A stretch of 64,000 nucleotides of DNA from Coriobacteriia bacterium. Lineage in GTDB: Bacteria > Actinomycetota > Coriobacteriia > Anaerosomatales > Anaerosomataceae. The notes under the pieces are model-generated. The model worked only from the letters and a program-made list of their open reading frames with translations, ran no database searches and was not told the DNA's origin. Of this stretch, positions 1 to 64,000 are shown in pieces. The position numbers were made by a program, and so were the translations under genes. The stretch spans positions 62,001 through 126,000 of the forward strand of contig JAUSBK010000013.1 of NCBI GenBank assembly GCA_030652115.1, given 5' to 3'. The stretch's first letter is position 1; the number at the start of each line of letters is the position of its first letter.

Positions 1-782
1 ACCTCGGTCATGTTCATGCGGCCCTGCGCGATGCCCGCCCTCGTGTTCGTGGCGACGAAACCGTTCGGCAGGATGTGCGAGAACGCGAGGTAGGCCACTG
101 TCGTGCCGTTCACATCGCGGACGGCGGGCGCCCACGCGGCGGCCTTGTCGGCGCCCGCACCGGAGTGGCCGATGCCGTTCGCGTCGAGGCGGGCGATCGT
201 ATCGAGCATGGCGTCGGTCCCGCAGTCGAGCGCGTGGTTGTTCGCGAGCGAGACGAAGTCGATGCCCGCAGCGGCGAGTGCCTCCACCCCGCGAGGGTCG
301 CCCTTAAAGGTGTAGTCCTTGTCGGTGCGGCGTTCACCGAGGTCGGAGAGCGTGCTCTCCAGGTTGCCCACGGTGATATCGGCAGCGGCGAGTTGCGATG
401 CCACCTCGGCAAGCGGCGCGGTGCCGCCTGACTTGTTGATGAGCACCCGCACCTGACGGTCAAAGTGCATGTCGCCCACAGCTGCGACCGTGATGGTCGT
501 GGGGCCCGACGGCGCGGGGGGAACGGTGGCGACGGCGGAGTACGTGGACTCGATCCCTGCGGAGGCGTCGAGCGTGGGGGTCGGCTCGGCAGGTGCCGCG
601 GTCGAGGGGCCGATGTGGCGCACTACGAACCCCGCGGCGGCGGTTGCAGCGAGTACGGCGAACACCGACGCAGCGACGATGATGAGCCGCTTGCGCCTCA
701 GCTGGCGGGCCTCACGGCCTGCCTCGGTTCGATGTGTGGGTCTGGCGGGCATCGCGTCTGTCCGCTCATGGTCGGCCGCCAT
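1..782 (-). CDS. CapA family protein (N-terminal part)
   Basis: The gene runs off the left edge, so only about 260 N-terminal residues are visible. The start is the ATG whose complement lies at 780-782, giving MAADHERTDAMPARP. A basic stretch (RRKRL) and one hydrophobic segment at about residues 30-50 form a membrane anchor, followed by a Pro/Thr/Ala-rich linker. The extracytoplasmic domain then begins with AAVGDMHFDR and continues with VGNLEST and VSLANNHALDCG. These are hallmark segments of the CapA/PgsA fold (calcineurin-like metallophosphoesterase superfamily) linked to capsule or poly-gamma-glutamate synthesis. The real substrate is unknown and many actinobacterial paralogues have no capsule role. 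It is transcribed divergently from the ATPase operon, with only about 140 bases to the proposed start of that operon. Confidence 0.8.
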   Translation of the reverse strand, partial: MAADHERTDAMPARPTHRTEAGREARQLRRKRLIIVAASVFAVLAATAAAGFVVRHIGPSTAAPAEPTPTLDASAGIESTYSAVATVPPAPSGPTTITVAAVGDMHFDRQVRVLINKSGGTAPLAEVASQLAAADITVGNLESTLSDLGERRTDKDYTFKGDPRGVEALAAAGIDFVSLANNHALDCGTDAMLDTIARLDANGIGHSGAGADKAAAWAPAVRDVNGTTVAYLAFSHILPNGFVATNTRAGIAQGRMNMTE

Positions 783-796
783 GCGGAATAAGAGGG

Positions 797-824
797 TTCT
801 GACGGGGTCGCTGCGTACTATACT
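797..824 (+). promoter_or_regulatory. Possible promoter of the V-type ATPase operon
   Basis: TATACT at 819-824 is a good -10 candidate. TTCTGA at 797-802 is a weak -35 with a 16-base spacer. Transcription would start near 831 and leave a leader of about 90 bases before the GTG at 923. This is a match by eye only. Confidence 0.3.
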
Positions 825-922
825 GTATGGGTACATCGGCCGTCCCGCCCAGTGGTCAGCCCGGCACACTCGCCGATGTGATGACGTCACTGGCCAGGTC
901 GAACTTCCGAGGGTGGGATCGC

Positions 923-1231
923 GTGGAGAAGCTCGAGAAGATACTGCACGCCGAGGACGCCGCACGCGCAGAGGCCGAGAACGCCCGCGCCACCGCCACA
1001 ACGATGCTCAGCGAAGCGCGCGCCAAAGCCGCCGAATTGCTGCGCGCGGGCCGGGAGGACCTCCGCGACGCCGTGGCTGCCCGGAGAGAAGCCGTGCTCG
1101 AGCAGGCGCGTGCGGACGCCGCCGCGATCGCATCCGACGCCGAGGTCGAGGCCACCACACAGATGGATGCCGCCGAGGGCCGCGCTGATGACGCGACGAC
1201 GGCCGTTCTTGACGCGCTGAAAGGGATCTAG
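923..1231 (+). CDS. atpH: V-type ATPase peripheral-stalk subunit H/G
   Basis: A 102-residue, almost wholly helical and highly charged protein rich in Ala, Glu and Arg, beginning MEKLEKILHAEDAARAEAEN. This is typical of the G/H subunit of archaeal-type A/V-ATPases, which pairs with subunit E as a coiled-coil peripheral stalk. I chose the GTG at 923 because GGTGGG lies just upstream and family members begin at this point. An in-frame ATG at 827 would add 32 residues with no coiled-coil character. The stop overlaps the first base of the next gene, as expected for the first gene of the ATPase operon. No catalytic residues are expected. Confidence 0.75.
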   Translation: MEKLEKILHAEDAARAEAENARATATTMLSEARAKAAELLRAGREDLRDAVAARREAVLEQARADAAAIASDAEVEATTQMDAAEGRADDATTAVLDALKGI

Positions 1232-3417
1232 TGGCCGTTGCGCGCATGCTCAAGGTCACGGTGCTCGCCCATCGTTCAGTGATGGACGACCTCGTGGCCC
1301 GCATGCAGCGAGCGGGGGTGCTCGAGATCGAGAGCCAGCCCGCCGAACTCCCGGCTGTTGAGGTCGCTGCCGACGATGAGCGGCTGCGCCGACTCGAGGA
1401 ATACTTCGCATACGCGACTTTCGTGCGCGACTTTCTCGCGTCCTTCCACACCTCGGACCGCCCCTTCGGCGCATTCGTGTCCGAGAAGATCCATCTGAAT
1501 ACTGCCGAGTACGAGGCGATGCAGGCCGACTCCACGTTCCTGCAGGTCTACCGCGAGTGCGAGGCGATCTCCTCCCAGACCGCCACGCTCGAGCGAGAGC
1601 GCGCACGGCTCAAGTCGCTCGCCGACGATCTACTTCCGTGGGAGTCGCTGCACCTGCAGATCTCGCGGTGGAGCGGCACCGAGCATGTGGTGCTTTTCAC
1701 TGGCATCGTGCCATCGGCCGAAGGTCCGGCCGTACGCCAGGCGCTGCGCGAGGTGACGCCCGACGTGACCGTCGAAGAGCTGCAGTCGGTACGCGGCAGG
1801 GCCGCGTGGGTCGTGATGGCGCACTGCTCGACGCTCGACGAGGTACAGGCGGCGCTGGCACTTACGAGCTTCCAGGAGGTTTCGTTCCCCGGGCTCGAGG
1901 ACTCGCCGGCCGAGGAGCGCGCGATCGCGCTCGCTCGCGTCGAGGAGATCGGCGAGGAGCTGGAGCTGCTCGCCGCGTCGGCATACACGCTCGCCGAAGC
2001 ACACTACGAGCAATCGGTGGCCCTCGTTGAAGCGGTCGGCTCCGATATCGATGCCGTTCGCGTACGGGAGCACTTCGGCAAGACCGATTGCACCTTCGTG
2101 GTGAGCGGCTGGGTGCGGGCGTCGCGGCGAGAGGAGCTTGAGGCGGCACTGGCGCCGCTCGGCACAGAGGTCGACGTCACGCTCCAGGAGCCGGCCGAAG
2201 ACGACAACCCGCCGGTCGAACTCGACAACCCGCGGTTCATCCGCCCGTTCGAGGTTCTGACCGACCTGTACGGCCTGCCCCGCTACGACGAGATAGACCC
2301 CACGCCGCTCCTCGCGCCGTTCTTCCTGGCGTTCTTCGGGATCTGTGTCGGCGATGTCGGCTACGGGCTCATGCTCATCGCGGGTGCCTGGTACATCAAG
2401 AACAAGGTCGACGTGGCCCCCGGGGTCAAGCGGTTCATGGACCTGCTGATGGTGGGCGGCGGTGGAGCCATGGTGATGGGCGTGCTGTTCGGCTCATACT
2501 TCGCGCTGGACTTCTCTGTGATCCAGAAGTACGCGCCGCCGCTCGCTGCGCTGCGGGTCCTCGATCCGCTCGACCAATTGCCGACGTTCCTCATCATCAC
2601 CATCGCGCTCGGCATCACACAGGTCACCTTCGGCGTGCTGCTCGCCACATACGATCTCGCACGCCGCGGCGACCGGGCCGCCGCGTTCTTCGACCAGTTC
2701 TCCACGGTACTGCTCTTCGTCGCCATCGCCGTGGCGGTAGCAGTCCCCTCGCTCACGCTCCCGGCAATCGTGATCGGCGTTGCCGGGACGGCCGTCTTCA
2801 AGGGCCGTGCACTCCAGGCAGCGATGGGTTCGACCGACGTGCCGGTGTGGGACCGGGCGCTCGGGGGTGCGTGGCTTGCGCTGGTAGTAGGTGCGCTCAC
2901 CGGCTGGGCGTTCGGGCTGAGCCTGCCGCTGGGGTGGGCGGTCCTCGCGCTTACGGTCGTGGGACTCGCCATCTCGAAGACGACGCGGCGCACCCTGGTC
3001 GCGTTGCTCGGCGGCCTGTACGCGGTTTACGGGATGTCGGCGTTCATCGGCGACATCCTCTCCTATACCCGGCTGGCAGCGCTCGGTCTGTCCGGCGCGC
3101 TGGTCGGCATGGTGTTCAACACCATGGCGGGCATGGTCATTGAGGGTGCCGGAGGGCTGTTCGAAAGCGGCGGCACGGGTATCATCGGCGGCATCGTGGT
3201 CGTGGTCCTCGGCTCTCTGGTCTTTGTGGTCGGCCACATCTTCAACGTGGTCATCAACCTGCTCGGCGCGTTCGTACACCCGGCGCGTCTGCAGTTCGTC
3301 GAGTTCTTCAGCAAGTTCTACCAGGGCGGGGGGCGGATCCACCGCCCGTTCGCGAAGAGGACGAAGTCACTCGTGTTGCATGCCGGCGAAGCCCGGCAGA
3401 AAGGAGCGGGATCGTGA
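1231..3417 (+). CDS. atpI: V-type ATPase subunit I (stator, subunit a homologue)
   Basis: A 728-residue protein of the usual length for subunit I. Roughly the first 360 residues are a soluble helical domain that contacts the peripheral stalks. The C-terminal half has about seven or eight membrane segments, starting near LAPFFLAFFGICVGDVGYG, and includes the motif FIGDILSYTRLAALGLSGAL. In this family the Arg of the SYTRL motif faces the proteolipid Glu during ion translocation. The GTG start overlaps the stop of the preceding gene by one base, and its TGA overlaps the start of the proteolipid gene (GTGA). The protein forms the static half of the ion channel. Confidence 0.95.
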   Translation: MAVARMLKVTVLAHRSVMDDLVARMQRAGVLEIESQPAELPAVEVAADDERLRRLEEYFAYATFVRDFLASFHTSDRPFGAFVSEKIHLNTAEYEAMQADSTFLQVYRECEAISSQTATLERERARLKSLADDLLPWESLHLQISRWSGTEHVVLFTGIVPSAEGPAVRQALREVTPDVTVEELQSVRGRAAWVVMAHCSTLDEVQAALALTSFQEVSFPGLEDSPAEERAIALARVEEIGEELELLAASAYTLAEAHYEQSVALVEAVGSDIDAVRVREHFGKTDCTFVVSGWVRASRREELEAALAPLGTEVDVTLQEPAEDDNPPVELDNPRFIRPFEVLTDLYGLPRYDEIDPTPLLAPFFLAFFGICVGDVGYGLMLIAGAWYIKNKVDVAPGVKRFMDLLMVGGGGAMVMGVLFGSYFALDFSVIQKYAPPLAALRVLDPLDQLPTFLIITIALGITQVTFGVLLATYDLARRGDRAAAFFDQFSTVLLFVAIAVAVAVPSLTLPAIVIGVAGTAVFKGRALQAAMGSTDVPVWDRALGGAWLALVVGALTGWAFGLSLPLGWAVLALTVVGLAISKTTRRTLVALLGGLYAVYGMSAFIGDILSYTRLAALGLSGALVGMVFNTMAGMVIEGAGGLFESGGTGIIGGIVVVVLGSLVFVVGHIFNVVINLLGAFVHPARLQFVEFFSKFYQGGGRIHRPFAKRTKSLVLHAGEARQKGAGS

Positions 3418-3917
3418 GCGATCTGTTCTTGAAGTTGAGCGGGGCCGACTGGGCGCTCATCGGTGGCGGCATGGCTGCCATCCTGGGCGGCATAGGCTCG
3501 GCTATCGGCATAACCATCGCCAGCTCGGTGGTCTCCGGAATCGTGACCGAGGACGGGGAGAAGTTCGGCAAGCTGCTCCCGCTCGCTGCCATGCCGGGCA
3601 CCCAGGGCATCTACGGCTTCATCACGGCTATCCTCGCTCTGAGCTTCTTCGGGCTCATGGATGGCAGCCAGATCGGGATGGCCGGTGCGGACGGGTTCAA
3701 GGTGTTCCTTGCCTGCCAGCCGGTCGGCTGGTTGTGTCTGGTCACCGCGATCTACCAGGGCAAGACCGGGGCTGCAGCCGCAGGTGTCGTCGCGCGCCGC
3801 AGCGAGGACGCGGGCAAGGCTCTCATCTTCCCGGCGCTTGTCGAGACGTATGCGGTGCTCTCCCTCATCGTCACGATTCTGATGATGCTGGGTCTGCAGC
3901 AGGCCTTCGGACTCTAG
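3414..3917 (+). CDS. atpK: V-type ATPase proteolipid subunit K (probably Na+-binding)
   Basis: A 167-residue double-hairpin proteolipid with four membrane helices, which forms the rotor ring. Both hairpins are recognisable from Gly-rich helices: GGGMAAILGGIGSAIG in the first and KTGAAAAGVVARR in the second. The ion-site residues can be placed against Enterococcus hirae NtpK from memory: PGTQGIYGF gives Thr63 and Gln64, YQGK gives Gln115, and PALVETYAVL gives the carboxylate Glu144. Met60 replaces a Leu. Thr and Gln ligands beside the Glu are the accepted mark of Na+-coupled rings, so this enzyme is probably Na+-driven. The start is GTG at 3414 with AAAGGAG upstream. Confidence 0.93.
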   Translation: MSDLFLKLSGADWALIGGGMAAILGGIGSAIGITIASSVVSGIVTEDGEKFGKLLPLAAMPGTQGIYGFITAILALSFFGLMDGSQIGMAGADGFKVFLACQPVGWLCLVTAIYQGKTGAAAAGVVARRSEDAGKALIFPALVETYAVLSLIVTILMMLGLQQAFGL

Positions 3918-3926
3918 GGGCGCTCA

Positions 3927-4508
3927 GTGGCGATCACCGATATCCTCACCCGCATCGAGACGGATGCAGCGGCCGAGGCGGCTGATGTCCTCGGCGCGGC
4001 GCAGGCCGAGTCAGCGCGCATCATCGCGCAGGCCGAAGCGGCGCTTGACGCAGAGCGGGTAGCGGCGATTGCCGCAGCCGAGCACGATGCCGCTGAAGAG
4101 GCGGCGACGCTACTCGCGAACGCGCGCCTCCGTGTACGCGATGATCTTCTCGGCCGCAAGCGTGCTCTTGCGGAGCGCGTGCTCGACCGCGCTCGCGGCC
4201 AGCTCGAGGCGCTGCCGGATAGCGAGTACCTCGAGATGATCGCTGCAGGGGTGGCGAAGGCGGCGACCGGTGGAGGCACGCTTGCTGTGGCCGCTGCGGA
4301 CGCCAAGCGTCTCGCAGGGCTCCCGGCGCGGCTCGATGCGGCTGGCGTACGCGTCACGCCCGCGTCCGACCCCGCGCCGCTCGACCATGGCGTGCTCGTC
4401 ACCGGCGATCGCGTGCGGCAAGAGATCTCCCCGGCCGCGCTCATCGCAGATCACCGCGACAGCTTGCTGTTGGTTGCCGCACGATCGCTCTTCGGCGGAG
4501 AGGAGTAG
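3927..4508 (+). CDS. atpE: V-type ATPase subunit E
   Basis: A 193-residue protein whose N-terminal half is a long Ala/Glu/Arg-rich helix (for example AAEAADVLGAAQAESARIIAQA, shown in part) and whose C-terminal half is a small globular domain ending in AARSLFGGEE. This is the architecture of subunit E, which joins subunit G/H in the peripheral stalk that holds the A3B3 head. The GTG start at 3927 follows GGGGCGCTCA, ten bases after the proteolipid stop. Its position between K and C matches the conserved archaeal and bacterial V-type operon order. Confidence 0.88.
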   Translation: MAITDILTRIETDAAAEAADVLGAAQAESARIIAQAEAALDAERVAAIAAAEHDAAEEAATLLANARLRVRDDLLGRKRALAERVLDRARGQLEALPDSEYLEMIAAGVAKAATGGGTLAVAAADAKRLAGLPARLDAAGVRVTPASDPAPLDHGVLVTGDRVRQEISPAALIADHRDSLLLVAARSLFGGEE

Positions 4509-4515
4509 GGCCCGC

Positions 4516-5508
4516 GTGTACGGTCTGGCCGGCATAGGTGACGACATCCGCTACGGCTACGCCGTGGGGCGCGTGCGTGTGCTCGAAGGCCGGCTGCTGT
4601 CGCGCGCGACCTTCGAGCGGCTGCTCGATGCGCCGGATCTGCGCGAGCAGAAGCGGATCCTCGCCGAGACGCACATGGGCCGCTACATCGAAGACGCCGA
4701 GACCGCCGCCGACGTCGAACAGGCGCTCAACGCGTCGCTCGCCGACCTCTACGCCGAGTTCCTCGAGCGCGCCGACCTGCCTCCGGCGGTCGTCACGTTC
4801 TTCCAGATGCCGTACGACTATGCGAACCTGCGCGCCGCCTTGAAGGCGCGCATCCTCGGCGTTGGGGCAGGCGAGCTCTCCCCGCTCGGCTCGGTGCCTG
4901 CCGAGGCGTTTGCAGGCGACGGCGCGGAGCTGCCGGACGCGATGCGCAACCTGCTCACGATGTTCGACGATGCCGAGGAGCCGCCGGCGCTCGACGACGT
5001 TGAGGCGCTCGTGGACCGTGCGATGTTCGTGGCGCTTGCCGACGCGGCACGCGCGAGCAAGGTTCGCTTCCTGCGCGGACTTGCCACGTTGCGCATCGAC
5101 CTAGCCAACGCGCGTCTGCTCATCCGGGCGCGTGCCAAGGGACTTCGCTCGGCCGAGGTGGTCTCTCGTCTCGTACCGGGCGGCTCGAAGGCGCTCGTGA
5201 AGCTCGCCTCCGGTCTGACGGGTATGGCTCCCGCCGATCTGGCCGCGGCGATCGTCGATACGCGCGTGCTCGGGGGGCCGAACGAGACCGAACTGGTGGA
5301 TATCGAGCGCTTTGACATGATGGCTGACTCTCTCGTAGCCGAGCGCATGCTCGCGGCCCGGCGATCGCCCGGCGGTGCCGAGCCGGTGCTCGCGTACGTG
5401 CTTGGGCGTGAGGCCGAGGTGTTGCTGCTGCGCACGGCAGTGGTGGGCCGACTCGCCGGCCTCGACCGCGAGAGCGTGCGCGCCCGGTTGAAGGAGCGCA
5501 TGTCATGA
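4516..5508 (+). CDS. atpC: V-type ATPase subunit C (rotor cap, subunit d homologue)
   Basis: A 330-residue helical protein that sits on the proteolipid ring and links it to the central D/F shaft. The chosen GTG start at 4516 gives MYGLAGIGDDIRYGYAVGRV, and the segment RYGYAVGRVRVLEGRLLSR is typical of the family N-terminus. GGAGAGGAG, ending at the previous stop, is the ribosome-binding site. The same frame is open upstream to 4270, but that part overlaps subunit E and encodes no family sequence. The 3' end overlaps the ATG of subunit F. Confidence 0.9.
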   Translation: MYGLAGIGDDIRYGYAVGRVRVLEGRLLSRATFERLLDAPDLREQKRILAETHMGRYIEDAETAADVEQALNASLADLYAEFLERADLPPAVVTFFQMPYDYANLRAALKARILGVGAGELSPLGSVPAEAFAGDGAELPDAMRNLLTMFDDAEEPPALDDVEALVDRAMFVALADAARASKVRFLRGLATLRIDLANARLLIRARAKGLRSAEVVSRLVPGGSKALVKLASGLTGMAPADLAAAIVDTRVLGGPNETELVDIERFDMMADSLVAERMLAARRSPGGAEPVLAYVLGREAEVLLLRTAVVGRLAGLDRESVRARLKERMS

Positions 5509-5837
5509 GCGGGATGCGCATCGCCGTGCTGGGCGACGCCACGAGCGTGGCGGGCTTCCGGCCGCTCGGCTTCGAGGTGATCGCGGTCGATCGTCCGGAG
5601 GACGCGCGCGACCGGTGGCCGGGGATCGTGCGAGGCGGCTTTGGCGCGGTGTTCGTGACGGAGCCGGTCTTCGCGGCCATCGGCGACCTGGTCGCCGAGA
5701 TCGCGGACGAGCCGGTTCCGGCAGTGACGGTGATACCTGCGGCCGGCAGTGCCGGCGGCGTAGGCGCGGCCAAGCTCGACCGCGCGATAGAGCGTGCACT
5801 CGGCACGTCGGTGCCTCACAGGGAAGAGGAAGAGTAG
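5505..5837 (+). CDS. atpF: V-type ATPase subunit F
   Basis: A 110-residue protein starting MSGMRIAVLGDATSVAGFRP, with the Rossmann-like layout of subunit F: a beta strand, the turn GDATSV where most homologues have GD, then FRPLGFEV. The middle segment GAVFVTEPVF also fits. Subunit F packs on subunit D in the central rotor stalk. It overlaps subunit C by four bases (ATGA), and its TAG is followed at once by the ATG of subunit A, so translation is probably coupled. GAAGAGGAAGAG at the end of this gene serves as the ribosome-binding site for subunit A. Confidence 0.88.
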   Translation: MSGMRIAVLGDATSVAGFRPLGFEVIAVDRPEDARDRWPGIVRGGFGAVFVTEPVFAAIGDLVAEIADEPVPAVTVIPAAGSAGGVGAAKLDRAIERALGTSVPHREEEE

Positions 5838-7604
5838 ATGGAACGTGGCACGATCGTGAAGGTCGCCGGACCCCTCGTGGTCGCCGAAGGCTTGAGCGGT
5901 GCGAGGATGTTCGACCTCGTCCGCGTGGGCGAACAAGGCCTGATGGGCGAGATCATCGAGATGCGCGGCGACCGCGCGTCGATCCAGGTGTACGAGGAGA
6001 CCGAAGGCCTCGGCCCAGGCGATCCGGTGGAAGGCACCGGTGCGCCGCTGTCGGTCGAGCTCGGTCCGGGCATGCTCGGGGCCGTATATGACGGCGTGCA
6101 GCGCCCGCTCGATGTCCTCGAGCGGATCGCCGGCTCGTACCTCACGCGTGGCGTCTCGGCCCCGGGTCTCGACCGTGAGAAGCGCTGGGCGTTCACGCCC
6201 ACGCTCTCGGCAGGCACGCACGTGACCGCAGGCGACATCATCGGCACCGTGCAGGAGAACGAGGTCATCGAGCACCGCATCATGGTGCCGCCGGGCATCG
6301 AGGGCGAACTGGTCTCGATCACGAGCGGTGAGCACACCGTGACCGAGCCGGTGGCGCAGCTCCGGCTGGCCGACGGCTCGACCCACGACCTCATCATGAT
6401 GCAGTCGTGGCCGGTCCGCGTTCCGCGGCCGTACGCGCGCAAGATCTCGGCCGATGAGCCGCTCGTGACCGGCACGCGCGTGATCGACACGTTCTTCCCG
6501 CTCGTCAAAGGCGGTGTGGCGTGCATCCCCGGTCCGTTCGGCGCCGGCAAGACGGTCACGCAGCACCAGGTGGCCAAGTGGAGTAACGCCCAGGTGGTCA
6601 TCTTCATCGGCTGCGGCGAGCGCGGCAACGAGATGACCGACGTGCTCATGGAATTCCCCGAACTCACGGACCCGTACTCGGGCTACCCGCTCATGAAGCG
6701 CACCGTTCTCGTGGCGAACACCTCCAACATGCCGGTGGCCGCGCGCGAGGCGAGCGTGTACACGGGCATCACTATGGCCGAGTACTTCCGCGACATGGGC
6801 TACGAGGTCGTGCTCCAGGCCGACTCCACCAGCCGCTGGGCGGAGGCGATGCGCGAGATCTCCGGCCGCCTCGAGGAGATGCCGGGTGAAGAAGGCTTCC
6901 CCGCGTACCTCGGCACCAGACTGGCAGCGTTCTACGAGCGGGCCGGGAAAGTCGAGACGCTGACCTCGGGCGAGACCCGCACGGGCAGCGTATCGGTCGT
7001 AGGTTCGGTGTCTCCTCCGGGCGGCGACCTGTCCGAGCCTGTGGTGCAGAACACCCTGCGAGTTGTGAAGGTCTTCTGGGCTCTCCAAGATACCCTGGCA
7101 TACGAGCGCCACTTCCCGGCCATCGACTGGCTTACGAGCTACTCGCTCTACCTCGAGAAGCTGCGTCTGCACTGGGACGCGGACGTCTCGCCGGAGTTCC
7201 GCGTGCGCCGCGACCAGTGCATGGCGATCCTCCAGCGTGAGAGCGAGCTTGCCGAGATCGTGCGGCTCGTCGGCCTGGAAGCGCTCTCCGCCGAGGAGCA
7301 GATCCTCATGGAGACCGCCAAGTCCATCCGCGAGGACTTCCTGCAGCAGAACGCATTCCGCGAGGACGATCAGTTCTCATCGCTCGCCGAGCAAGACCTG
7401 TTGCTCAAGACGATCTTGCTCTTCCACTCCAAGGCTATCGAGGCACAGGCCGAGGGTGCGCCGCTCAAGGGCATCTTCGCGGCGCCGGTGCGCGAGCGGA
7501 TCGCGCGGGCCAAGTACCTGACACTCAAAGACATCGCCGTCTTCGACGAGATTGCCTCGGAGATCGAGACGCAGCTCGTCAGCGAAGATGGGGAGGAGGC
7601 GTAA
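5838..7604 (+). CDS. atpA: V-type ATPase catalytic subunit A
   Basis: A 588-residue catalytic subunit of normal length. The N-terminal beta barrel begins [16 protein letters not shown] and is followed by the non-homologous bulge region typical of A subunits. The Walker A motif GPFGAGKT lies at residues 232-239, and the segments [12 protein letters not shown] and [17 protein letters not shown] contain the catalytic Glu and Arg-rich nucleotide pocket. The C-terminal helical domain follows. Three copies alternate with subunit B to form the head that makes or uses ATP. The gene starts directly after subunit F and ends two bases before subunit B. Confidence 0.98.
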
Positions 7605-7605
7605 C

Positions 7606-9021
7606 ATGGCCCGCGAATACAGCACCACCCGCGACATCGTCGGGCCGCTTCTGCTCGTGGAGAAGGTCGCCGACGTGAAGTACGGCGAGCTCGTAGAGCT
7701 CGAGTTCCCCGACGGCACCAAGAGCCTCGGCAATGTGCTCGAGGTCAACCGCGACGTGGCGCTCGTCCAGTCATTCGGCGGCACGCGCGGTGCGAACCCG
7801 TCTCAGACGAAGGTGCGCTTCCTCGGGCGGTCGCTCGAACTCGGCGTGAGCCGAGACATGCTGGGGCGCGTGTTCGACGGCCTGGGCCGGCCGAAGGACG
7901 GCGGACCGGACATCATCCCGGAGGAGCGCCGCTCGATCTACGGCGACCCGATCAACCCGACGGCGCGCGACTTCCCCGACGACTTCATCCAGACGGGCAT
8001 CTCGGCTATCGACGGCCTGAACCCGCTCGTGCGCGGGCAGAAGCTTCCGGTATTCTCCGGCTCGGGACTGCCGCACAACCAGCTCGCCGCGCAGATCGCC
8101 CGGCAGGCGTCGGTGCTCGCGAGGAGCGACGATCCCACCAAGGTAGGCGAGAAGCTCGAAGGCGAGTTCGCCGTGGTGTTCGCCGCGATGGGCATCACCT
8201 TCGAGGACGCCGACTTCTTCATCACCGAGTTTCGCAAGACGGCCGCCATCGAGCGCGCCGTGCTCTTCTTGAACCTCGCCGACGACCCGGCCGTCGAGCG
8301 CATCGCCACGCCGCGTATGGCGCTCACCGCTGCCGAGTACCTGGCGTACACGTGCGACATGCACGTACTCGTCATCCTCACCGACATGACCTACTACTGC
8401 GAGGCGCTCCGCGAGGTGTCCGCCGCGCGCAAGGAAGTGCCAGGCCGCCGAGGCTACCCGGGCTACCTCTACACGGACCTCGCGACCATCTACGAGCGCG
8501 CCGGTCGCGTGAAGGGCCGCAAGGGCTCGATCACCCAGGTGCCGATCCTCTCCATGCCCGACGACGACAAGACGCACCCGATCCCCGACCTCACCGGTTA
8601 CATCACCGAGGGGCAGATCATCCTAGACCGGCCGCTTCACCGCTCGGGCGTCTACCCGCCGATCGCCGTGCTGCCCAGCCTGTCGCGCCTGAAGCAGAAG
8701 GGTATCGGTCCGGGCAAGACGCGCGAGGACCACGCCGACCTCAGCAACCAGCTCTTCGGCGCGTACGCGCGCGGCATCCAGGCCAAGGAACTCGCCGTCA
8801 TCCTCGGCGAGGCGGCGCTCTCGGACACGGACAAGGCGTTCGTGGCCTTCGCAGACGCATTCGAAGACCGCTTCATCCGCCAGGGCGAGCACGAGGAGCG
8901 GAGCGTGGAGCGCACGCTCGAGATCGGCTGGGAGCTCGTCGCGTTGCTGCCCACGACCGAGCTCAAGCGCATTAAGGACGAGTTCATCGCGAGATACCTG
9001 AAGGAGACGGTCGAGGCGTGA
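7606..9021 (+). CDS. atpB: V-type ATPase regulatory subunit B
   Basis: A 471-residue subunit B starting [20 protein letters not shown] at the ATG at 7606, with GGGAGGAGG upstream. Like other B subunits it lacks a full Walker A motif (the equivalent region reads [14 protein letters not shown]) but keeps the family signature [18 protein letters not shown]. It contributes the non-catalytic nucleotide-site surface to the A3B3 head. In-frame codons before 7606 overlap the 3' end of subunit A and are not part of the protein. The TGA overlaps the GTG of the next small gene (GTGA). Confidence 0.97.
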
Positions 9022-9212
9022 GGGACGTCCTCATCATCCTGCTCTTCGCCGGCCTGGGCGGCATGCTCGTCTACCAGGTCTACATGATCGTGTGGGCGAA
9101 GAAGGTCGCCGACAGGGTGCCGAAGACAGTGACCGTGCTGCGGATCATCAACATCGTGGCGCTACTCGCCGCCACCGGGCTCATCGGCTACGTGCTGCTG
9201 GTGAGGGGGTAG
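9018..9212 (+). CDS. Small two-helix membrane protein inside the ATPase operon
   Basis: A 64-residue protein starting at GTG 9018, four bases inside the end of subunit B, and ending two bases before subunit D. It has two hydrophobic segments, about residues 4-27 ([21 protein letters not shown]) and 43-62 ([20 protein letters not shown]). A basic loop containing [12 protein letters not shown] joins them. I do not recognise a family. The tight overlap on both sides argues that it is a real, co-translated gene, perhaps an assembly or accessory factor of the membrane sector. No function can be read from the sequence. Confidence 0.65.
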
Positions 9213-9214
9213 CG

Positions 9215-9856
9215 ATGCCGCAGATCCGCGCCAACCCGAACCGCATGGAGCTCCTGAAGCTGCGTCGTCGCGGAGTCACTGCCAAGCGTGGCCACAAACT
9301 GCTCAAGGACAAGCTCGACGAACTCATGAAGGAGTTCCAGGCCCGCATCACCGACAACCGGCGCCTGCGTCGCGATGTCGAGCGCGAGCTCCAGGCGGCG
9401 TTCGGACTGCTGTCGATCGCCCGCACCGAGGCTGGGAGCGGCGCCCTCGCGTCGGCGCTCATGGCCGGAGAGGCGCTGCCGCTGCTCGAGGTGGCCGAGA
9501 AGAGCCTCATGAGCGTGCGCGTGCCCGTCTTCACCCTCGGCGAGCTGCCCGAGCCGGGCGGCTACTCGCTCGCGACCACGCCGGCGGTTCTCGACACAGC
9601 GCTCGCACGGCTCGCCACGGTGGCGCCGCGAATGCTGGAACTCGCCGAGCGCGAGAAGGCGATCGAGCTGCTGGCGGCCGAGATCGAGCGCACCCGGCGC
9701 CGCGTGAACGCCCTCGAGTACGTGCTCATCCCCACCATCGAGGCGACGATCCGCGACATCACGATGAAACTCGACGAGGCCGAGCGCGGCAACCTCACCC
9801 GGCTCATGAAGGTGAAGGACATGATCGCGCAGCAGGAGGCGGCCGAAGGGCGGTAA
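9215..9856 (+). CDS. atpD: V-type ATPase subunit D (central rotor shaft)
   Basis: A 213-residue protein beginning MPQIRANPNRMELLKLRRRG, typical of subunit D: NP(N/T)RMELL followed by a basic stretch. Two long antiparallel helices form the coiled-coil rotor shaft. The C-terminal helix carries the family segment RRVNALEYVLIPTIEATI. The ATG at 9215 follows GAGGGGGTAGCG. In-frame sequence upstream to 9092 overlaps the small membrane gene and is not homologous. This is the last ATPase gene; the next ORF starts 46 bases on and may share the transcript. Confidence 0.94.
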   Translation: MPQIRANPNRMELLKLRRRGVTAKRGHKLLKDKLDELMKEFQARITDNRRLRRDVERELQAAFGLLSIARTEAGSGALASALMAGEALPLLEVAEKSLMSVRVPVFTLGELPEPGGYSLATTPAVLDTALARLATVAPRMLELAEREKAIELLAAEIERTRRRVNALEYVLIPTIEATIRDITMKLDEAERGNLTRLMKVKDMIAQQEAAEGR

Positions 9857-9902
9857 GCTGTACGGAGTGGCCGAGTGATTGCTCGCGAAGGGCGGTCTAC
9901 TG

Positions 9903-10958
9903 GTGAGGCTCCGGACCACGGTGCTTGCCGCGGGAGCGGTGGTCGGCGTAGCGGCGATCACCGCAGTCATCGTGTTCGGCGCGTTGCGTGCCCCGGCGCC
10001 CGACGTGAGCGACCTCGCCACGAGGGAGAGCACGCGCACCCTCGAAGCCACCGGAGCGGCCACGCCTCCTGCGGTCCAGACCGCCGACCCCGCAGCGACG
10101 CTCGCTGCAGTGCAGCCGCAACCGCTCACCGCCACACCTCTCGAGCGTCGGAAGTTCGATGTGAGCGCAGCAATGGCGCACGTCCGTGCGCTGGAGGCGT
10201 TCGGCGTGCGCAAGGGCGGCTCGGCGGCCGAAGCGGCTGCCGCCGCCTACATCCGGGACCAGTTGGTCGCACTCGGCCTGAACGCGCGCATCGAGGAGTT
10301 CCCGCTCCCGAACAGCACTACGAGCTGCAACGTCGTTGCCCGGGTGCAGGGCTCGAGCGACGTGGTGCTCGTGCTCGGAGGGCACATGGACAGCAAGCCG
10401 CCCTCGCCGGGAGCGAACGACAACGGCACGGGTTGCGGGGCGCTCCTGGAGATCGCCGAGATCGTGGCCGCCGACCCAGTGGTACCTACGATCGAGTTCG
10501 TCTTCTTCGGCAGCGAGGAGATCATCGACGGTGGGGCCGACTGGCACCACTTCGGCTCGCGGTACCGGGTCTCGCAGATGTCCGCTGCCGAACGTGCGAA
10601 GACCGCCGGGATGATCTCGCTCGACATGATCGGCTACGGCTCGGCGTTCCACTCCCGCGCGATGCTCAAGGCCCCCGCCACGCTCTCGGACATGGTGCTC
10701 GCGCATGCGAAGAGCATGGGCATCGGAATGACCTTCAAGCAGGACACGTCGTCGACCGGCCTGAGCGATCACGAGGCATACGAGAAGGCGGGGATGCCCG
10801 CCACGTGCGTATGCTGGCGCACCGACCCGGTCTATCACACGGCCCAGGACGTCTCGCCGCATGTGGAAACGGCGAAGGTCGCGACCGCGGGCAAGCTGGT
10901 GCTCGACTTCGTGCGCAGCCTCGATGCGGCCGAGCTCGCCGCTCTGACGGCTCGCTAG
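9903..10958 (+). CDS. Membrane-anchored M28 family aminopeptidase
   Basis: A 351-residue di-zinc peptidase. A single N-terminal hydrophobic segment (TTVLAAGAVVGVAAITAVIV) and a Thr/Ala-rich linker place the catalytic domain outside the membrane. The M28 ligands can all be seen: His161 in GGHMDS, bridging Asp173 in GANDNGTG, Glu205-Glu206 in FFGSEEIIDG, Asp241 in SLDMIGYGS, and His312 in PVYHTAQD. Members remove N-terminal amino acids from peptides; specificity cannot be read here. I prefer the GTG at 9903, with GAAGGGCGG before it, over an in-frame TTG at 9879. It would feed peptides or amino acids to the cell, consistent with an amino-acid fermenter. Confidence 0.88.
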   Translation: MRLRTTVLAAGAVVGVAAITAVIVFGALRAPAPDVSDLATRESTRTLEATGAATPPAVQTADPAATLAAVQPQPLTATPLERRKFDVSAAMAHVRALEAFGVRKGGSAAEAAAAAYIRDQLVALGLNARIEEFPLPNSTTSCNVVARVQGSSDVVLVLGGHMDSKPPSPGANDNGTGCGALLEIAEIVAADPVVPTIEFVFFGSEEIIDGGADWHHFGSRYRVSQMSAAERAKTAGMISLDMIGYGSAFHSRAMLKAPATLSDMVLAHAKSMGIGMTFKQDTSSTGLSDHEAYEKAGMPATCVCWRTDPVYHTAQDVSPHVETAKVATAGKLVLDFVRSLDAAELAALTAR

Positions 10959-11162
10959 CCTGCCGCTCATCCGCTCAGCAGTGAGCCTCGACCGTTCGTC
11001 GCTTGCCCACGGTCCGGTCGTCGAAAGTGGCTCTCGAGGCCTAAAGTCCCAGGTCAGGACGTCCGATGAAGTGAGTGTCAGGATAGTCGGATAGCAACCT
11101 GACAGACCGTCCGGCCCGATGGTGGCGCCCCTCCATTCGGAGGGCCGGACAGCGCTCGCAAT

Positions 11163-11190
11163 AGGCCCCGGGGGTCCGAACCCGGGGCCT
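11163..11190. terminator. Intergenic terminator hairpin
   Basis: AGGCCCCGGG at 11163-11172 pairs with CCCGGGGCCT at 11181-11190 around an 8-base loop, then CCTTCATTCT. It lies between the M28 gene and the convergent tldE, so it may serve both. A second hairpin lies just upstream: CCCTCC (11129-11134) with GGAGGG (11139-11144), nested in GTCCGGCC (11109-11116) with GGCCGGAC (11143-11150). A 7-base inverted repeat, TGTCAGG...CCTGACA, precedes that. The rest of 10959-11220 shows nothing. Confidence 0.6.
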
Positions 11191-11220
11191 CCTTCATTCT
11201 CTGGTGCGCCGTGCGCGGCG

Positions 11221-12564
11221 CTACCCGGTCTGGCCGGTGAACTCCCAGCGATCGAGCAAGAGCGCCGGCACGAGCGTGGCACCGCCCTCTCCGGGTCCCA
11301 CCAGCACGCGCTCGGCGCCGATCGCGCCGAGGTGCGAGAACGCGTCGAGAATGCCCTGGGTGAATCGGAGGTTCTTGAGCGGGCGCGTGAGCTGGCCGTT
11401 TTCGATCATGAAGGTGCCGTCGCGCGTCATGCCCGTGAGCACGAGCTTCATCGGCTCCTCGACGTTCACGTAGTGGAACCGCGTGACGTACACGCCGCGC
11501 TCCACCGACGCGATCATGTCGGCCTCGGTGGTATCGCCAGCGCCCATCTTGAGGTTGAGCGCCAGGGGCCCGTACGGGTTGGGCGCGGGGAGCGCGTGGC
11601 CTGTATTCGGCAGCCCGAGTTTGGCCGCGAAGTACGAGTCGGTCACCACGCCGCGCGCCACGCCCGCTTCGATCAGTGGCACTCGCTGCCGGAGCTGTCC
11701 CTCGAAGTCTATGCCGAGACCGATGGTCTTGGGGGCGAGCGCGTCGTCGGAAATGGTGATGCGAGGATCCACGAGCTGCTCGCCGATGCGGCCGGCGAGG
11801 AAGGACCCCTCTTCGGAAAGCGGCTTGGCACCGAAGCCGAGCCATCCCATGAACTCGAGGATGTCGCTCACCGCTTCAGGCGCGAGGACCACGGTGTAGG
11901 TGCCGGGATCGAGCGTCTCGGGTTCTGCCGAACGTGCGGCGGTGTCCGCCGCGCGGGCGCCCATGGCGGCCGGGTCGAAGCCTGCGGTGCTTGCGCCGAG
12001 CCACGAGGCCCAGCCGCTGCCACCGGACGCGCCCATGGTGAGGACGGTCGCGCGGACGTCTCCCGAAGAGGTGGCACGCGCCACGCCGCGGGAGTTTGCG
12101 ACTGCAAGCGAGTAGAGGCTCTGCGAAACGGTGCCGGCAGCGACAAGCCCCGCTGCGGATGCGGGAGCGATGATCGCAGCTGCTGCCTCGGCGCGCCGGG
12201 AAGCGTCGAATACGGTCACGCCGGCGGTGTCCCGCCCGGCCAGGACGCCGGACTCACCCGCGGGCAGTCCGGGAAAGCCCGGGTCTTCGGGGGCATGCCG
12301 GGCAGCCTCCACGGCTGCGGAGGCGCAGCGTGCGAGCGCCTCCTCGTCGAGCAGATTGGTGCTCGCCACGCCGGTACGCGTGCCGAGCGCGGCGCGCAGG
12401 GTGAGCCGCGTGTCTCTCTCGGCGACGTTCTGGTGGATGCGGTTGCCCGCGAAACGTGTGAGCGCGGCGCTGCCCGATGTGACGACGGCCTCCGCCTCGT
12501 CTGCGGCGGTCAGTCCCACAGCGCGGGTTGCGAGGGCGAGCGCCTCTTCGGCCGAAAGCCTCAT
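11221..12564 (-). CDS. tldE: TldE/PmbA family subunit of the TldD-TldE metallopeptidase
   Basis: A 447-residue protein of the PmbA/TldE family. In characterised bacteria TldE forms a heterodimer with TldD; TldD carries the zinc and TldE helps bind unfolded peptide in a central channel. The complex matures peptide products such as microcin B17 and degrades unfolded peptides. The conserved C-terminal parts are present: KTIGLGIDFEGQ, LPNTGHALP and GVYVTRFHYVNVEEP. No HExxxH motif is present, as expected for the non-catalytic partner. Its ATG overlaps the TGA of tldD (ATGA), so the pair is co-translated. No RiPP precursor was recognised beside it, so a general peptide-processing role is the cautious reading. 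Confidence 0.9.
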   Translation of the reverse strand: MRLSAEEALALATRAVGLTAADEAEAVVTSGSAALTRFAGNRIHQNVAERDTRLTLRAALGTRTGVASTNLLDEEALARCASAAVEAARHAPEDPGFPGLPAGESGVLAGRDTAGVTVFDASRRAEAAAAIIAPASAAGLVAAGTVSQSLYSLAVANSRGVARATSSGDVRATVLTMGASGGSGWASWLGASTAGFDPAAMGARAADTAARSAEPETLDPGTYTVVLAPEAVSDILEFMGWLGFGAKPLSEEGSFLAGRIGEQLVDPRITISDDALAPKTIGLGIDFEGQLRQRVPLIEAGVARGVVTDSYFAAKLGLPNTGHALPAPNPYGPLALNLKMGAGDTTEADMIASVERGVYVTRFHYVNVEEPMKLVLTGMTRDGTFMIENGQLTRPLKNLRFTQGILDAFSHLGAIGAERVLVGPGEGGATLVPALLLDRWEFTGQTG

Positions 12565-14003
12565 CGTCCCACCCCCACCCGGACGTTCGTGAAGCGCGCG
12601 GGAGCCGCTCCGTGGGCCACGTGGGCGACCTGCATCGGCTCGCCCTTGCCGCAGTTGGGGATCCCCCACACCTGCCAGTGGTCGCGGTTGCCCACCGCGT
12701 CGCACGAGCCCCAGAACTCCGGTGTGATGCCCGTGTAGTTGGGGTTCTTGATCATCCGGCCGAGTTTCCCGTTCGTGATCTCCCAGCCGATCTCGCAGGC
12801 GAACTGGAAGTTGAGCCTGCGGTCATCGATCGACCACGAGTTGTTCGTCTCGAAGTAGATGCCGCGCTCTGTGTCGGCGATGAGGTCGGGGAGCGTCCAG
12901 CTGCCCGGCTCGAGGCTCACGGTGGTCATGCGTACGAGCGGCTGCCGGTTCCAGCCGTCCGCGCGCATGCAGCCGTTCGACGTGCGGCCGATCTCGAGGG
13001 CTGACTCGCGTGAGCTCTGGAAGCCGGTGAGGATACCGTCGCGGATGAGGTAGTCGCGCTGCGCCGGCACGCCCTCGTCGTCATAGCCGAAGGCCCCGAG
13101 CGAGCCGGGGATCGTCGCGTCGGCGGTCACGCTCACGTGTTCGGAGCCGTAGCGCAGCGCGCCGAGGTCGGTGAGCCCGACCCACGACGTGCCGGCGAAG
13201 GCGGCCTCGTCGCCGAGTACGCGGTCGAGCTCGGTGGGGTGGCCGATCGACTCGTGCACCTGGAGGGCCACCTGCGAGCTGTCGATGATGACCGTCGTCA
13301 TCTCGGCGGGACACGGTGCGGCCGAGAGCAGCGCGGCCGCCTGCTCGCCTACGCGTGGAGCGTTGCCTGCCAGGTCGAGTGCGAGGATCGCCTCCCAACC
13401 GCCCTGCACCGCCTGCCCACCGTGCGAGTTGGGGTAGGAGCGGGGCAGCATCTCGCCGCCGCCGAGCGAGTAGGCCGTGATGCCGGCCTGGCTCTCGAAG
13501 TACGACTGCTCGATCATCGAGCCTTCGGTCGAGCCGAAGAGCTTCTTCACGTGGAGGAAATCCATCGCCGAGGACGAGATCCGAACGGCCTCTTCGGCGC
13601 GCATCGCCTCATCGGCGGCGAGGAGGAGCGCGAGCTTGTCGTCGAGCGAGATGGAGAAGGGGTCGGTCTCGCACGGTCCGGTCCAGGTGTCCGTGTAGGC
13701 GCCGACGTCGGCCAGACGGACCGGCGCGAGCAGGGTGCTCGCAGCGGCGCGGGCGAGCGCCACCGCCTCGTGGGCTGCGGCGCGGATGCCGTCGGGCGTG
13801 ATTTCGCTCGTGGCGGCGAAGCCCCAGGCGCCGTCGGCGATCACGCGAACGCCGATGCCGAGCGACTCGGCGTTCTCGATGCCCTCGACGCGCCCTGTTC
13901 GGACGGAAATGGTCTGCTGTCTCGTCTCGACGACGCGCGCATCCGCATAGCGTGCACCCGCCGTCTGTGCGGCGTCGAGCGCGAGCGCAACAAGGTCCCT
14001 CAT
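12561..14003 (-). CDS. tldD: TldD metallopeptidase catalytic subunit
   Basis: A 480-residue TldD. The zinc motif H-E-x-x-x-H is HESIGH at residues 250-255, followed by PTELDRVLGDEAAFAG, which is typical of the family. The C-terminus NRDHWQVWGIPNCGKGEPM also matches the TldD ending. GGAGG sits six bases before the ATG. It acts with the product of the overlapping downstream tldE gene in the cytoplasm. Both genes have ordinary high-GC codon use and no sign of transfer. They lie on the opposite strand to the ATPase operon and downstream of a cell-wall hydrolase gene on the same strand, from which they are separated by 60 bases. Confidence 0.93.
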   Translation of the reverse strand: MRDLVALALDAAQTAGARYADARVVETRQQTISVRTGRVEGIENAESLGIGVRVIADGAWGFAATSEITPDGIRAAAHEAVALARAAASTLLAPVRLADVGAYTDTWTGPCETDPFSISLDDKLALLLAADEAMRAEEAVRISSSAMDFLHVKKLFGSTEGSMIEQSYFESQAGITAYSLGGGEMLPRSYPNSHGGQAVQGGWEAILALDLAGNAPRVGEQAAALLSAAPCPAEMTTVIIDSSQVALQVHESIGHPTELDRVLGDEAAFAGTSWVGLTDLGALRYGSEHVSVTADATIPGSLGAFGYDDEGVPAQRDYLIRDGILTGFQSSRESALEIGRTSNGCMRADGWNRQPLVRMTTVSLEPGSWTLPDLIADTERGIYFETNNSWSIDDRRLNFQFACEIGWEITNGKLGRMIKNPNYTGITPEFWGSCDAVGNRDHWQVWGIPNCGKGEPMQVAHVAHGAAPARFTNVRVGVGR

Positions 14004-14063
14004 GCGGCCTCCAGGTGTTCGTGCGAGACGATGATGAGCGGCGCGATGCGCCAGCGAGTCAGC

Positions 14064-15266
14064 CTACTGCACCGCGGTTGTCGGGTCGACGACAGCGCCC
14101 GTGATCGGAGAGGTTCGGTACTGCCAGTCGTACCGGCGGGCGCCCGCGTAGTCCTTGCGGTCGGCGAGCTTGGAGAGCTTCACGTAGTCGCCCGTGCGCG
14201 GCGCGTGGATGAAGTACCCGGCTCCGACATACATGCCCACGTGGTAGACGGGGGAGCCGAAGAACACCACGTCGCCGGCCTTAAGGTCCGCTGGCGCGAC
14301 CTTCTCGCCGAGCTGGAACTGGGCCCCGGAGTAGTGCGGCAGGCGCACACCGTGCTGGTTCATCACGTACATGACGAGCCCGGAGCAGTCGAAACCGCTC
14401 GGCTTGGCACCGCCCCAGAGGTAGGGGACACCGTGATAGGCGAGTGCGGTCTCGACCGGCGAGCCGGGCTCGACCACGATGCCGGCCCGGTTTGCCCCGG
14501 CGAGCACCTGACGGAGCAACTCCGCCTCGGCAAACTGACGCTCGGATGCCCGGCTATCGAGCAGCGCGAGCAGCTCGGTCTGTGCGGCGGCGAGTAGGGT
14601 CTCACGCTCCTGGATGCGGATCATGACCTCGATCTGGCGTGCCTGCAGCTCGAACTCGAGCGAGCGGGCGTGCAGCGCCTCGTCCTCGAGCTCGGCCGCC
14701 TGGATCGAGATCTGGTCGCGCTGGGCGGCAAGCGCAGCAGCAATATCCGCGTCGCTCTGGCCGATGGCGTGCAGGAACTTGATGCGCGCCAGGAAGTCGG
14801 AGACCGACTTGGAGCCGAGCAGGATCTCGATGACGTTGAGATCACCGCTGCGGTAGATGTCGCGCGCACGCTCCGAGAGCGTGTCTTGCTGTATCTCGAA
14901 GGCGATCTCGGCGTTGGCGAGGTCCTCCTTGGTCGAGCTCAGGTGTTCTCTCGTGGCCTCGAGCTCCATGACGGCCTTGTTGTAGGCCTCGGCAGCGATC
15001 GCGAGTTCCCGGTCGAGTTCGTCGAGCTGCGCCTCGAGTTCGTCGAGCGCAGCCTGCTTGGCCGCCAACTCGGCGCGGAACGCCGCGGTCTCGGCATCGG
15101 TAGGCGCCAGGACCGGACTCTCGGCGGCGGGGACCGGTGCTTGGGGCGCGGGTGTGGTGGTCGCCGTCTCGGACGGGACCGCGAAAGCCGGCGCGGAAAG
15201 CAACGCGAAGGCGGTTACCAGGGCAACCGTCCGCAGTAGAAATCCCATATGAGTCGTCTTCCTCAT
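14064..15266 (-). CDS. Secreted NlpC/P60 peptidoglycan hydrolase with coiled coil
   Basis: A 400-residue secreted cell-wall endopeptidase. The start MRKTTHMGFLLRT follows AAGAAAGGCACC, and a signal peptide ends near APAFA. A Pro/Thr/Ala linker leads into a coiled coil of about 180 residues that looks like the PcsB/RipA-type regulatory domain. The C-terminal NlpC/P60 domain has the catalytic Cys294 in FDCSG, His342 in YHVGMY and His354 in FIHAPRTG. Such enzymes cut peptidoglycan stem peptides during growth and division, and the coiled coil often holds them inactive until recruited. No FtsEX genes lie nearby to name an activator. Confidence 0.9.
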   Translation of the reverse strand: MRKTTHMGFLLRTVALVTAFALLSAPAFAVPSETATTTPAPQAPVPAAESPVLAPTDAETAAFRAELAAKQAALDELEAQLDELDRELAIAAEAYNKAVMELEATREHLSSTKEDLANAEIAFEIQQDTLSERARDIYRSGDLNVIEILLGSKSVSDFLARIKFLHAIGQSDADIAAALAAQRDQISIQAAELEDEALHARSLEFELQARQIEVMIRIQERETLLAAAQTELLALLDSRASERQFAEAELLRQVLAGANRAGIVVEPGSPVETALAYHGVPYLWGGAKPSGFDCSGLVMYVMNQHGVRLPHYSGAQFQLGEKVAPADLKAGDVVFFGSPVYHVGMYVGAGYFIHAPRTGDYVKLSKLADRKDYAGARRYDWQYRTSPITGAVVDPTTAVQ

Positions 15267-15341
15267 GGTGCCTTTCTTGTCAGCACGACTCTCGCACACC
15301 GACCTTACCCAGTTCTTGCGAAAACCTTGCCGAGTTTGCCC

Positions 15342-15376
15342 TTGGCGCAAACACTAGCCGTTGAGCGCCAATGATA
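15342..15376 (-). promoter_or_regulatory. Possible promoter with inverted repeat upstream of the NlpC/P60 gene
   Basis: On the minus strand TATCAT (complement of 15371-15376) is a -10 candidate. A perfect 7-base inverted repeat, TTGGCGC at 15342-15348 and GCGCCAA at 15365-15371, overlaps the expected start of transcription and could be an operator. No convincing -35 element is visible. Confidence 0.25.
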
Positions 15377-15401
15377 CACCCCGCGCACCACTCCTTTGAG
15401 C

Positions 15402-18230
15402 CTACCAGGTATCGGTGAACGTGTTCGAGTGCGTGCAGCCGGTATCACATCTGCTTGAGCTCCAGTTCGAGTACGTGTAGCTCTGCAGCTCGACTGCGTA
15501 CAGCCTGGTCGATGCGTACGTGCCCTCCGTCGTGTAGCCGAGCAGCCGCGGCCGCTTCCAGCCGTGCGGGACCCCGACATGGCAGAAGTTGCACTGGCCT
15601 TTGGCGAGCGTGGTGTGACTGCTGTGCGTGTCGTTGCAGGCGTCGAGGTTCGTGTGGCACTTGGCGCAGATGTTGGTCGTGTTGCTCATGCCGGATACCG
15701 TGCCGCTGAGATTGGTCGTCCGCCAGTTGGTCGGGTATGCAGGATCGATGATCCAGTTGGTGCTCGATCCGTGCGGTCCCTTCGCCTGTGTGGCCGAGTT
15801 CTGGTCGTTCGTGTGGCAGTCCGTGCAGGTCATCATGGAGCTGATGGTCCAGCCGGTCTGCAGGAAGTCCGCGGCCGGCGGTGTCGTCCAGGTGTACGAG
15901 GTTCCGTTCACCGTGAACGCGTTCTGCATGCCCACGCTCTGGCCGAGCACGTTGTGCACGCTGAAGTTGCTCGGATTGAACTCCATGGCGATATCGGTCG
16001 TGCCGGCAGGTAGCGCGGTGACGTTGGCGCTGTGGCACTTGAAGCACAGGTACGCTTCGGTATCGGTCGTCGCCCCGGTCAGCCGAAGCGGCGTGTACAC
16101 AGCAGGGCTCGTCCAGTTGTAGGTTCCGGGGTTGGTAATGATTGTCGGCGTCGTCTGGGTGATGTCCCGCACCGCGTCGCCATACAGGGGGACCACACCC
16201 CAGGCGCCGAAGACCGCGCTGCCCGGACCGCTCGAGTTCGTGCCAGGCCACGCGGTGTCGTGGACCGCCGAGGCGGATACCTTCTTGGTCACATGCGGAT
16301 CATGGCAGTCGGTGCACTCGGCGTGCATCGTCGCGCTGATGTCCGCGGCGTCTTCGAGGTCCGAGTGCGCACCGGTTGTGTCGGCGGGATCGTGCGAGTT
16401 GGCCAAGATCGCCTTTGTGATCACATCTTTGGCGCCCGCCGCCCTCCGGCTCGTGACACCGGACCCCAGGCTGGTCGTGCCGTTGCCGTGGCACTGATAG
16501 CAGAGGTTCTGCTCCTGCGAGGAGGGTGCGTCGGCCGCATCGTTCTCGCGGGTGCCCGCGTTGAGCCCGCTTGCACCGGTGGGCATCGTCCACGCCGTCA
16601 GGCGCGGGAAGTTCGACGCGTGCGGGTCGTGACAGGCCGCGCAGGTCGCCTGCCCGTTGGCGGCCGAGACGGTGTAATGCCCCGAACTGGTGAAGCCGAG
16701 GGTCGAGTCCGCGCCGATGGCCGACTTGTTCCACGTCAGGAAGTACGGTGACGCGCTCTGGTCGGAGAACGCCACATCGTACGGCACGAGCACGGTCGCC
16801 GTATTGGCCGCCGTGGTGGGGGCGGTGCCGTCGTGGCACTCGAGGCAGAACGCCGTGGCGGTGCCGGCGTAGGTGGTCTTCGTATTGCTCGGCAGCGAAG
16901 CGCGCACGAGTTGCCACACCGTGCCGGCAGCGCCCTTCTGCACCGCGTGGACGTTGTGGCAGTTGGCGCAGGTGAGCGACCCCGCCGCCGTCGGATGGTG
17001 CGACGCCTTGCCGAACTGCGCAGCCACGTCCCGGCCGTTCCAGGCGAAGTTCGTGTTGCCGGTCGCCGTCCCGGCCGCGATCTCAGCGGCATAGCCGCTG
17101 GCGCTGTGGCATGCGTAGCAGAGCTCTGCCTGCGCGTAGGTGCCGTCTGCCGAGGTGGCGCTGCTGTCGTCACCGCGGTACGCGATGAGCTTGTCGGCAG
17201 CCGAGGCGTGCTTGGCGTGGCAGGCTTCGCACTGGATCCCGGGGTTGGTCTGGTGGCCGTCGGCGTTCGCGAACACGCCCGAGGTGCTGTGCGCCGCGCT
17301 CGCACCGTACGTGTGGTCGCCAGCCGTGCGGTCGTACGCGCCGGTGCCGGCGTTGAAGTCCAGCGCCGTCGTGCCGCTACCGTGACACTGCAGGCAGAAC
17401 GCGTTGCCGGCCGGCACGGCATCGGTACTGTAGTAGTAGCTGGCGTCGGAGATCTCGGCGCGCAAGAGCTGCGTGTACGAGCTCGCGTTCAGCTTGGTGC
17501 CGGTAGCCGGGTCCACGTAGTACGGGCTCTTGTGCGGCGTGTGGCACGTAGTGCACTCGGTCTCGTTGTCGATCATGTACTGGTTGTAGTGGCGCGAGAG
17601 CGTGGTCGGGATGGTCTGACCCGAGGTGTAGTCGTAGAAGTCGCGCTGGACGTTTCGCACCGCTTTGTCGCCATAGCTCTTGGTGGCGTCGGTGTTGCCA
17701 TGGCAGCGATAGCAGCCCCATGTGGACGCTGCCCCGAGGTAGCCCTCGGGCGGCGCTCCGTGGACGCTGTGGCAGAGCTGGCAGTTGTAGGTGGCGTATC
17801 CGGAGCGCACGCCGCCGTGGACGTTCGGCACGATGTTGCTCGAGACGGCCTTGTTGCCGGTCGTGGTGTTCGTTGCGACCACCATGTAGTAATAGGTGTA
17901 CTTCTTGGCCAGTTCGTCGGCCTTCGGCGTCACGGTCTCTGTCGTGTTCGAGGTCGTGAGGACGAGCTCACCGTTGGCGAGGTACGTGGCGATCGTCATC
18001 GGCACGTCGTCGCGATAGACCTGGTACTGGATCGAGCCGGCGTCGGTATCGGTGGACGCGGTCCACCAGATGGTCACGCCGATACCGCCCTGGTACACGG
18101 TGGCATCCCTCACGCCCGGCGCAACAGGAGTGGCCAGAGCAACGGACGGCACTGCAAGGGCCACGACCGTCACCGCCAGACACCACGAGAGACGGGTAGA
18201 CCACTTCGCGCGTCCGCGAGTGGCAGCCAT
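15402..18230 (-). CDS. Extracytoplasmic 15-haem c-type cytochrome with N-terminal FN3-like domain
   Basis: A 942-residue exported protein. AGGAGG nine bases before the ATG at 18230 fixes the start, and the signal peptide ends near VPSVALA. A beta-rich fibronectin-like domain (about residues 30-130) precedes the haem region. I count 15 CxxCH haem-binding sites, beginning with CQLCH and CYRCH and ending with CAKCH and CNFCH; many occur as pairs with a nearby HxxH or CxxCHxxH spacing (for example CTTCHTPH). The C-terminus contains CDTGCTH, which is not a canonical site. It probably conducts electrons outside the membrane; whether to minerals, to an oxidase or to another cytochrome is unknown. 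The gene just upstream may be its membrane partner. Confidence 0.9.
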   Translation of the reverse strand: MAATRGRAKWSTRLSWCLAVTVVALAVPSVALATPVAPGVRDATVYQGGIGVTIWWTASTDTDAGSIQYQVYRDDVPMTIATYLANGELVLTTSNTTETVTPKADELAKKYTYYYMVVATNTTTGNKAVSSNIVPNVHGGVRSGYATYNCQLCHSVHGAPPEGYLGAASTWGCYRCHGNTDATKSYGDKAVRNVQRDFYDYTSGQTIPTTLSRHYNQYMIDNETECTTCHTPHKSPYYVDPATGTKLNASSYTQLLRAEISDASYYYSTDAVPAGNAFCLQCHGSGTTALDFNAGTGAYDRTAGDHTYGASAAHSTSGVFANADGHQTNPGIQCEACHAKHASAADKLIAYRGDDSSATSADGTYAQAELCYACHSASGYAAEIAAGTATGNTNFAWNGRDVAAQFGKASHHPTAAGSLTCANCHNVHAVQKGAAGTVWQLVRASLPSNTKTTYAGTATAFCLECHDGTAPTTAANTATVLVPYDVAFSDQSASPYFLTWNKSAIGADSTLGFTSSGHYTVSAANGQATCAACHDPHASNFPRLTAWTMPTGASGLNAGTRENDAADAPSSQEQNLCYQCHGNGTTSLGSGVTSRRAAGAKDVITKAILANSHDPADTTGAHSDLEDAADISATMHAECTDCHDPHVTKKVSASAVHDTAWPGTNSSGPGSAVFGAWGVVPLYGDAVRDITQTTPTIITNPGTYNWTSPAVYTPLRLTGATTDTEAYLCFKCHSANVTALPAGTTDIAMEFNPSNFSVHNVLGQSVGMQNAFTVNGTSYTWTTPPAADFLQTGWTISSMMTCTDCHTNDQNSATQAKGPHGSSTNWIIDPAYPTNWRTTNLSGTVSGMSNTTNICAKCHTNLDACNDTHSSHTTLAKGQCNFCHVGVPHGWKRPRLLGYTTEGTYASTRLYAVELQSYTYSNWSSSRCDTGCTHSNTFTDTW

Positions 18231-18256
18231 CGTACTCGACCTCCTCGAGCCGGCCA

Positions 18257-18988
18257 TCACAACACCACCGACTGGACGAACTCCAGATCTGCGCAGGTCT
18301 CGCCGAGCGTGCTGAGGCGCCATTCGCCGTTCACGAAGCGCAGCACGATCGGGATGGTGTGCTCCGAGGTGATCCCGCCATCAGTCCAGGTGACGATCGC
18401 GTAGGCGAAGTAGAGCGTGGTGTCGCCCGCCGCAAAGACGTTCACGTTGCCGCCAAGCGCCGATTCGGATATGGGCGGGTACGTGCTCGCAAGCCCCTCC
18501 ACGAACGTGGACTGGTCGCCCTCATCGTCGGCGAGCAGGAGTGACAGATCACCCTCGTCTCCGCGCCCGAGCGCATCGGCCACCGCTTCAGCCATCGCGC
18601 CCAGCTCTACGGCGTTGGTCTCCACGACCTTGCGGGTCTCCTCGAGATACGCCTGCTCCTCCGATGTCGTGGGCGGCGGAGTTGAACCGTCGGTCACCGG
18701 CGCTGCAGGCGCAGAGGTCTTCTTCGTTGACCTCGTGGACTCTGGCGGGACGATCTCGCCGGTCTCGTGGGTGGCGACGAGCTGAGCGCCTACCGCCGTA
18801 TCGCCCGAGGTTGCCTGGGCCGTGTCAACCGACCCCGTGCGGTCGACCGGACCCGAGACTGTCAGGTCATCTCCCGGTGCGCTGTCCTCGGACTGGCCGA
18901 AGGGGAGTAGGACCGCCGCCATGATGACCAGAACGATCACGACCGCGCCGATCGCGATGCCACGTCGTGAGATCTGCCGAGCCACCAT
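18257..18988 (-). CDS. Membrane-anchored hypothetical protein upstream of the multihaem cytochrome
   Basis: A 243-residue protein with an N-terminal basic stretch and one hydrophobic helix (GIAIGAVVIVLVIMAAVLL). A low-complexity Thr/Ser/Pro linker follows, then a small alpha-beta domain of about 120 residues (from EEQAYLEETRKVVETN to the end). The last segment, TIPIVLRFVNGEWRLSTLGE, resembles NTF2-like or SnoaL-like endings, but I cannot assign a family. The ATG at 18988 follows GGGGGGTGG. It ends 26 bases before the start of the 15-haem cytochrome on the same strand, so the two are probably co-transcribed. No haem motif is present. Confidence 0.7.
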   Translation of the reverse strand: MVARQISRRGIAIGAVVIVLVIMAAVLLPFGQSEDSAPGDDLTVSGPVDRTGSVDTAQATSGDTAVGAQLVATHETGEIVPPESTRSTKKTSAPAAPVTDGSTPPPTTSEEQAYLEETRKVVETNAVELGAMAEAVADALGRGDEGDLSLLLADDEGDQSTFVEGLASTYPPISESALGGNVNVFAAGDTTLYFAYAIVTWTDGGITSEHTIPIVLRFVNGEWRLSTLGETCADLEFVQSVVL

Positions 18989-19157
18989 CCACCCCCCACA
19001 AGAGAGACTGCTCCAAACCATTCATCGGCCCGCGCGCGTAGTAACAGTAGTGTCCCAAGCGACAGCATTCCGGGAATCGTGCCTGGTCGAACGCCTGTCG
19101 GGTGTATTACGCCGCTGGTCCGGTACTTTCCGACGGACGGCGAATGATGATCACGCC

Positions 19158-19190
19158 GGATTGCATCCCAAAGGGGATGGATTGCATCCC
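19158..19190 (+). repeat. Two direct repeats GGATTGCATCCC, 21-base period
   Basis: GGATTGCATCCC occurs at 19158-19169 and again at 19179-19190. The spacer also carries CATCCC-AAA-GGGGATG, an inverted repeat. The second copy includes the proposed -35 of the initiator tRNA gene, so the pair could be a tandem operator with sites two helical turns apart. Confidence 0.5.
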
Positions 19191-19210
19191 GCTGCGGACC
19201 GTGATAACCT
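19182..19210 (+). promoter_or_regulatory. Possible promoter of the initiator tRNA
   Basis: TTGCAT at 19182-19187, a 17-base spacer and TAACCT at 19205-19210 would start transcription about five bases before the tRNA. The -10 match is weak. Confidence 0.3.
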
Positions 19211-19221
19211 CATTCTCCCGT

Positions 19222-19298
<77 letters not shown>

Positions 19299-19308
19299 AC
19301 AAATCCAG

Positions 19309-19340
19309 AAGGTCAGAGGCTCAATGCCTCTGACCTTTTT
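19309..19340 (+). terminator. Intrinsic terminator after the tRNA
   Basis: A perfect stem, AAGGTCAGAGGC at 19309-19320 with GCCTCTGACCTT at 19326-19337, with a 5-base loop TCAAT and a run of five T at 19336-19340. Confidence 0.92.
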
Positions 19341-19482
19341 CGATTCTCGGCTCTCGCTGCGATGGACTCATCCAGCCCCCCTGCCGCCGCACGCTCGTCC
19401 GAGCCAGAGGAGTCGTGGCGCGCTTCTTGCGTGAGAACGCGTCTTGGCGGGTAGGACATGTAACTAGTGGTACCAAATCCCG

Positions 19483-19537
19483 TTAACCCCGGGGGGTATC
19501 GCGGTATATGGTCACAGCGGTGTCATGCGGGACACCG
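19483..19537 (+). promoter_or_regulatory. Possible promoter and inverted repeat before the multicopper oxidase
   Basis: TTAACC (19483-19488), 16 bases, then TATATG (19505-19510) is a fair promoter match. CGGTGTC (19518-19524) and GACACCG (19531-19537) form an inverted repeat at the expected transcript start, so it may be an operator or a 5' hairpin. The ribosome-binding site GGGAGG lies just before the ATG at 19589. The rest of 19341-19482 shows nothing. Confidence 0.3.
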
Positions 19538-19588
19538 TGAACTTGCGAAGTACGACACATAGGGGCTGCAAAGTAGGGAGGTAGCGCA

Positions 19589-22500
19589 ATGAACACTCAC
19601 ATGCGTGGCGTGATCGTGAGGCTCGTACTGGTCGCGTCACTGCTCCTCATCGGTCCGGCGCAGGGGATTGCGGTGGCGCAGTCGACCGCTGAGCCCGCTG
19701 CGGGGACCACCCAGATGTCGGAAGAAGAGCTCCGCGAGAAGAACAACGACGTGATGAACTCGCGTGTCTCGCAGGAGCAGCGCGAAGCGGCCGCCGTGCG
19801 CGCGAAGGTGTTGTGGCAGAACGCCAAGGTCTCAGGCGGCGTGAGCGCGTCAGCCGTGCAGCCCACCCCGAACCCCGGGGGCATCCCCGACTACTTCGGT
19901 ACGCCGGATCCAATCACGGGTCGCCCGGTTGCCAACTGGGCGTTCAGCCCGCTGCTGCGCAAGTTCGTCGATACGCTGCCCGGAGTCGGGCCGGCGGGTG
20001 CCAACAACCTCGGCAACTACATCGGAGTGGCGCATCCTGATACCGTCACGTACCCCGGCTCGGACTACTACGAGATCGAGCTGCGGGAGTACGAACAGCA
20101 GCTGCATAGCGACTTGCCTCCCACGCGTCTGCGCGGCTACGTGCAGGTCAACAACGGCACCGATCCCGGTGTGGCGAATCCGACCCTGGCCGACAACACG
20201 GTCGCGCCTGACCCCATCGGCTTTCTCGGTCCGTTCGTCTACGCCACCAAGGACCGCCCCGTTCGCGTGAAGTTCACGAACAAGCTGCCGATCGGCGACG
20301 GGGGCGACCTGTTCATCCCGGTAGACACCTCGGTCATGGGCGCAGGTATCGGCCCGGACGAGACGACCATGTACACCCAGAACCGCGCGACGCTGCATCT
20401 GCACGGCGGCGTCACTCCGTGGATCAGTGACGGAACGCCGCACCAGTGGATCACGCCGGCCGGCGAGGACACAAACTATCCCAAGGGCGTCAGCGTGAAG
20501 AACGTGCCGGATATGCCGGACCCCGGCGACGGCTCGATGACGTTCTATTACAGCAACCAGCAGAGCGCCCGACTCATGTGGGTGCACGATCATAGCTACG
20601 GAATCACCCGGCTGAACGTCTACGTCGGTGAGGTTATGCCGTACGCCATCACTGATGACGTTGAAGCGGATCTCATCGCGCGCGGGATCATTCCTGATGC
20701 CGAGGACACCATTCCGCTGGTGGTCCAGGACAAGACGTTCGTGGATGCCGAGACCATCGGGACCACCGACCCGACGTGGAACTGGGGCTCCACGCCCCCG
20801 TATCCCCACACGGGCGACCTGTGGATGCCACACGTCTACGTTCCCGCACAGAACCCGGCAGATCCTGGCGGCATGAACGCGACCGGCCGTTGGCACTACG
20901 GACCGTGGTTCTGGCCGCCCACAAGTGACATCGACTTCCCGCCTATCCCCAACCCCTACTATGTGGACGCGGTCACCACGCCGTGGGAGAACCCGACGAT
21001 GCCGGCAACGCCCAACCCCTCGATGGGCATGGAGGCGTTCCAGGACACGCCAGTGGTGAATGGCGTGGCGTATCCGACGGTCACGGTCGATCCGAAGGCG
21101 TACCGCCTGCGGATTCTGAACGGTGCCTCGGACCGCTTCTTCAACCTGCAGATGTACACGGCTGACCCAACGGTGATCACATCGGACGGCCGGACCAATA
21201 CCGAAGTGAAAATGATCCCCGCGGCGCCGACGCCGGAATACGACACCCTTTACCCCGACATCGTTTGGCCGAGTGACGGTCGGTCGGGTGGCGCACCGGA
21301 TCCGGCGGCTGCCGGTCCCGAGTGGGTACAGATCGCAAATGAGAGCGGCTTCCTGCCCGCGCCGGTGGTCGTCCCCCAGCAGCCCATCACCTGGAACGGA
21401 GATCCCACGACGTTCAACGTGGGCAACGTCCAGGACCACAGCCTGCTGATCGCACCTGCCGAGCGCGCTGACGTTATCGTGGACTTCTCCGCATACGCGG
21501 GCCAGACGATCATCGTCTACAACGACGCTCCGACCGCGTTCCCGGCACTCGACCAGCGCACCGACTACTTCACCGGCGGGCCCGACTTCACTGACACTGG
21601 CGGCACGTTCCCGACAGAAGCCGGCTTCGGCCCGAACACCCGCACGGTCATGCAGATCAAGGTTGCTGCCGCGGCTCCCGCGCCGGCCTTCGATCTTGAC
21701 GCTCTCAACGCGGAGTTCGTCTCAACCGGGCCGAACACCAGCGTGTTCGAGCGTGGCCAGCACCCCATAACCGTTCCGGACGCACGCTACGAAGCTGCAT
21801 ACGACAACGCCGTCCCGTTCGTGGATAGCCCGTACGTGCGCATCTACGAGAACCTCAACAAGACCTTCCAGCTGATGGACGGCACGAGCATCACCCTCCC
21901 GCTCGAGCCTAAGGCCATCCAGGACGAGATGGGTGAATCGTTCGACCAGATGTACGGCCGCATGTCCGGCAACCTCGGCTTGCAGATCCCGGGTGTTGGC
22001 GGAGCGCTGCAGAACTTCATCCTCTACGGGTTCCTGGATCCGCCCACAGAAATCCTCACGGATCAGATGTCGCCGTTGTCCCCGGTGCTTGCCGACGGTA
22101 CGCAGATATGGCGCATCACGCACAACGGTGTGGACACGCACCCCATCCACTTCCACCTCCAGGACGTACAACTGATCAACCGCGTGGGTTGGGACGGCGC
22201 GCTCAGGCCGCCTGATGACAACGAACTCGGCTGGAAAGAAACGGTGCGCGTGAGCCCGCTTGAGGACACGATTGTGGCCTTGAAGCCGGTTGCTCCGAAG
22301 CTTCCCTTCGGTGTTCCCGACAGCTGGCGAGCGCTCGACGTGACGATGCCGCTTGGTACTACGGACCAGTTCGCGCCGTGGGATCCGCTCGGCCAGCCGC
22401 GCACGGTCACAAACGAGCTCTACAACTTTGGTTGGGAGTACGTCTGGCACTGCCACATCCTGAGCCATGAAGAGATGGACATGATGCGGCCAGTGACGCT

Positions 22501-24070
22501 CGCGGTTGACCGGGCGATCCCGGACGCACCCAACCCGCTTGCGGCCAGCGGAGACCCGGGCTCGGCGGCCGGAATCGACCTCACCTGGGTCGACCCCACG
22601 CCCGTTCGGCCGAACCTGACCATCATGAGCTCACTCGAGACCACCGCCGAGGTAGGCTTCCGCGTTGAGCGGGCGCCGCTCTCCGAAACCGGCGTGGCAG
22701 GCGACTTCGAGACCATCAAGATCGGCGAGGCCAACTCCGAGGCGTTCACCGACCTCACCACCATCCCCGGACGCGCCTACCGGTACCGGATCGTGACGTT
22801 CAACGCCGCACTCGATCCCACGCTTCTGGGTGCTTCCAACGAGTTCGACATCTTCCCGGCCGGTGACGTCTACTTCGACAGCTTCGTGACCACGCCCACT
22901 GCGGGACCTGGCGGCAGTATCTCGCCCGCCACACCGAGCAGCGTGCCGGTCAGCGCGCCTGCCGACCTGACCTTCGACTTCACGCCGGATCCGGGCTATC
23001 ACGTGGCCGACGTGCTCCTCGATGATGTCTCTGTCGGCGCGCCCGCGTCCTACACGATCCTGGCAGCCGATGCCGCAGACCATACCATCCATGTGACCTT
23101 CGCGATCAACGAGTACCCGATCACGCCAACTGCGGGAGCGAACGGACGCATTTGGTGGACGAACACGCAGAACCCGGATCCGGGTGGACCGGTGCCGCCG
23201 GCACCTCAGGCGGACCCGTTCGTGCAGCATGCGGTAGAGCTGCAGACGTTCGTATTCGTACCTGATCCCGGGTACCAGATAGCCGACGTACTGGTGAACG
23301 GCGTGTCGATACTCGTGCCCGGCCAGGCTCCACCGGAGTTCTACACGTTCTCGAACGTGACGGGACCGAACACGATCCACGTGGACTTCGAGCTCCAGAC
23401 CTTCACGATCACCCCGAGCGCGAGCGCGGGCGGCAGCATCGCGCCGGCCTCGCCGCAGACGGTCGTGATCGGCACGGATCAGACGTTCACCATGACAGCC
23501 GATCCTGGCTATCACCTGTCGGAGCTCCGCATCGACGGCGCGCTTGTGCCGACTGCGAGCACTTACACGTTCACCAACGTGCAGGCTGACCACACGATCG
23601 CAGCGACGTTCGTGAGCGATCGCATGCTGCCGATCTACAGGTTCTACAACCTGCTCAATGGCAGCCACTTCTACACGGCGTCGCAGGACGAAAGGGATAT
23701 GGTCGTGGTGACCTGGCCCGGTGTCTGGGCGTACGAGGGAGTGGCCTACTCGGTCAATCTCGACAATCCGGCGAACGACGATCCGCTCTATCGCTTCTAC
23801 AATCGGCTGCGTGGTACGCACTTCTACACCGCCTCGCTCGAAGAGCGTGACATGGTGATCGCCACTTGGCCCGATGTGTTCACCTATGAGGGCATCGCCT
23901 ACAACATCTCCGCAACGGAGGCCGTGGATACGATGCCGGTCTACCGGTTCTATAACGTCCGGACAGGCAGTCACTTCTACACCGCCTCGGCTGGCGAGCG
24001 TGATACTGTGATCGCCACATGGCCGGGCATCTTCACCTACGAGGGAGTGGCGTTCTACGTCGGATACTGA
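19589..24070 (+). CDS. Secreted multicopper oxidase fused to beta repeats and three HFYT repeats
   Basis: A 1493-residue exported protein with a signal peptide ending near GIAVAQ. The oxidase part (about residues 100-980) has all four copper motifs: HLH at 270-272, WVHDH with His333 and His335, HPIHFH at 851-856, and HCHILSH at 954-960 with Met965 as a likely type-1 axial ligand. Long inserts separate the cupredoxin domains. An FN3-like stretch follows, then three divergent beta repeats of the InlB/Listeria-Bacteroides type (about 1100-1345, each with GYHVADVLLD or similar). Three C-terminal repeats of about 46 residues contain YRFYN...GSHFYTAS, the DUF5648 pattern. Likely roles are oxidation of metals or phenolics at the cell surface, with the repeats anchoring or binding. 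Confidence 0.92.
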   Translation: MNTHMRGVIVRLVLVASLLLIGPAQGIAVAQSTAEPAAGTTQMSEEELREKNNDVMNSRVSQEQREAAAVRAKVLWQNAKVSGGVSASAVQPTPNPGGIPDYFGTPDPITGRPVANWAFSPLLRKFVDTLPGVGPAGANNLGNYIGVAHPDTVTYPGSDYYEIELREYEQQLHSDLPPTRLRGYVQVNNGTDPGVANPTLADNTVAPDPIGFLGPFVYATKDRPVRVKFTNKLPIGDGGDLFIPVDTSVMGAGIGPDETTMYTQNRATLHLHGGVTPWISDGTPHQWITPAGEDTNYPKGVSVKNVPDMPDPGDGSMTFYYSNQQSARLMWVHDHSYGITRLNVYVGEVMPYAITDDVEADLIARGIIPDAEDTIPLVVQDKTFVDAETIGTTDPTWNWGSTPPYPHTGDLWMPHVYVPAQNPADPGGMNATGRWHYGPWFWPPTSDIDFPPIPNPYYVDAVTTPWENPTMPATPNPSMGMEAFQDTPVVNGVAYPTVTVDPKAYRLRILNGASDRFFNLQMYTADPTVITSDGRTNTEVKMIPAAPTPEYDTLYPDIVWPSDGRSGGAPDPAAAGPEWVQIANESGFLPAPVVVPQQPITWNGDPTTFNVGNVQDHSLLIAPAERADVIVDFSAYAGQTIIVYNDAPTAFPALDQRTDYFTGGPDFTDTGGTFPTEAGFGPNTRTVMQIKVAAAAPAPAFDLDALNAEFVSTGPNTSVFERGQHPITVPDARYEAAYDNAVPFVDSPYVRIYENLNKTFQLMDGTSITLPLEPKAIQDEMGESFDQMYGRMSGNLGLQIPGVGGALQNFILYGFLDPPTEILTDQMSPLSPVLADGTQIWRITHNGVDTHPIHFHLQDVQLINRVGWDGALRPPDDNELGWKETVRVSPLEDTIVALKPVAPKLPFGVPDSWRALDVTMPLGTTDQFAPWDPLGQPRTVTNELYNFGWEYVWHCHILSHEEMDMMRPVTLAVDRAIPDAPNPLAASGDPGSAAGIDLTWVDPTPVRPNLTIMSSLETTAEVGFRVERAPLSETGVAGDFETIKIGEANSEAFTDLTTIPGRAYRYRIVTFNAALDPTLLGASNEFDIFPAGDVYFDSFVTTPTAGPGGSISPATPSSVPVSAPADLTFDFTPDPGYHVADVLLDDVSVGAPASYTILAADAADHTIHVTFAINEYPITPTAGANGRIWWTNTQNPDPGGPVPPAPQADPFVQHAVELQTFVFVPDPGYQIADVLVNGVSILVPGQAPPEFYTFSNVTGPNTIHVDFELQTFTITPSASAGGSIAPASPQTVVIGTDQTFTMTADPGYHLSELRIDGALVPTASTYTFTNVQADHTIAATFVSDRMLPIYRFYNLLNGSHFYTASQDERDMVVVTWPGVWAYEGVAYSVNLDNPANDDPLYRFYNRLRGTHFYTASLEERDMVIATWPDVFTYEGIAYNISATEAVDTMPVYRFYNVRTGSHFYTASAGERDTVIATWPGIFTYEGVAFYVGY

Positions 24071-24128
24071 TGGCGCAGACGTCCGTGAGCGATTCGGCAC
24101 GGGCCGCTCCTGATTCACCGGATGAACG

Positions 24129-24156
24129 GCGGGCCGCCCCACACGGGGCGGCCCGC
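24129..24156 (+). terminator. GC-rich terminator hairpin after the multicopper oxidase
   Basis: GCGGGCCGCCCC (24129-24140) pairs perfectly with GGGGCGGCCCGC (24145-24156) around ACAC. There is no T run, but similar T-poor hairpins end other genes here. Confidence 0.7.
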
Positions 24157-24484
24157 TCGCATTGGGGGAAGCTCCCGGCGGCGCCATTGCCCCATTTGCC
24201 CGGCCCCCGATCGATTCGCCGGCGCGACCGGCCCGGCGCCGGGCGGACTTTGTGCCCCGAAGCTACAAGACGCCCTTGCATTCGTTCGTTCCTCACGCAA
24301 TCATCTACGAGCGGCTGCACGCCAATGTGGCTGCTCCGACGCGCACGCGCGGCATCGCCTGCAAGGAATCATGATCCGTAGGCCTTGCCTTCGGCTGCCG
24401 TGCTTCGGGTCAGCCGCGGGCGTAGGGGTACGCTTGTGAGGAATGCTGCCGGTAGAGGGAGGGACCGCCCGTGAGGTGGACGCT
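24157..24484. other. Noncoding gap before the hydrogenase operon
   Basis: About 330 bases with no convincing gene. Short open frames lack ribosome-binding sites and family sequence. I see no clear promoter pair; TACGCT near 24428 is a weak -10 candidate for the hydrogenase genes. Confidence 0.4.
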
Positions 24485-25519
24485 ATGACCGAGATGTACA
24501 TCCGCGAGGGGGACTTCGCACCGTTCGTGGACGCGATGATCGCGGCAACGCGAGTCATCGGTCCGGTCGGGAAGCGCAAGAAGTTCGTCTACGAGCCTCT
24601 GGAGTCATCTTCCGACCTGCGGCTCGACTTCGATGTGACGGTCTTGCCGCCGAAGAAGGTCTTCTTCCCGCCGGCGCAGGAACTCGTCCGCTTCGACGGC
24701 GATCTCGTCGAGGGCTGCATCGCACCGATCGATACCGTGCTCTTCGGCGTTCACTTCTACGACGTCAAGGGCATCGATATGACCGACTTCCTCTTCCGCG
24801 AGCGCAACGCTGACTACAACTACCTCGCGCAGCGGGAGGCGACCACGATCGTCGCATCCAACATCCAGGCGATCTCCCCGCGCGCCTTCTGGGATTCGGT
24901 GGGGCCGGAAGTCGAGCCGGAGGGCCACGACGCCTTCCTCACGAAGCTCGACGGCGGCTACGTGCTGGAGACGCGCACGCCGAGGGGCGAGACGCTGATC
25001 GCGTACGGCGCGTTCCGCGATGCCACGCCGGAGGAAGTACAGGCAGCGGCCGACGTGAACGCCTCGGTGATGGGCCGCTGTCCCGAGCGCCTCGCGCACT
25101 CCAGCAACGCGATCGCCGAGAAGGTGCGCGACTCCTTCGGCGATGAGAAGCTGTGGCGAGAGCTTGCGAACGGCTGCTTCAGTTGCGGCTCGTGCAACAC
25201 GGTGTGCCCCACGTGTTACTGCTTCGACGTGAAGGACACCTGGAACCTCGACCAGACATCGGGACAGCGCACGCGCTACTGGGACTCCTGCCTCACCCGC
25301 GAGTTCGCGGCGGTAACCATGGCAGGTGGCGGGACCGAGAACTTCCGCGAGCATCACTCCGCGCGGTTCCGTCACCGCTTCATGCGCAAGACGACCTACC
25401 TGAACGAGAAGCTCGGCGGGCCCGCGTGCACGGGATGTGGGCGCTGCGCGCAGGCGTGCACGGTGGACATCGCCGATCCGGTCAAGGTCATCACGACCAT
25501 CATGGAGGTGACGTCATGA
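24485..25519 (+). CDS. hydB: Group 3b-type [NiFe] hydrogenase iron-sulfur (beta) subunit
   Basis: A 344-residue protein of the HydB/HyhB (sulfhydrogenase beta) family. The N-terminal region has FFPPAQELVRFDGD, typical of this family. The C-terminal third carries two ferredoxin-type clusters: CFSCGSCNTVCPTCYC and CTGCGRCAQAC. It passes electrons between the FAD subunit HydG and the small subunit HydD. I prefer the ATG at 24485 (AGGTGG upstream); an in-frame ATG at 24443 would add 14 residues. The four-gene order beta-gamma-delta-alpha is that of Pyrococcus soluble hydrogenase. Its TGA overlaps the ATG of hydG. Confidence 0.9.
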   Translation: MTEMYIREGDFAPFVDAMIAATRVIGPVGKRKKFVYEPLESSSDLRLDFDVTVLPPKKVFFPPAQELVRFDGDLVEGCIAPIDTVLFGVHFYDVKGIDMTDFLFRERNADYNYLAQREATTIVASNIQAISPRAFWDSVGPEVEPEGHDAFLTKLDGGYVLETRTPRGETLIAYGAFRDATPEEVQAAADVNASVMGRCPERLAHSSNAIAEKVRDSFGDEKLWRELANGCFSCGSCNTVCPTCYCFDVKDTWNLDQTSGQRTRYWDSCLTREFAAVTMAGGGTENFREHHSARFRHRFMRKTTYLNEKLGGPACTGCGRCAQACTVDIADPVKVITTIMEVTS

Positions 25520-26361
25520 GCTGCTCATGTTCGGGGAACGGCTCGAACGAGAGCCTCTTTCTGCCGCGCGAAGCCAGGATCCTGCACGCCCATCAGCCGA
25601 CCGCGACCGAGAAGCATTTCACCCTGCAACTTGTCGGCGGTGAGCGTTTCGAGTTCCAGCCGGGGCAGATCATGGAAGTCGGCGTGATGGGTTACGGCGA
25701 GATCCCCATCGGACTCGCCAGCTCACCCACGCGCACGGACACGTTCGAGATCGTGGTGCGCACGGTCGGACGGGTCTCGACCGCCATCAACACGAAGGGC
25801 AACGGCGATTCGCTCTGGGTGCGGGGACCGCTGGGCCACGGGTTCGATCTTGATGCCCTGCGTGGCCATGACGTGCTCGTCGTGGCCGGCGGCATCGGCA
25901 TCTGCCCCACGCGCAGTCTCATCCAGTACATCGCGGACCGGCGCGACGAATTCGAGCGGTTCGTGCTCTTCTACGGCGCCCGCGACCCGCTGCAGCTGCT
26001 GTTCCCCGAGGATCGTGGGGTGTGGCGCGCGGCCCACGATATCGAATACCACGAGACCGTCGACCGGGCCGATGTCGCCTGGACGGGCAACGTCGGCGTC
26101 ATCACCACGCTCTTCAAGACCACCCACCTTGCCGCGGACACCCGCGTGGTCATCTGCGGGCCGCCCGTGATGTTCGAGTTCGTCATCCGCGAGCTCGATT
26201 CGATCGGCATCAACCGTGAAAACATCTTCGTGGACCTTGAGCGCCGCATGAAGTGCGGCGTGGGCAAGTGCGGGCACTGCCAGATCAACGACAAGTACTG
26301 CTGCATCGACGGGCCGGTCTTCCCCTTCTCGGAGATCCAGGCGCTCGAGGAGGCGATCTAG
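25516..26361 (+). CDS. hydG: [NiFe] hydrogenase FAD/NAD(P)-binding (gamma) subunit
   Basis: A 281-residue flavoprotein of the ferredoxin-NADP reductase type. The FAD-binding barrel comes first (FEFQPGQIMEVGVMGYGEIP), then the NAD(P)-binding segment VLVVAGGIGICPTRSL, then VVICGPPVMFEFV. A C-terminal [2Fe-2S] motif CGVGKCGHCQINDKYCC completes the subunit. It lets the hydrogenase exchange electrons with NAD(P)H. The N-terminus has an extra CSCSGNG stretch of unknown meaning. The start at ATG 25516 overlaps hydB (ATGA); the frame is open far upstream, but that sequence is out-of-frame overlap with hydB. The next gene follows without a gap. Confidence 0.92.
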   Translation: MSCSCSGNGSNESLFLPREARILHAHQPTATEKHFTLQLVGGERFEFQPGQIMEVGVMGYGEIPIGLASSPTRTDTFEIVVRTVGRVSTAINTKGNGDSLWVRGPLGHGFDLDALRGHDVLVVAGGIGICPTRSLIQYIADRRDEFERFVLFYGARDPLQLLFPEDRGVWRAAHDIEYHETVDRADVAWTGNVGVITTLFKTTHLAADTRVVICGPPVMFEFVIRELDSIGINRENIFVDLERRMKCGVGKCGHCQINDKYCCIDGPVFPFSEIQALEEAI

Positions 26362-27114
26362 ATGACCGAGAAGCGTAAGCCCACCGTCGCCTTCTTCGAC
26401 TTCGCCTGCTGCGAGGGCTGCCAGATCGAGTTCACCAACTACGGTGACGAGGCGACGCTCGAGCTCCTCAAGCACGTCGAGGTGGTCGAGTTTCGCGAAG
26501 CGATGACCGAGACCACCACGGAGCGCATCGACATCGCGCTGGTGGAAGGCAGCTTCACGCGTAAGGCGGACCGCCGGCGGCTGCAGGACATCCGCCGCCG
26601 GGCCAGGATCGTCGTGGCATACGGCGCGTGTGCGGCAACCGGCGGCATCAACGCGCTCAAGAACCACCAGGACGACTATCACGAGGCCGTGTACGGCGAG
26701 CACGGGCGCGATGCGCACCTGGAGTCCGGCCCCGCGCTGCCTATCTCGGCAGTCATCAAGGTCGACTACGAGGCCAAGGGATGTCCGATGAGCAAGTACG
26801 AGCTCCTCGACATCATCTCGTGCCTCCTGCACGGCGCCGAGCCGACGGTCCCGTCGTATCCGGTGTGCGTTGAGTGCAAGCGCCGCGAGACGATCTGCCG
26901 CTACGACGAGGGCGACCACTGCATGGGTATGGTGGCCCGCGCGGGGTGCGGCGCGCCGTGTCCGGCCGACGGCATCCCCTGCGAGGCGTGCCGGGGGTTC
27001 GTTGATGAGCCCAACCTGCGCTCCCTTGAGAGGGTGCTCATGGAGCGTGCCGGATTCAGTCAGAAGCGTGCGGTCGGCAAGGCCCGCATGTTCACAGCGA
27101 ACCTGAGGGGCTGA
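26362..27114 (+). CDS. hydD: [NiFe] hydrogenase small (delta) subunit
   Basis: A 250-residue small subunit. FFDFACCEGCQIEF gives the proximal-cluster cysteines (Cys17 and Cys20), YGACAATGG gives a third, and the C-terminal half holds two more clusters through CVECKRRETIC and GCGAPCPADGIPCEAC. No twin-arginine signal is present, so the enzyme is cytoplasmic, as in group 3. It relays electrons from the NiFe centre to HydB. The ATG follows the hydG stop directly and the TGA overlaps the ATG of hydA. Confidence 0.95.
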   Translation: MTEKRKPTVAFFDFACCEGCQIEFTNYGDEATLELLKHVEVVEFREAMTETTTERIDIALVEGSFTRKADRRRLQDIRRRARIVVAYGACAATGGINALKNHQDDYHEAVYGEHGRDAHLESGPALPISAVIKVDYEAKGCPMSKYELLDIISCLLHGAEPTVPSYPVCVECKRRETICRYDEGDHCMGMVARAGCGAPCPADGIPCEACRGFVDEPNLRSLERVLMERAGFSQKRAVGKARMFTANLRG

Positions 27115-28439
27115 TGACGCCGATGCTGCAGAACCTGAATGTGGACATCCATCACCTCACCCGCGTCGAGGGCCACGGCAACATCGTCGTGAACGTGAAG
27201 GACGGCACGATCGAGAAGTGCGAATGGCAGGTGCCCGAGGCGCCTCGCTTCTTCGAGGCGATGGTGCGCGGCCGTCACTACTCCGAGGTCGCGCGCATCA
27301 CGAGCCGCATCTGCGGCATCTGCGCTATCGGTCACACGCTCGCTTCCGTGAAGGCCACCGAGGCCGCACTCGGCATCGAGGTCACGCCGCAGACCAAGAA
27401 GCTGCGGACCATCCTCAAGCACGCCGAGAACTTCGACTCGCACATCCTGCACGTCTACATCCTCGTCGCGCCGGACCTGCTCGGCGTGCCTTCGGTGTTC
27501 CCGCTCGTGGCTACGCACGGCGAGGTCGTCGCGCGAGCGCTGCGTCTGAAGCGGCTTGCACACGAATGGGGCTCGCTCATCGGCGGACGCACCACGCACC
27601 CCACCACGGTCATTCCCGGTGGCTTTGCGAAGCTTCCGACGGTCCGCGAGCTTGCCGCGATGCGCGAGAAGCTGGTCGCTGCGGTGCCCGATCTTGTGGC
27701 AACGCTCGAGACCGTGCAGGCGCTCGCGCCGAACATCCCGGCGTTCGACCGGTCCACCGAGTACATGGCGGTCACGTCGGACGACGAGTACGGCCTCTAC
27801 GACGGCTACGTGCAGACGATCCTGGCCGACGGCGACCGCGCGCGCTACGAGGTGGCGGACTACCGGAGCGTCACCAACGAGTACATCGTGCCGCAGTCGA
27901 CCGCAAAGCACACGCGCAACCGCCTCGACAGCTACGCCGCCGGCGCGCTCGCGCGCTTCAACGTGAACTACGACCAGCTGCACCCGGAGGCCAAGAAGGC
28001 CGCCGAGGCGCTGGGGATCCAGCCCATCTGCACGAACCCGTACATGAACTCCGTGGCACAGGTGGTCGAAGTCGTGCACTCGGCGTATGAGGCGATCCGC
28101 CTGATGGACGAGATCATCGCCGAGGGCATCGTTGACGAAGAGCTTGTGCAGCCGACCAGGTTCGGCCGGGGCGCTGCGGCGGTGGAGGTGCCGCGCGGCA
28201 TCCTCTTCCACGAGTACGAGTACGATGCCGAGGGCATGTGCGTGAACGCCAACTGCATCATCCCGACGAACCAGAACCACGGCAACATCCAGCGCGACTT
28301 CGACCAGCTGGTGCCTCAGCTGCTTGCCGCAGAGACCTCGGAGGACGACATGGCACTCCGACTCTCGATGCTGGTGCGTGCGTATGATCCGTGCATCTCC
28401 TGCTCGACGCACTACCTGGACGTGGAGTTCCTCAGGTAG
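27114..28439 (+). CDS. hydA: [NiFe] hydrogenase large (alpha) subunit
   Basis: A 441-residue large subunit. The N-terminal nickel motif is RICGICAIGH (Cys67, Cys70) and the C-terminal motif is DPCISCSTH (Cys427, Cys430). All four metal ligands are Cys, so there is no selenocysteine. Eight residues follow His433 and would be removed by a maturation protease, which is encoded just downstream. In group 3b enzymes this subunit joins NAD(P)H oxidation to H2 formation or the reverse, and it can reduce polysulfide. The context of a fermenting anaerobe suggests disposal of electrons as H2. Confidence 0.96.
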   Translation: MTPMLQNLNVDIHHLTRVEGHGNIVVNVKDGTIEKCEWQVPEAPRFFEAMVRGRHYSEVARITSRICGICAIGHTLASVKATEAALGIEVTPQTKKLRTILKHAENFDSHILHVYILVAPDLLGVPSVFPLVATHGEVVARALRLKRLAHEWGSLIGGRTTHPTTVIPGGFAKLPTVRELAAMREKLVAAVPDLVATLETVQALAPNIPAFDRSTEYMAVTSDDEYGLYDGYVQTILADGDRARYEVADYRSVTNEYIVPQSTAKHTRNRLDSYAAGALARFNVNYDQLHPEAKKAAEALGIQPICTNPYMNSVAQVVEVVHSAYEAIRLMDEIIAEGIVDEELVQPTRFGRGAAAVEVPRGILFHEYEYDAEGMCVNANCIIPTNQNHGNIQRDFDQLVPQLLAAETSEDDMALRLSMLVRAYDPCISCSTHYLDVEFLR

Positions 28440-28461
28440 TCCGAAACGATGACGCACTCGA

Positions 28462-28492
28462 GCGCCCGCCCGCGTCGCATGTGGGCGGGCGC
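28462..28492 (+). terminator. Hairpin between hydA and its protease gene
   Basis: GCGCCCGCCC (28462-28471) pairs with GGGCGGGCGC (28483-28492) around 11 bases, ending 18 bases before the next ATG. Without a T run it may slow or attenuate transcription rather than end it, lowering protease relative to enzyme. Confidence 0.5.
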
Positions 28493-28510
28493 CTTCATCC
28501 GGAGGGCTTC

Positions 28511-28963
28511 ATGCAGTACCTCGTGGGCATCGGCAACTACAACGGCCTCGACGACTCGATCGGCCTTCGCATCGTCGAGGCGATCGCCGAGGCGGGGCTC
28601 GACCGGGGGTTCCAGGCCATCGAGCTTGGTGGCAATCTGCTCGACCTCCTGCACTATCTCGGCGAGGACACCGAGCGCGTTCTCATCGTGGACTCCGCCC
28701 GGATGGGCATGGCTCCGGGCGAGTACGCGCTCTTCCAGCCCGATCAGGTGGCCACGCGCAAAGGGTCGGCGGGTTTCAGCACGCACGAGGGTGACTTGCT
28801 GAAGGTGCTCGAACTCGGCACAGCGCTCGGAAAGCCACTGCCGCCCGTCACCATCCTGGGAATCGAGCCCGCGGAGATCGAGACGGGCTTCGGCCTCTCG
28901 GAGGCGCTCGCGGGTCGCATGGACGAGTACGTGGGGGCGGCGCTCGGCTTCTTCGCCGGGTGA
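28511..28963 (+). CDS. [NiFe] hydrogenase maturation endopeptidase
   Basis: A 150-residue protease of the HycI/HyaD family starting MQYLVGIGNYNGLDDSIG at the ATG at 28511, with GGAGG five bases upstream. The conserved motif GIGN...DDSIG contains one nickel-sensing acid (Asp15), and IELGGNLLDLL and VDSARMG supply the other family segments. It should cut HydA after His433 once nickel is inserted. The frame is open for 120 bases upstream, but that part crosses the hairpin and has no family sequence. It is the last gene of the hydrogenase operon. Confidence 0.9.
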   Translation: MQYLVGIGNYNGLDDSIGLRIVEAIAEAGLDRGFQAIELGGNLLDLLHYLGEDTERVLIVDSARMGMAPGEYALFQPDQVATRKGSAGFSTHEGDLLKVLELGTALGKPLPPVTILGIEPAEIETGFGLSEALAGRMDEYVGAALGFFAG

Positions 28964-29089
28964 TACCGCCGGCGTGCGCACACGCGGAAACACACCGTTC
29001 ATGCGCGAACTATAGATATTCCAAGCACGCGTGCGATAGAATGCCCTACCACCAGATAGCATCGGCTATCGACGACTAAGGGGGTAGGC

Positions 29090-30304
29090 ATGCTGCAAGA
29101 GCGGACACGCAAGGTCCTTGCGCTCGTGCTTGCTGCCGTCCTGACGTTCGGCCTGTTCGGTACCGCGGGCTGCAACCAGGACGACGGCGAGGACGACGGC
29201 GAGGACGCCACCGGCGAGGTCGAGGTCATCAAGATCGGCGTTCAGACCGCGCTCACGGGCCCGCTGCCGGACTACGGCGCCGCGGCCAAGAACGGTGTCG
29301 AGTTGGCTGTTGAGGAGTTCGGCACGTTCGAGATGGATGGCACGACCTACCAGGTCGAGCTCGTCATCCTCGACGACAAGGCCGAGCCCGCCGAGTCCGC
29401 CGTCGTCGCACAGACGATGGTCGACGAGGGCGTTGTCGGCGTCATCGGTTCGCTCACCACCGGCGCCACCCTCTCGGCGATCCCGATCTACGCCGAAAAC
29501 GGCATCCCGCAGATCAGCGGTTCGGTGACCGGCCCGAAGGCCAACGCCGAGAGTGTCGATACCTTCTACCGCACCTGCTGGAGTGACGCGATCCAGGGCG
29601 AGGCGCTCGCTGCATGGGCGATCGAGCTTGGCGCCAAGAAGGTCGTTCTCATGGACGACAACGGCGCGTACGCTGTGGGTCTGGCCGATGTGGCCGAAGC
29701 TGCACTGAAGGACGGCGGCGTTGAGACGCTGCGCCAGAACTGCCAGAGCGGCGACAAGGACCTCTCGGCCCAGGTCGCCAACGTCAAGGAGTTCGCTCCT
29801 GACGCCCTCATCTTCACCGGTTACCACCCCGAGGCTGGTCTGATGCGCAAGCAGATGATCGAGGCCGGTCTGGGCGACGTCATCTTCATGGGTGGCGACG
29901 GCATCAAGTCGGCCGAGTTCGTGGCCGAGGCCGGCGGCGCCGCGAACGCTGCGGGCTGCTACGCCACGTTCGGCGGCTTCCCCGAGGACCAGCAGCCGGG
30001 CTATGACGACTTTGCTGCGAAGTACGAGGAAGCATACGGCGAGGCTGTCGGCCCGTACGCGCAGAACAACTACGACGCGTTCGGTGCGCTCATCGCTGCC
30101 ATCAAGGCCGCCGGCTCCACCGACCCTGCGGACATCGTCGTTGCGCTCCAGGAGCTGGAGTACGAGGGTGTCACCGGCAAGTTCAGCTTCGCTGCCGAGG
30201 CTGACGGCGCCATTGCCAAGGGCGACATCGTGGTGGCCGGCCTCGAGCCGTCCAACGTGCCGCGGTATGTCGTTGAGGGCGAGGACTGGGTCGCCGTCAA
30301 GTAA
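29090..30304 (+). CDS. livJ: Branched-chain-type amino-acid ABC transporter, substrate-binding lipoprotein
   Basis: A 404-residue lipoprotein. The lipobox LFGTAGC is followed by an acidic linker (DDGEDDGED). The mature part is a periplasmic-binding type I fold: IKIGVQTALTGPLPDYGAAA, DDKAEPAESAVVAQ and GVIGSLTTGATLSAIPIY. These are Leu/Ile/Val-binding family features; the exact ligand is not readable and could include other amino acids. AAGGGGG precedes the ATG. A strong hairpin separates it from the permease genes, as often seen when the binding protein must be made in excess. Confidence 0.92.
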   Translation: MLQERTRKVLALVLAAVLTFGLFGTAGCNQDDGEDDGEDATGEVEVIKIGVQTALTGPLPDYGAAAKNGVELAVEEFGTFEMDGTTYQVELVILDDKAEPAESAVVAQTMVDEGVVGVIGSLTTGATLSAIPIYAENGIPQISGSVTGPKANAESVDTFYRTCWSDAIQGEALAAWAIELGAKKVVLMDDNGAYAVGLADVAEAALKDGGVETLRQNCQSGDKDLSAQVANVKEFAPDALIFTGYHPEAGLMRKQMIEAGLGDVIFMGGDGIKSAEFVAEAGGAANAAGCYATFGGFPEDQQPGYDDFAAKYEEAYGEAVGPYAQNNYDAFGALIAAIKAAGSTDPADIVVALQELEYEGVTGKFSFAAEADGAIAKGDIVVAGLEPSNVPRYVVEGEDWVAVK

Positions 30305-30333
30305 CTGCGGCTCGTCCAGTACGTGAGTTGATC

Positions 30334-30363
30334 GGGGGGCGCAGGAGCAATCCTGCGCTCCCC
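30334..30363 (+). terminator. Attenuator or terminator hairpin between livJ and livH
   Basis: GGGGGGCGCAGGA (30334-30346) pairs over 13 positions (one G-U) with TCCTGCGCTCCCC (30351-30363) around GCAA. It probably ends most livJ transcripts while letting some run into livHMGF. Confidence 0.75.
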
Positions 30364-30451
30364 GCGTGCGTCCCGGCGACAGATGGTGCAGAATGCACGG
30401 AAGCATCTGCGCGCCACTCCGCCGACAAGGCAGTCCCGCGAGGAGCAACAG

Positions 30452-31672
30452 TTGAGTCTGGACCACATCGTCAGCGTCACCATCGGCGGCCTGACCGTGG
30501 GCATGATCTACGCCCTCATCGCGCTCGGGTACACGATGGTCTACGGCGTGCTGAAGTTCATCAACTTCGCGCACGGCGAGGTCTTCACGATCGGCGGCTA
30601 CGTGGCGGCGTTCACCCTGCTCTACCTGGGCGTGAGTGACGAAATGTCGCCGCTTGTGCTCGCCGGCTGCATCGCGCTCGCACTTGTCGCAGCCGTGCTC
30701 GTGCCGATGATCATCGGCTTCCTGATCGAGCGCATCGCCTATCGGCCGCTCCGGGGCCGCTCGCGCATCATCCCACTGCTCTCGGCCATCGGCGTCTCGA
30801 TCGTGATGCAGCAGCTCATCATCCTCGTGTTCGGTCCCACGCCGGTCACGATGCCGACGCTCGCGATCGGTTCGGCCGCGTTCGACATCTTCGGCATCCG
30901 CATCCGCGTGCTCGCAATCGTGATCATCACGGTCTCGGCGCTGCTCATGCTGGCGCTCACGTACCTCGTGAAGTCGACCCGCATCGGCAAGGCGATGCGC
31001 GCGACCTCGCAGGATATGGAAGCCGCTGAGATGATGGGCATCGACACCAACAAGACGATCGCGTTCACGTTCATCGTGGGCTCGGCGCTCGCCGGTGTCG
31101 GTGGCCTGCTCGTGGTGATGTACTACGGCTCGCTCAAGTACGACGCCGGTTTCCTGTACGGCCTGAAGGCGTTCACTTCGGCGGTGCTCGGCGGTATCGG
31201 CAACATCCCCGGCGCCGTGGTGGGTGCGCTCGTGCTCGGCATGACCGAGACGTACGGCGTGAGCCTCGACCTCGGCTTCCTTGCGTGGTTCCTGGTGGCC
31301 GGGCTCGTCCTCGGACTGTACGTGCAGATGGTGCGCGTCCCGCGCCGTCGCCTGCAGCACATCGCCGACGATCGCCGCACGCCGGCCTACGAGCGCAGCA
31401 TCAACAACGTCTACCGTCTCACTCCGTACTACGGCGTGAAGACGCTGCTGTCCAAGCGCAAGGACGCGCTGCTGTGGGTGTCGGCGGCGCATGCGATGCG
31501 GCTGATGTTCGGCAACATCTTCCTCGCGGTGTCCGCGGCGGTGATGTTTGCGAACGCAACGTACCGCATCGACACGCGCTGGCAGCCGGTCATCGCGTTC
31601 GTGGTGCTCATGGTGATTCTCATGTTCCGGCCGTCGGGCATTCTCGGCGAAGCCATCACGGAGAAGGTGTAG
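30452..31672 (+). CDS. livH: Branched-chain-type amino-acid ABC transporter permease with an extra C-terminal block
   Basis: A 406-residue membrane permease, about 100 residues longer than ordinary LivH. Residues 1-270 are a standard LivH core (GLTVGMIYALIALGYTMVYG at 13-32, GGIGNIPGAVVGALVLG at 247-263). The usual ending FRPSGILGE lies at 392-400. Between them, about residues 280-376 hold two extra hydrophobic segments and a basic cytosolic stretch (VPRRRLQHIADDRR near 296-309, LLSKRKDALLW near 332-342). I set the TTG at 30452 as start because GAGGAG lies nine bases before it. It partners with LivM in the membrane channel. Confidence 0.88.
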   Translation: MSLDHIVSVTIGGLTVGMIYALIALGYTMVYGVLKFINFAHGEVFTIGGYVAAFTLLYLGVSDEMSPLVLAGCIALALVAAVLVPMIIGFLIERIAYRPLRGRSRIIPLLSAIGVSIVMQQLIILVFGPTPVTMPTLAIGSAAFDIFGIRIRVLAIVIITVSALLMLALTYLVKSTRIGKAMRATSQDMEAAEMMGIDTNKTIAFTFIVGSALAGVGGLLVVMYYGSLKYDAGFLYGLKAFTSAVLGGIGNIPGAVVGALVLGMTETYGVSLDLGFLAWFLVAGLVLGLYVQMVRVPRRRLQHIADDRRTPAYERSINNVYRLTPYYGVKTLLSKRKDALLWVSAAHAMRLMFGNIFLAVSAAVMFANATYRIDTRWQPVIAFVVLMVILMFRPSGILGEAITEKV

Positions 31673-31675
31673 CCG

Positions 31676-32812
31676 ATGAATCAGATCACCGGTCGCATCT
31701 CCTCGCTTCTCGCCAGCGTGCCGCGCGGCGTGTACGTGGCGCTCGGCATCGTGCTCGCAGCCGGGTTCCCGCTGCTCAATCTCATCGGCGTGGTCGAGAC
31801 GGCGTGGCTGCGCGTGGGCGTGTTGGCACTGCTGTTCGTGATGCTGTCACTCGGACTCAACATCGTCATGGGCGAGACGGGCCTGCTGAACCTTGGCTAC
31901 ATCGCGTTCTTCGCGTTCGGCGCGTACGCGACTGCGCTGCTGTCCTCGCCGAAGTTCGAGATCCAGTGGCCGTTTCTGGCGGTGCTCGCGGTGAGCACGC
32001 TCATCGCGATGGCAGCGGGCTTTGTGATCGGCCTGCCGACGCTCAGGTTGCGCGGCGACTACCTCGCCATCGTCACGCTCGCCTTCGGCGAGATCGTGCG
32101 CCTCACGATCATCAACCTGCAGGACCTCACAAACGGCCCGAACGGCATCACCGGCATCTACTCGCCGATGCTTGCGAGCGAGAAGGTCGTTGAGGGGCTC
32201 GGCGACACTGGGTGGGCGGCGTGGCTCACGATCAACAAGCCGATCGAGTACTACTACCTGGTGCTCGTGTGCGTGATCGCCGTGGCGATTCTACTCTCGA
32301 ACCTCAAGAACTCGCGGATCGGTCGCGCGTGGAATGCGCTTCGCGAGGACGAGCTCGCTGCCATCTCATCGGGTATCACCGCCTCGCGGGCGAAGATGCT
32401 CTCGGTGGTGCTCTCGGCAGGCATCGCGGGCTTCGCAGGCTCGCTCTACGCCTACTACTCCAACGTCATCAGCCCCGAATCGTTCACGTTCATGCAGTCC
32501 GTGATCGTGGTCTGCATGGTCGTGCTCGGCGGTATGGGCTCGATTCCCGGCGTGATCCTCGGCGCCATCGTGCTGCAGGCGCTGCCGCAGCTCATCCGCG
32601 AGGCCGCGGGTGCGGCACGCAGCGACTTCGAGGTCTACCGGATGCTCATCTTCGGCGTGCTCATCGTCGTGATGGTCATCTTCCGTCCCGAGGGCCTGCT
32701 GCCCGACAAGCTGTGGCGACGCGAGTCGCACGAGGTGGATCCGCGCGAGCTGGAGAAGACCCGTCAGAGCCTCTTCGATCTTGAAGAGGGCGAGAAGGAC
32801 CTGGAGGTGTAG
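31676..32812 (+). CDS. livM: Branched-chain-type amino-acid ABC transporter permease LivM
   Basis: A 378-residue permease with about ten hydrophobic segments and the LivM signatures NIVMGETGLLNLGYIAFF, GLPTLRLRGDYLAIVTLAFG and VVLGGMGSIPGVILGA. The EAA-type loop that docks the ATPase is near NALREDELAAISSGI. The C-terminus is a charged cytosolic tail (EKTRQSLFDLEEGEKDLEV). It begins three bases after the livH stop and ends two bases before livG, so it belongs to the same operon. Confidence 0.95.
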   Translation: MNQITGRISSLLASVPRGVYVALGIVLAAGFPLLNLIGVVETAWLRVGVLALLFVMLSLGLNIVMGETGLLNLGYIAFFAFGAYATALLSSPKFEIQWPFLAVLAVSTLIAMAAGFVIGLPTLRLRGDYLAIVTLAFGEIVRLTIINLQDLTNGPNGITGIYSPMLASEKVVEGLGDTGWAAWLTINKPIEYYYLVLVCVIAVAILLSNLKNSRIGRAWNALREDELAAISSGITASRAKMLSVVLSAGIAGFAGSLYAYYSNVISPESFTFMQSVIVVCMVVLGGMGSIPGVILGAIVLQALPQLIREAAGAARSDFEVYRMLIFGVLIVVMVIFRPEGLLPDKLWRRESHEVDPRELEKTRQSLFDLEEGEKDLEV

Positions 32813-32814
32813 CC

Positions 32815-33603
32815 GTGGGCGCGATACTCGAACTGCAGGGCGTGTCCATGAGCTTCGGCGGTCTCAAGGCCGTGGACAATCTCTCATTCACCATCAACGA
32901 GAACGAGATCGTCTCGATCATCGGGCCGAACGGCTCGGGCAAGACGACCACGTTCAACGTGATCAGCGGTCTGTACGAGCCGGATAGCGGCGAGATCCTT
33001 CTCAAGGGGGAGAGCGTTGCCGGTCTGCGCCCCGATCAGGTGCACGACAAAGGTATCTCGCGCACGTTCCAGTCGCTGCGCCTGTTCTCGAACATGAGCG
33101 TGCTCGACAACGTGCTCGTGGGCATGCACTCGGTCACCGACGCGGGACTCGTCTCCTCGATGCTGCGCCTGCCGAAGGTCCGCCGCGAGGAGAAGGCGAT
33201 GCGCGAGCGCGCCCGGGAGATCCTCGAGATGTTCCCGGGCCGGTTCTCCGGTCCGCGGCAGCAGCAGCCTGCGTTCTCGCTCTCCTACGCCAACCGCCGT
33301 CGCCTCGAGATCGCCCGCGCACTCGCCTCGGACCCCACGCTGCTCATGCTCGACGAGCCGGTGGCCGGCATGAACCCGATGGAGTCCCACGAGGTCATGG
33401 AACAGATCAAGGTCCTGCGCGACAAGGGCTACACCATCATCATGATCGAGCACGACATGCACGTGGTCGAGGGTGTGTCCGACCGCGTGATCGCGATGGA
33501 CCACGGCGTGATGATCGCCGAGGGCACGTACCACGAAGTCGCCAACGATCCGCAGGTTGTGGAGGCCTATCTTGGCAAGCGAGCAGCAGAAGCCACTGCT
33601 TGA
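32815..33603 (+). CDS. livG: Branched-chain-type amino-acid ABC transporter ATPase LivG
   Basis: A 262-residue ABC ATPase. Walker A is GPNGSGKTT, the signature region reads FSLSYANRRRLEIARAL, in which LSYANRR takes the place of LSGGQ as is usual for LivG, and Walker B is LLMLDEPVAGMN. The H-loop follows in IIMIEHDM. The start is GTG at 32815. Its 3' end overlaps the start of livF by 32 bases. It hydrolyses ATP on the cytoplasmic face together with LivF. Confidence 0.95.
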   Translation: MGAILELQGVSMSFGGLKAVDNLSFTINENEIVSIIGPNGSGKTTTFNVISGLYEPDSGEILLKGESVAGLRPDQVHDKGISRTFQSLRLFSNMSVLDNVLVGMHSVTDAGLVSSMLRLPKVRREEKAMRERAREILEMFPGRFSGPRQQQPAFSLSYANRRRLEIARALASDPTLLMLDEPVAGMNPMESHEVMEQIKVLRDKGYTIIMIEHDMHVVEGVSDRVIAMDHGVMIAEGTYHEVANDPQVVEAYLGKRAAEATA

Positions 33604-34300
33604 GTTCCGGGGCGTCGAGACCTACTACGGGCGCATCCAGATCCTCAAGGGCGTCAACTACGTCGTCCACCCGGGCGAGATCGTCTGCCTGCTGGGCGGT
33701 AACGCGTCGGGCAAGTCCACGACGATGAAGACCATCCTGGGCATCGTGAAGCCCGCCAAGGGCGAGGTGCTCTGGGAGGGCGAGGTCATCAACAACCTGC
33801 GCACGGCAGAGCGCATCAAGCGCGGCGTGGCCACCGTGCCGGAGAACCGCCGCCTCTTCCCGCACCTCACCGTGCTCGAGAACCTTGAGATGGGCGCCTA
33901 CACGCGCACCGATACTGCCGAGATAGCGGCCGACCTCGAGCGCGTCTACCAGTTCTTCCCGAAGCTCGCCGAGCGTCGCAAGCAGCGCGCCGGCACGCTC
34001 TCTGGAGGCGAGCAGCAGATGGTGGCATTCGGCCGGGCGCTCATGAGCCGCCCCAAGCTCATCTGCATGGACGAGCCCTCCATGGGTCTGTCACCCGCGC
34101 TCGTGGACCAGAACTTCGACCTCATCCAGCAGGTGAACGAGCAGGGCGTGGCTGTCTTCGTGGTGGAGCAGAATGCCACCGCCGCGCTTTCGATCGCGCA
34201 CCGCGGCTACGTGTTGCAGGGCGGGAGTGTCGTCATCGAGGGCACTGCCGCCGAGCTGCTGGAGAACCCCGAGCTCAAGCGCGCGTACCTCGGCGCGTAG
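33572..34300 (+). CDS. livF: Branched-chain-type amino-acid ABC transporter ATPase LivF
   Basis: A 242-residue ABC ATPase. Walker A is GGNASGKST (Ala-Ser in place of the more common Gly-Ala), the signature is LSGGEQQM, and Walker B is LICMDEPSMGLSP; VFVVEQNA carries a Gln where many ABC proteins have the H-loop His, as is usual for LivF. I prefer the TTG at 33572 with GGAGG six bases upstream; a GTG at 33557 in the same frame is possible. It completes the livJHMGF set. Confidence 0.93.
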   Translation: MASEQQKPLLEFRGVETYYGRIQILKGVNYVVHPGEIVCLLGGNASGKSTTMKTILGIVKPAKGEVLWEGEVINNLRTAERIKRGVATVPENRRLFPHLTVLENLEMGAYTRTDTAEIAADLERVYQFFPKLAERRKQRAGTLSGGEQQMVAFGRALMSRPKLICMDEPSMGLSPALVDQNFDLIQQVNEQGVAVFVVEQNATAALSIAHRGYVLQGGSVVIEGTAAELLENPELKRAYLGA

Positions 34301-34406
34301 CGCGTCTGTCGGACGCCCGGGCCCGCTCGCTCGCAGCCCCTCCCGCACGCCCTGTCCCAGGGAGTACCATCAGTGCAGATGGATCGCCTGAAGGAGGAGC
34401 GTCGCC

Positions 34407-35489
34407 ATGTCGCGCAGTCGCCTGTTCGCCGCATTTCTCGTACTTGCGCTGTTGCTGGCCGGGGTCGGCTGTGACGGCGAAGGAGGCGAGGGGGGCGGCA
34501 CCGAATCAACTTCGGCAGACGAGCTCCCTGACGGGTTCGTGGTCGATGAGGAGAGCGCCGTCGAGCTCGCGGTGACCGGCGACGGCGGCGGCGTGGGCGT
34601 GGCGACCGGGGATGCCTACGCGGCGGTCTACGTGCCGCCGGGCGCCGCCGAAGACGGGGCAACCTGGCAGGTCACCCCTCTCGCTGAGGCGCCGGAAGGC
34701 GTTCAGTACCCCCTCTGCCCGGGCGTGTATGTGGACACTCAAGGTGAGGACCCCACCGACTGGTGCTCCATCGGCTTCTCGCTTCCGGGCGAGGCATCCC
34801 CGAACGCGACCATCGTGAAGCTTGCCGACGACGGCACGGTGGCCGAGGTGGTCGCTACCACCCGCATGGACTACGGCGGACGCACCTTCCTCACCGCCTA
34901 CGTGCAGGGCTTCTCCCCCTACACCACGTCCGAGGAGGATCAGGCGGCCAGAGATGCCGCATGGGTCGAACAGGCGCAGATGAAGGGACAGACGCCCGAC
35001 TGGACCATCAAGGTCATCGGGAGCGAGACGCAGAGCGTGCAGGGATGGGAATTCATCTACGATCTCGACATCTTCGCCTCCGGCGGTGGCGTGGGCATGG
35101 GCGGGCCGTACAAGGGAACGTGCCTGCTCTCTATGACGGGGAAGTACTCCGAGGATCTTGGCATCGTCCAGAGCCTGGGGGACATCTCCGGCGGCGTTCG
35201 TGATGAAAGCTTCGAGTTCTCCGTCGTTGATTTTGAGCTTGTCAATTTGCTCACGGGGGAGACCGGAGGCGAGCCCACGATATGCAGTTCCGGCTACATC
35301 AGCGGTGAGGGGTTCGGCAACCTCAACATCTCCGCCACTGCACCTGACGTCCAGGGTGAGTATCATTCCGGCCCCGTCTCGGGTGGTGAGCCCGTTCGCT
35401 TCCAGATGCGCATCACCGGCGAGGACGTGCAGGTCGAGATCGAGAACGTCGGCATCTTCCCGGGCAAGATCCTGCGCACGGCTCGGTAG
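34407..35489 (+). CDS. Hypothetical lipoprotein
   Basis: A 360-residue lipoprotein with lipobox LLLAGVGC and a Gly/Glu-rich linker. The first part (VYVPPGAAEDGATWQVTPL) resembles ZU5-like or surface beta-sandwich domains, but I cannot assign it firmly. The second half is beta-rich with four or more Cys (for example GTCLLSMTG, ICSSGYISGEG). AAGGAGGAG lies before the ATG. It starts 106 bases after livF and is followed nine bases later by a membrane-protein gene, so those two may form a unit. Confidence 0.75.
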   Translation: MSRSRLFAAFLVLALLLAGVGCDGEGGEGGGTESTSADELPDGFVVDEESAVELAVTGDGGGVGVATGDAYAAVYVPPGAAEDGATWQVTPLAEAPEGVQYPLCPGVYVDTQGEDPTDWCSIGFSLPGEASPNATIVKLADDGTVAEVVATTRMDYGGRTFLTAYVQGFSPYTTSEEDQAARDAAWVEQAQMKGQTPDWTIKVIGSETQSVQGWEFIYDLDIFASGGGVGMGGPYKGTCLLSMTGKYSEDLGIVQSLGDISGGVRDESFEFSVVDFELVNLLTGETGGEPTICSSGYISGEGFGNLNISATAPDVQGEYHSGPVSGGEPVRFQMRITGEDVQVEIENVGIFPGKILRTAR

Positions 35490-35497
35490 GAGGCGTC

Positions 35498-36133
35498 ATG
35501 CTCGCAGCGGCCATCGCCGCACTCATCGGCTCGGCAGCTGTGGCGTACCTGGTCGGCTACACACTCGCTGCTCCGCGCGACGCCTTCATGCGGAAGAAGC
35601 GCGGCACGCTCCTGCTCGTCGTGCTCGCTCTGACCTTCATCCCGTTACCGCCGCAGCTACCCGCGCTCGGCGAGGCCGCAGGGCCTCTGAGCAGCGTGGC
35701 GGGCAGCCTGGGCTCTGCCCTCGCGTGGCCCGAGGCGCTCGGGAAGGGCGTCTACATGGCGCTTTGGATGATCACGACGCTTCTCGGGCTCCTGGTGGGC
35801 ATCCGCATCTGGCAGCTAGGCACGGCCGACTGGCGCAGCGGAGCGGGACGCGCGGTCGACTCGTCGGCTGCGAGCAGGGTCATCGGACTCGTGCCGCTTG
35901 CCGACTGTATCGAAGACGCGCTCGATGTGGTGAAGCGCGTGGGCCTGACCGAGCGCGAGGTGCCGCGCGTTGCCGAGGCGATGCGCGCCGCAGGGAGGCG
36001 GTTCGCCGACAGCCTGCCGCCATCCGACAGCGAGGTGTACCGCCTGGTCTCGGCCCACGTGGCCCCGTCGATCGCGGGCGCAATCACGGGTCTTGTTCTC
36101 GAGGGAGCCGGCAGGCGGATCACTCGCGGCTGA
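35498..36133 (+). CDS. Hypothetical membrane protein
   Basis: A 211-residue protein with three hydrophobic stretches: residues about 2-26, 38-55 and 85-108. A soluble, slightly basic C-terminal domain of about 100 residues follows (from WQLGTADWRSGAGRAVD). No family is recognised and no catalytic motif is seen. AGGAGG precedes the ATG, nine bases after the lipoprotein gene. It may act with that lipoprotein, but nothing in the sequence proves it. Confidence 0.65.
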   Translation: MLAAAIAALIGSAAVAYLVGYTLAAPRDAFMRKKRGTLLLVVLALTFIPLPPQLPALGEAAGPLSSVAGSLGSALAWPEALGKGVYMALWMITTLLGLLVGIRIWQLGTADWRSGAGRAVDSSAASRVIGLVPLADCIEDALDVVKRVGLTEREVPRVAEAMRAAGRRFADSLPPSDSEVYRLVSAHVAPSIAGAITGLVLEGAGRRITRG

Positions 36134-36205
36134 TGTGTTGCCGGTGTCGATGCGGTCCAAGGCGGGAACGTTCTCCCGTAGTGACGTGCATGGGGGGAGG
36201 CCACG

Positions 36206-37066
36206 ATGAGGACGCGACTGTGTTCCGCGATCGTCTTGGGGTTGCTGGTCGCGTCGAGCATTCTCGCCACCGGGTGCGACTCCGGGGTCTACAAGGCCGC
36301 CGAAGAGGGCGATGTTGACGCGCTCGTGGCCATGGCCGAGGACGTGACGAAGGACCAGTATGCCATCCGCCAACCCGCCGTCGAGCAGCTCGGTGAGCTC
36401 GGGACTCCCGAAGCGGTGGACGCGTTGCTGGGGTGGGCGGAGGGTGAGGCCCCTCTACATCTCGAAGGTGACGTCTACGCGGCACTGGGCGCCACCGGCG
36501 ACCCGAGAGCGATCGAGCCGCTGCTGACCGCGCTCGCCGCTATCGACCGGAGCAAGTCCGAGTACGACATCGGCCCCGTCGACCAGCTCAAGCTCTGGGG
36601 GATCATGCGGGGCCTCGCCAACCTTCCGGACCCGAAGGTGGCCGAGGCGCTGCTCGCCGAACTCGACGCTGGTCACGCGGCTGCCATCAGCGAGATCGAA
36701 CTCGCCGATGCGCTGGCCGGACAGGGGGAGGCGATCGTCCCGGCGCTCGAGCAGCGCCTGGCCAACGGCGACGAGCCGGTCTTTGTGCCCGCGGCCCGCG
36801 CGCTGTGCGACATCTATCGCGCCACGGGCAACGACGCACGGATCACCGAGCTGCTCGCCAACCCCGCGACGTTCCGCATCTACGAAGGAGTGCTCACCAC
36901 CGGAGGAGTGGTTGAGCCGCAGGTGATGATCGACTCGCTCAACGCCATGGACGATGTGCGCATGGCACAGCGGATGCTCAACTCCAATGTCGAGGAGTAC
37001 GAGGCTGCGGCCACGGCGTGGGCTGCCGAAAACGGGTACATGATCTCGTCCTGGATCACGCCGTAG
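36206..37066 (+). CDS. HEAT-repeat lipoprotein
   Basis: A 286-residue lipoprotein with lipobox SSILATGC. The mature part is wholly helical with HEAT/PBS-like repeats of about 30 residues: AVEQLGELGTPEAVDALLGW, ALGATGDPRAIEPLLTALA and RGLANLPDPKVAEALLAEL. Such solenoids bind proteins and have no enzymatic role of their own. GGGGGGAGG precedes the ATG. The gene ends 24 bases from the convergent ABC-2 permease gene. Its partner is unknown. Confidence 0.8.
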   Translation: MRTRLCSAIVLGLLVASSILATGCDSGVYKAAEEGDVDALVAMAEDVTKDQYAIRQPAVEQLGELGTPEAVDALLGWAEGEAPLHLEGDVYAALGATGDPRAIEPLLTALAAIDRSKSEYDIGPVDQLKLWGIMRGLANLPDPKVAEALLAELDAGHAAAISEIELADALAGQGEAIVPALEQRLANGDEPVFVPAARALCDIYRATGNDARITELLANPATFRIYEGVLTTGGVVEPQVMIDSLNAMDDVRMAQRMLNSNVEEYEAAATAWAAENGYMISSWITP

Positions 37067-37090
37067 CGGCCTCGGCGCGGCCGGCGCGCG

Positions 37091-38200
37091 TCAGATCCGC
37101 CGGTACTTCTTGAGCGCTACCACGTTGGCGCCGAAGAGCACCACGATGAACGCCCAGAGCACGACGAGGTCGAGCCACACCCCGCCGATCCCTTCCGAGC
37201 GCAACATCACAGCGCGCATCGCGTCGGCCCCGTAGGTGACCGGGAAGATGCGGCTCAGGAACTGCATCCACCCGGGCGTTTGAGAGAGATCGAGCATGCC
37301 CGAGAGCAGGATCTGCGGGATCACGATGATCTGGAGCAGCTGCATCATCTGCAGCTCGGTGGTGGCGAACTCGGAGACCAGGATGCCGAGCAGTAGCGAT
37401 ACGAGCGCCATCGAGAGCGCGATCAGCAGTACGAGCCAGATGCTGCCGAAGTTGGGGAATCCGACGCCGTAGATGCTGGCAAGGACCACGATCGTGCTCT
37501 GGGCGAGGGTGAAGAGCCCGAAGCCCTGGGCGTAGCCGAGCACGAGCTCCCATCGGCGGATGGGCATCGCCATGAGGCGTTCGAGCGTCCCGCCGGTGCG
37601 TTCGCGCAGGAAGCTGATGCCGCTCGTGACGAACACGAAGAAGAAGATGAACACGCCGATGAAGACCGGGCCGTAGTAGTCGAAGACGCCCATATCGGCT
37701 TCGCCGTGCACGTAGGTGATCTCGGGCGCCTCCGGGGCCTTGAACTCCGGCAGGTCGATGTAGTCGGTGATGTCGAGCGTGAGGCCGCCCGGCAGCTTGA
37801 TCGGCTTGAGGTCGAGTTCGAGAGAGACGAGCGTCTTCATCTGCGCCTGGTTCACCGCTCGCACCACAGAGCCGGTCTTCGCGGCGTCCGAGCCCTCGAC
37901 CCACACCCTCAGGGTGTCGTCCTCGAGTGTCACGTAGCCGTCGGCATCGGCCTCGCCAAGGCGGGCGAGCGCATCGTTGTACTCCGCGCCGTCCGTCCGG
38001 GCACCCGCATCCTCAAGCGCCTCCACGAAGTCGCCGGGGACGTCACCGGTGAGGATGAGCGGCTCGTACTCGGGCGAGCCGAAGATGATGTTGAGCAGGA
38101 ACAGCGCGAGGATCGGCGCCACGATCATCATGAACAGCGTGCGCGGGTCGTGCTTGAACTGGCGCAGGATCCGGATGGTGACGGCGAGCGCGTTATGCAT
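37091..38200 (-). CDS. ABC-2 type transporter permease
   Basis: A 369-residue ABC-2 permease. One membrane helix near the N-terminus (LFMMIVAPILALFLLNII) is followed by a large external domain of about 150 residues. Five helices then form the conserved ABC-2 membrane block, with SGISFLRERTGGTLERLMAMP as its typical amphipathic segment. It exports an unknown substrate, often a drug or lipid. The ATG at 38200 lies inside the end of the ATPase gene (8-base overlap), so the two proteins are made together. An upstream in-frame ATG would overlap the ATPase more deeply. Confidence 0.9.
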   Translation of the reverse strand: MHNALAVTIRILRQFKHDPRTLFMMIVAPILALFLLNIIFGSPEYEPLILTGDVPGDFVEALEDAGARTDGAEYNDALARLGEADADGYVTLEDDTLRVWVEGSDAAKTGSVVRAVNQAQMKTLVSLELDLKPIKLPGGLTLDITDYIDLPEFKAPEAPEITYVHGEADMGVFDYYGPVFIGVFIFFFVFVTSGISFLRERTGGTLERLMAMPIRRWELVLGYAQGFGLFTLAQSTIVVLASIYGVGFPNFGSIWLVLLIALSMALVSLLLGILVSEFATTELQMMQLLQIIVIPQILLSGMLDLSQTPGWMQFLSRIFPVTYGADAMRAVMLRSEGIGGVWLDLVVLWAFIVVLFGANVVALKKYRRI

Positions 38201-38927
38201 CGTGATCGGCCCCCTCGGCCCGCGCAAAGTGGAGGAAGGCATCCTCCAGCGTTGCGGCCCCCGCGCGTGCCTTCAGGTCCTCCGGCGTGCCGATGGCGAT
38301 GAAGATGCCGTCGCGGATGAGCGCGAGGCGATCGCATCGCTCGGCCTCGTCCATCACGTGTGTGGTGACGATGAGCGTCCGGCCTTCGGCGGCCATCTTT
38401 CGGAACGACTCCCAGATGCCCACGCGATGAAGCGGGTCGAGGCCGATCGTCGGCTCGTCCAAGATCAGCAGCTCCGGTTCGTGCAGCAGCGCGGTGGCGA
38501 GCGAGAGACGGCGGCGCATGCCGCCGGAGTAGTCGCGCGCCTGCTTGCGCGGCTCCACCGTGAGGTTCGCGGTGGCGAGCGCTTTGGCGGCGGCCGCCTT
38601 GAGTGCGGGGCCGGTGAGTCCGTAGATGGCGCCGAAGAACTCGAGGTTCTCGCTCGCGGTGAGGTCGGTGTAGAGCGCATCCGACTGCGCCATGTAGCCC
38701 ATGCGCCGCATGAGCTCGAGCGATGGCATCGGCTCGCCGAATGCCTTGACGAGCCCGGAGACCGGTTCGGCCACGCCTGCCAGGATGTTCACGAGCGTTG
38801 TCTTGCCCGCACCGGATGGGCCGAGGAGTCCGAGCACTTCGCCTCGCTCCACGCCGAGCGACACGCCGCGGAGGACCTCCTGCCGGCCGAAGCGCTGGAC
38901 GATGTCACGGGCGGCGAGAACGGGCAT
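38193..38927 (-). CDS. ABC-2 type transporter ATP-binding protein
   Basis: A 244-residue ABC ATPase of the drug/Na+-exporter (CcmA/NatA) class. Walker A is GPSGAGKTT, the signature YSGGMRRRLSLA, Walker B LLILDEPTIGLDP and the H-loop LIVTTHVMDEAE. It powers the permease encoded immediately downstream. The Q-loop lies in RMGYMAQSDALY. The gene is divergent from the ornithine-degradation gene ord, with 165 bases between them. Confidence 0.94.
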   Translation of the reverse strand: MPVLAARDIVQRFGRQEVLRGVSLGVERGEVLGLLGPSGAGKTTLVNILAGVAEPVSGLVKAFGEPMPSLELMRRMGYMAQSDALYTDLTASENLEFFGAIYGLTGPALKAAAAKALATANLTVEPRKQARDYSGGMRRRLSLATALLHEPELLILDEPTIGLDPLHRVGIWESFRKMAAEGRTLIVTTHVMDEAERCDRLALIRDGIFIAIGTPEDLKARAGAATLEDAFLHFARAEGADHDA

Positions 38928-39042
38928 ATGCTTCTCCGGATGCGCGCGCGGACGGACAGTGTCGCGAGTGTACGCCTAACCTCCCAACGCGGAGAAGCAT
39001 CCGCGACCATCTCGCGCGAGAGCGCGCAAGGCGATATCGTGG

Positions 39043-39074
39043 ACTGCATACACAGACCGTCGAACTGCATACAC
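39043..39074 (+). repeat. Direct repeats ACTGCATACAC before ord (21-base period)
   Basis: ACTGCATACAC lies at 39043-39053 and again at 39064-39074, two helical turns apart and just before the ribosome-binding site of ord. This is the layout of a tandem operator. No regulator gene sits beside it, so the binding protein is unknown. Confidence 0.5.
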
Positions 39075-39092
39075 CTTCGGAAGGAGCTTCTC

Positions 39093-40103
39093 GTGATCAA
39101 GGTCGCGGTGTGGGGCACAGGGATGATGGGTCAGGGCCTGCTCGGCTTCATCCTGGACCGGCCGAAAGACATCGAGCTTGTGGGCGCCATCGTCACGAAC
39201 CCTGCCAAAGAGGGCAAGACGGTCGGCGAGCTTCTCGGCCGCTCGTGCGACGTGAGCATGACCACCGATGCCGCCGCCGTGCTCGCGAAGAACCCCGAGG
39301 TCGTGTGCATCTGCACGCAGAGCAATCTGGATGAGATCGCCGATCAGGTAGAGGCGTGCGTGAAGGCCCACGCGAACGTGCTGTGCATCGCCGAGAAGCT
39401 CGCGTTCCCGTGGGCGAGCGACCCCGACTGGGCCGAGAGCTACGATGCCCTCGCCAAGGAGCACGACGTGACCGTCCTCGGCACCGGCATCAACCCCGGC
39501 TTCATCCTCGATGCACTCATCGTCGCCTGGACGTCGATCTGCCTGCGCGTCGACAAGATCGAGGCCGAGCGCGTGAACGATCTCTCGCCATTCGGCCCCA
39601 CGGTCATGGCGAGCCAGGGCGTGGGCACCACCGTTGCGGAGTTCGAGCGCGGCGTGGCCGAAGGCACGATCGTGGGACACATCGGATTCCAGGAGTCTAT
39701 CCGCATGATCGCCGAGGCGATCGGCTGGGAGATCGACGAGATCGTCGAGACACGCGAACCGATCGTGACGAAGGTGCCGCGCGAGACACCGCACGTGAAG
39801 GTGGCGCCGGGCGATGTGTGCGGCTGCCGCCACATCGGCCGCGGCTTCAGCAACGGCGAGCTCAAGATCGAGCTCGTGCACCCGCAACAGATCCACCCCG
39901 AACTCGAGGGCATCGAGACCGGCGACTACATCCGCATCACCGGCGATCCGAACGTGAACATGTCGAACAAGCCGGAGATCCCCGGTGGCAAAGGGACCTA
40001 TGCGAGCACCGGCAACTACATCCCGGTCATCACCGAGGCGCCTGCGGGTATCCTCACCGTGACGGACTTGCCCATCCCGCGCTTCTGGGCTCCCACCGAG
40101 TAG
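39093..40103 (+). CDS. ord: 2,4-diaminopentanoate dehydrogenase
   Basis: A 336-residue NAD(P)-dependent dehydrogenase related to dihydrodipicolinate reductase. The N-terminal Rossmann motif is VAVWGTGMMGQGLLG, and VLGTGINPGFILDAL is typical of the Ord family. It oxidises (2R,4S)-2,4-diaminopentanoate to 2-amino-4-oxopentanoate with release of ammonia in the ornithine pathway. GTG at 39093 with AAGGAG is the start. The same frame is open far upstream but crosses the promoter region and the divergent ABC genes. ortA and ortB follow directly, which supports this assignment over a generic reductase. Confidence 0.9.
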   Translation: MIKVAVWGTGMMGQGLLGFILDRPKDIELVGAIVTNPAKEGKTVGELLGRSCDVSMTTDAAAVLAKNPEVVCICTQSNLDEIADQVEACVKAHANVLCIAEKLAFPWASDPDWAESYDALAKEHDVTVLGTGINPGFILDALIVAWTSICLRVDKIEAERVNDLSPFGPTVMASQGVGTTVAEFERGVAEGTIVGHIGFQESIRMIAEAIGWEIDEIVETREPIVTKVPRETPHVKVAPGDVCGCRHIGRGFSNGELKIELVHPQQIHPELEGIETGDYIRITGDPNVNMSNKPEIPGGKGTYASTGNYIPVITEAPAGILTVTDLPIPRFWAPTE

Positions 40104-40127
40104 ACCGCCCGAACGAAGGGGCACGCC

Positions 40128-40508
40128 ATGACTGACGAGTTCCGCTGCTCGCCCGGCGACTGGGTCGAGGTCGAGTACGTCCTGCTCGAGCCCGCCGAGC
40201 GAGCAGCCGGGCTTCCCGAGGACACCGCGGCACAGCCGCTGCGTGCCTGGGTCAAGGGCTTCGCGCGCGCTGCGGGGATGATTGGAGACGCCATCGAGGT
40301 CGAGACGATGTCGGGCCGCGTCGTGGGCGGGCACCTCTCGGCGATCAGTCCCGGCTACACGCACACCTTCGGCACGCCGCCGACCGAGCTTGCGGCCATC
40401 GGACGCGAGTTGCGCGCGCGGATCGCGGAGTACCGTGCGGACGCCATGGACGGTGAGTTCGTGCCATCGCACGTGCCGGGCGTCGCCGGCCCGGAAGCGG
40501 GTGAGTGA
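40128..40508 (+). CDS. ortA: 2-amino-4-oxopentanoate thiolase, alpha subunit
   Basis: A 126-residue protein of the OrtA family, with GDWVEVEYVLLEPAERA at the N-terminus and the conserved GGHLSAISPGYTHTFG segment. Together with OrtB it splits 2-amino-4-oxopentanoate with CoA to give alanine and acetyl-CoA. OrtA has no obvious cofactor motif. It begins 24 bases after ord, and its TGA is one base from the OrtB ATG. The order ord-ortA-ortB is the same as in known ornithine-fermenting bacteria. Confidence 0.9.
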   Translation: MTDEFRCSPGDWVEVEYVLLEPAERAAGLPEDTAAQPLRAWVKGFARAAGMIGDAIEVETMSGRVVGGHLSAISPGYTHTFGTPPTELAAIGRELRARIAEYRADAMDGEFVPSHVPGVAGPEAGE

Positions 40509-40509
40509 G

Positions 40510-41919
40510 ATGGCGACCCGGTACGAGACCGTCATGGCCCGCAAGGGCGAGATCATGAAGCGCGCGCTCGGCATGGACTACGCCGAGTTCGAGCGGAGTC
40601 CGATCGCTTTCGACTACGAGGGCATGATGTCCGCCCACGGCTACACGCTCGAACGGATTCGCGGCATCCAGCGTTCGGCCGGCGTGGGCGGCACGCCGCT
40701 GCTCGAGCTACGCAACATCACCGACCTGGTGCGTTCTTATGCCGAACCAGGATACGGCGCGCGGATCTTCGTCAAAGACGAGGCCGCGAACATGGCCGGT
40801 TCGTTCAAGGACCGCCGCGCGTCCATGAGCATCCATGTTGCCGGCGAGAAGGGTTTTGCCGGCGTTATCGCCGCCACTTCGGGCAACTACGGTGCTGCCG
40901 TGGCGAGTCAGGCAGCGCGTGCCGGCCTCAAGTGCATCATCTGCCAGGAGACCTTCGATTCGCGCCATGTCGGCCAGCCGGAGATCGTCGAGAAGTCGCG
41001 GCTGTGCGAGGCGTTCGGCGCCGAGGTCGTGCAGATGACCGTCGGCCCCGAGCTCTTCTTCCACATGCTCGAACTGCTGGACGCGACCGGGTACCTCTCG
41101 GCATCGCTCTACTCGCCGTTCGGCGTGTCCGGCATCGAGAGTCTCGGTGCGGAACTCGCCGAGGAGATGACGGCGCTCACGGGCGCGCCACCCACGCACG
41201 TGGTGTGCACGCACGCCGGTGGCGGCAACACGACCGGCACGGCGCGCGGTCTCAAGCGAGTGGGCGCGCGGACCGAGATCGTGAGCGCAAGTGTGGACTT
41301 GAGCGGTCTGCATATGGCGAGCGATACGGACTTCAACCGCAAGAGCTTCACCACAGGCCACACCGGCTTCGGCGTGCCGTTTGCCACGTGGCCTGATCGC
41401 GCCGACGTGCCGCGCAACGCGGCGCGATCGCTGCGCTACATGGACCGCTATCTCACCGTGAGCCAGGGCGAGGTCTTCTACGTGACCGAGGCGCTCTGCA
41501 AGCTCGAGGGTCTCGAGCGCGGGCCGAGCGGCAACACCGCCATGGCCGCCGCGATGTCGCTCGCGCGCGAGCTGCCGAGCGACGCCACGGTGGTGGTACA
41601 GGAGACCGAGTACACCGGCGCCGGCAAGCACCACTGGAGCCAGCTCGCCTTCGCGCGCACGCAGGGCGTCGAGGTGAGGTGCGGTGACCCGGCCGAGAAC
41701 GTTCCGGGTAAGGCGATCGTCATCCCCGAGCGTCCCGAGCAGATCCGCGCGCAGGAGGCCGACCTCGGCAAGCTGCACCGCTCCTACGTGCGCAACGCGC
41801 TCAAGCACGCCGGCGAGGGCTACCAGCCTACGCCCGAGGACCTCGTCTTCATGGCCGAGGACACGAACACGTCGCCTGCCACCATCGAGGAGATGGTCGC
41901 CGGGCTGCGAGCCGGGTAG
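40510..41919 (+). CDS. ortB: 2-amino-4-oxopentanoate thiolase, PLP-dependent beta subunit
   Basis: A 469-residue fold-type II PLP enzyme resembling threonine synthase. Lys100 in GSFKDRRAS is the expected Schiff-base lysine, SGNYGAAVASQAARAG binds the phosphate region, and HAGGGNTTGTARG is the glycine-rich loop. With OrtA it carries out the CoA-dependent thiolysis that ends ornithine oxidation. The ATG at 40510 lies one base after the ortA stop; an open frame runs upstream inside ortA but is not part of OrtB. It is the last gene of the ord operon. Confidence 0.93.
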   Translation: MATRYETVMARKGEIMKRALGMDYAEFERSPIAFDYEGMMSAHGYTLERIRGIQRSAGVGGTPLLELRNITDLVRSYAEPGYGARIFVKDEAANMAGSFKDRRASMSIHVAGEKGFAGVIAATSGNYGAAVASQAARAGLKCIICQETFDSRHVGQPEIVEKSRLCEAFGAEVVQMTVGPELFFHMLELLDATGYLSASLYSPFGVSGIESLGAELAEEMTALTGAPPTHVVCTHAGGGNTTGTARGLKRVGARTEIVSASVDLSGLHMASDTDFNRKSFTTGHTGFGVPFATWPDRADVPRNAARSLRYMDRYLTVSQGEVFYVTEALCKLEGLERGPSGNTAMAAAMSLARELPSDATVVVQETEYTGAGKHHWSQLAFARTQGVEVRCGDPAENVPGKAIVIPERPEQIRAQEADLGKLHRSYVRNALKHAGEGYQPTPEDLVFMAEDTNTSPATIEEMVAGLRAG

Positions 41920-41940
41920 TCCGTCGCGGGACCCAGGCTT

Positions 41941-42003
41941 GCGCCGTCCGGCAACGCACGGGCACCGTTCGGCAGCACGCACGCGCCGCCGGGCAGGACA
42001 CGG
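41941..42003 (+). repeat. Three degenerate 21-base tandem repeats
   Basis: Three consecutive 21-base units (41941-41961, 41962-41982, 41983-42003) share the pattern GCnCCGnYSGGCAnnnCnC. They lie between ortB and the dihaem lipoprotein. They could be operator sites or relics of a coding repeat; the minus strand would encode LPxGAx heptads. Confidence 0.5.
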
Positions 42004-42120
42004 GTGTGTTGCAGCGAACGTCTATCGCGAGGGGGCAAGTGGCCCATCTCGTGGCGTCTTGCGACAGCTTTGGTCGATGCCACTCGAATTGCCCGTGCAT
42101 GTGCGTCAGAGGAGGTAGTG

Positions 42121-42693
42121 ATGATGCGTGACAAGCGACTGTTGGTCCTCGCGTTCGTGCTTGCGGGCATGCTCGCTCTAACGGGTTGCGGCGGCAGTGA
42201 CGCGGAAGAGGCCGAGAGTGACTCCGCTACCGAGACGAGCGAGGCCGAAGCAGCGACCACCGAAGCTGAAGCTGATGCTGGTGCGCTGCCCGTGATCGAT
42301 GCATCAACCAACAAGACGGGGTGGGCGCTCGTGTCCGAGAAGTGCACGGTCTGCCACCCCATCACCACGGTGGACGAGGCGCGGCTCGACTGGAGCGGCT
42401 GGACCAAGGCCGTCGACCACATGTTGGAGAACGGTGCGCAGCTTACCGAGGAGGAGAAGGCGACCGTCCTCGAGTACCTGACCACACGCGAACAGGTGAA
42501 GCTCTACGGCGCCTCAGAAGTCCAGCAGGAGTGCATGGTGTGCCATACCACCGAGCGCGTGAACGCAGCGGTGCTGGACTGGACCGGCTGGGAGGTTGCC
42601 GTCGACCACATGATCGAAAACGGCGCGCAGATCGACGATACGCAGAAGGCAGTGATCATCGAGTACCTGGCGATCCGCGGTCCGCAGGGGTAG
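42121..42693 (+). CDS. Dihaem c-type cytochrome lipoprotein
   Basis: A 190-residue lipoprotein with lipobox GMLALTGC and an acidic low-complexity linker. The mature part has two similar units of about 75 residues, each with one haem site, CTVCH and CMVCH, and each followed by the pattern LDW(S/T)GW..(A/V)VDHM(L/I)ENGAQ. The repeats look like a tandem duplication of a small cytochrome c domain. It probably shuttles electrons at the outer membrane face. Two ATGs (42121 and 42124) follow GGAGG; I chose the first, but the second has the better spacing. Confidence 0.88.
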   Translation: MMRDKRLLVLAFVLAGMLALTGCGGSDAEEAESDSATETSEAEAATTEAEADAGALPVIDASTNKTGWALVSEKCTVCHPITTVDEARLDWSGWTKAVDHMLENGAQLTEEEKATVLEYLTTREQVKLYGASEVQQECMVCHTTERVNAAVLDWTGWEVAVDHMIENGAQIDDTQKAVIIEYLAIRGPQG

Positions 42694-42716
42694 CCGCTCG
42701 ACCGCGTCGCATTGAG

Positions 42717-42743
42717 GGGCCCGGCTCGGGATGAGCCGGGCCC
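42717..42743. terminator. Terminator hairpin between the dihaem cytochrome and vapC
   Basis: GGGCCCGGCTC (42717-42727) pairs perfectly with GAGCCGGGCCC (42733-42743) around a 5-base loop. It lies between convergent genes and probably serves both. Confidence 0.8.
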
Positions 42744-42751
42744 TGTCGCGC

Positions 42752-43165
42752 TCAGATCAGCCTGAGCTCCACGGGCGTCTCGATGTGGGCGAACGCCTTG
42801 CCGTCAGCAGAAACCAGCGGGCACCCGAGTTCCTCAGCGAGCCCAAGGAACAGCGCGTCATAGACGCTGATGTTGTGGCGGTATGACAGCAGGGCTGCGG
42901 CGTGCAGGCGCTTTGGAGTGGCCTCGAACAGCTGGATGTGGGGGAGGTCCAGTTGTTCGAGCGCTGTGAGGACGTTCTCCTCGGTGTGCTTCGAGTAGCG
43001 AAGGGCGTTTGCCAGTTCGAGCGTCAGGGATCCCGGCGCGACAAGCGCGACCGCATTCCGTGCGCTGGCTTCGAGCAGCGCGAAGGCCTCGGCCACACCG
43101 CTCTCACCGATCTGGCAGAACCACTTGAACGCGACGCAGCTGTCGACCACAAGGCATGTGGTCAT
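42752..43165 (-). CDS. vapC: PIN-domain toxin, VapC type
   Basis: A 137-residue PIN-domain protein. The Mg2+-binding acids can be placed at Asp8 (VVDSC), Glu in LTLELANAL, Asp in VYDALFLGLAEE and Asp in LVSADGKAF. VapC proteins cut RNA, often initiator tRNA or 23S rRNA, when freed from antitoxin. The fold is complete and no residue is missing. Its ATG overlaps the antitoxin stop (ATGA). Confidence 0.85.
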   Translation of the reverse strand: MTTCLVVDSCVAFKWFCQIGESGVAEAFALLEASARNAVALVAPGSLTLELANALRYSKHTEENVLTALEQLDLPHIQLFEATPKRLHAAALLSYRHNISVYDALFLGLAEELGCPLVSADGKAFAHIETPVELRLI

Positions 43166-43449
43166 CGCAGCATCTCGGGGGGAGTGTCCCGGTCCCTGCG
43201 CAGCTGCTCCATCATCCGCTGTCCGGTACCCGGCGGCGCCTGAGCTCCTATGCGCTTGAAGGACTCGATCGCGCGCTCGATGTCCTTACGCCGGCGTTCC
43301 TCGGCGGACAGGTTCTGGACGTCCACCACGTACCGCGTGCTGGCCTCGGCGATGAACCCGCTTCGGCTCAGGCCGAGCTCGGCCGCGGCCTCGTCGATCT
43401 CGCTCACCAGATGCTCGGGCAGGGAGACGTTCACCTTGTAGACTGCCAC
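43162..43449 (-). CDS. vapB: Ribbon-helix-helix antitoxin of the VapBC pair
   Basis: A 95-residue protein starting at the GTG at 43449, giving MAVYKVNVSLPEHLVSEIDE, a ribbon-helix-helix N-terminus. It continues AAAELGLSRSGFIAEA (helix 2) and ends in an acidic/basic tail that should wrap the toxin. It binds operator DNA and neutralises the PIN toxin. An earlier in-frame ATG near 43518 would lie inside the promoter. The direct repeats at the predicted transcript start fit autoregulation. Confidence 0.8.
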   Translation of the reverse strand: MAVYKVNVSLPEHLVSEIDEAAAELGLSRSGFIAEASTRYVVDVQNLSAEERRRKDIERAIESFKRIGAQAPPGTGQRMMEQLRRDRDTPPEMLR

Positions 43450-43464
43450 TCCGGTCACCTCGCA

Positions 43465-43518
43465 GATACACCAAGTGGATACACCAAGAGTGTACCTACG
43501 TGCTCTGACACGCGTCAA
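43465..43518 (-). promoter_or_regulatory. vapBC promoter with two operator repeats
   Basis: On the minus strand TTGACG (43518-43513), an 18-base spacer and TACACT (43494-43489) form a promoter. Two direct repeats, read as GATACACCAAG on the plus strand (43465-43475 and 43478-43488, period 13), start right after the -10. This is the expected place for repression by the antitoxin. Confidence 0.5.
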
Positions 43519-43527
43519 GCGGCGGTG

Positions 43528-44544
43528 CTACACGAACCAGCCGCCGAGCGCGTTGAACGCGTAGCCGATGATCAGGATGCCGGTCACGACCAGGCCGAAG
43601 AACGTCGCGAGCAGCGGCGTCTTGACGACCTTCTTGAGCATCACGAGCGACGGCAGCGACAGTGCGGTCACGGCCATCATGAACGCGAGCACCGTGCCGA
43701 GGCCGACGCCTTTGCCCACGAGCGCCTCGGCGATCGGCAGCGTGCCGAAGATATCCGCATACATCGGGACGCCGATCAGAGTGGCGAGCACCACCGAGAA
43801 TGGGTTCTTGTCGCCGAGCACCGCCGCCACCCACTCCTCGGGAATCCAGCCGTGGATGACCGCGCCGATGCCTACACCCGCGAGCACGTAGGGCCACACA
43901 CGCTTCACGATCTCGGTCACGGCATCCCAGGCGAACGAGAGTCGGTCGCGCCGGGTCATCTCGGGCAGGTCGATGTCGACCAGGTGCGAACCGTACACGA
44001 ACGGCTCCACGAACCGCTCCATCTTGAGTGCGCTGATGGCCGAGCCGCCAGCCACTGCCAGCACGAGCCCGACGACTACATACGCGCCGGCGATCTTCCA
44101 GTTGAAGATGCTCGCAAGCAGGATCACCGAGGCGAGGTCCACGAGCGGTGAGCTGATGAGGAAGGAGAAGGTCACGCCGAGCGGCAGTCCCGCCGACGTG
44201 AACCCGATGAACAGCGGGATCGAGGAGCACGAGCAAAACGGCGTGATGGTGCCGAGCAGCGCGCCGAGGATCCTGCCGCCGATGCCGTCGAACCGGCCGA
44301 GGATGCGCTTCGTCCGTTCGGGCGGGAAGTAGCTTTGCACGTAGGAGATGACGAAGATCAGCGTCGAGAGCAGGACGAAGATCTTGACCGTGTCGTAGAG
44401 GAAGAACTGGACGCTCGCGCCGAGCCGCTCGTCGAGCGGGAGGTGCAGAACGTTCTCCACGAACGCGCCGACCAGGTCGTTCAGCCAGAGCATCTTGAGG
44501 AGCTGGTCGTTCATCCAGCCGAACACGGTTGCGAGCAGGTCCAT
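43528..44544 (-). CDS. saoE: DUF318-type permease, probable metalloid/organometal efflux (SaoE/ArsP-like)
   Basis: A 338-residue permease of the DUF318/UPF0718 family (YraQ, ArsP). It has about eight membrane helices in two blocks. The signature TPFCSCSSIPLFIGF (Cys104, Cys106) and a second block VPMYADIFGTLPIAEALV are conserved in the family. ArsP members export trivalent organoarsenicals; other members are found beside ArsR and small thioredoxins. Here it is divergent from exactly such genes and from two genes with in-frame UGA. I therefore name it SaoE-like from memory of that family; the substrate is inferred. No Sec codon is present in this gene. Confidence 0.8.
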   Translation of the reverse strand: MDLLATVFGWMNDQLLKMLWLNDLVGAFVENVLHLPLDERLGASVQFFLYDTVKIFVLLSTLIFVISYVQSYFPPERTKRILGRFDGIGGRILGALLGTITPFCSCSSIPLFIGFTSAGLPLGVTFSFLISSPLVDLASVILLASIFNWKIAGAYVVVGLVLAVAGGSAISALKMERFVEPFVYGSHLVDIDLPEMTRRDRLSFAWDAVTEIVKRVWPYVLAGVGIGAVIHGWIPEEWVAAVLGDKNPFSVVLATLIGVPMYADIFGTLPIAEALVGKGVGLGTVLAFMMAVTALSLPSLVMLKKVVKTPLLATFFGLVVTGILIIGYAFNALGGWFV

Positions 44545-44639
44545 CGGCGTCTCGTCTTTCGGTCGTAGGCCGTACTTCCAGCTGAAGCCCCGGTCCGCGG
44601 TCGCTATAACGCTTGTGCCCGTGCCGCGTACACCGTATG

Positions 44640-44685
44640 CTTCGATGTATGTCGAAGTATACGTACTAGTTCGATGACTGTCGAA
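44640..44685 (-). promoter_or_regulatory. saoE promoter with two ArsR-like operators
   Basis: Two 16-base sites, TTCGATGTATGTCGAA (44641-44656, with 6-base arms in CTTCGA...TCGAAG) and TTCGATGACTGTCGAA (44670-44685), have the same TTCGAT-n5-GTCGAA plan. On the minus strand TCGACA (44684-44679), 17 bases and TATACT (44661-44656) make a strong promoter. One operator overlaps the -35 and the other the -10/start, so binding of ArsR would block it and probably the divergent saoC promoter. Confidence 0.65.
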
Positions 44686-44701
44686 TCGGAGTTGAGCGAC
44701 T

Positions 44702-45136
44702 GTGGCTGACTGTTGCGGGGGGCCCAGAAAGGTTCTTGTTGAGGCGTGCTGCGCCCCGGCTGCTCAGCCGGCGCTGGCGGTCACGCTCGTTTCGGCTCCG
44801 GGCTGCGGTTGAGGCGGGGCGCTGATGTGCGACCCCGGTTCGGAGGTCGAATTCGTGGCGGCCGAAGGCTCCACTTGAGACATGCCGTCGGCGTGGCGTG
44901 TCCACGTGATCAGCGAGCGGCTTCGCGGCGAGGGTATCCCCGCGGCGGTGATGGAGAAGGATCTGTACTCGCTTGTGGACGACGAGCGCCATGCCGTGCT
45001 CGACATCATGGTCCGGCAGCAGGCGGACCCGCCGATGGTGGTCGTGGGCGGGGTGGTTGCCTGCTTCGGCGAGTTGGATCTGGATGCGGTGGTGCGGACG
45101 GCGAGGGAGGTGCGTTCCGGTAATGGCTGTTGCTGA
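44702..45136 (+). CDS. saoC: Cys-rich selenoprotein with two in-frame UGA and a Cys-Cys C-terminus (SaoC-like)
   Basis: From GTG 44702 one frame stays open to TGA 45134-45136 except for TGA at 44810-44812 and 44876-44878. Read as selenocysteine, these give a 144-residue protein with Sec37 (GCGU) and Sec59 (GSTUDMP). Cys pairs lie at 4-5, 16-17 and at the very C-terminus (Cys143-Cys144), with single Cys at 35 and 43. The part after Sec59 looks like a thioredoxin/ArsD-like alpha-beta fold, with PPMVVVGGVVACFGELDLDA at the end. The frame between the UGAs has ordinary coding character and SECIS-like hairpins follow both. Binding of a soft metal or organometal is the likely role. The alternative is a shorter protein from ATG 44882. 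Confidence 0.65.
44816..44836 (+). promoter_or_regulatory. SECIS-like hairpin after UGA37 of saoC
   Basis: GGGGCGC (44816-44822) pairs with GCG-CCCC (44829-44836, one bulged A) around TGATGT. The loop, with GU, lies 11-16 bases after the UGA, about where a bacterial SelB-binding hairpin is expected. Confidence 0.45.
44892..44906 (+). promoter_or_regulatory. SECIS-like hairpin after UGA59 of saoC
   Basis: CGTGG (44892-44896) pairs with CCACG (44902-44906) around CGTGT, starting 13 bases after the UGA. The loop carries GU. It is short and should be checked by folding. Confidence 0.4.
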
Positions 45137-45437
45137 AGCGATCACGGAGACGCAGCTCGATGCAGCCCTGAAGGCGCTCGCCTCGGGCCAGCGGCGCGAG
45201 ATCATCCGCTTCCTGCTCGAGCGCTCGGCGGCGGACACCACCTGCTGCGCCTCTGACGAGGTGTGCGCGTGCAAGCTCTCGGAGCATCTGGGGCTTGCCG
45301 CATCCACCATCTCGCATCACATGACCGCGCTCAGGGACGCCGGTCTGGTGACCGCGCGCAAGGACGGCACGTGGGTGTACTACACGGTGCAGCGTGACGT
45401 GCTCGCCGCCGTGGGCGCGGCGATCGAAGGACTCTAG
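45123..45437 (+). CDS. arsR: ArsR/SmtB-family metalloid-responsive repressor
   Basis: A 104-residue winged-helix repressor. The recognition helix lies in CACKLSEHLGLAASTISHHM, and the wing in LVTARKDGTWVYYTV. Four Cys (Cys41, Cys42, Cys48, Cys50) lie at the start of the DNA-binding region, where ArsR sensors bind As(III) or related soft metals. The ATG at 45123 lies 14 bases inside saoC, so translation is coupled. It is the obvious candidate to bind the two operators at 44641-44685. The effector cannot be told from sequence. Confidence 0.92.
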   Translation: MAVAEAITETQLDAALKALASGQRREIIRFLLERSAADTTCCASDEVCACKLSEHLGLAASTISHHMTALRDAGLVTARKDGTWVYYTVQRDVLAAVGAAIEGL

Positions 45438-45474
45438 CGGCCGCAACCGGCCACGAAACGAAGGGAACCGCTCA

Positions 45475-45717
45475 ATGGAGATCAAGATCCTCGGCACGGG
45501 ATGTGCCAAGTGCAAGCAACTGGAGAAGACCGTGCGCGAGGCCGTAGACGAGATGGGCCTGGACGCCGAGGTCGAGAAGGTCACCGAGTTCTCGGACATC
45601 ATGGCGTACGGCATCATGTCGACCCCCGGGCTCGTGGTGAACGGCGAGGTGCGTCTTGCCGGGCGTCTGCCGAAGCTCGCCGAAGTGAAGTCGATCCTCG
45701 AGCGCGCCGGGGCGTAG
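45475..45717 (+). CDS. Small thioredoxin-like protein (MTH895/ArsE-like)
   Basis: An 80-residue thioredoxin-fold protein starting MEIKILGTGCAKCKQLEK, with the redox pair Cys10-Ala-Lys-Cys13 and the cis-Pro51 in MSTPGLVVNGEV. Proteins of this family are often encoded beside DUF318 permeases and ArsR. They probably reduce or hand over the metal ligand. It follows arsR by 37 bases and ends one base before the next ATG. Confidence 0.9.
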   Translation: MEIKILGTGCAKCKQLEKTVREAVDEMGLDAEVEKVTEFSDIMAYGIMSTPGLVVNGEVRLAGRLPKLAEVKSILERAGA

Positions 45718-45718
45718 C

Positions 45719-46249
45719 ATGTCCACGCTGTCGCCTGAGGAGTCCACTGCGCCGGAGCATGCGATCTCGGTCGAAGACGAGCTGGCTACGAGCGCCGATG
45801 CGCCCCCATCGCCGGGTCGCGGGCGCCTGCTCGTGCTCGTGCTGGCGGTGGCGGTCTTCGCCATCCTGACGGCGATGGTCCTGTCGCGCGGCGGGAGCAC
45901 CTCGGCGCCGCCTGAGGAGCCGTATGCTACCTCGGCCACGCTCGACGCCGCGCTTGCTGCCGGCGAACCGGTCTACGTGCTCATCCATTCGCTGACTTGA
46001 GTCTCCTGCACCGAGCTCGCGGCGGTCGCCGCGGACGTGATGCCGGAGTACGAGGGGCAGGTGGTGTTCGTCGACGCGGTGACCACGGACCCGGCCGCCG
46101 ATGCGGTACTCGACCGCTACCCCACGCAGTACATCCCCACGTCGGTATTCGTCGGTGCGGACGGCGAGGTCACCGAGACGATCATCGGCCCGCTCACCGA
46201 GGCGGAGTTGCGCACACGGCTGGATGGGCTTGCGGCATCCGGGGAGTAG
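45719..46249 (+). CDS. saoT: Membrane-anchored thioredoxin-like selenoprotein with U-x-x-C active site (SaoT-like)
   Basis: A 176-residue frame from ATG 45719 is interrupted only by TGA at 45998-46000, codon 94. Read as selenocysteine, it gives IHSLTUVSCTELAAV, where Sec94 and Cys97 sit exactly where a thioredoxin CxxC belongs. The rest of the fold follows in frame: a strand (QVVFVDAV), cis-Pro140 in YIPTSVFVG and the end of the domain. Residues about 37-56 are a membrane helix, so the active site is outside the cytoplasm. A GGTC-loop hairpin follows 17 bases after the TGA. Both halves have the same codon use and there is no start site for a separate second gene. This is strong evidence for a real selenoprotein. 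Confidence 0.82.
46018..46033 (+). promoter_or_regulatory. SECIS-like hairpin after the UGA of saoT
   Basis: CGCGGC (46018-46023) pairs perfectly with GCCGCG (46028-46033) around GGTC, 17 bases after the UGA. GGUC is close to the apical loop of the Escherichia coli fdhF SECIS (from memory). Confidence 0.6.
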
Positions 46250-46256
46250 GCCCGGA

Positions 46257-48212
46257 TCAGTGGGGGAGGTCGGGGCGTTCGGGAAGCACGAGCGTGAACG
46301 TGGAACCGCGACCGACCGTGCTCTCCACGGTCAGCGTTCCGCCCAGCAGCCGTGCAAGGTTCGCCGAGATAGCCAGACCGAGTCCGGTGCCGAGCTGCGC
46401 CGAGCCGGACACGTGCGAACTCTGCACGAATTCGTCGAAGACGCGCTCGCGGTCCTCCTCGGGGATTCCCGGACCCGTGTCCTCGATGCTGATCCCGATC
46501 ATCCCGGGTGAGTGACGGAAGACCCGCGCCGTTACACTGCCTGTCTCGGTGAACTTCGCCGCGTTGCCGAGCAGGTTCAGTACGATCTGCCGAATCCGGC
46601 GGGCGTCCGAGCGGTACGACCTGGCGGCGGGAAGGTCATCGGCGGGCTTGAAGATGAAGTCGAGGCCCTTGCGCTCCGCATCGGGTCTCATCGATTCGAC
46701 CAGCGCTGAGACAAGTTCGTTGAGGTCGGTTCTGTGGATCTCCAGCTGCACCTGGCCCGCCTCGATGCGCGAGAGGTCGAGCACATCGTTGATGAGCGCG
46801 AGCAGGTGTTGGCCGGACCGCTCGATCAGCTCGAGCTGATGGCGCTGTTCGGAGTTCACGTCTCCAGCGAGGCCTTTGCTCATAAGACCGGAGAAGCCGA
46901 TGATGGAGTTCAGCGGCGTGCGGAACTCGTGGCTGACCGACCGAAGAAACCGGGATTTGGCGTCGCTCGCGGCTGCGAGTCCCTCGTTCGCGGTGGCAAG
47001 CTCCTCGCCCGTGTACTGCAGCTCGTCGTTCATCTGCTGCAGCTCCTCGGTGGTGGCCATCAGTTCCTCCGAGGTCGCCTGAAGCTCCTCGTTGGTGGAC
47101 TGCAGTTCCTCCACCGTGGCCTCGAGCCGCTCGTTCGAGATCGCCAGTTCGTCGGCGATCTGGTGCAGGTCGGCGGTGCGCTCGGCCACCAGCTCTTCAA
47201 GCCGCTCGTTGTCGCGCTTGATCTCCGAGGCGTGCATGCGCTGAACGACCAGCGCAGGGGCCGCCAGCACGAGACCGGCCATGATGACCACGAGACCGAT
47301 GATATACCGCGACCGCACCTGCCAGGCGGCGAACGCCTCGGCCACGTCCACCTTCGAGATCATGAGCCATGGCGTTTCGGGAATCTCCGAGATGTACGCG
47401 AGGACCTCACGTCCGCGATAGTCCGGACCTTCCACGATGCCACGCTCGCCAAGCACCGCCTTGACTGCCGGCCTGTCCGTGCTGTCGAGCGGCTCGCGGA
47501 GCTCGAGGGCGGTGTCGTCGGCATGCCGCAGGTCGTTCAGGAAGAGCACGTCATCGCCTTCACGCTCCACGAGCAGCGTCTCGGCAGTCTCGCTTGGGGT
47601 CGGCCAGCTCTGGATCAGCGGGAACAGGAACTGGTCGACGTCGATGCGCAGGAGGACCGCCGCGATGGCCTGAGCGTCAGGCTCGTCGGAGGCGCTGATG
47701 GGCGTGAGCACGTCGAGATGGGGGTCGTGGCCCGACTCGTCGCCGTGAAGCTCGCTCAACACCGGCTCGCCCGACGCCAGTGCCTCCCGGAGGGACTTGA
47801 GGGCGTCAGGCTGAAGTTCGATCGCATCGCCGGAGGCGGCGACGAGCATCTCGCCTTCGGTGCTGACGAGCATGACGTCCGCGTATCGGTCGTCGTGCCG
47901 AAGCGACCGCAGCGTCTGCACGACCGGTTCGAGGTTCTCATCCGAGGGTTCCGCGAGCCAGTGGATCACCAATTCGCGTGCACCGGGTGCGGCTGCGAGG
48001 CGATCGGCGTCAGCGAGACGCTCGCCTCGCCAACGGGCGATCTCCGCCGACTTGAGCTCCGCGATCGTCTCGAGTTCGTTCTCGGCCTGAGCGCGCAGTG
48101 TGCGTTCCTGCTCGCGATAGAGCCAGACTCCACCGACGAGGGTCACGACGAGCGCAGAAACCACGGCAGCTGCAATCCATCGCAGCGTTGCGGCTCGCGT
48201 AGTGTGTCGCAT
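46257..48212 (-). CDS. Membrane-bound sensor histidine kinase with extracellular Cache-like domain
   Basis: A 651-residue kinase. A first membrane helix (about residues 12-32) and a second near VVIMAGLVLAAPALVV flank an external domain of about 270 residues that looks like a double Cache sensor. A coiled coil follows, with repeated units such as EELQSTNEELQATSEEL. The HisKA domain has the phospho-acceptor His428 in SHEFRTPLN, and the HATPase part has LLGNAAKFTE, EDTGPGIPEE and GTGLGLAIS. No response regulator lies beside it, so it is an orphan here. The ATG at 48212 is preceded by GGCGGGGAC. It converges with saoT. Confidence 0.9.
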   Translation of the reverse strand: MRHTTRAATLRWIAAAVVSALVVTLVGGVWLYREQERTLRAQAENELETIAELKSAEIARWRGERLADADRLAAAPGARELVIHWLAEPSDENLEPVVQTLRSLRHDDRYADVMLVSTEGEMLVAASGDAIELQPDALKSLREALASGEPVLSELHGDESGHDPHLDVLTPISASDEPDAQAIAAVLLRIDVDQFLFPLIQSWPTPSETAETLLVEREGDDVLFLNDLRHADDTALELREPLDSTDRPAVKAVLGERGIVEGPDYRGREVLAYISEIPETPWLMISKVDVAEAFAAWQVRSRYIIGLVVIMAGLVLAAPALVVQRMHASEIKRDNERLEELVAERTADLHQIADELAISNERLEATVEELQSTNEELQATSEELMATTEELQQMNDELQYTGEELATANEGLAAASDAKSRFLRSVSHEFRTPLNSIIGFSGLMSKGLAGDVNSEQRHQLELIERSGQHLLALINDVLDLSRIEAGQVQLEIHRTDLNELVSALVESMRPDAERKGLDFIFKPADDLPAARSYRSDARRIRQIVLNLLGNAAKFTETGSVTARVFRHSPGMIGISIEDTGPGIPEEDRERVFDEFVQSSHVSGSAQLGTGLGLAISANLARLLGGTLTVESTVGRGSTFTLVLPERPDLPH

Positions 48213-48340
48213 GGAGTCCCCGCCAAATCGTATCGCGCGGTTACAATCTGCTTTGATAGTACCACCCGACGAACCGATGTCTGCGCTATGCTTGCATGAA
48301 ACGTACCTTGTTGTGCATAAGTCGACGCGGGAGGACCACG

Positions 48341-48703
48341 ATGGCGCGCGAAGACACGTTTGACGAGGCCCGGAAGCATCTGGTCGGCCTCTCTGACGCC
48401 GAACTCGAGGCGCGCTTCTGGGACCTCGCGAAGCAGTGCGTCGATCCGCTCGTGGATCTCGCGCGCACGCACACCTCGCCATCGATCGAACGAAGCGTGC
48501 TCATGCGCATGGGCATCGACTCGGTCACCTGCAAGGCCGTGGTGGCCGAATGCGAGGTGCGCGGGTTCCTCGGCCATGGTGCCGGTCACGTGCTGCTCCT
48601 GGCGATGGGCGAGTGGGACGTGGATGCGCCCGCAGCCGCAGCCCGCCTCGCGGCTGGCGACGGATGGGACCTCGCCGAGGCGAAGTGGGGTGGCACGCGA
48701 TGA
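48341..48703 (+). CDS. oraS: D-ornithine 4,5-aminomutase, small subunit
   Basis: A 120-residue small subunit of ornithine 4,5-aminomutase. The N-terminal half (FDEARKHLVGLSDAELEARFWDLA) and the segment GIDSVTCKAVVAECEVRGFLGHGAGH match the OraS family. It has no cofactor of its own but is needed for folding and activity of OraE. GGGAGG precedes the ATG at 48341; the frame opens 45 bases earlier but without a ribosome-binding site. Its TGA overlaps the oraE ATG (ATGA). Confidence 0.88.
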   Translation: MAREDTFDEARKHLVGLSDAELEARFWDLAKQCVDPLVDLARTHTSPSIERSVLMRMGIDSVTCKAVVAECEVRGFLGHGAGHVLLLAMGEWDVDAPAAAARLAAGDGWDLAEAKWGGTR

Positions 48704-50958
48704 GCGAGCAGGACCCCCGCTTCGGCAAGCCGCTCAGCGATCCCCCGCTGAGGTCCGACGAGAAGCTCGACGTCGCCGCGCTGCTCGAGGGGCTCGCGGA
48801 GTACCGCCCGCGGCGCGAGGGCTGGACGTGGCGAACACTCGTGCCCGGACAGCACGCCTACGAGTTCACCTACCACGAGACGGCCGAGCCGCTCGAGCGC
48901 AGCGTGCCGCTCCCGGCGGCACACTACTTCGAGAACATCGACCCGCAGCCTGACTGCGTGATCACGACCGAGATCGCCTCGGGCCGCCCTGAAGACGACA
49001 TCCGCCGCATGCGCATGGCGGCCTGGCACGGCGCCGACCACATCATGGTCATCCGCACGGCGGGTCAGAGCCACATGGACGGCCTGATCGAGGGCACGCC
49101 CGAGGGTGTGGGCGGCATCGCGGTCACGCGCAAGCAGGTGCGCCTCTCGCGCCGGGCTCTCGACCTCATCGAGGACGAGGTCGGTCGCCCGATCAACTTC
49201 CACTCCTACGTGAGCGGCGTGGCGGGTCCCGAGATCGCCGTGATGTTCGCCGAGGAGGGCGTGAACGGCGCCCACCAGGACCCGCAGTACAACGTGCTCT
49301 ACCGCAACATCAACATGTATCGCTCGTTCGTGGATGCCGCGGTGGCCAAGCACATCATGGCGGCGGCGGGCATCCTGCAGATCGACGGCGCGCACAACGC
49401 GAACGCCACGGCGGTGAAGGCGTGGAAGGTCATGCCCGAGCTGCTGGTGCAGCACGCCATCAACTGCGCGTACTCAGAGGCAGTCGGCATGCCCGCCGAG
49501 CTGATCGCGCTTTCCACTGTGCCGCCGGATGCTGCGCCGGCACCGTGTATGCGCATGGACCTGCCGTACGCGATCGCGCTCCGGGACCTGTTCGGCCGAT
49601 ACAAGATGCGGGCGCAACAGAACACGCGCTACATGGAGTCCGACGGCCGGGACGCGACCGTCTCCCACGTGATGAACCTGCTGATCTCGCGGCTCACCAG
49701 TGCGGATATCCAGTCAACGATAACCCCGGACGAGGGCCGCAACGTCCCGTGGCACTACAACAACGTGGCCGCAGTGGATACCGCCAAGCAGTCGCTCGTG
49801 GGGATGGACGGCCTGCGCGAGATGGTGCGAGTCGATCGCGAGAACCCGGAGCTCAAAGCGCGCGTACGCGAACTCAAGGAGCGCGCGGTGCTCTTCCTCG
49901 AGGCGATGCTCGAAGACGGCGGCTACTTCGCCGGCGTGGAGAAGGCGTACTTCGTGGACAGCGGCGAGTATCCCGAAACCAACGACGACGGTATCGGGCG
50001 CGACAGCGCCGGTGGCGTGGCCGCAGGCTCGATCGTGCCGCGGGCGGACGACTACGTGGCACCGGTCTGTCACCACTTCGGCCGGAACAACCTGCCTGTC
50101 GGGTACCGGGGGCGTACGTTCGGCGAACAGGCGCCGTGCGCGCTCATGGGCGGCTGCACGTTCTGCGACGATACGAAGATCCCGTTCATCGATGAGCTCG
50201 ACCCCACCGACAACGCCGCCGAGCGACTTACGCAGACCGCAGAAGCGCGCAGCGCGGGCCTTATCACGCCCGAGGTGGAGTGGGCTGGAGACGGCATCGT
50301 GGCGGTCACGATGTTCCTGCCGGCCGCCGAAGCGATCGCCGAGGCCGCCGCGCTCGAGCTCGGCCGTGCGATGAACCTCGAGGACTGCGAGGTCATCCAC
50401 AAGCGCGTGATGCATCCCGCCGAAGGCACGCTGATCGAGCTCAAGGGCCGCCTCGAGGTGGCGATCGATCCGGCCACCCTCGAGATCCCGGAGCCGCCCG
50501 AAGTGCTCACCGACGACGAGATCCGCGACTTCGTCCACGAGCGCAACATCCGTTGCGTGGCGGCCACCGTGGGCGAGGACGAGCACTCGGTGGGCATGCG
50601 CGAGATCATCGACATCAAGCACGGCGGCCTGGAGAAGTGGGGCTTCGCCGTGACCTACCTCGGCACGAGCGTGCCCATCGAGAAGGTGCTCGACGCCGCC
50701 ATCGAGCACGCAGCCACCGTGGTGCTCATCTCCACGATCATCAGCCACGGCGACGTGCATCGCGAGATGATGGAGAAGCTCACCGACCTGGCCGAGGAGA
50801 AGGGCGTGCGCGACCGGCTGCTGCTGATCGCCGGAGGCACGCAGGTCACCGACGAGATCGCGTGCGCGAGCGGCATGGACGCCGGCTTTGGCAGGCGCAC
50901 GAAGGGCATCGATGTGGCAAGCTTCGTGGTGCGCGAAATGCGCGCACGCGAACTGTAA
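48700..50958 (+). CDS. oraE: D-ornithine 4,5-aminomutase, B12/PLP large subunit
   Basis: A 752-residue large subunit, the usual length. The N-terminal two-thirds form the TIM barrel (SYVSGVAGPEIAVMF, GAHNANATAVKAWKVMPELL). The C-terminal part is a Rossmann domain that binds adenosylcobalamin: D-x-H-x-x-G is Asp627-x-His629-x-x-Gly632, followed by ISTIISHG. The enzyme turns D-ornithine into (2R,4S)-2,4-diaminopentanoate by a radical shift of the 5-amino group. Next in the pathway is Ord, encoded 8.6 kb away. The ATG overlaps the oraS stop. Confidence 0.95.
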   Translation: MSEQDPRFGKPLSDPPLRSDEKLDVAALLEGLAEYRPRREGWTWRTLVPGQHAYEFTYHETAEPLERSVPLPAAHYFENIDPQPDCVITTEIASGRPEDDIRRMRMAAWHGADHIMVIRTAGQSHMDGLIEGTPEGVGGIAVTRKQVRLSRRALDLIEDEVGRPINFHSYVSGVAGPEIAVMFAEEGVNGAHQDPQYNVLYRNINMYRSFVDAAVAKHIMAAAGILQIDGAHNANATAVKAWKVMPELLVQHAINCAYSEAVGMPAELIALSTVPPDAAPAPCMRMDLPYAIALRDLFGRYKMRAQQNTRYMESDGRDATVSHVMNLLISRLTSADIQSTITPDEGRNVPWHYNNVAAVDTAKQSLVGMDGLREMVRVDRENPELKARVRELKERAVLFLEAMLEDGGYFAGVEKAYFVDSGEYPETNDDGIGRDSAGGVAAGSIVPRADDYVAPVCHHFGRNNLPVGYRGRTFGEQAPCALMGGCTFCDDTKIPFIDELDPTDNAAERLTQTAEARSAGLITPEVEWAGDGIVAVTMFLPAAEAIAEAAALELGRAMNLEDCEVIHKRVMHPAEGTLIELKGRLEVAIDPATLEIPEPPEVLTDDEIRDFVHERNIRCVAATVGEDEHSVGMREIIDIKHGGLEKWGFAVTYLGTSVPIEKVLDAAIEHAATVVLISTIISHGDVHREMMEKLTDLAEEKGVRDRLLLIAGGTQVTDEIACASGMDAGFGRRTKGIDVASFVVREMRAREL

Positions 50959-50986
50959 CGAAGCATCTTCTGCGCGGAGGCGACCC

Positions 50987-52474
50987 ATGACCAGCAACGA
51001 CGACTTCGATGTGAACAACCCCGATTCCGCCATCCGCGCTCGCGCGCTCATAGATCGTGGGATCGCGCAGGCCGAGGCCGGCGAGCGCATCGCAGCCATC
51101 GCGTCGCTGAAGGAAGCCGAGAAGGTGGCAGCCGATGCGGGCCTCACCTCGATTGCGATCGGGGCGCACATCAACCGCGGCTGGGCGCTGTGGTACGCCG
51201 GCGAGATGGCCGGAGCGATCACGCTCTACTCGGAGGGCGCGCAGATGGCGCGGGAGGCGGAGGATATCGAGCACCTTCGCGTGGCGCTGAGCAACCTCGG
51301 CGTGGCGTACAGCACGATGGGCCAGCATGCCGAGGCCCTTGCCGTGTACGAGGAGTACCTGCCCTACGTGGTCGACGACGCCGCCGAAAGCGCCGACGCG
51401 CATCTCAACACCGGCACTGCGCTCGTGGGGATGGGACGGCCGGATGAGGCGACCGCGCACTTCGAGGAGGCCGAGCGCCTGGCGACCGAGGCCGGTCTGC
51501 GCGAGCCGCTGGTCATCGTCCACCTCAATCGCGGCGTCTTACTCGAGCGCGAAGGGGACACAGACGGCGCGTTCGATCTCTACTGGAAGGCGTTCGACAT
51601 CGCCGAAGAGGCCAAGGATGCGGACCTCGTCGGCAGGGTGACCATGACCCTCGGGCGAGCGTATCTGCGCGTTGGTGACGACACTCACGCGTGCGACTGC
51701 TTCGGCGAGGCAGCGAACGCGTTTCGCTATCTCGAGGATTCCGACCGGCTTGCCGACGCCCTTCACCGCCACGGGCTTGCGCTGCGGCGCGTGGGCCTGG
51801 GCGACGCCGCAGTCGAGGCGTGGCAGGAGGAGGAACCCATCCTGCGCGAGCGGGCAGACGAGCTCGCGCTCGGCGAGTGCATCTTCTTGCAGGCGCAGGT
51901 GCTCGGCGCGCTCACGCCGAGTCCCGCCACCGACCTCACATTCTCCGAGGCTGCGAGCCACTACAACAGCGCGAAGGCGACCGACCGGCTGGCCGAGGTG
52001 TACCACGCGCATGCGCAGTGGCTACGCGACCGAGGAATGGATGATGAGGCTGCCAGTCGGCTGAACAAGGCGCTCGAGGCGCTCGAAGCTGTCCCGAACC
52101 CGACGGTCGAATGCCGGGCGCGCGGACTGAACGCACTCATGCTCGCGGATTCCCGTGACTTCGAGGCCGCCTCCACTGAACTCGACGCCGCCGAAGCGGT
52201 TGCCGAGAGCAACGGCGATCAGCCGGGCGTGACCGGCGTCCGTGCGCGGCGCGGGTACGTGCTGGCGCGGGAGGGGAAGCCGGTTGCGGACGTGATCGCG
52301 CAACTGGAGGCCGCACTCGAGCACGCACAGACTCTGCCGAGGCCCGAGATCGGCGAGCAGGCGGTCGACCTGGTGATCGCCGAGATCGATCAGCGCTGCG
52401 GCGGCAGCTACGGAGAGACGCTTCGCGGATGGCGAACGCCGCCCCAGGCGGATTCCGCCGCCTCCGCAGAGTAG
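50987..52474 (+). CDS. TPR-repeat protein within the aminomutase gene cluster
   Basis: A 495-residue helical protein with about ten tetratricopeptide-like repeats, for example ALSNLGVAYSTMGQHAEALA and AHLNTGTALVGMGRPDEATA. No signal peptide or catalytic domain is seen, so it is a cytoplasmic protein-binding scaffold. GGAGG precedes the ATG at 50987, 28 bases after oraE. It sits between oraE and the GlmL-like gene, so a role in assembly or repair of the aminomutase is possible but unproved. I know of no standard member of the ornithine cluster with this fold. Confidence 0.78.
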   Translation: MTSNDDFDVNNPDSAIRARALIDRGIAQAEAGERIAAIASLKEAEKVAADAGLTSIAIGAHINRGWALWYAGEMAGAITLYSEGAQMAREAEDIEHLRVALSNLGVAYSTMGQHAEALAVYEEYLPYVVDDAAESADAHLNTGTALVGMGRPDEATAHFEEAERLATEAGLREPLVIVHLNRGVLLEREGDTDGAFDLYWKAFDIAEEAKDADLVGRVTMTLGRAYLRVGDDTHACDCFGEAANAFRYLEDSDRLADALHRHGLALRRVGLGDAAVEAWQEEEPILRERADELALGECIFLQAQVLGALTPSPATDLTFSEAASHYNSAKATDRLAEVYHAHAQWLRDRGMDDEAASRLNKALEALEAVPNPTVECRARGLNALMLADSRDFEAASTELDAAEAVAESNGDQPGVTGVRARRGYVLAREGKPVADVIAQLEAALEHAQTLPRPEIGEQAVDLVIAEIDQRCGGSYGETLRGWRTPPQADSAASAE

Positions 52475-52486
52475 AGGTAGGAGCCG

Positions 52487-53833
52487 ATGCCCGAACCCCG
52501 CCAGGTAGACGCACTCGTTGCTGAGATCGGCTCGACCACCACGGTGGTCTCGGCGTTCGAAGGCCTGTCCGAGGGTTCCGTTCGCCCACTGCGCCTCGTC
52601 GGGCAGGGCTTCGCGCCCACGAGCGTGGCCGCAGGCGACGTGGGCGTGGGCGTAGAGGCCGCGCGTGTCTCGCTCGAGAAGACGACCGGTCCGCTCGAGC
52701 CTGATGTCACGCTTGCCACCTCCTCGGCGGCGGGCGGTCTGCGCATGACGGTTCACGGCCTCACGCAGAAGATGACCGCGATGGCTGCGCGCGAAGCGGC
52801 GCTCGGCGCCGGTGGCGTTGTCGAGTTCCAGACGGCCGGCAGGCTCCGCGACCACGACCTTGAGGCGATCGACCGCGCGCGGCCGGGTCTCATCCTGCTT
52901 GCCGGCGGCGTGGAGGGCGGAGACAGCGACGTGGTGGTCTACAACGCCCGGCGCCTGAAGGACCTTAAGTCGCGTCCGATCGTGATCTACGCCGGCAACT
53001 CGGCGGCCGCCGATGAAGCCCGCGCCACGCTCGAGGCGGCTCACTTCCGCGTCCGCGTCACGAGCAACGTGTATCCGGGCGTGGATGAGCTCGACATCGT
53101 CCCGGCCCGTCACTCCATCCACGACGCGTTCGAGGAGCACATCACCCATGCGCCGGGCATGGAGCGGATCGGTGAGTTCGTCAGCGGCCCGATCCTGCCC
53201 ACGCCGGGGGCGGTGCTCGTGTCCGCCGAGTTGCTCGCCGAGATGCTGGGCGACCTCGTCGTGATCGACGTGGGGGGCGCCACCACCGACGTGCACTCGA
53301 TCACCGACGGCTCGCCTGAGATCGCGGCGATCGCCACCGACCCGCAGCCGCACGCCAAGCGCACCGTCGAAGGCGACCTCGGCACGTACGTGAGCGCGCG
53401 GCACGTGCTCGAGCTGATGACGCCAGCGGGCCAGATGCACCTGCTTCCTCCCGCGATCCCCGGCACGCCCGAGGAGATCGAAGTTGCTTCGGCGCTCGCG
53501 CGGACTGCCGCGCGTGTCGCGGTCGAGCGTCACGCGGGACGCCTGGCGCACCTGTATACGCCGAAGGGTCGGCAGACCGTAGCGCGCGGTCGCGATCTCA
53601 CCGCCTGCCGGTTCGTCATCGGCACGGGTGGGGCGCTCACGCGGTTGCCCGACGGCGAGGAGCTGCTCGAGGCGGCGCGCGCGGGCGCGTCGGACACCGA
53701 TCGCCTGCTTCCGCCCTCCGATGCGCGGATCCTCCTCGACCGCCACTACGTCTTCGCGGCGTGCGGTGCGCTCGCGGCGCGCTTCCCGGCCGAGGCGGTC
53801 GTCTCGCTCATGCGCGCGAGCATCGGTATCTAG
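52487..53833 (+). CDS. GlmL/MutL-like protein of the aminomutase cluster (ASKHA ATPase fold)
   Basis: A 448-residue protein of the GlmL family (also called MutL in glutamate mutase clusters, unrelated to mismatch repair). It has the ASKHA-type segments: VAEIGSTTTVVSAF at the N-terminus, ILLAGGVEGG in the middle and LVVIDVGGATTDVHSI with the second phosphate loop, then FVIGTGGALTRLP. Such proteins lie beside B12-dependent mutases and are thought to reactivate or load them. It follows the TPR gene by 12 bases. Its job with OraSE is inferred from position. Confidence 0.85.
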   Translation: MPEPRQVDALVAEIGSTTTVVSAFEGLSEGSVRPLRLVGQGFAPTSVAAGDVGVGVEAARVSLEKTTGPLEPDVTLATSSAAGGLRMTVHGLTQKMTAMAAREAALGAGGVVEFQTAGRLRDHDLEAIDRARPGLILLAGGVEGGDSDVVVYNARRLKDLKSRPIVIYAGNSAAADEARATLEAAHFRVRVTSNVYPGVDELDIVPARHSIHDAFEEHITHAPGMERIGEFVSGPILPTPGAVLVSAELLAEMLGDLVVIDVGGATTDVHSITDGSPEIAAIATDPQPHAKRTVEGDLGTYVSARHVLELMTPAGQMHLLPPAIPGTPEEIEVASALARTAARVAVERHAGRLAHLYTPKGRQTVARGRDLTACRFVIGTGGALTRLPDGEELLEAARAGASDTDRLLPPSDARILLDRHYVFAACGALAARFPAEAVVSLMRASIGI

Positions 53834-53859
53834 CGGCTTTCAGCAGGGTTCCCGCGAAC

Positions 53860-53890
53860 GGGAACGGGCCGCCCGAAGGCGACCCGTCCC
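53860..53890. terminator. Terminator hairpin between the GlmL-like and AOR genes
   Basis: GGGAACGGGCCGCC (53860-53873) pairs with GGCGACCCGTCCC (53878-53890) around CGAA, with one bulge and one G-U pair. It lies between convergent genes. Confidence 0.65.
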
Positions 53891-53912
53891 GATCGGTGCT
53901 GCGTGACCCGCG

Positions 53913-55769
53913 CTACACGACTCCCGCCAGGTGCAGCCGCTCGAGCGTCTCGGTTGTGGGGAGCCCCGACTTCAGGTCCCAACCCATCGCTGTGTAGAAG
54001 CTGTCGAGCGCCTTGTCGAGGTCCACGACCTGCCCGGCGCCACGTCCGTCTGCGGCCGGTTCGCTCAGGAGCCGCTTTGGCAGCGTGTCGTCCGAGCGAT
54101 CGAAGCCGAACTTGGCGTTGATCAGGCGCTCGAGGTCGATGACCCGCTCGGCGGAACGGAGCAGGTCCTCCTTCGTCCACACCTCACCTGTGGCCGCGGT
54201 GAGCAGCTTGGCCCAGGTGGACGGCTGCACGGCGAGCGTGATGACCGTGAACAGGCACACGCCCAGCTGATTGGTGGCCATCGAGAGCTCCATGAAGGGC
54301 TTCACCCAGGCCTTGTTGCCGTCATCGAGGAAGTCGACGTCTTCGGTGATACCGAGTTCCTCATTGCGGTAGGCAAACGCGTCCACGACCGATGCATACG
54401 GACGCAGATGGTCAGCGCCGCGTGGCGACACCGCGTGGCTGACCGCCTCGCCCTTGCTCCCGGCAACGCCGCAGCTTGCGAGTTCGAGGCCCTTGACCTC
54501 CATCACGTACTTGCCGGCATCGCCGCCGATCTTCTCAGCAGCGCGCCTCGAGCCCTCGGCAAGCGTAGCGCCGAAGCCCTCGCGAAACGCCATCTGGCGG
54601 AGCACCTCGGGGAAGATCGTCCCGTTGCCCCACGTGTATTCGAGACCGCCGGTATCGCTGGCCGTGATAATGCCCCGGTCCCACCACTCCATCGCGATCG
54701 CGATCACCTGTCCGGCCGAGATGGTGTCCATGCCGAGGTCGTTGCACACGTAGCTCGCCTTGGCGATGGCGTTCACGTCGTCGACGAGGCACTTCGAGCC
54801 GAAGGCGCCGAGCGTCTCGTACTCGGGTCCGCCACCGCTTTCGCCGGCCCATTCGCCTGAAGTGATGGTCGTCTTGCGGCCGCACGCCACCGGGCAGCCC
54901 GAGCACGCGTACGGCTTCACGTCGAGGGTCGTGTGGTACGCTGCGTGGCCGATCTTGTCGATCGACTCCGGCCACTCCTGGCGCTGCCAGTTCTTCGTAG
55001 GCAGCAGTCCGAGCGCGCTGATCGAGTCGTAGAAGCTCGGCGTGCCGTAAGGCTTGAGTTCGTCTTTCACGAACTCCTCGGACAGCAGCTCCTCGCGCGC
55101 CGCCTTGGCGATCTCCTTGAGTCCCTCGAGGTCGGCCAACGGGAGGTCCTTGGTCCCACGGACGGCCATCGCCTTCAGGTTCTTCGAGCCCATGGCTGCG
55201 CCGCCGCCACCGCGGCCAGCTGCGCGCTCCTTGTCGGTGACTACGCAGCTGAACGCCACGCCGTTCTCGCCGGCGGGGCCGATCGAGGCGAGCTGCCAGC
55301 CCTTGCCGTCGAGCGTGGCTTTGAGCGTGTCCTCGGTCTCGCGAACTCCCTTGCCCCACAACTCCGGGGCATCCACGATCCGCACGTCATCGTCATCGAT
55401 CACCACGTAGACCGGGCTGCTCGCCTTGCCTACGAACGCCACAAGGTCATAGCCGGCCTTCTTGATGGGCGGGGAGAGCTGGCCGCCCACGTTGGCCAGG
55501 CCGAGGCCGCCGCTGGTGTACGAGTGGAAGACGAGCACCGTGCGCCCCGAAGACGGCGCCTGCGTGCCGGTCAGGGGGCCGACCGCGAAGATCACGGGCT
55601 GCGACGGCGCGAGCGGGTCGGCGCCGTAGTCGGCAAGATCGTTGAACAGGCGCACGCCAGTGCCCTCACCACCGACGTAGTCGCGGAACCACTCGTCCGG
55701 GATCGGCCGACGCTCGACCTCCCGCTTTGTGAGATCGACGATGAGTGCTACACCCCAGTTACCCTTCAT
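53913..55769 (-). CDS. aor: Aldehyde:ferredoxin oxidoreductase (tungsten or molybdenum pterin enzyme)
   Basis: A 618-residue AOR of normal length. The N-terminal domain has VDLTKREVERRP and YVGGEGTGVRLF. The [4Fe-4S] ligands are Cys289, Cys292 and Cys296 in CSGCPVACG, with the fourth Cys in LGVCLFTV near the C-terminus. The bis-pterin binding region contains GRGGGGAAMGSKNLKA. These enzymes oxidise aldehydes to acids and reduce ferredoxin, and usually use tungsten. In an amino-acid fermenter it would handle aldehydes from 2-oxo acids. GGAGGAG precedes the ATG at 55769. The tandem RNA elements lie upstream but on the other strand. Confidence 0.93.
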   Translation of the reverse strand: MKGNWGVALIVDLTKREVERRPIPDEWFRDYVGGEGTGVRLFNDLADYGADPLAPSQPVIFAVGPLTGTQAPSSGRTVLVFHSYTSGGLGLANVGGQLSPPIKKAGYDLVAFVGKASSPVYVVIDDDDVRIVDAPELWGKGVRETEDTLKATLDGKGWQLASIGPAGENGVAFSCVVTDKERAAGRGGGGAAMGSKNLKAMAVRGTKDLPLADLEGLKEIAKAAREELLSEEFVKDELKPYGTPSFYDSISALGLLPTKNWQRQEWPESIDKIGHAAYHTTLDVKPYACSGCPVACGRKTTITSGEWAGESGGGPEYETLGAFGSKCLVDDVNAIAKASYVCNDLGMDTISAGQVIAIAMEWWDRGIITASDTGGLEYTWGNGTIFPEVLRQMAFREGFGATLAEGSRRAAEKIGGDAGKYVMEVKGLELASCGVAGSKGEAVSHAVSPRGADHLRPYASVVDAFAYRNEELGITEDVDFLDDGNKAWVKPFMELSMATNQLGVCLFTVITLAVQPSTWAKLLTAATGEVWTKEDLLRSAERVIDLERLINAKFGFDRSDDTLPKRLLSEPAADGRGAGQVVDLDKALDSFYTAMGWDLKSGLPTTETLERLHLAGVV

Positions 55770-56039
55770 CGCTCCTCCGATCCTCAGACCAGCCGACAGT
55801 CCGCACACCGCCCCGGATGGGGTGGTGGTGTGACCGCAGTCCGCGGCGACGGAGGCCCGTGCGGAGGCGCACGAGAACCGGGGTCGTGAACGCCGACCGG
55901 CCGGGGTCAGACGCCGCTATGCAGTCCATACCCATGTTCATGCATGCTTGTGCCGATGTTCACGAGCGAATGTGATGCGCTCGCGATGACGCCGCGCATC
56001 GTGTTGACCGTCCTTGAGAGCAGGAGTAGCGTGATAGCT
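55770..56039. other. Noncoding region between AOR and the first RNA element
   Basis: About 270 bases without a convincing gene. It must hold the AOR promoter (minus) and the promoter of the RNA elements (plus), but I see no clear pair of hexamers. The words GTTCATGCATGC and CGATGTTCACGAG near 55935-55965 are partly repeated and may be regulatory. Confidence 0.35.
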
Positions 56040-56138
56040 GTCTCCGAGCGTTGCGACCTACGGGAGCAAGAGCTCCACGGTCGCAGGGCCGATAGGGTCA
56101 GCAGGGAAACCGGCTGGCCTCCCGCTTGGAAAGGAGAT
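56040..56138 (+). promoter_or_regulatory. Riboswitch-like structured RNA, copy 1 (Moco/tungsten-cofactor type?)
   Basis: P1 pairs GTCTCC (56040-56045) with GGAGAT (56133-56138). Inside lie GCGACC...GGTCGC with a nested GGAGC-AAGA-GCTCC hairpin, then GCCGATAGG, then GGTCAGC...GCTGGCC capped by GG-GAAA-CC (a GNRA loop), then CCTCCCGCTTGGAAAGG. The same core recurs at 56425-56523 with compensating base changes. The conserved words recall the Moco RNA motif, but I cannot confirm that without a covariance search. Confidence 0.65.
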
Positions 56139-56142
56139 CGCA

Positions 56143-56190
56143 GGAGCGCCCCCGGCGCTCCGGATTCGCCTTTCCCGCGCGGGGAAGGCG
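56143..56190 (+). terminator. Expression platform of RNA copy 1
   Basis: GGAGCGC (56143-56149) pairs with GCGCTCC (56155-56161). Then CGCCTTTCCC (56167-56176) pairs with GGGGAAGGCG (56181-56190), followed by TTCTGCTT. The second hairpin looks like a terminator. Confidence 0.6.
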
Positions 56191-56424
56191 TTCTGCTTCC
56201 CTGAACGGGATTGTCGGCATCGCCCGGGAGACGTGGTGGTGCTGGTTGCGCCTGCAACCGCGCCGCCCCGCTCCCTGCGGCGGCAGGACGGCCGGGTCCG
56301 CCGTCGCGTCATGAGGGGGCCTCGCTCACGCGGGGCCCCCTTCTCCTGCCCGGAGCACGTCGGCTCACGCGGCGAAGTCCGCCCGCGGCATTGACCGAGT
56401 CGGCCGCCGGTAGTAGGGTCAAAC
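56191..56424. other. Spacer between the two RNA copies, with further hairpins
   Basis: GGTTGC-GCCT-GCAACC (56244-56259) and GGGGGCC...GGCCCCC (56315-56340, followed by TTCTCC) are hairpins; the second may be another terminator. No gene is seen. The presence of a terminator here suggests copy 2 may have its own promoter; TTGACC at 56391-56396 is a -35 candidate. Confidence 0.4.
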
Positions 56425-56523
56425 GGTCTCCGAGCGCTGCGACCTACAGGAACCAACCCAGGGTCGTAGAGCCGATAGGGTCAGACGTGGAAACGCTCTG
56501 GCCTCCCGTTTGGAAAGGGGACC
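56425..56523 (+). promoter_or_regulatory. Riboswitch-like structured RNA, copy 2
   Basis: P1 pairs GGTCTCC (56425-56431) with GGGGACC (56517-56523). GCGACC pairs with GGTCGT, GGTCAGA with TCTGGCC, and the cap is CGT-GGAA-ACG. Compared with copy 1, paired positions change together (C-G to A-U in the GGTCAG stem) while CCGATAGGGTCAG and TTGGAAAGG stay fixed. This is what selection on RNA structure produces. Confidence 0.65.
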
Positions 56524-56550
56524 CACAGGGGCGCGTTGTGCCCCGGTCTG

Positions 56551-56581
56551 CCTTTCCCGACGCGGGAAGGGCTTTCCTTTT
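56551..56581 (+). terminator. Intrinsic terminator of RNA copy 2
   Basis: CCTTTCCCG (56551-56559) pairs with CGGGAAGG (56563-56570, one bulged T), followed by GCTTTCCTTTT. It sits about 90 bases before the GEGP gene, where it could control that gene. Confidence 0.65.
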
Positions 56582-56673
56582 CCCGCTCGGGCGCGTTGGC
56601 GCGCACCCGGAGACCCTCCGCGGAGGAGGTGGCTTGCGATCGGCTGCTGCCGGTCTGGGGAAGGGGGCGCACT

Positions 56674-58140
56674 ATGCGCAAACGTTGGGCTGTGTTCGGC
56701 GTGCTGGCGATCGTGATGTCGGTGGGGGCGATCGCGGTGCTCGCGCCGGGTGCCGAGGCGGCGTATCACCATGCGGGCGAGATGGACTCGGACTACTTCC
56801 TGGTGGCACATCCCGAAGCGGCAGGTACGAAGCTCGACTCCTGCACGCTGTGCCACTGCGGCGGGAAGGTCGGCAAGGCGGCACTCGGCACGTGCGAGTG
56901 GTGTCACTACACGTATGGGTACGATGCGCACGGCGACATCCTCAAGACGCTCAACCCGTACGGCAAGGCCTACCACGATGCCGGCAGCGACACCAACGCG
57001 GTCGTGGCTATCGAGGCGCTTGACTCGGACGGTGACGGCTACAGCAACATCGACGAGATCGCGGCGATCCGCTATCCGGGTGATGCGGACGACGACCCGA
57101 CCAAAGTCGAGGCGCCGTACAAGGTCTACACGCTCGCCGAGGTCGAAGCGATGCCGTCGCAGACGCAGTTCCAGCTCATGAACACGCACAAGTCGGGCGA
57201 CTACTACGCTGAGTACACAGGCGTGCCCATGGAGTACGTCCTCGGCGACGCCGGTATGCTGCCGTCGGCGATCGGAATCCAGGTACTCGCCGCCGACGGC
57301 TTCGGCGTGACGCATCCGCTCGATCCCACGACGGGCTTTTACCACGTCCGGGGCATCTACCCACAGTCGACGTTCTACTGGGATGCCGAGGCGGACAAAG
57401 CGTCGAACCCGGCGTACGGCTGGTGCGATTACAGTGCGGCTTCGGTCGCCGGGCGCGTCAACGGCGACCCGATCCCGGTCGAGGGCGGGGCGCGGCTGCT
57501 GCTTGCGTACAAGTACGAGGGCGAGTACCTTGCGCCGGGCGCTCTCAATGCGAGCGGCAAGCTCGACGGTGAGGGTCCGTTCCGCGTGGTACCGCCGCAG
57601 CGCGTCCCCGGTCCTCCGGACCAGTCGTCGACGTCGCTCATCCAGGACGTGATCTGGCCGTTCGACCAGCTCGAGCTCACGACCGACCACAACGCGGGCT
57701 TCTCGTCGAAGTGCGTCACGGTCGTGAAAGTAGAGCCGCTACCTGCGGGCACGACCGATATCGACACACTCGAAGCCGGCTGGGAGTACGTCCGCGATGG
57801 CAAGGTCGTCGTGTATGGCGCCATCGACCCGATCCCGACGGTGCTTGCCAAGACCGCCGACCTGCAGGACTTCGTGTACACGCTCGAGCGCGGGGACCTG
57901 CGCGGGAAGAACATGGACGTCGCGTATGCGAAGAAGCTGGACGTCCTTCTCAGGCAGATCGACAGCGGCGCGATCACCGGCGCCGAGGAAAAGATCGTGA
58001 ACGACCTGCTGCCGAAGGTCGATGGCGTGGTCGAGACCGGTGAGCCGGACGGGGACGACTGGGTCATGGACCCCATCGCCCAGCGCCGCATCTACTGGTC
58101 GCTTCAGGAGCTGCTCGTTTTGCTCGCGATCGACGCCTAG
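56674..58140 (+). CDS. GEGP-motif dihaem cytochrome
   Basis: A 488-residue exported protein with signal peptide ending near GAEAA. Two haem sites lie close together: CTLCH (57-61) and CEWCH (74-78). A calcium-loop-like stretch DSDGDGYSN follows. The large remaining domain contains GMLPSAIGIQVLAADGFG and the motif GEGPFRVVPPQ, known from GEGP-type dihaem proteins. It resembles the molybdopterin-binding fold of sulfite oxidase, though no Cys ligand for molybdenum is evident. GAAGGGGG precedes the ATG at 56674. Its leader carries the tandem RNA elements. Role: probably electron transfer outside the membrane. Confidence 0.82.
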   Translation: MRKRWAVFGVLAIVMSVGAIAVLAPGAEAAYHHAGEMDSDYFLVAHPEAAGTKLDSCTLCHCGGKVGKAALGTCEWCHYTYGYDAHGDILKTLNPYGKAYHDAGSDTNAVVAIEALDSDGDGYSNIDEIAAIRYPGDADDDPTKVEAPYKVYTLAEVEAMPSQTQFQLMNTHKSGDYYAEYTGVPMEYVLGDAGMLPSAIGIQVLAADGFGVTHPLDPTTGFYHVRGIYPQSTFYWDAEADKASNPAYGWCDYSAASVAGRVNGDPIPVEGGARLLLAYKYEGEYLAPGALNASGKLDGEGPFRVVPPQRVPGPPDQSSTSLIQDVIWPFDQLELTTDHNAGFSSKCVTVVKVEPLPAGTTDIDTLEAGWEYVRDGKVVVYGAIDPIPTVLAKTADLQDFVYTLERGDLRGKNMDVAYAKKLDVLLRQIDSGAITGAEEKIVNDLLPKVDGVVETGEPDGDDWVMDPIAQRRIYWSLQELLVLLAIDA

Positions 58141-58159
58141 TCGATCCGAGCGCCCACCG

Positions 58160-58195
58160 GGCGGGGGCTTCGCGCCGAAGCGCGGAGTCCCCGCC
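58160..58195 (+). terminator. Terminator after the GEGP dihaem gene
   Basis: A 15-base stem, 58160-58174 with 58181-58195 (two G-U pairs), closed by CCGAAG. It has no T run, but it is the strongest hairpin in this gap. Confidence 0.7.
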
Positions 58196-58291
58196 TCGCA
58201 TTATCCTTCACCAGGTCGCTTGTCGCGGCTGCCCGCAGTCCCTTGGCGTACGATAGTGGCGCACGCGCAGCCCGCTCGCCGAGGAGCCGCC

Positions 58292-59359
58292 ATGACCGCG
58301 AAGGCCACCGTCACCGTCGACCTCGCCAAGGTCACCGAGAACACGCGCCGCGTGGTCGATGCGCTCGGCGGACGCGGTGTCTACGGCGTCACGAAGGTGA
58401 CGTGCGGTTCTCCCGAAGTCGCGCGCGCGATGCTCGCCGGCGGCGCTGCAGGCATCGCCGACTCCCGGCTCGAGAACGTCGCGCGCATGCGTGAGGCGGG
58501 CGTGATCGCCGAGTTCTGGTCGCTCCGCGCTCCGGGCCTTGCGCGTGCCGAGGAAGCCGTGCGCCTCATCGATGTCTCGCTCGAGAGCGAGATCGAGACG
58601 GTGCGGGCGCTCGATGCTGCGGCGCGCGCGCTCGGCAAGCGGCACCGCATCGTGGCGATGGTGGACCTCGGTGATCTGCGCGAGGGCATGATGCCCGCCG
58701 ATCTGCCCGCGTTCCTCGATGTAGCCGAGGGCCTGCCGAACATCGAGGTTCACGGCATCGGCACGAGCCTCACCTGCTACGGCGCGATCGTGCCGGATGC
58801 GGAGAACCTCGGCGAACTGGTGACGCTTACACGGACTGCAGAAGCCCAGCTTGGTCGGCGCCTTCACGTGAGCGGCGGCATGTCGAGCTCGCTCGATGCG
58901 CTCGTGGACGGCATTCTGCCCGAGCGCATAGACAGTCTGCGTATCGGCGAGTCGATCCTGCTCGGCGTCTCGACGGTCACGCGCGAGCCGATTCTCGGTC
59001 TCCACACTGACGCGATCATCCTGAGCGCGCCGGTGATCGAATGTCTGCGGAAGCCGTCGGTGCCGCGCGGCACGAGCGCACAAGACGCGTTCGGGCAGCG
59101 GCCGGTCTTCCTCGACCAGGGCGAGCGCCTGCGCGCGATCCTCGCGATGGGGCGGCAGGACGTGGTGCCCGAGGGCATCGTGCCGGTCGATCGGCGCGTA
59201 CGCGTGCTCGGCGCATCGAGTGACCACCTCGTGCTCGACGTGGAGGATCTGCCCGCGCCACTGCGTCTGGGTGACGCGATCGCCTTCGTGCCCAACTATG
59301 CCGCCACGCTTGCGGCGTTCACGTCGCCGTATGTAGAGAAGTGTTTCCTCGGCGGGTAG
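58292..59359 (+). CDS. orr: Ornithine racemase (alanine racemase-like PLP enzyme)
   Basis: A 355-residue fold-type III PLP enzyme. Lys35 in VYGVTKVTCGS is the Schiff-base lysine, and HGIGTSLTCYG and HVSGGMSSSLDALVDG are typical of the Orr branch. It makes D-ornithine from L-ornithine for OraSE. A specific Orr rather than alanine racemase is favoured by the presence of oraS, oraE, ord and ortAB in the same window. GAGGAG precedes the ATG at 58292. The gene stands alone between hairpins, about 5 kb from the aminomutase genes. Confidence 0.88.
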   Translation: MTAKATVTVDLAKVTENTRRVVDALGGRGVYGVTKVTCGSPEVARAMLAGGAAGIADSRLENVARMREAGVIAEFWSLRAPGLARAEEAVRLIDVSLESEIETVRALDAAARALGKRHRIVAMVDLGDLREGMMPADLPAFLDVAEGLPNIEVHGIGTSLTCYGAIVPDAENLGELVTLTRTAEAQLGRRLHVSGGMSSSLDALVDGILPERIDSLRIGESILLGVSTVTREPILGLHTDAIILSAPVIECLRKPSVPRGTSAQDAFGQRPVFLDQGERLRAILAMGRQDVVPEGIVPVDRRVRVLGASSDHLVLDVEDLPAPLRLGDAIAFVPNYAATLAAFTSPYVEKCFLGG

Positions 59360-59398
59360 GAACCAGGCAACACAGTCGGCGCAAAGGGGGCGATCGCC

Positions 59399-60160
59399 GT
59401 GGGGGTGAAGCGGATCGCGGCAGCGTTCACGATCCTGTGCGCGGTGACCGCGCTTGTCGCACTTGGCGGATGCATGTGTTCACCCAGTAGCGAGGCCAAG
59501 ATCGAGGTCACTGCGTCCGCTCTGGAGGTGGAGGCCGGGGGCACCATCACCCTCACGGCGGAAGCCTACACACTCGGTCCAGGCCTCAACGAGGGGCGCA
59601 CCAAGTCCGATCGGCAGCCGATCGAAGTGGCATGGAGAGTCACCCCATCGGCGGGCGCGGGTACCGGCTCCTGCAGTCCCGAGTCGGGCAAGTCGACTAC
59701 CTTCACATCCGAGGATCCCGGGGAGTACAAGATCGTGGGCAAGGCGAAGGACGGCCCCTCGGACTACGTCTACGTGAAGGTCCTCCCCTCCACGTACCTG
59801 CTCAACATCGGCAACGGCCTTGTGGTCACCGGTGGCGGCACGCCGCCGAGCTTCACGATCGATGCGCCGCACATGATCACCGAGATGTACTCGTACAACT
59901 ACGGCGACGGCGAGGGGAGTCCCGGCCCCGGCACCCTCGCGCTCAGGGCCGCGGACGGCACGGTCTACGGTCCATGGGAGTGCACCGCCGACGAAGGCCA
60001 GGGAGGCGTGCCGAACGCGCTGTGGTTCGCGTATCCGGATGCAGAGATCCCGGCCGGAACGTACACGGTGGTGAACTCGAACCCTGAGACGTGGTCGCAG
60101 AACGAGCAGTCCGGTGGGCTCGGCTTCGCCTATGTGAAGGGCACGCCGGTCGGGGAGTAG
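59399..60160 (+). CDS. Hypothetical lipoprotein with Ig-like domain
   Basis: A 253-residue lipoprotein with lipobox LVALGGC, followed by CMC, so the mature N-terminus has an extra Cys. Residues about 35-125 look like a bacterial Ig-like domain (KIEVTASALEVEAGGTITLT... and GEYKIVGKAKDG). The C-terminal half is beta-rich and ends with FAYVKGTPVGE. No family is assigned. GTG 59399 follows AAAGGGGG. It ends 11 bases from the convergent sugar dehydrogenase gene. Confidence 0.72.
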   Translation: MGVKRIAAAFTILCAVTALVALGGCMCSPSSEAKIEVTASALEVEAGGTITLTAEAYTLGPGLNEGRTKSDRQPIEVAWRVTPSAGAGTGSCSPESGKSTTFTSEDPGEYKIVGKAKDGPSDYVYVKVLPSTYLLNIGNGLVVTGGGTPPSFTIDAPHMITEMYSYNYGDGEGSPGPGTLALRAADGTVYGPWECTADEGQGGVPNALWFAYPDAEIPAGTYTVVNSNPETWSQNEQSGGLGFAYVKGTPVGE

Positions 60161-60171
60161 GGATATGCCTG

Positions 60172-61407
60172 CTACTGCCCCAGCATGCGGTACACGCCGC
60201 CGTTGAGGTCGACCACGTACAGCTCGCCGTCTTCGTCCTCACCGAAGCTCGCTATCAGCATGTCGTTGTCGATGAGCAGGCGCGTCTGAACGCTTCCGTC
60301 GGCCGCCCGCTGCAGGCCCCATACCCGGCCAAAGCTGAAGTCGGCGTAGAAGTAGGTTCCCCACAGCGCCGGCTGCGCGGAACCGCGGTACACGTAGCCG
60401 CCCGTGATCGACGTGCCGGTCTGCCGGTCGTACTCGAGCACCGGCATCGTGAAGCCTTCGGCCGAAGGCGATGCCTCCGGCGGGAAGGGGTGGGTCGCCT
60501 CCCACGTGCTCCAGCCGTAGTTCTCGCCGCCCGCCGAGGCGCCGGGCTGGAAGTCGATCTCCTCCCACGCGTTCTGACCCACGTCGCCGATCCACAGGTC
60601 GCCGGTCTTCCGGTCGAAGCTGAACCGCCACGGGTTGCGCAGCCCGAGCGCCCAGATCTCCGGCGCCCAGCCAGGCTCGCTGACGAACGGGTTGTCGGTC
60701 GGCGCGGTGTACGGCGTGCTCGCGTTCGCGCTCCCATCGAGGAGCACGTCGATGCGCAGCATCTTACCCAGCAGGCTTGCCGGGTTCTGGCCGTTGCCCT
60801 GCGGGTCGCCGCCGCTTCCGCCGTCGCCCATGCCGATGTAGAGCATCCCGTCGGGCCCGAACGCGATCATCCCGCCGTTGTGGTTCGCGTAGGGCTGCGG
60901 GATGGTGAGCCACACGTGCTCGGATGCGGGGTCGGCCTTGTCGCCTGTGACCGTGAAGCTCGAGATCATCGTGGCGCCATCGCCGCGGGTGTAGTTCACC
61001 CAGACCGTCTGGTCCTCGGCGAACTGCGGGGAGAACGCCATGCCGAGAAGTCCCTGCTCGCTTTGCGTGCTCACCACGCCTGAGAGATCGAGGAGCGGCT
61101 CGACCAGGCGTACGTCGTCCTCGAGGACCCACGCACGGCCGGACTTCTCGAGCACGACCAGGCGGCCCGAGCCGTCGGGGATGCCGGTCACGAAAACCGG
61201 CTGGTCGAAGGCGGAGGCCACGGGCTCGAGCGTGAGCGGCAGTTCGGCGAGCGGCGTGGGGGTGGGTTCCTCGGATTCGGCCGGCTCTTCGGCGGCTGGC
61301 GTGGTGCCCACCACGTCGGGCTCGCCGGTGGGCTCCTTCTTGCAGCCTGCGGTCACGGCGAGCAGGAGCGCAAGCACGAGCACGATCACCATGGTCCTGA
61401 TGCGCAT
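60172..61407 (-). CDS. PQQ-dependent sugar (glucose/sorbosone) dehydrogenase-like lipoprotein
   Basis: A 411-residue lipoprotein with lipobox LAVTAGC and a Glu/Pro-rich linker. The rest is a six-bladed beta propeller of the soluble glucose dehydrogenase/GSDH family: QGLLGMAFSPQFAED, NHNGGMIAFGPDGMLYIGMGDGG, ALGLRNPWRFSFDRKTGDLWIGDVGQN and YADFSFGRVWGLQ. The catalytic His of this family is in ANHNGG. PQQ binding is inferred; some members use no PQQ. GAGGGAG before the ATG at 61407 decides the start. It faces outward from the membrane. Confidence 0.88.
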   Translation of the reverse strand: MRIRTMVIVLVLALLLAVTAGCKKEPTGEPDVVGTTPAAEEPAESEEPTPTPLAELPLTLEPVASAFDQPVFVTGIPDGSGRLVVLEKSGRAWVLEDDVRLVEPLLDLSGVVSTQSEQGLLGMAFSPQFAEDQTVWVNYTRGDGATMISSFTVTGDKADPASEHVWLTIPQPYANHNGGMIAFGPDGMLYIGMGDGGSGGDPQGNGQNPASLLGKMLRIDVLLDGSANASTPYTAPTDNPFVSEPGWAPEIWALGLRNPWRFSFDRKTGDLWIGDVGQNAWEEIDFQPGASAGGENYGWSTWEATHPFPPEASPSAEGFTMPVLEYDRQTGTSITGGYVYRGSAQPALWGTYFYADFSFGRVWGLQRAADGSVQTRLLIDNDMLIASFGEDEDGELYVVDLNGGVYRMLGQ

Positions 61408-61484
61408 GGTCCACTCCCTCATCGAGACGGCCTCCGTCGGCTCCTTAGGTATACCCGCCTGCGGTAGTCGCGATCTCGCACCGC

Positions 61485-61490
61485 TACAAT
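61485..61490 (+). promoter_or_regulatory. -10 element suggesting a leaderless nuclease mRNA
   Basis: TACAAT ends only six bases before the ATG at 61497, so transcription would begin at or near the start codon. There is no purine-rich ribosome-binding site in front. No clear -35 is seen. Confidence 0.4.
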
Positions 61491-61496
61491 GGCCGC

Positions 61497-62033
61497 ATGC
61501 GAACGCGCGCCGCCTCGACCCTCGTCCTCTTGCTCGCCGTGGTGCTCGCGGCGGGATGCACGCTCCTGCCCGCGCCGTCCGAGGAGCCTGCGCCCGGGGC
61601 ACCTGTGGTGACGCGTGCCGAGGTGACCCGCCACACCGACGGCGACACCGCGCGCTTCCGACTCGCAACCGGCGCCGAGGAGAAGGTGCGCTTCATCGGC
61701 ATCGACACGCCCGAGGTGGGTGAGCGCGCCGAGCCCTTCGGCGAGGAGGCTGCTGCCTACACCGCTGGCGCGATCCCCGTGGGCACGACGGTGTGGCTCG
61801 AGACCGATGCCGAGCTTCGCGACGAGTACGGCCGGCTGCTGGCGTACGTGTGGCTTGAGGAGCCGACGACAGGCGATGCCGCCCAGGTGCGCGCACACAT
61901 GCTGAACGCGCAGCTTGTGCTCGATGGCTATGCCAACGCCTACACCTACCCGCCGAACGTGAAGTACACGGACGTCCTCAAGGATCTCCAGGCCGAGGCT
62001 CGCGAGGCGGACCGGGGATTCTGGGCCGAGTAG
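61497..62033 (+). CDS. Thermonuclease-family lipoprotein (SNase-like)
   Basis: A 178-residue lipoprotein with lipobox VVLAAGC (Cys21). The mature part is a staphylococcal-nuclease OB fold with all the key residues: Asp48 (HTDGDT), Arg65 (KVRFIG), Asp70-Thr71-Pro-Glu73 (GIDTPE) and Arg113 (YGRLLAYVW). It cuts DNA and RNA with Ca2+ at the cell surface, probably for nutrient uptake or defence. No ribosome-binding site is seen; a -10 box right before the ATG suggests a leaderless mRNA. Confidence 0.9.
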   Translation: MRTRAASTLVLLLAVVLAAGCTLLPAPSEEPAPGAPVVTRAEVTRHTDGDTARFRLATGAEEKVRFIGIDTPEVGERAEPFGEEAAAYTAGAIPVGTTVWLETDAELRDEYGRLLAYVWLEEPTTGDAAQVRAHMLNAQLVLDGYANAYTYPPNVKYTDVLKDLQAEAREADRGFWAE

Positions 62034-62100
62034 GCACCGCGAGAGGCGTCTCCCGCCGCGCAGTTGTAGACTGCTCGTAACGTCACCCAAGGAGGACTGC

Positions 62101-63099
62101 ATGCCCGCGACCCCCGAACCGCTCGAGCGCCTCAGCTTCGACGCCGCCGTCCTCGTGAGCGAGCACCCGCCGGTGCTCCGCAATACCAACAAGCTGGTTG
62201 TCTACACGAGCGCCTGCCCTGAGGGCAGCACGCCTGCCGGCACGATCGGCTACACCCGCTGGTCGGCCATGGCGCTCCCGGATCGCGTGCACCCGGCAGC
62301 CGCTGCGGGCATCGCCGAAAGCCGGCCCACCATCTACGACTACGCGCCTGTGGACCCGAGCGCGCTCGAGTGGCACGTCAACTTCGCCGATCCGCTGCTC
62401 TTCTACGCATATGGCTCCGGTCTGTTCGCGCAAGACGAGATGCAGTCGGCCGAGCACCCGGCGCTCGGATCGCTCGTTGAGTCCCTGCACGTGGGGACGC
62501 ACCGCGCACTTGCCGAGGACGACAGCGGCCCGACACCCGTCCTCGTCACCGGTGTGGAGCGTCGGTGTCACGTGGCGACCGACCGCAACGAGGCCGAGGG
62601 ACGCCCGCGGGGCCTCTACGGCAACGAGTTCTCGGCGGCATCGCAGGAGACGGTGCGCCGCGCCACCACGCGCCTCGACCCGCCCACCATCTCGAACCTC
62701 ATCGCGCTTGCGGCGCCCTCGTACGGCATGGGCATGTACACGCGCGAGATGATCGCGCACATCCTTGTGACGGCCTATACGGGCTTTGCGGCTGCAGTCG
62801 CCGAGTCGGCGAGCATCTGCACCGGGGCGCCGGTCGTCGTGCACACCGGCTACTGGGGCTGCGGCGTCTTCGGCGGCGACCGCGTTGTGATGTCGCTTCT
62901 GCAGGTGCTCGCGGCGGGGATGGCCGGCATCGACCGCCTGGTGTTCCACACCGTGAGTGCCGAAGGGGCCGAGCCGTTTGAGGAGGCGCTTGGCATCGTG
63001 CGCAACGAGCTTGCGCCCGGCGGCAGCATGACCCCTCAAGAACTCATCAGCCGCGTTGTGACGCGCGGCTTCATGTGGGGCATGAACGACACACGATGA
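62101..63099 (+). CDS. PARG-like (poly(ADP-ribose) glycohydrolase family) protein
   Basis: A 332-residue cytoplasmic protein. VHTGYWGCGVFGGDRVVMSL (residues 247-266) closely matches the conserved C-terminal segment TGNWGCGxFGGD of poly(ADP-ribose) glycohydrolases. Upstream, VNFADPLLFYAYGSGLFAQDEM places Gln111-Asp112-Glu113 where PARG has the catalytic Gln-Glu-Glu; the second acid, which is essential in PARG, is kept. The GGG of the PARG signature reads GSG here. It could remove ADP-ribose from proteins or nucleic acid, or bind it. Active hydrolysis is inferred. AAGGAGG precedes the ATG. Confidence 0.7.
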   Translation: MPATPEPLERLSFDAAVLVSEHPPVLRNTNKLVVYTSACPEGSTPAGTIGYTRWSAMALPDRVHPAAAAGIAESRPTIYDYAPVDPSALEWHVNFADPLLFYAYGSGLFAQDEMQSAEHPALGSLVESLHVGTHRALAEDDSGPTPVLVTGVERRCHVATDRNEAEGRPRGLYGNEFSAASQETVRRATTRLDPPTISNLIALAAPSYGMGMYTREMIAHILVTAYTGFAAAVAESASICTGAPVVVHTGYWGCGVFGGDRVVMSLLQVLAAGMAGIDRLVFHTVSAEGAEPFEEALGIVRNELAPGGSMTPQELISRVVTRGFMWGMNDTR

Positions 63100-63219
63100 G
63101 CGCACGGTGCGCACCCACCCCGCAACGGTAACGGCCGCGGCCGCCCGAGCGTTTACGTGCAATCGGGGCTGTTGTTTGCAGCACCAGGGGCATGCGTTTG
63201 CGGCATAGGGAGGGGCACA

Positions 63220-64000
63220 ATGGGGAGACGTTCGATTCGCTTTGTCGTTCTCGTCACCGTGGCGGCGCTCGTGGCTTCGATGGCCGCACCCGCCTTCGGC
63301 GTGGTCGCCAGAGGCGGTGATGAAGGCGCCGTCAAACAGCGCGGAAGCGACAAGAAGGCGCATCCGCTCGGCGACAAGAAGGCCGCCCTCAGGGCAAACG
63401 CGCTCAAGGATAAAGCCTCCGGCATGGCCACCGGCGACGTCTACGAGGTAGCGCCCGGGCAGTTCGCGGAACTTACGCTCGAGGACACGGGCATGGTCTG
63501 GACGGTCCCCGGCGAGTTCTCCGATCTGTCGCACAACAGCATCCTCGAGCCCGACCGCACCGTGGACAACTCCACGATCTGGACCGAGGACTTCGGCACG
63601 GAGTACTACAACACGATGCTGTACGCGCGTGGCACCGACGTGAACTCGGTGGCCGAGTACTTCCTTGAGCAGTCGAGCGGGCGCTACACCATCGACGGCG
63701 AGTGCGAGGACTGGGTCGCCGTACCGGGTGACCACACCGTCTACGACGACGGCGACGGCACGCCGGATACCTCGGAGAACGTGTGGCTGTTCCTCGACGA
63801 CTCGCTCGACGGCTGGTACGCGAAGCAGATCGCTTCCGGGATGTCTTCCGCCGAGGTCGACGCCTACCTCGCGCGGTACGACACGTACGACCGGTACGAC
63901 TGGGACGGCGATGGCGTCTTTGCCGAGTCTGACGGCTACATCGACCACTTCCAGTCGCTCCATGCCGGTGAAGGCGAAGAGGCCGGCGGTGGCGTGCTCG
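63220..64000 (+). CDS. M6 family (InhA-like) metalloprotease, N-terminal part
   Basis: The gene runs off the right edge; 260 residues are visible. The start ATG 63220 follows GGAGGGG. A signal peptide (residues 1-27, ending AAPAFG) precedes a propeptide. The catalytic domain of immune-inhibitor-A type is beginning: TEYYNTMLY, SVAEYFLEQSSGRYTIDGE and DHFQSLHAGEGEEAGGG, the last segment being just before the zinc site in this family. The HExxH motif itself lies beyond the window. A secreted protease would fit an amino-acid-fermenting life. Confidence 0.85.
   Translation, partial: MGRRSIRFVVLVTVAALVASMAAPAFGVVARGGDEGAVKQRGSDKKAHPLGDKKAALRANALKDKASGMATGDVYEVAPGQFAELTLEDTGMVWTVPGEFSDLSHNSILEPDRTVDNSTIWTEDFGTEYYNTMLYARGTDVNSVAEYFLEQSSGRYTIDGECEDWVAVPGDHTVYDDGDGTPDTSENVWLFLDDSLDGWYAKQIASGMSSAEVDAYLARYDTYDRYDWDGDGVFAESDGYIDHFQSLHAGEGEEAGGGVL

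Follow-up and report, generated by a model that had tools for sequence, protein, structure and literature searches.

Evidence for selenocysteine in a thioredoxin-like protein of an ArsR/ArsE/ArsP_1 gene cluster in Anaerosomatales

The window analysed here, a 64-kb stretch of DNA from a Coriobacteriia bacterium, contains a reading frame that runs through a TGA codon. This raises two questions: whether the codon ends translation or specifies selenocysteine (Sec), and what the read-through protein would do. A window-wide scan for TGA codons whose in-frame flanks are open and of coding-type GC3/GC2 returned only the TGA at 45998-46000. As the first-pass annotation had described, the frame from 45719 to 46249 is open but for this TGA at codon 94; translated with TGA as U, it yields 176 residues with a single U at position 94 (...VYVLIHSLTUVSCTELAAV...). 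Translation table 11 splits the region into a 93-aa ORF and a 70-aa ORF, the latter starting at 46037. This is the split anticipated under standard gene calling, and also the picture expected were the TGA an ordinary stop, in which case the gene would be a pseudogene or a pair of short ORFs sharing one frame.

45719..46249, + strand: gene for a thioredoxin-like selenoprotein with a predicted membrane anchor, 176 aa, U94-V-S-C97, TAG stop
45998..46000, + strand: in-frame TGA at codon 94, very probably read as selenocysteine; Cys in 23 homologues, TGA in 7 including the window copy

What settles the meaning of this TGA is the residue that homologues carry at the same position. The read-through protein was searched against 79 genomes, with matches found across the order, and a scan of named genomes placed it in Coriobacteriia, Anaerosomatales and other actinobacterial MAGs and in one member of the Thermoleophilia; 30 homologues, the window's own copy counted among them, were oriented and read. 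Cys in an unbroken frame was found in 23 of the 30, each encoded as one gene, which both supplies the Cys homologues expected at position 94 and removes the objection that the two halves might be separate genes elsewhere. The other seven (7/30) carry TGA: the window, G001 and G003 of the same genus, G012 and G013 of the same family, and G027 and G056 of other families. Because the TGA occupies the identical codon in the two same-genus genomes, a read error at 45998 is ruled out. Positions 94 (C/U) and 97 (C) and the cis-Pro at 140 were invariant in an alignment of 29 sequences. Between the closest TGA forms, pN/pS was 0.16-0.59 before the TGA and 0.28-0.50 after it, indicating that both flanks are under purifying selection. 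With the Sec column left out of the alignment, the resulting tree required at least two Sec/Cys changes, with the window's lineage separate from the G027/G056 pair; L037 of G013 formed one long branch, and its placement is uncertain.

The UGA is followed by a hairpin of the bacterial SECIS type, whose 23-nt distance fits known bacterial SECIS rules.

46017..46034, + strand: SECIS apical stem-loop, 7 bp, GGUC loop at 46024-46027, 23 nt after the UGA

In the window, 46017-46023 pairs with 46028-46034 around the GGTC loop. Judged by energy alone, in a single GC-rich sequence, this hairpin is not special: against synonymous-codon nulls, the 60-nt minimum free energy gave z = -2.15 (p = 0.025) and the best single hairpin p = 0.11. 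Since single-sequence folding energy is weak in GC-rich DNA, we compared Sec and Cys homologues instead, again with a synonymous-codon null. The mean folding z against protein-preserving codon shuffles was -1.70 in the seven TGA forms and -0.11 in the 23 Cys forms, which showed no excess structure. All seven TGA forms have a GGUC-loop hairpin at an identical spacing, its loop lying 23 nt past the UGA, with the pattern NNNGGC-GGUC-GCCNNN and one G-U variant, and the hairpin proposed in the first-pass annotation thus recurs with covarying pairs. In the ungapped alignment of the TGA forms, 98% of hairpin cells were paired and two base pairs had changed on both sides, and slid versions of the hairpin gave 31-82% pairing and zero two-sided changes; these are seven related sequences and the shuffles keep that relatedness, so the hairpin evidence, though strong, is not independent of family history. 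The decoding signals themselves are read directly from the DNA.

Further UGA-containing genes were present in the same genome. SelD is encoded there, and its gene likewise contains an in-frame UGA (SKAGUAAKWGPG). TGA within a U-P-S-C motif also occurs in two more thioredoxin genes, one lipoprotein-like and the other a rhodanese-thioredoxin fusion.

G000:C7:76838-77230 (L060): further TGA thioredoxin gene, U-P-S-C
G000:C1:215573-215857 (L061): further TGA thioredoxin gene, U-P-S-C

A search across the genome assembly did not find selA, selB or tRNA-Sec (selC). Matches of 42-48 bits to the tRNA-Sec model in this genome were rejected, the three that were checked being tRNA-Ser by ARAGORN; the same check identified the match in G001 as tRNA-Sec. 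SelB-like matches of 166-178 bits fell below the cut-off of 242 and were read as EF-Tu-type GTPases. The missing genes, like the split ORFs, would suit an ordinary stop codon. However, seven genomes from several families keep the TGA at the same codon, and the remainder of the frame has stayed open under purifying selection, the other homologues are one gene with Cys at this site, the hairpin covaries, and SelD itself requires the same recoding. We therefore consider an ordinary stop highly improbable, and codon 94 of the 45719-46249 frame almost certainly encodes Sec.

The missing machinery could also mean that the protein is a selenoprotein by descent in a strain that truly lost selA-selB-selC, its gene now decaying. 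The assembly is rated 98% complete and contains no sel cluster, and genes flanking that cluster downstream in relatives are missing as well: a photolyase-like gene and its conserved neighbour, both of which follow selC in G001, were not found in this assembly. In G002 and G012, selA-selB-selC directly follows selD; in G001, two VIT/vWA-like paralogues (a name for the repeated gene near selD that we take from reading its sequence) come first, and selA-selB-selC after them. In the window's own genome, contig C3 runs on for about 4 kb beyond selD and then stops within a large VIT/vWA-like gene (L055 12385-14949). Further partial copies of this gene lie on the 4.7-kb contig C12 (L065), and one of them ends at the base homologous to the C3 end, with 81% identity over 2.4 kb. 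Such paired ends are typical of a repeat break, and the four intact UGA genes, selD among them, show no decay, which makes true loss very unlikely. The contig ends argue strongly that the absence of selA, selB and selC would reflect an assembly break in the repeated gene just downstream of selD, where relatives carry them; the selD side of this gap is the side documented, and the missing piece itself was not seen. The expectation of sel genes thus held for selD, and for the other three the contig breaks at the site they occupy in relatives.

We next consider the read-through protein, which is predicted to be anchored in the membrane.

45821..45886, + strand: predicted transmembrane signal anchor, codons 35-56, N-in, C-out by family charge bias

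Over the family, the net charge around the anchor was +30 before and -14 after, which suggests the N-in, C-out topology. An AlphaFold2 model based on the family alignment showed a helix at 35-56 followed by a thioredoxin fold, with pLDDT of 95-98 over the domain and residue 94 at the start of helix 95-111. Thioredoxins, that of E. coli among them, were the top PDB structural matches of this model, with TM-scores of about 0.8 on the target, and sequence profiles agreed with the fold. The protein has the features of the thioredoxin superfamily, namely the modelled fold, U-x-x-C at a helix start and the invariant P140 opposite. Matches to Pfam fell just short of the cut-offs (PF13899, 24.6 bits against 27; PF00085, 21.6 bits against 23.5), and the protein was above no cut-off among the curated NCBIfam families; other family members matched only general thioredoxin, ResA, StoA and TsoB models by E-value. 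The selenium form was absent from the protein-family catalogue searched, and our literature search returned no paper joining OPB41 with selenoproteins. Together with the Cys homologues, the modelled fold and the predicted anchor uphold the earlier description of the product as a selenoprotein of thioredoxin fold, tethered to the membrane, whose active site reads U-x-x-C.

The neighbouring genes, observed directly in the DNA, place this protein in a cluster.

45475..45717, + strand: MTH895/ArsE-family small thioredoxin (redox-active disulfide protein 2), TIGR00412 109.9 bits (cut-off 62), PF13192
45108..45437, + strand: ArsR/SmtB-family regulator, exact start uncertain, NF033788 77.4 bits (cut-off 55), PF01022
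44882..45136, + strand: small conserved ORF, 84 aa, without Pfam family, found in many related clusters
43528..44544, - strand: ArsP_1 permease, PF03773, 222.6 bits (cut-off 32.3), divergent from the regulator and redox genes

Only 1 bp separates the ArsE-type gene from the selenoprotein gene downstream of it. Across 33 homologue loci, an ArsE-type gene was near 26 and a permease near 24; permease, ArsE-type gene and ArsR were all present at the seven Sec loci (7/7), and most Cys loci also have the set, in varying gene order. CcdA (PF02683) adjoins the thioredoxin gene in two of the Sec genomes, G027 and G056, and at several Cys loci. Pfam confirms it in both of these genomes and in L087, and the others were assigned by sequence likeness; an acr3-type gene then follows in the G027 cluster. 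In the window's lineage CcdA is not adjacent, and three PF02683 proteins are encoded on other contigs of the genome.

Some further features of these loci were noted. The 84-aa ORF recurs as a conserved gene at 14 related loci in addition to that of the window, often with the motif P-x-V-x-V-x-G-x-V-A-C, and is possibly another component of the cluster. In some relatives (L078, L090 and L091), extra genes lie between permease and thioredoxin. One belongs to the carboxymuconolactone-decarboxylase family, an assignment that Pfam confirmed in L078 only, and others resemble cation-efflux and split permease genes by their sequence. On the - strand of the window, 42752-43518 holds a PIN-domain protein (42752-43165) and an antitoxin-like small ORF (43162-43518), which look like a toxin-antitoxin pair.

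From this gene context, the selenoprotein is probably a Sec-using variant of an extracytoplasmic thioredoxin belonging to a conserved ArsR/ArsE/ArsP_1 cluster (with CcdA in relatives). We likewise favour a function on the outer side of the membrane, as the thioredoxin belonging to a metal(loid) permease cluster. Several observations count against the metal(loid) reading: some ArsP_1 permeases have other functions, the genome's only full match to an acr3 arsenite pump is on another contig, and the genes beside the selenoprotein gene yielded no arsenic enzyme. The protein might instead be a general extracytoplasmic disulfide reductase of the ResA/CcdA type, the metal(loid) efflux cluster being merely co-located. 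This would accord with the weak matches to ResA/StoA/TrxC-type models, with CcdA adjoining in relatives and with the loci that have no permease nearby (9/33) or no ArsE-type gene nearby (7/33). However, the ArsR/ArsE/ArsP_1 set is found at every Sec locus and most Cys loci in differing gene orders, and the ArsE-type gene is only 1 bp away; we regard the general reductase as possible, with the probability tilted against it.

For the cluster thioredoxin we infer a metalloid role, as we do its substrate, its electron donor and the direction of reduction in the following scheme. Sec94 would be inserted at the UGA at 45998, directed by the hairpin just downstream. The ArsR-type regulator would sense a thiophilic metal(loid), derepressing the cluster. 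A CcdA/DsbD-type protein might then carry electrons from the cytoplasm across the membrane to the Sec94-Cys97 pair, whose selenolate, once the pair is reduced, would reduce disulfides or free thiol-bound metal(loid) at the outer face, so that permease and substrate would stay reduced and exportable. The selenolate could also act directly, the extracytoplasmic seleno-thioredoxin binding or reducing an arsenical or a comparable compound handed over by the ArsP_1 permease. We think this version unlikely; if true, selenium-assisted export of metal(loid)s would have evolved a second time, separately from Sao.

These results give a little-studied lineage of anaerobes, represented by Coriobacteriia/Anaerosomatales MAGs, a selenoprotein family that had not been catalogued. 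Because standard gene calling splits the Sec forms, the family is likely missed or mis-annotated where selenium is used. Sec and Cys have been swapped at least twice in one active site, which offers a natural comparison for what selenium adds. Furthermore, the family indicates a candidate redox partner for ArsP_1 permeases.

Among known systems, SaoT of the Sao selenoprotein system, a UxxC protein described by NF040730 in a 2026 review (PMC13188914), was the likeness that the first-pass annotation had proposed. The two share a thioredoxin-like U-x-x-C selenoprotein accompanied by a transporter cluster, and the neighbouring permease weakly resembles SaoE (102 bits, below the cut-off of 325). 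However, the window protein had no match to NF040730 even at E<=1, and the only match to this model in the genome was the neighbouring small ArsE-type thioredoxin (45499-45657), at 17.0 bits against a cut-off of 65. The SaoT-like assignment was therefore not sustained, and the chance that the gene is SaoT itself is very small.

UxxC thioredoxins and thiol:disulfide interchange selenoproteins, listed under PF00085 and PF13098 (PMC13188914), likewise have a thioredoxin fold with Sec first in CxxC; the window protein differs in lying just below the Pfam cut-offs and in forming its own membrane-anchored family tied to one cluster. The neighbouring permease belongs, as does the organoarsenical permease ArsP of Campylobacter jejuni, to PF03773 (ArsP_1), a likeness by family only; an ArsP homologue exports trivalent organoarsenicals (PMC6205960). 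A parallel in gene content is the set of CcdA, thioredoxin and redox-active disulfide protein 2 in ars operons (Castillo & Saier 2010, PMC2963123). A thioredoxin-like protein, MTH895/RADP2 and an ArsR-type regulator are all present at the window locus. CcdA was not found in the operon there and is adjacent in the relatives G056 and G027. In contrast to that set, the window has Sec for the first active-site Cys, an ArsP_1 permease rather than arsC adjoins, and the window's lineage is without an adjacent CcdA. A thioredoxin/ars-type redox set of this kind is thus already known, and the Sec form is new.

Follow-up and report, generated by a model that had tools for sequence, protein, structure and literature searches.

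Two riboswitches of the family RF01055 (Moco/tungsten cofactor), designated RS1 and RS2, both lacking the P3 stem, stand in series before the gene of a GEGP motif-containing dihaem protein in the window, i.e., the whole 64 kb stretch of Coriobacteriia DNA analyzed here. On balance, we consider it probable that they are tungsten-cofactor sensors, each with its own promoter and each working as an OFF attenuator, RS2 on the dihaem gene and RS1 on a transcript carrying a further conserved RNA, element 2. Serial P3-less copies with terminators are already known in kind; what is added here is a description of the expression platform, the finding that the two units are likely to be independent, a further RNA, and a pointer to the cofactor of the dihaem protein. 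The features discussed below are as follows.

53913..55769, minus strand: aldehyde:ferredoxin oxidoreductase (AOR) gene, divergent, not 3′ of the riboswitches (PF01314 2e-122, PF02730 2.6e-69)
56004..56032, plus strand: promoter-like TTGACC-N17-TAGCGT for RS1, ending 7 nt before P1 (sequence, pattern)
56030..56152, plus strand: RS1, P3-less RF01055 Moco/tungsten-cofactor riboswitch aptamer (Rfam, 63.6 bits)
56128..56201, plus strand: RS1 expression platform (terminator scan, platform comparison of five copies)
56128-56134, plus strand: RS1 strand 1, GGAAAGG
56167-56190, plus strand: RS1 terminator-like hairpin
56169-56175, plus strand: RS1 strand 2, CCTTTCC
56181-56188, plus strand: RS1 strand 3, GGGGAAGG
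56196-56201, plus strand: RS1 strand 4, CTTCCC
56206..56310, plus strand: element 2, conserved structured RNA between the riboswitches (conservation, folding, model R1)
56313..56342, plus strand: T2, 13-pair GC-rich hairpin with pyrimidine tail, closing the RS1 unit (putative terminator)
56391..56419, plus strand: promoter-like TTGACC-N17-TAGGGT for RS2 (sequence, pattern)
56416..56536, plus strand: RS2, P3-less RF01055 riboswitch aptamer (Rfam, 64.1 bits)
56512..56584, plus strand: RS2 expression platform (terminator scan, platform comparison of five copies)
56512-56518, 56551-56557, 56564-56570 and 56579-56584, plus strand: RS2 strands 1, 2, 3 and 4
56550-56572, plus strand: RS2 terminator-like hairpin
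56674..58140, plus strand: GEGP motif-containing dihaem protein, 488 aa (NF041762, 418.6 bits)
58292..59359, plus strand: orr, ornithine racemase-like, next after the dihaem gene (PF01168; NF040742, 352 bits, below the cut-off of 480)

Class and probable ligand of RS1 and RS2

A preliminary description of this DNA, made from the letters alone, had placed two copies of an RNA at 56040-56138 and 56425-56523, noted that they share fixed core words, likened these to the Moco RNA motif, and proposed a covariance search against RF01055. This search, run over the 64 kb window with a gathering cut-off of 36 bits, names the class: both copies score far above the cut-off (E-values of 4.1e-13 for RS1 and 5.9e-13 for RS2, 64 kb scanned), and the RF01055 spans include both of the proposed intervals. 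The cmscan alignments run end to end through model positions 1-135 of 135, with the GAAA tetraloop in P4 and the core words of the family present in RS1 and RS2. A new RNA class, the alternative that had been named, is thereby excluded for the two copies. The covariation claimed for the stems holds in part: a C-G pair of P4 in RS1 is replaced on both sides by A-U in RS2 (GGTCAGC/GCTGGCC vs. GGTCAGA/TCTGGCC), while the changes in the six-pair core of P1 are one-sided only (G-U to G-C and U-A to U-G).

The P3 stem is missing in both copies, and a direct GCC-GAUAGGG junction is found instead (GCCGAUAGGG in both). The genome of origin has four RF01055 copies, all without P3. In the neighborhood, the family is found in 56 of 61 genomes, including this one, and a regular expression finds P3 missing in 41 of 42 copies from loci of the order, some of which repeat; the exception is a G332 copy with a short P3-like hairpin. 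Regulski 2008 (PMC2408646) reports P3 to be missing in 58 of 176 RNAs and associates the P3-less form with the tungsten cofactor. Most likely, RS1 and RS2 also sense the tungsten cofactor, as judged from their P3-less sequences.

In this genome, RF01055 stands before cofactor-related genes at two other places. The third copy precedes a tupA-like gene (TupA, 198 bits, under its cut-off of 400) followed by genes for an ABC permease, an ATPase with a TOBE domain, MobA/FdhD, MobB, MoaA, and MoaC; moeA in this cluster is assigned by eye only. The fourth precedes a formate dehydrogenase gene whose two halves are split by an in-frame TGA, probably a selenocysteine codon. This TGA lies at L005 9407-9409, where selenocysteine is expected, and the N-terminal half has a long insertion. 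A palindrome resembling a regulator site, TTGTAAC-CATT-GTTACAA, is located immediately 5′ of the formate dehydrogenase riboswitch (L005 7498-7515).

It is rather unlikely that the P3-less copies answer to Moco or to both cofactors, the absence of P3 being no mark of tungsten specificity. In favor of it, the specificity of P3-less RNAs was deduced from gene neighborhoods, and removing P3 from the RNA of E. coli led to a loss of regulation and not to a switch of specificity, according to the same paper (PMC2408646); furthermore, a MOT1-type molybdate transporter gene is found 5′ of tupA in this genome. Against it stand a tupA-like gene and an AOR gene, both present in this genome, and the nearly uniform loss of P3 across the order.

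Multiple copies in one locus occur elsewhere in the data. In L091 (G340), two RF01055 copies at 2138-3083, 815 nt apart, each precede their own gene, the first for a lipoprotein-like and the second for a TupA-like protein, the latter by eye. L092 (G341) has three copies within 4.4 kb, at 4291, 5147, and 8538.

Expression platforms and probable transcription units

Each copy had been described as followed by a terminator-like hairpin. Indeed, a simple terminator scan returns four overlapping matches at exactly these two places, where 0.5 are expected. Folded alone, the hairpins of RS1 and RS2 are unexceptional for GC-rich DNA (z of -1.21 and -1.31); both have short U tracts, and neither is a terminator of unusual stability. 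Five related copies were compared, i.e., RS1, RS2, and those of L007, G306, and G348, where L007 is a metagenome-assembled locus taken as genome G312, with which its layout agrees. Each of the five has GGAAAGG at the 3′ edge of its aptamer, and all of this strand can pair with CCTTTCC, a strand that also serves as 5′ arm of the terminator-like hairpin; the 3′ arm can pair with a CTTCCC-type strand further downstream. The pairing amounts to 7/7 for strands 1:2, 7-9 pairs for 2:3, and 5-6 of 6 for 3:4. By sequence complementarity, the five copies thus have a four-strand attenuator, in which 1:2 plus 3:4 is set against 2:3. Resampled platforms contain CCTTTCC, taken alone, in 4-9% of cases; being related, the five copies are not independent.

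The pairing suggests how the switch would operate. When ligand is absent, strand 1 (GGAAAGG) would pair with strand 2 (CCUUUCC) and strand 3 with strand 4, and RNA polymerase would read on. When ligand closes P1, strand 1 would be held in the aptamer core, strand 2 would be left to form a terminator with strand 3, and transcription would stop. Since P1 closure removes strand 1, ligand should therefore cause termination, and the platforms predict RS1 and RS2 to be OFF switches acting by transcription attenuation. Constrained ON/OFF energies of the five copies calculated without ligand are -89.2/-88.1, -77.4/-70.7, -89.4/-79.2, -82.0/-76.9, and -76.2/-61.1 kcal/mol, i.e., with the helices enforced, the antiterminator state is lower than P1 plus terminator, by a margin of about 1 to 15 kcal/mol, the gap of RS1 being only about 1 kcal/mol. 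For the gene of a putative cofactor-using protein, an ON switch would be the more intuitive arrangement; in that case, the bound aptamer would block the 2:3 hairpin, and the dihaem protein would be made when the cofactor is present. Such a switch would suit a protein of this kind, but the antiterminator takes up the 3′ side of P1 as well as strand 1, so that P1 closure frees strand 2, and we regard the ON direction as quite unlikely. The pair agrees with the Moco/Tuco RNAs, as far as they are described in PMC2408646, in the full-length match, the core, the GAAA of P4, the P3-less subtype, and the hairpin after the aptamer, and differs from that description in its GEGP dihaem target and in the four-strand platform spelled out here.

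Promoter-like sites are found before both riboswitches. TTGAC-N18-TANNNT lies 9-10 nt 5′ of the TCCGA core word in four of the five copies, namely RS1, RS2, L007, and G306, and no match to it is present upstream of the riboswitch in G348. This pattern matches a fraction of 0.0003 of resampled upstream stretches; among 49 distinct riboswitches examined, it is found in 11, in six of these further upstream (18-24 nt). Judged from these sites, RS1 and RS2 look like two serial promoter-riboswitch-terminator units. Each riboswitch would start from its own promoter; RS2 would control the dihaem gene and probably also orr behind it, and RS1 would control a transcript carrying element 2 and ending, at least in part, at T2.

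Alternatively, transcription may start only before RS1 and run through both riboswitches as one long leader, so that the response would be steeper and pseudo-cooperative. Such pairs have been read in this way in the literature, both in S. wolfei and for tandem Wco RNAs: in S. wolfei, three P3-less copies in series are reported, with terminators after the first two (Regulski 2008, PMC2408646), and tandem Moco and Wco riboswitches are listed in a 2022 review (PMC9481103). The present copies share with them, as described there, the serial order on one strand and the terminators in between, and as members of one class, on the same strand, with a terminator after each, they would fit one leader as well. 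They differ in having a promoter-like site for each copy, including one immediately 5′ of RS2, and an extra conserved RNA with the hairpin T2 between the copies, and the pair seems to be assembled from two sequence lines, each of which occurs alone (G306, L007, G348). These features argue against one leader, which we hold to be rather unlikely, and in favor of two units.

The two lines can be traced in other genomes. RS1 is 90-91% identical to the copies of L007 and G306, RS2 is 91% identical to that of G348, and RS1 and RS2 are 80% identical to each other. A recent tandem duplication is unlikely: the pair is probably not of this origin because RS2 is nearer to the dihaem-gene copy of a distant genome than to RS1. 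L007 has only one riboswitch before the dihaem gene, and it belongs to the RS1 line; in G306, an RS1-line copy precedes orr, and the dihaem gene is absent; in G348, an RS2-line copy precedes the dihaem gene in unrelated surroundings. The simplest reading of these few genomes is that the pair was assembled from two cassettes.

Element 2 and the AOR side of the locus

Versions of element 2 occur in G312 (82% identity) and G306 (80%). It folds better than shuffled sequence in the window (z -2.80, 3 of 200 shuffles as good) and in L007 (z -3.13, 1 of 200), and in a six-pair stem chosen by eye, four pairs differ on both sides among the three sequences. A search against Rfam gives no match up to the gathering score. 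Model R1, built from the three element 2 sequences, matches strongly (143-159 bits) only in those three of the 69 genomes of the order, and elsewhere matches weakly (<32 bits) in eight further genomes; by regular expression, no riboswitch is present in the seven weak loci checked. T2 is not among the matches of the simple terminator scan, and termination there would rest on its 13 GC-rich pairs and pyrimidine tail. Element 2 is a candidate for a second attenuator together with T2, or for the body of a riboswitch-gated small RNA.

Two other roles were considered. A coding sequence is disfavored, as the versions of the window and L007 have lengths that differ by 2 nt within the stem region, and this argues against a conserved peptide. 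A GGCCGG motif common to element 2 and the AOR leader prompted the idea of a small RNA pairing with that leader; this is not supported, since the predicted duplexes are no better than those with resampled leaders, of which 71, 228, and 198 of 300 are equal or better.

The preliminary description was right that AOR, identified by PF02730 and PF01314, adjoins the pair; as a refinement, the gene is divergent and downstream of neither riboswitch. AOR as a riboswitch target is not supported, given this orientation and the other AOR loci without a riboswitch. AOR and orr are divergent in G296, a genome of the same genus, and no riboswitch match is present in the 3 kb locus; by regular expression, none is found in the seven other AOR loci L133-L139, G296 among them. 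Of the remaining AOR matches, at least those of G306 and G312 have a riboswitch beside them. A 27-nt block, GCGGCGNNYGACCCCGGCCGGYCGGCG, lies upstream of AOR (window 55891-55917, minus-strand reading) and recurs at G306:C1:982923-982949, G312:C54:115959-115985, and G296:C1:279724-279750. It has no mismatch in three genomes and two mismatches in the fourth, G296, where neither riboswitch nor element 2 accompanies it; it may belong to the promoter or leader of AOR.

The dihaem protein and its Oxidored_molyb relatives

The gene behind RS2 had been taken for a GEGP dihaem gene, with a possible pterin-type fold in its product; the first point holds, and the second is supported. The protein exceeds the curated NF041762 cut-off of 300 bits, has two CxxCH sites (CTLCH and CEWCH) and an invariant cysteine, Cys251, and begins, by eye, with a signal peptide-like sequence. 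Residues 149-385 align to the Oxidored_molyb-containing family A8 with an hhalign probability of 99.0 and an E-value of 6.1e-18. In a direct comparison with PF00174, the protein scores 11.2 bits (cut-off of 24; E 0.28); against PDB, no match is better than E 0.12, and a structure model from three sequences is unusable (mean pLDDT 32.7). The protein resembles SorAB and PF00174 proteins in combining an Oxidored_molyb-like domain with haem, and differs from them in lying below the PF00174 cut-off with no confident PDB chain; cofactor binding is putative.

The dihaem gene is found above the cut-off in 4 of the 69 genomes of the order, with a riboswitch directly 5′ in three of these four. In G329, no riboswitch lies upstream of it, and a copy is located about 1 kb downstream, before the gene for a 4Fe-4S protein. 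A fifth relative, L008, recorded as Desulfatirhabdium, has no riboswitch in its 5.5 kb contig. Between RS2 and the gene, the leader at window 56600-56673 contains a CCTCCGCGGAGGAGG-type hairpin, which appears to be conserved in both L007 and G348. The GEGP dihaem family was not found named under that title in the literature searched.

More distant relatives are found elsewhere in the phylum. Weak matches to the NF041762 model lead to nine loci (L011-L016, L018, L019, and L022) whose proteins exceed the PF00174 cut-off. These double-domain Oxidored_molyb relatives have an RF01055 match in eight of the nine loci of roughly 3 kb each, L013 being the miss, and the same scan gives 8 with a match among all 20 loci covered. 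This group, the family A8 to which the dihaem protein aligns, matches structures of SorA, a sulfite:cytochrome c oxidoreductase, with E of about 4e-6. In L011, L014, L015, L018, L019, and L022, which come from other families of the phylum, divergent Moco/Tuco RNA pairs flank the start of the double Oxidored_molyb genes; in some cases (L029 and L038), the facing gene encodes Oxidored_molyb plus DUF5719.

Among the possible exceptions given by Regulski 2008 (PMC2408646) are P3-less RNAs that precede genes for putative sulfite oxidases in S. wolfei. The eight of nine loci suggest, from gene neighborhood, that this link between the riboswitches and sulfite oxidase-type proteins recurs in another phylum. 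In the literature searched, “Oxidored_molyb” and “riboswitch” were not found together. A bolder proposal, to which we give little probability, is that the exported Oxidored_molyb-fold proteins, i.e., the GEGP dihaem protein and the double-domain relatives, are tungstopterin proteins and that RS1 gates element 2 as a second regulator or as a small RNA.

The locus thus offers element 2 as a small candidate RNA, and its neighborhood points to the GEGP dihaem protein as a putative part of a tungsten-cofactor system. For the family, the riboswitch is an independent reason to expect that GEGP dihaem proteins use or serve a tungsten (or molybdenum) cofactor.
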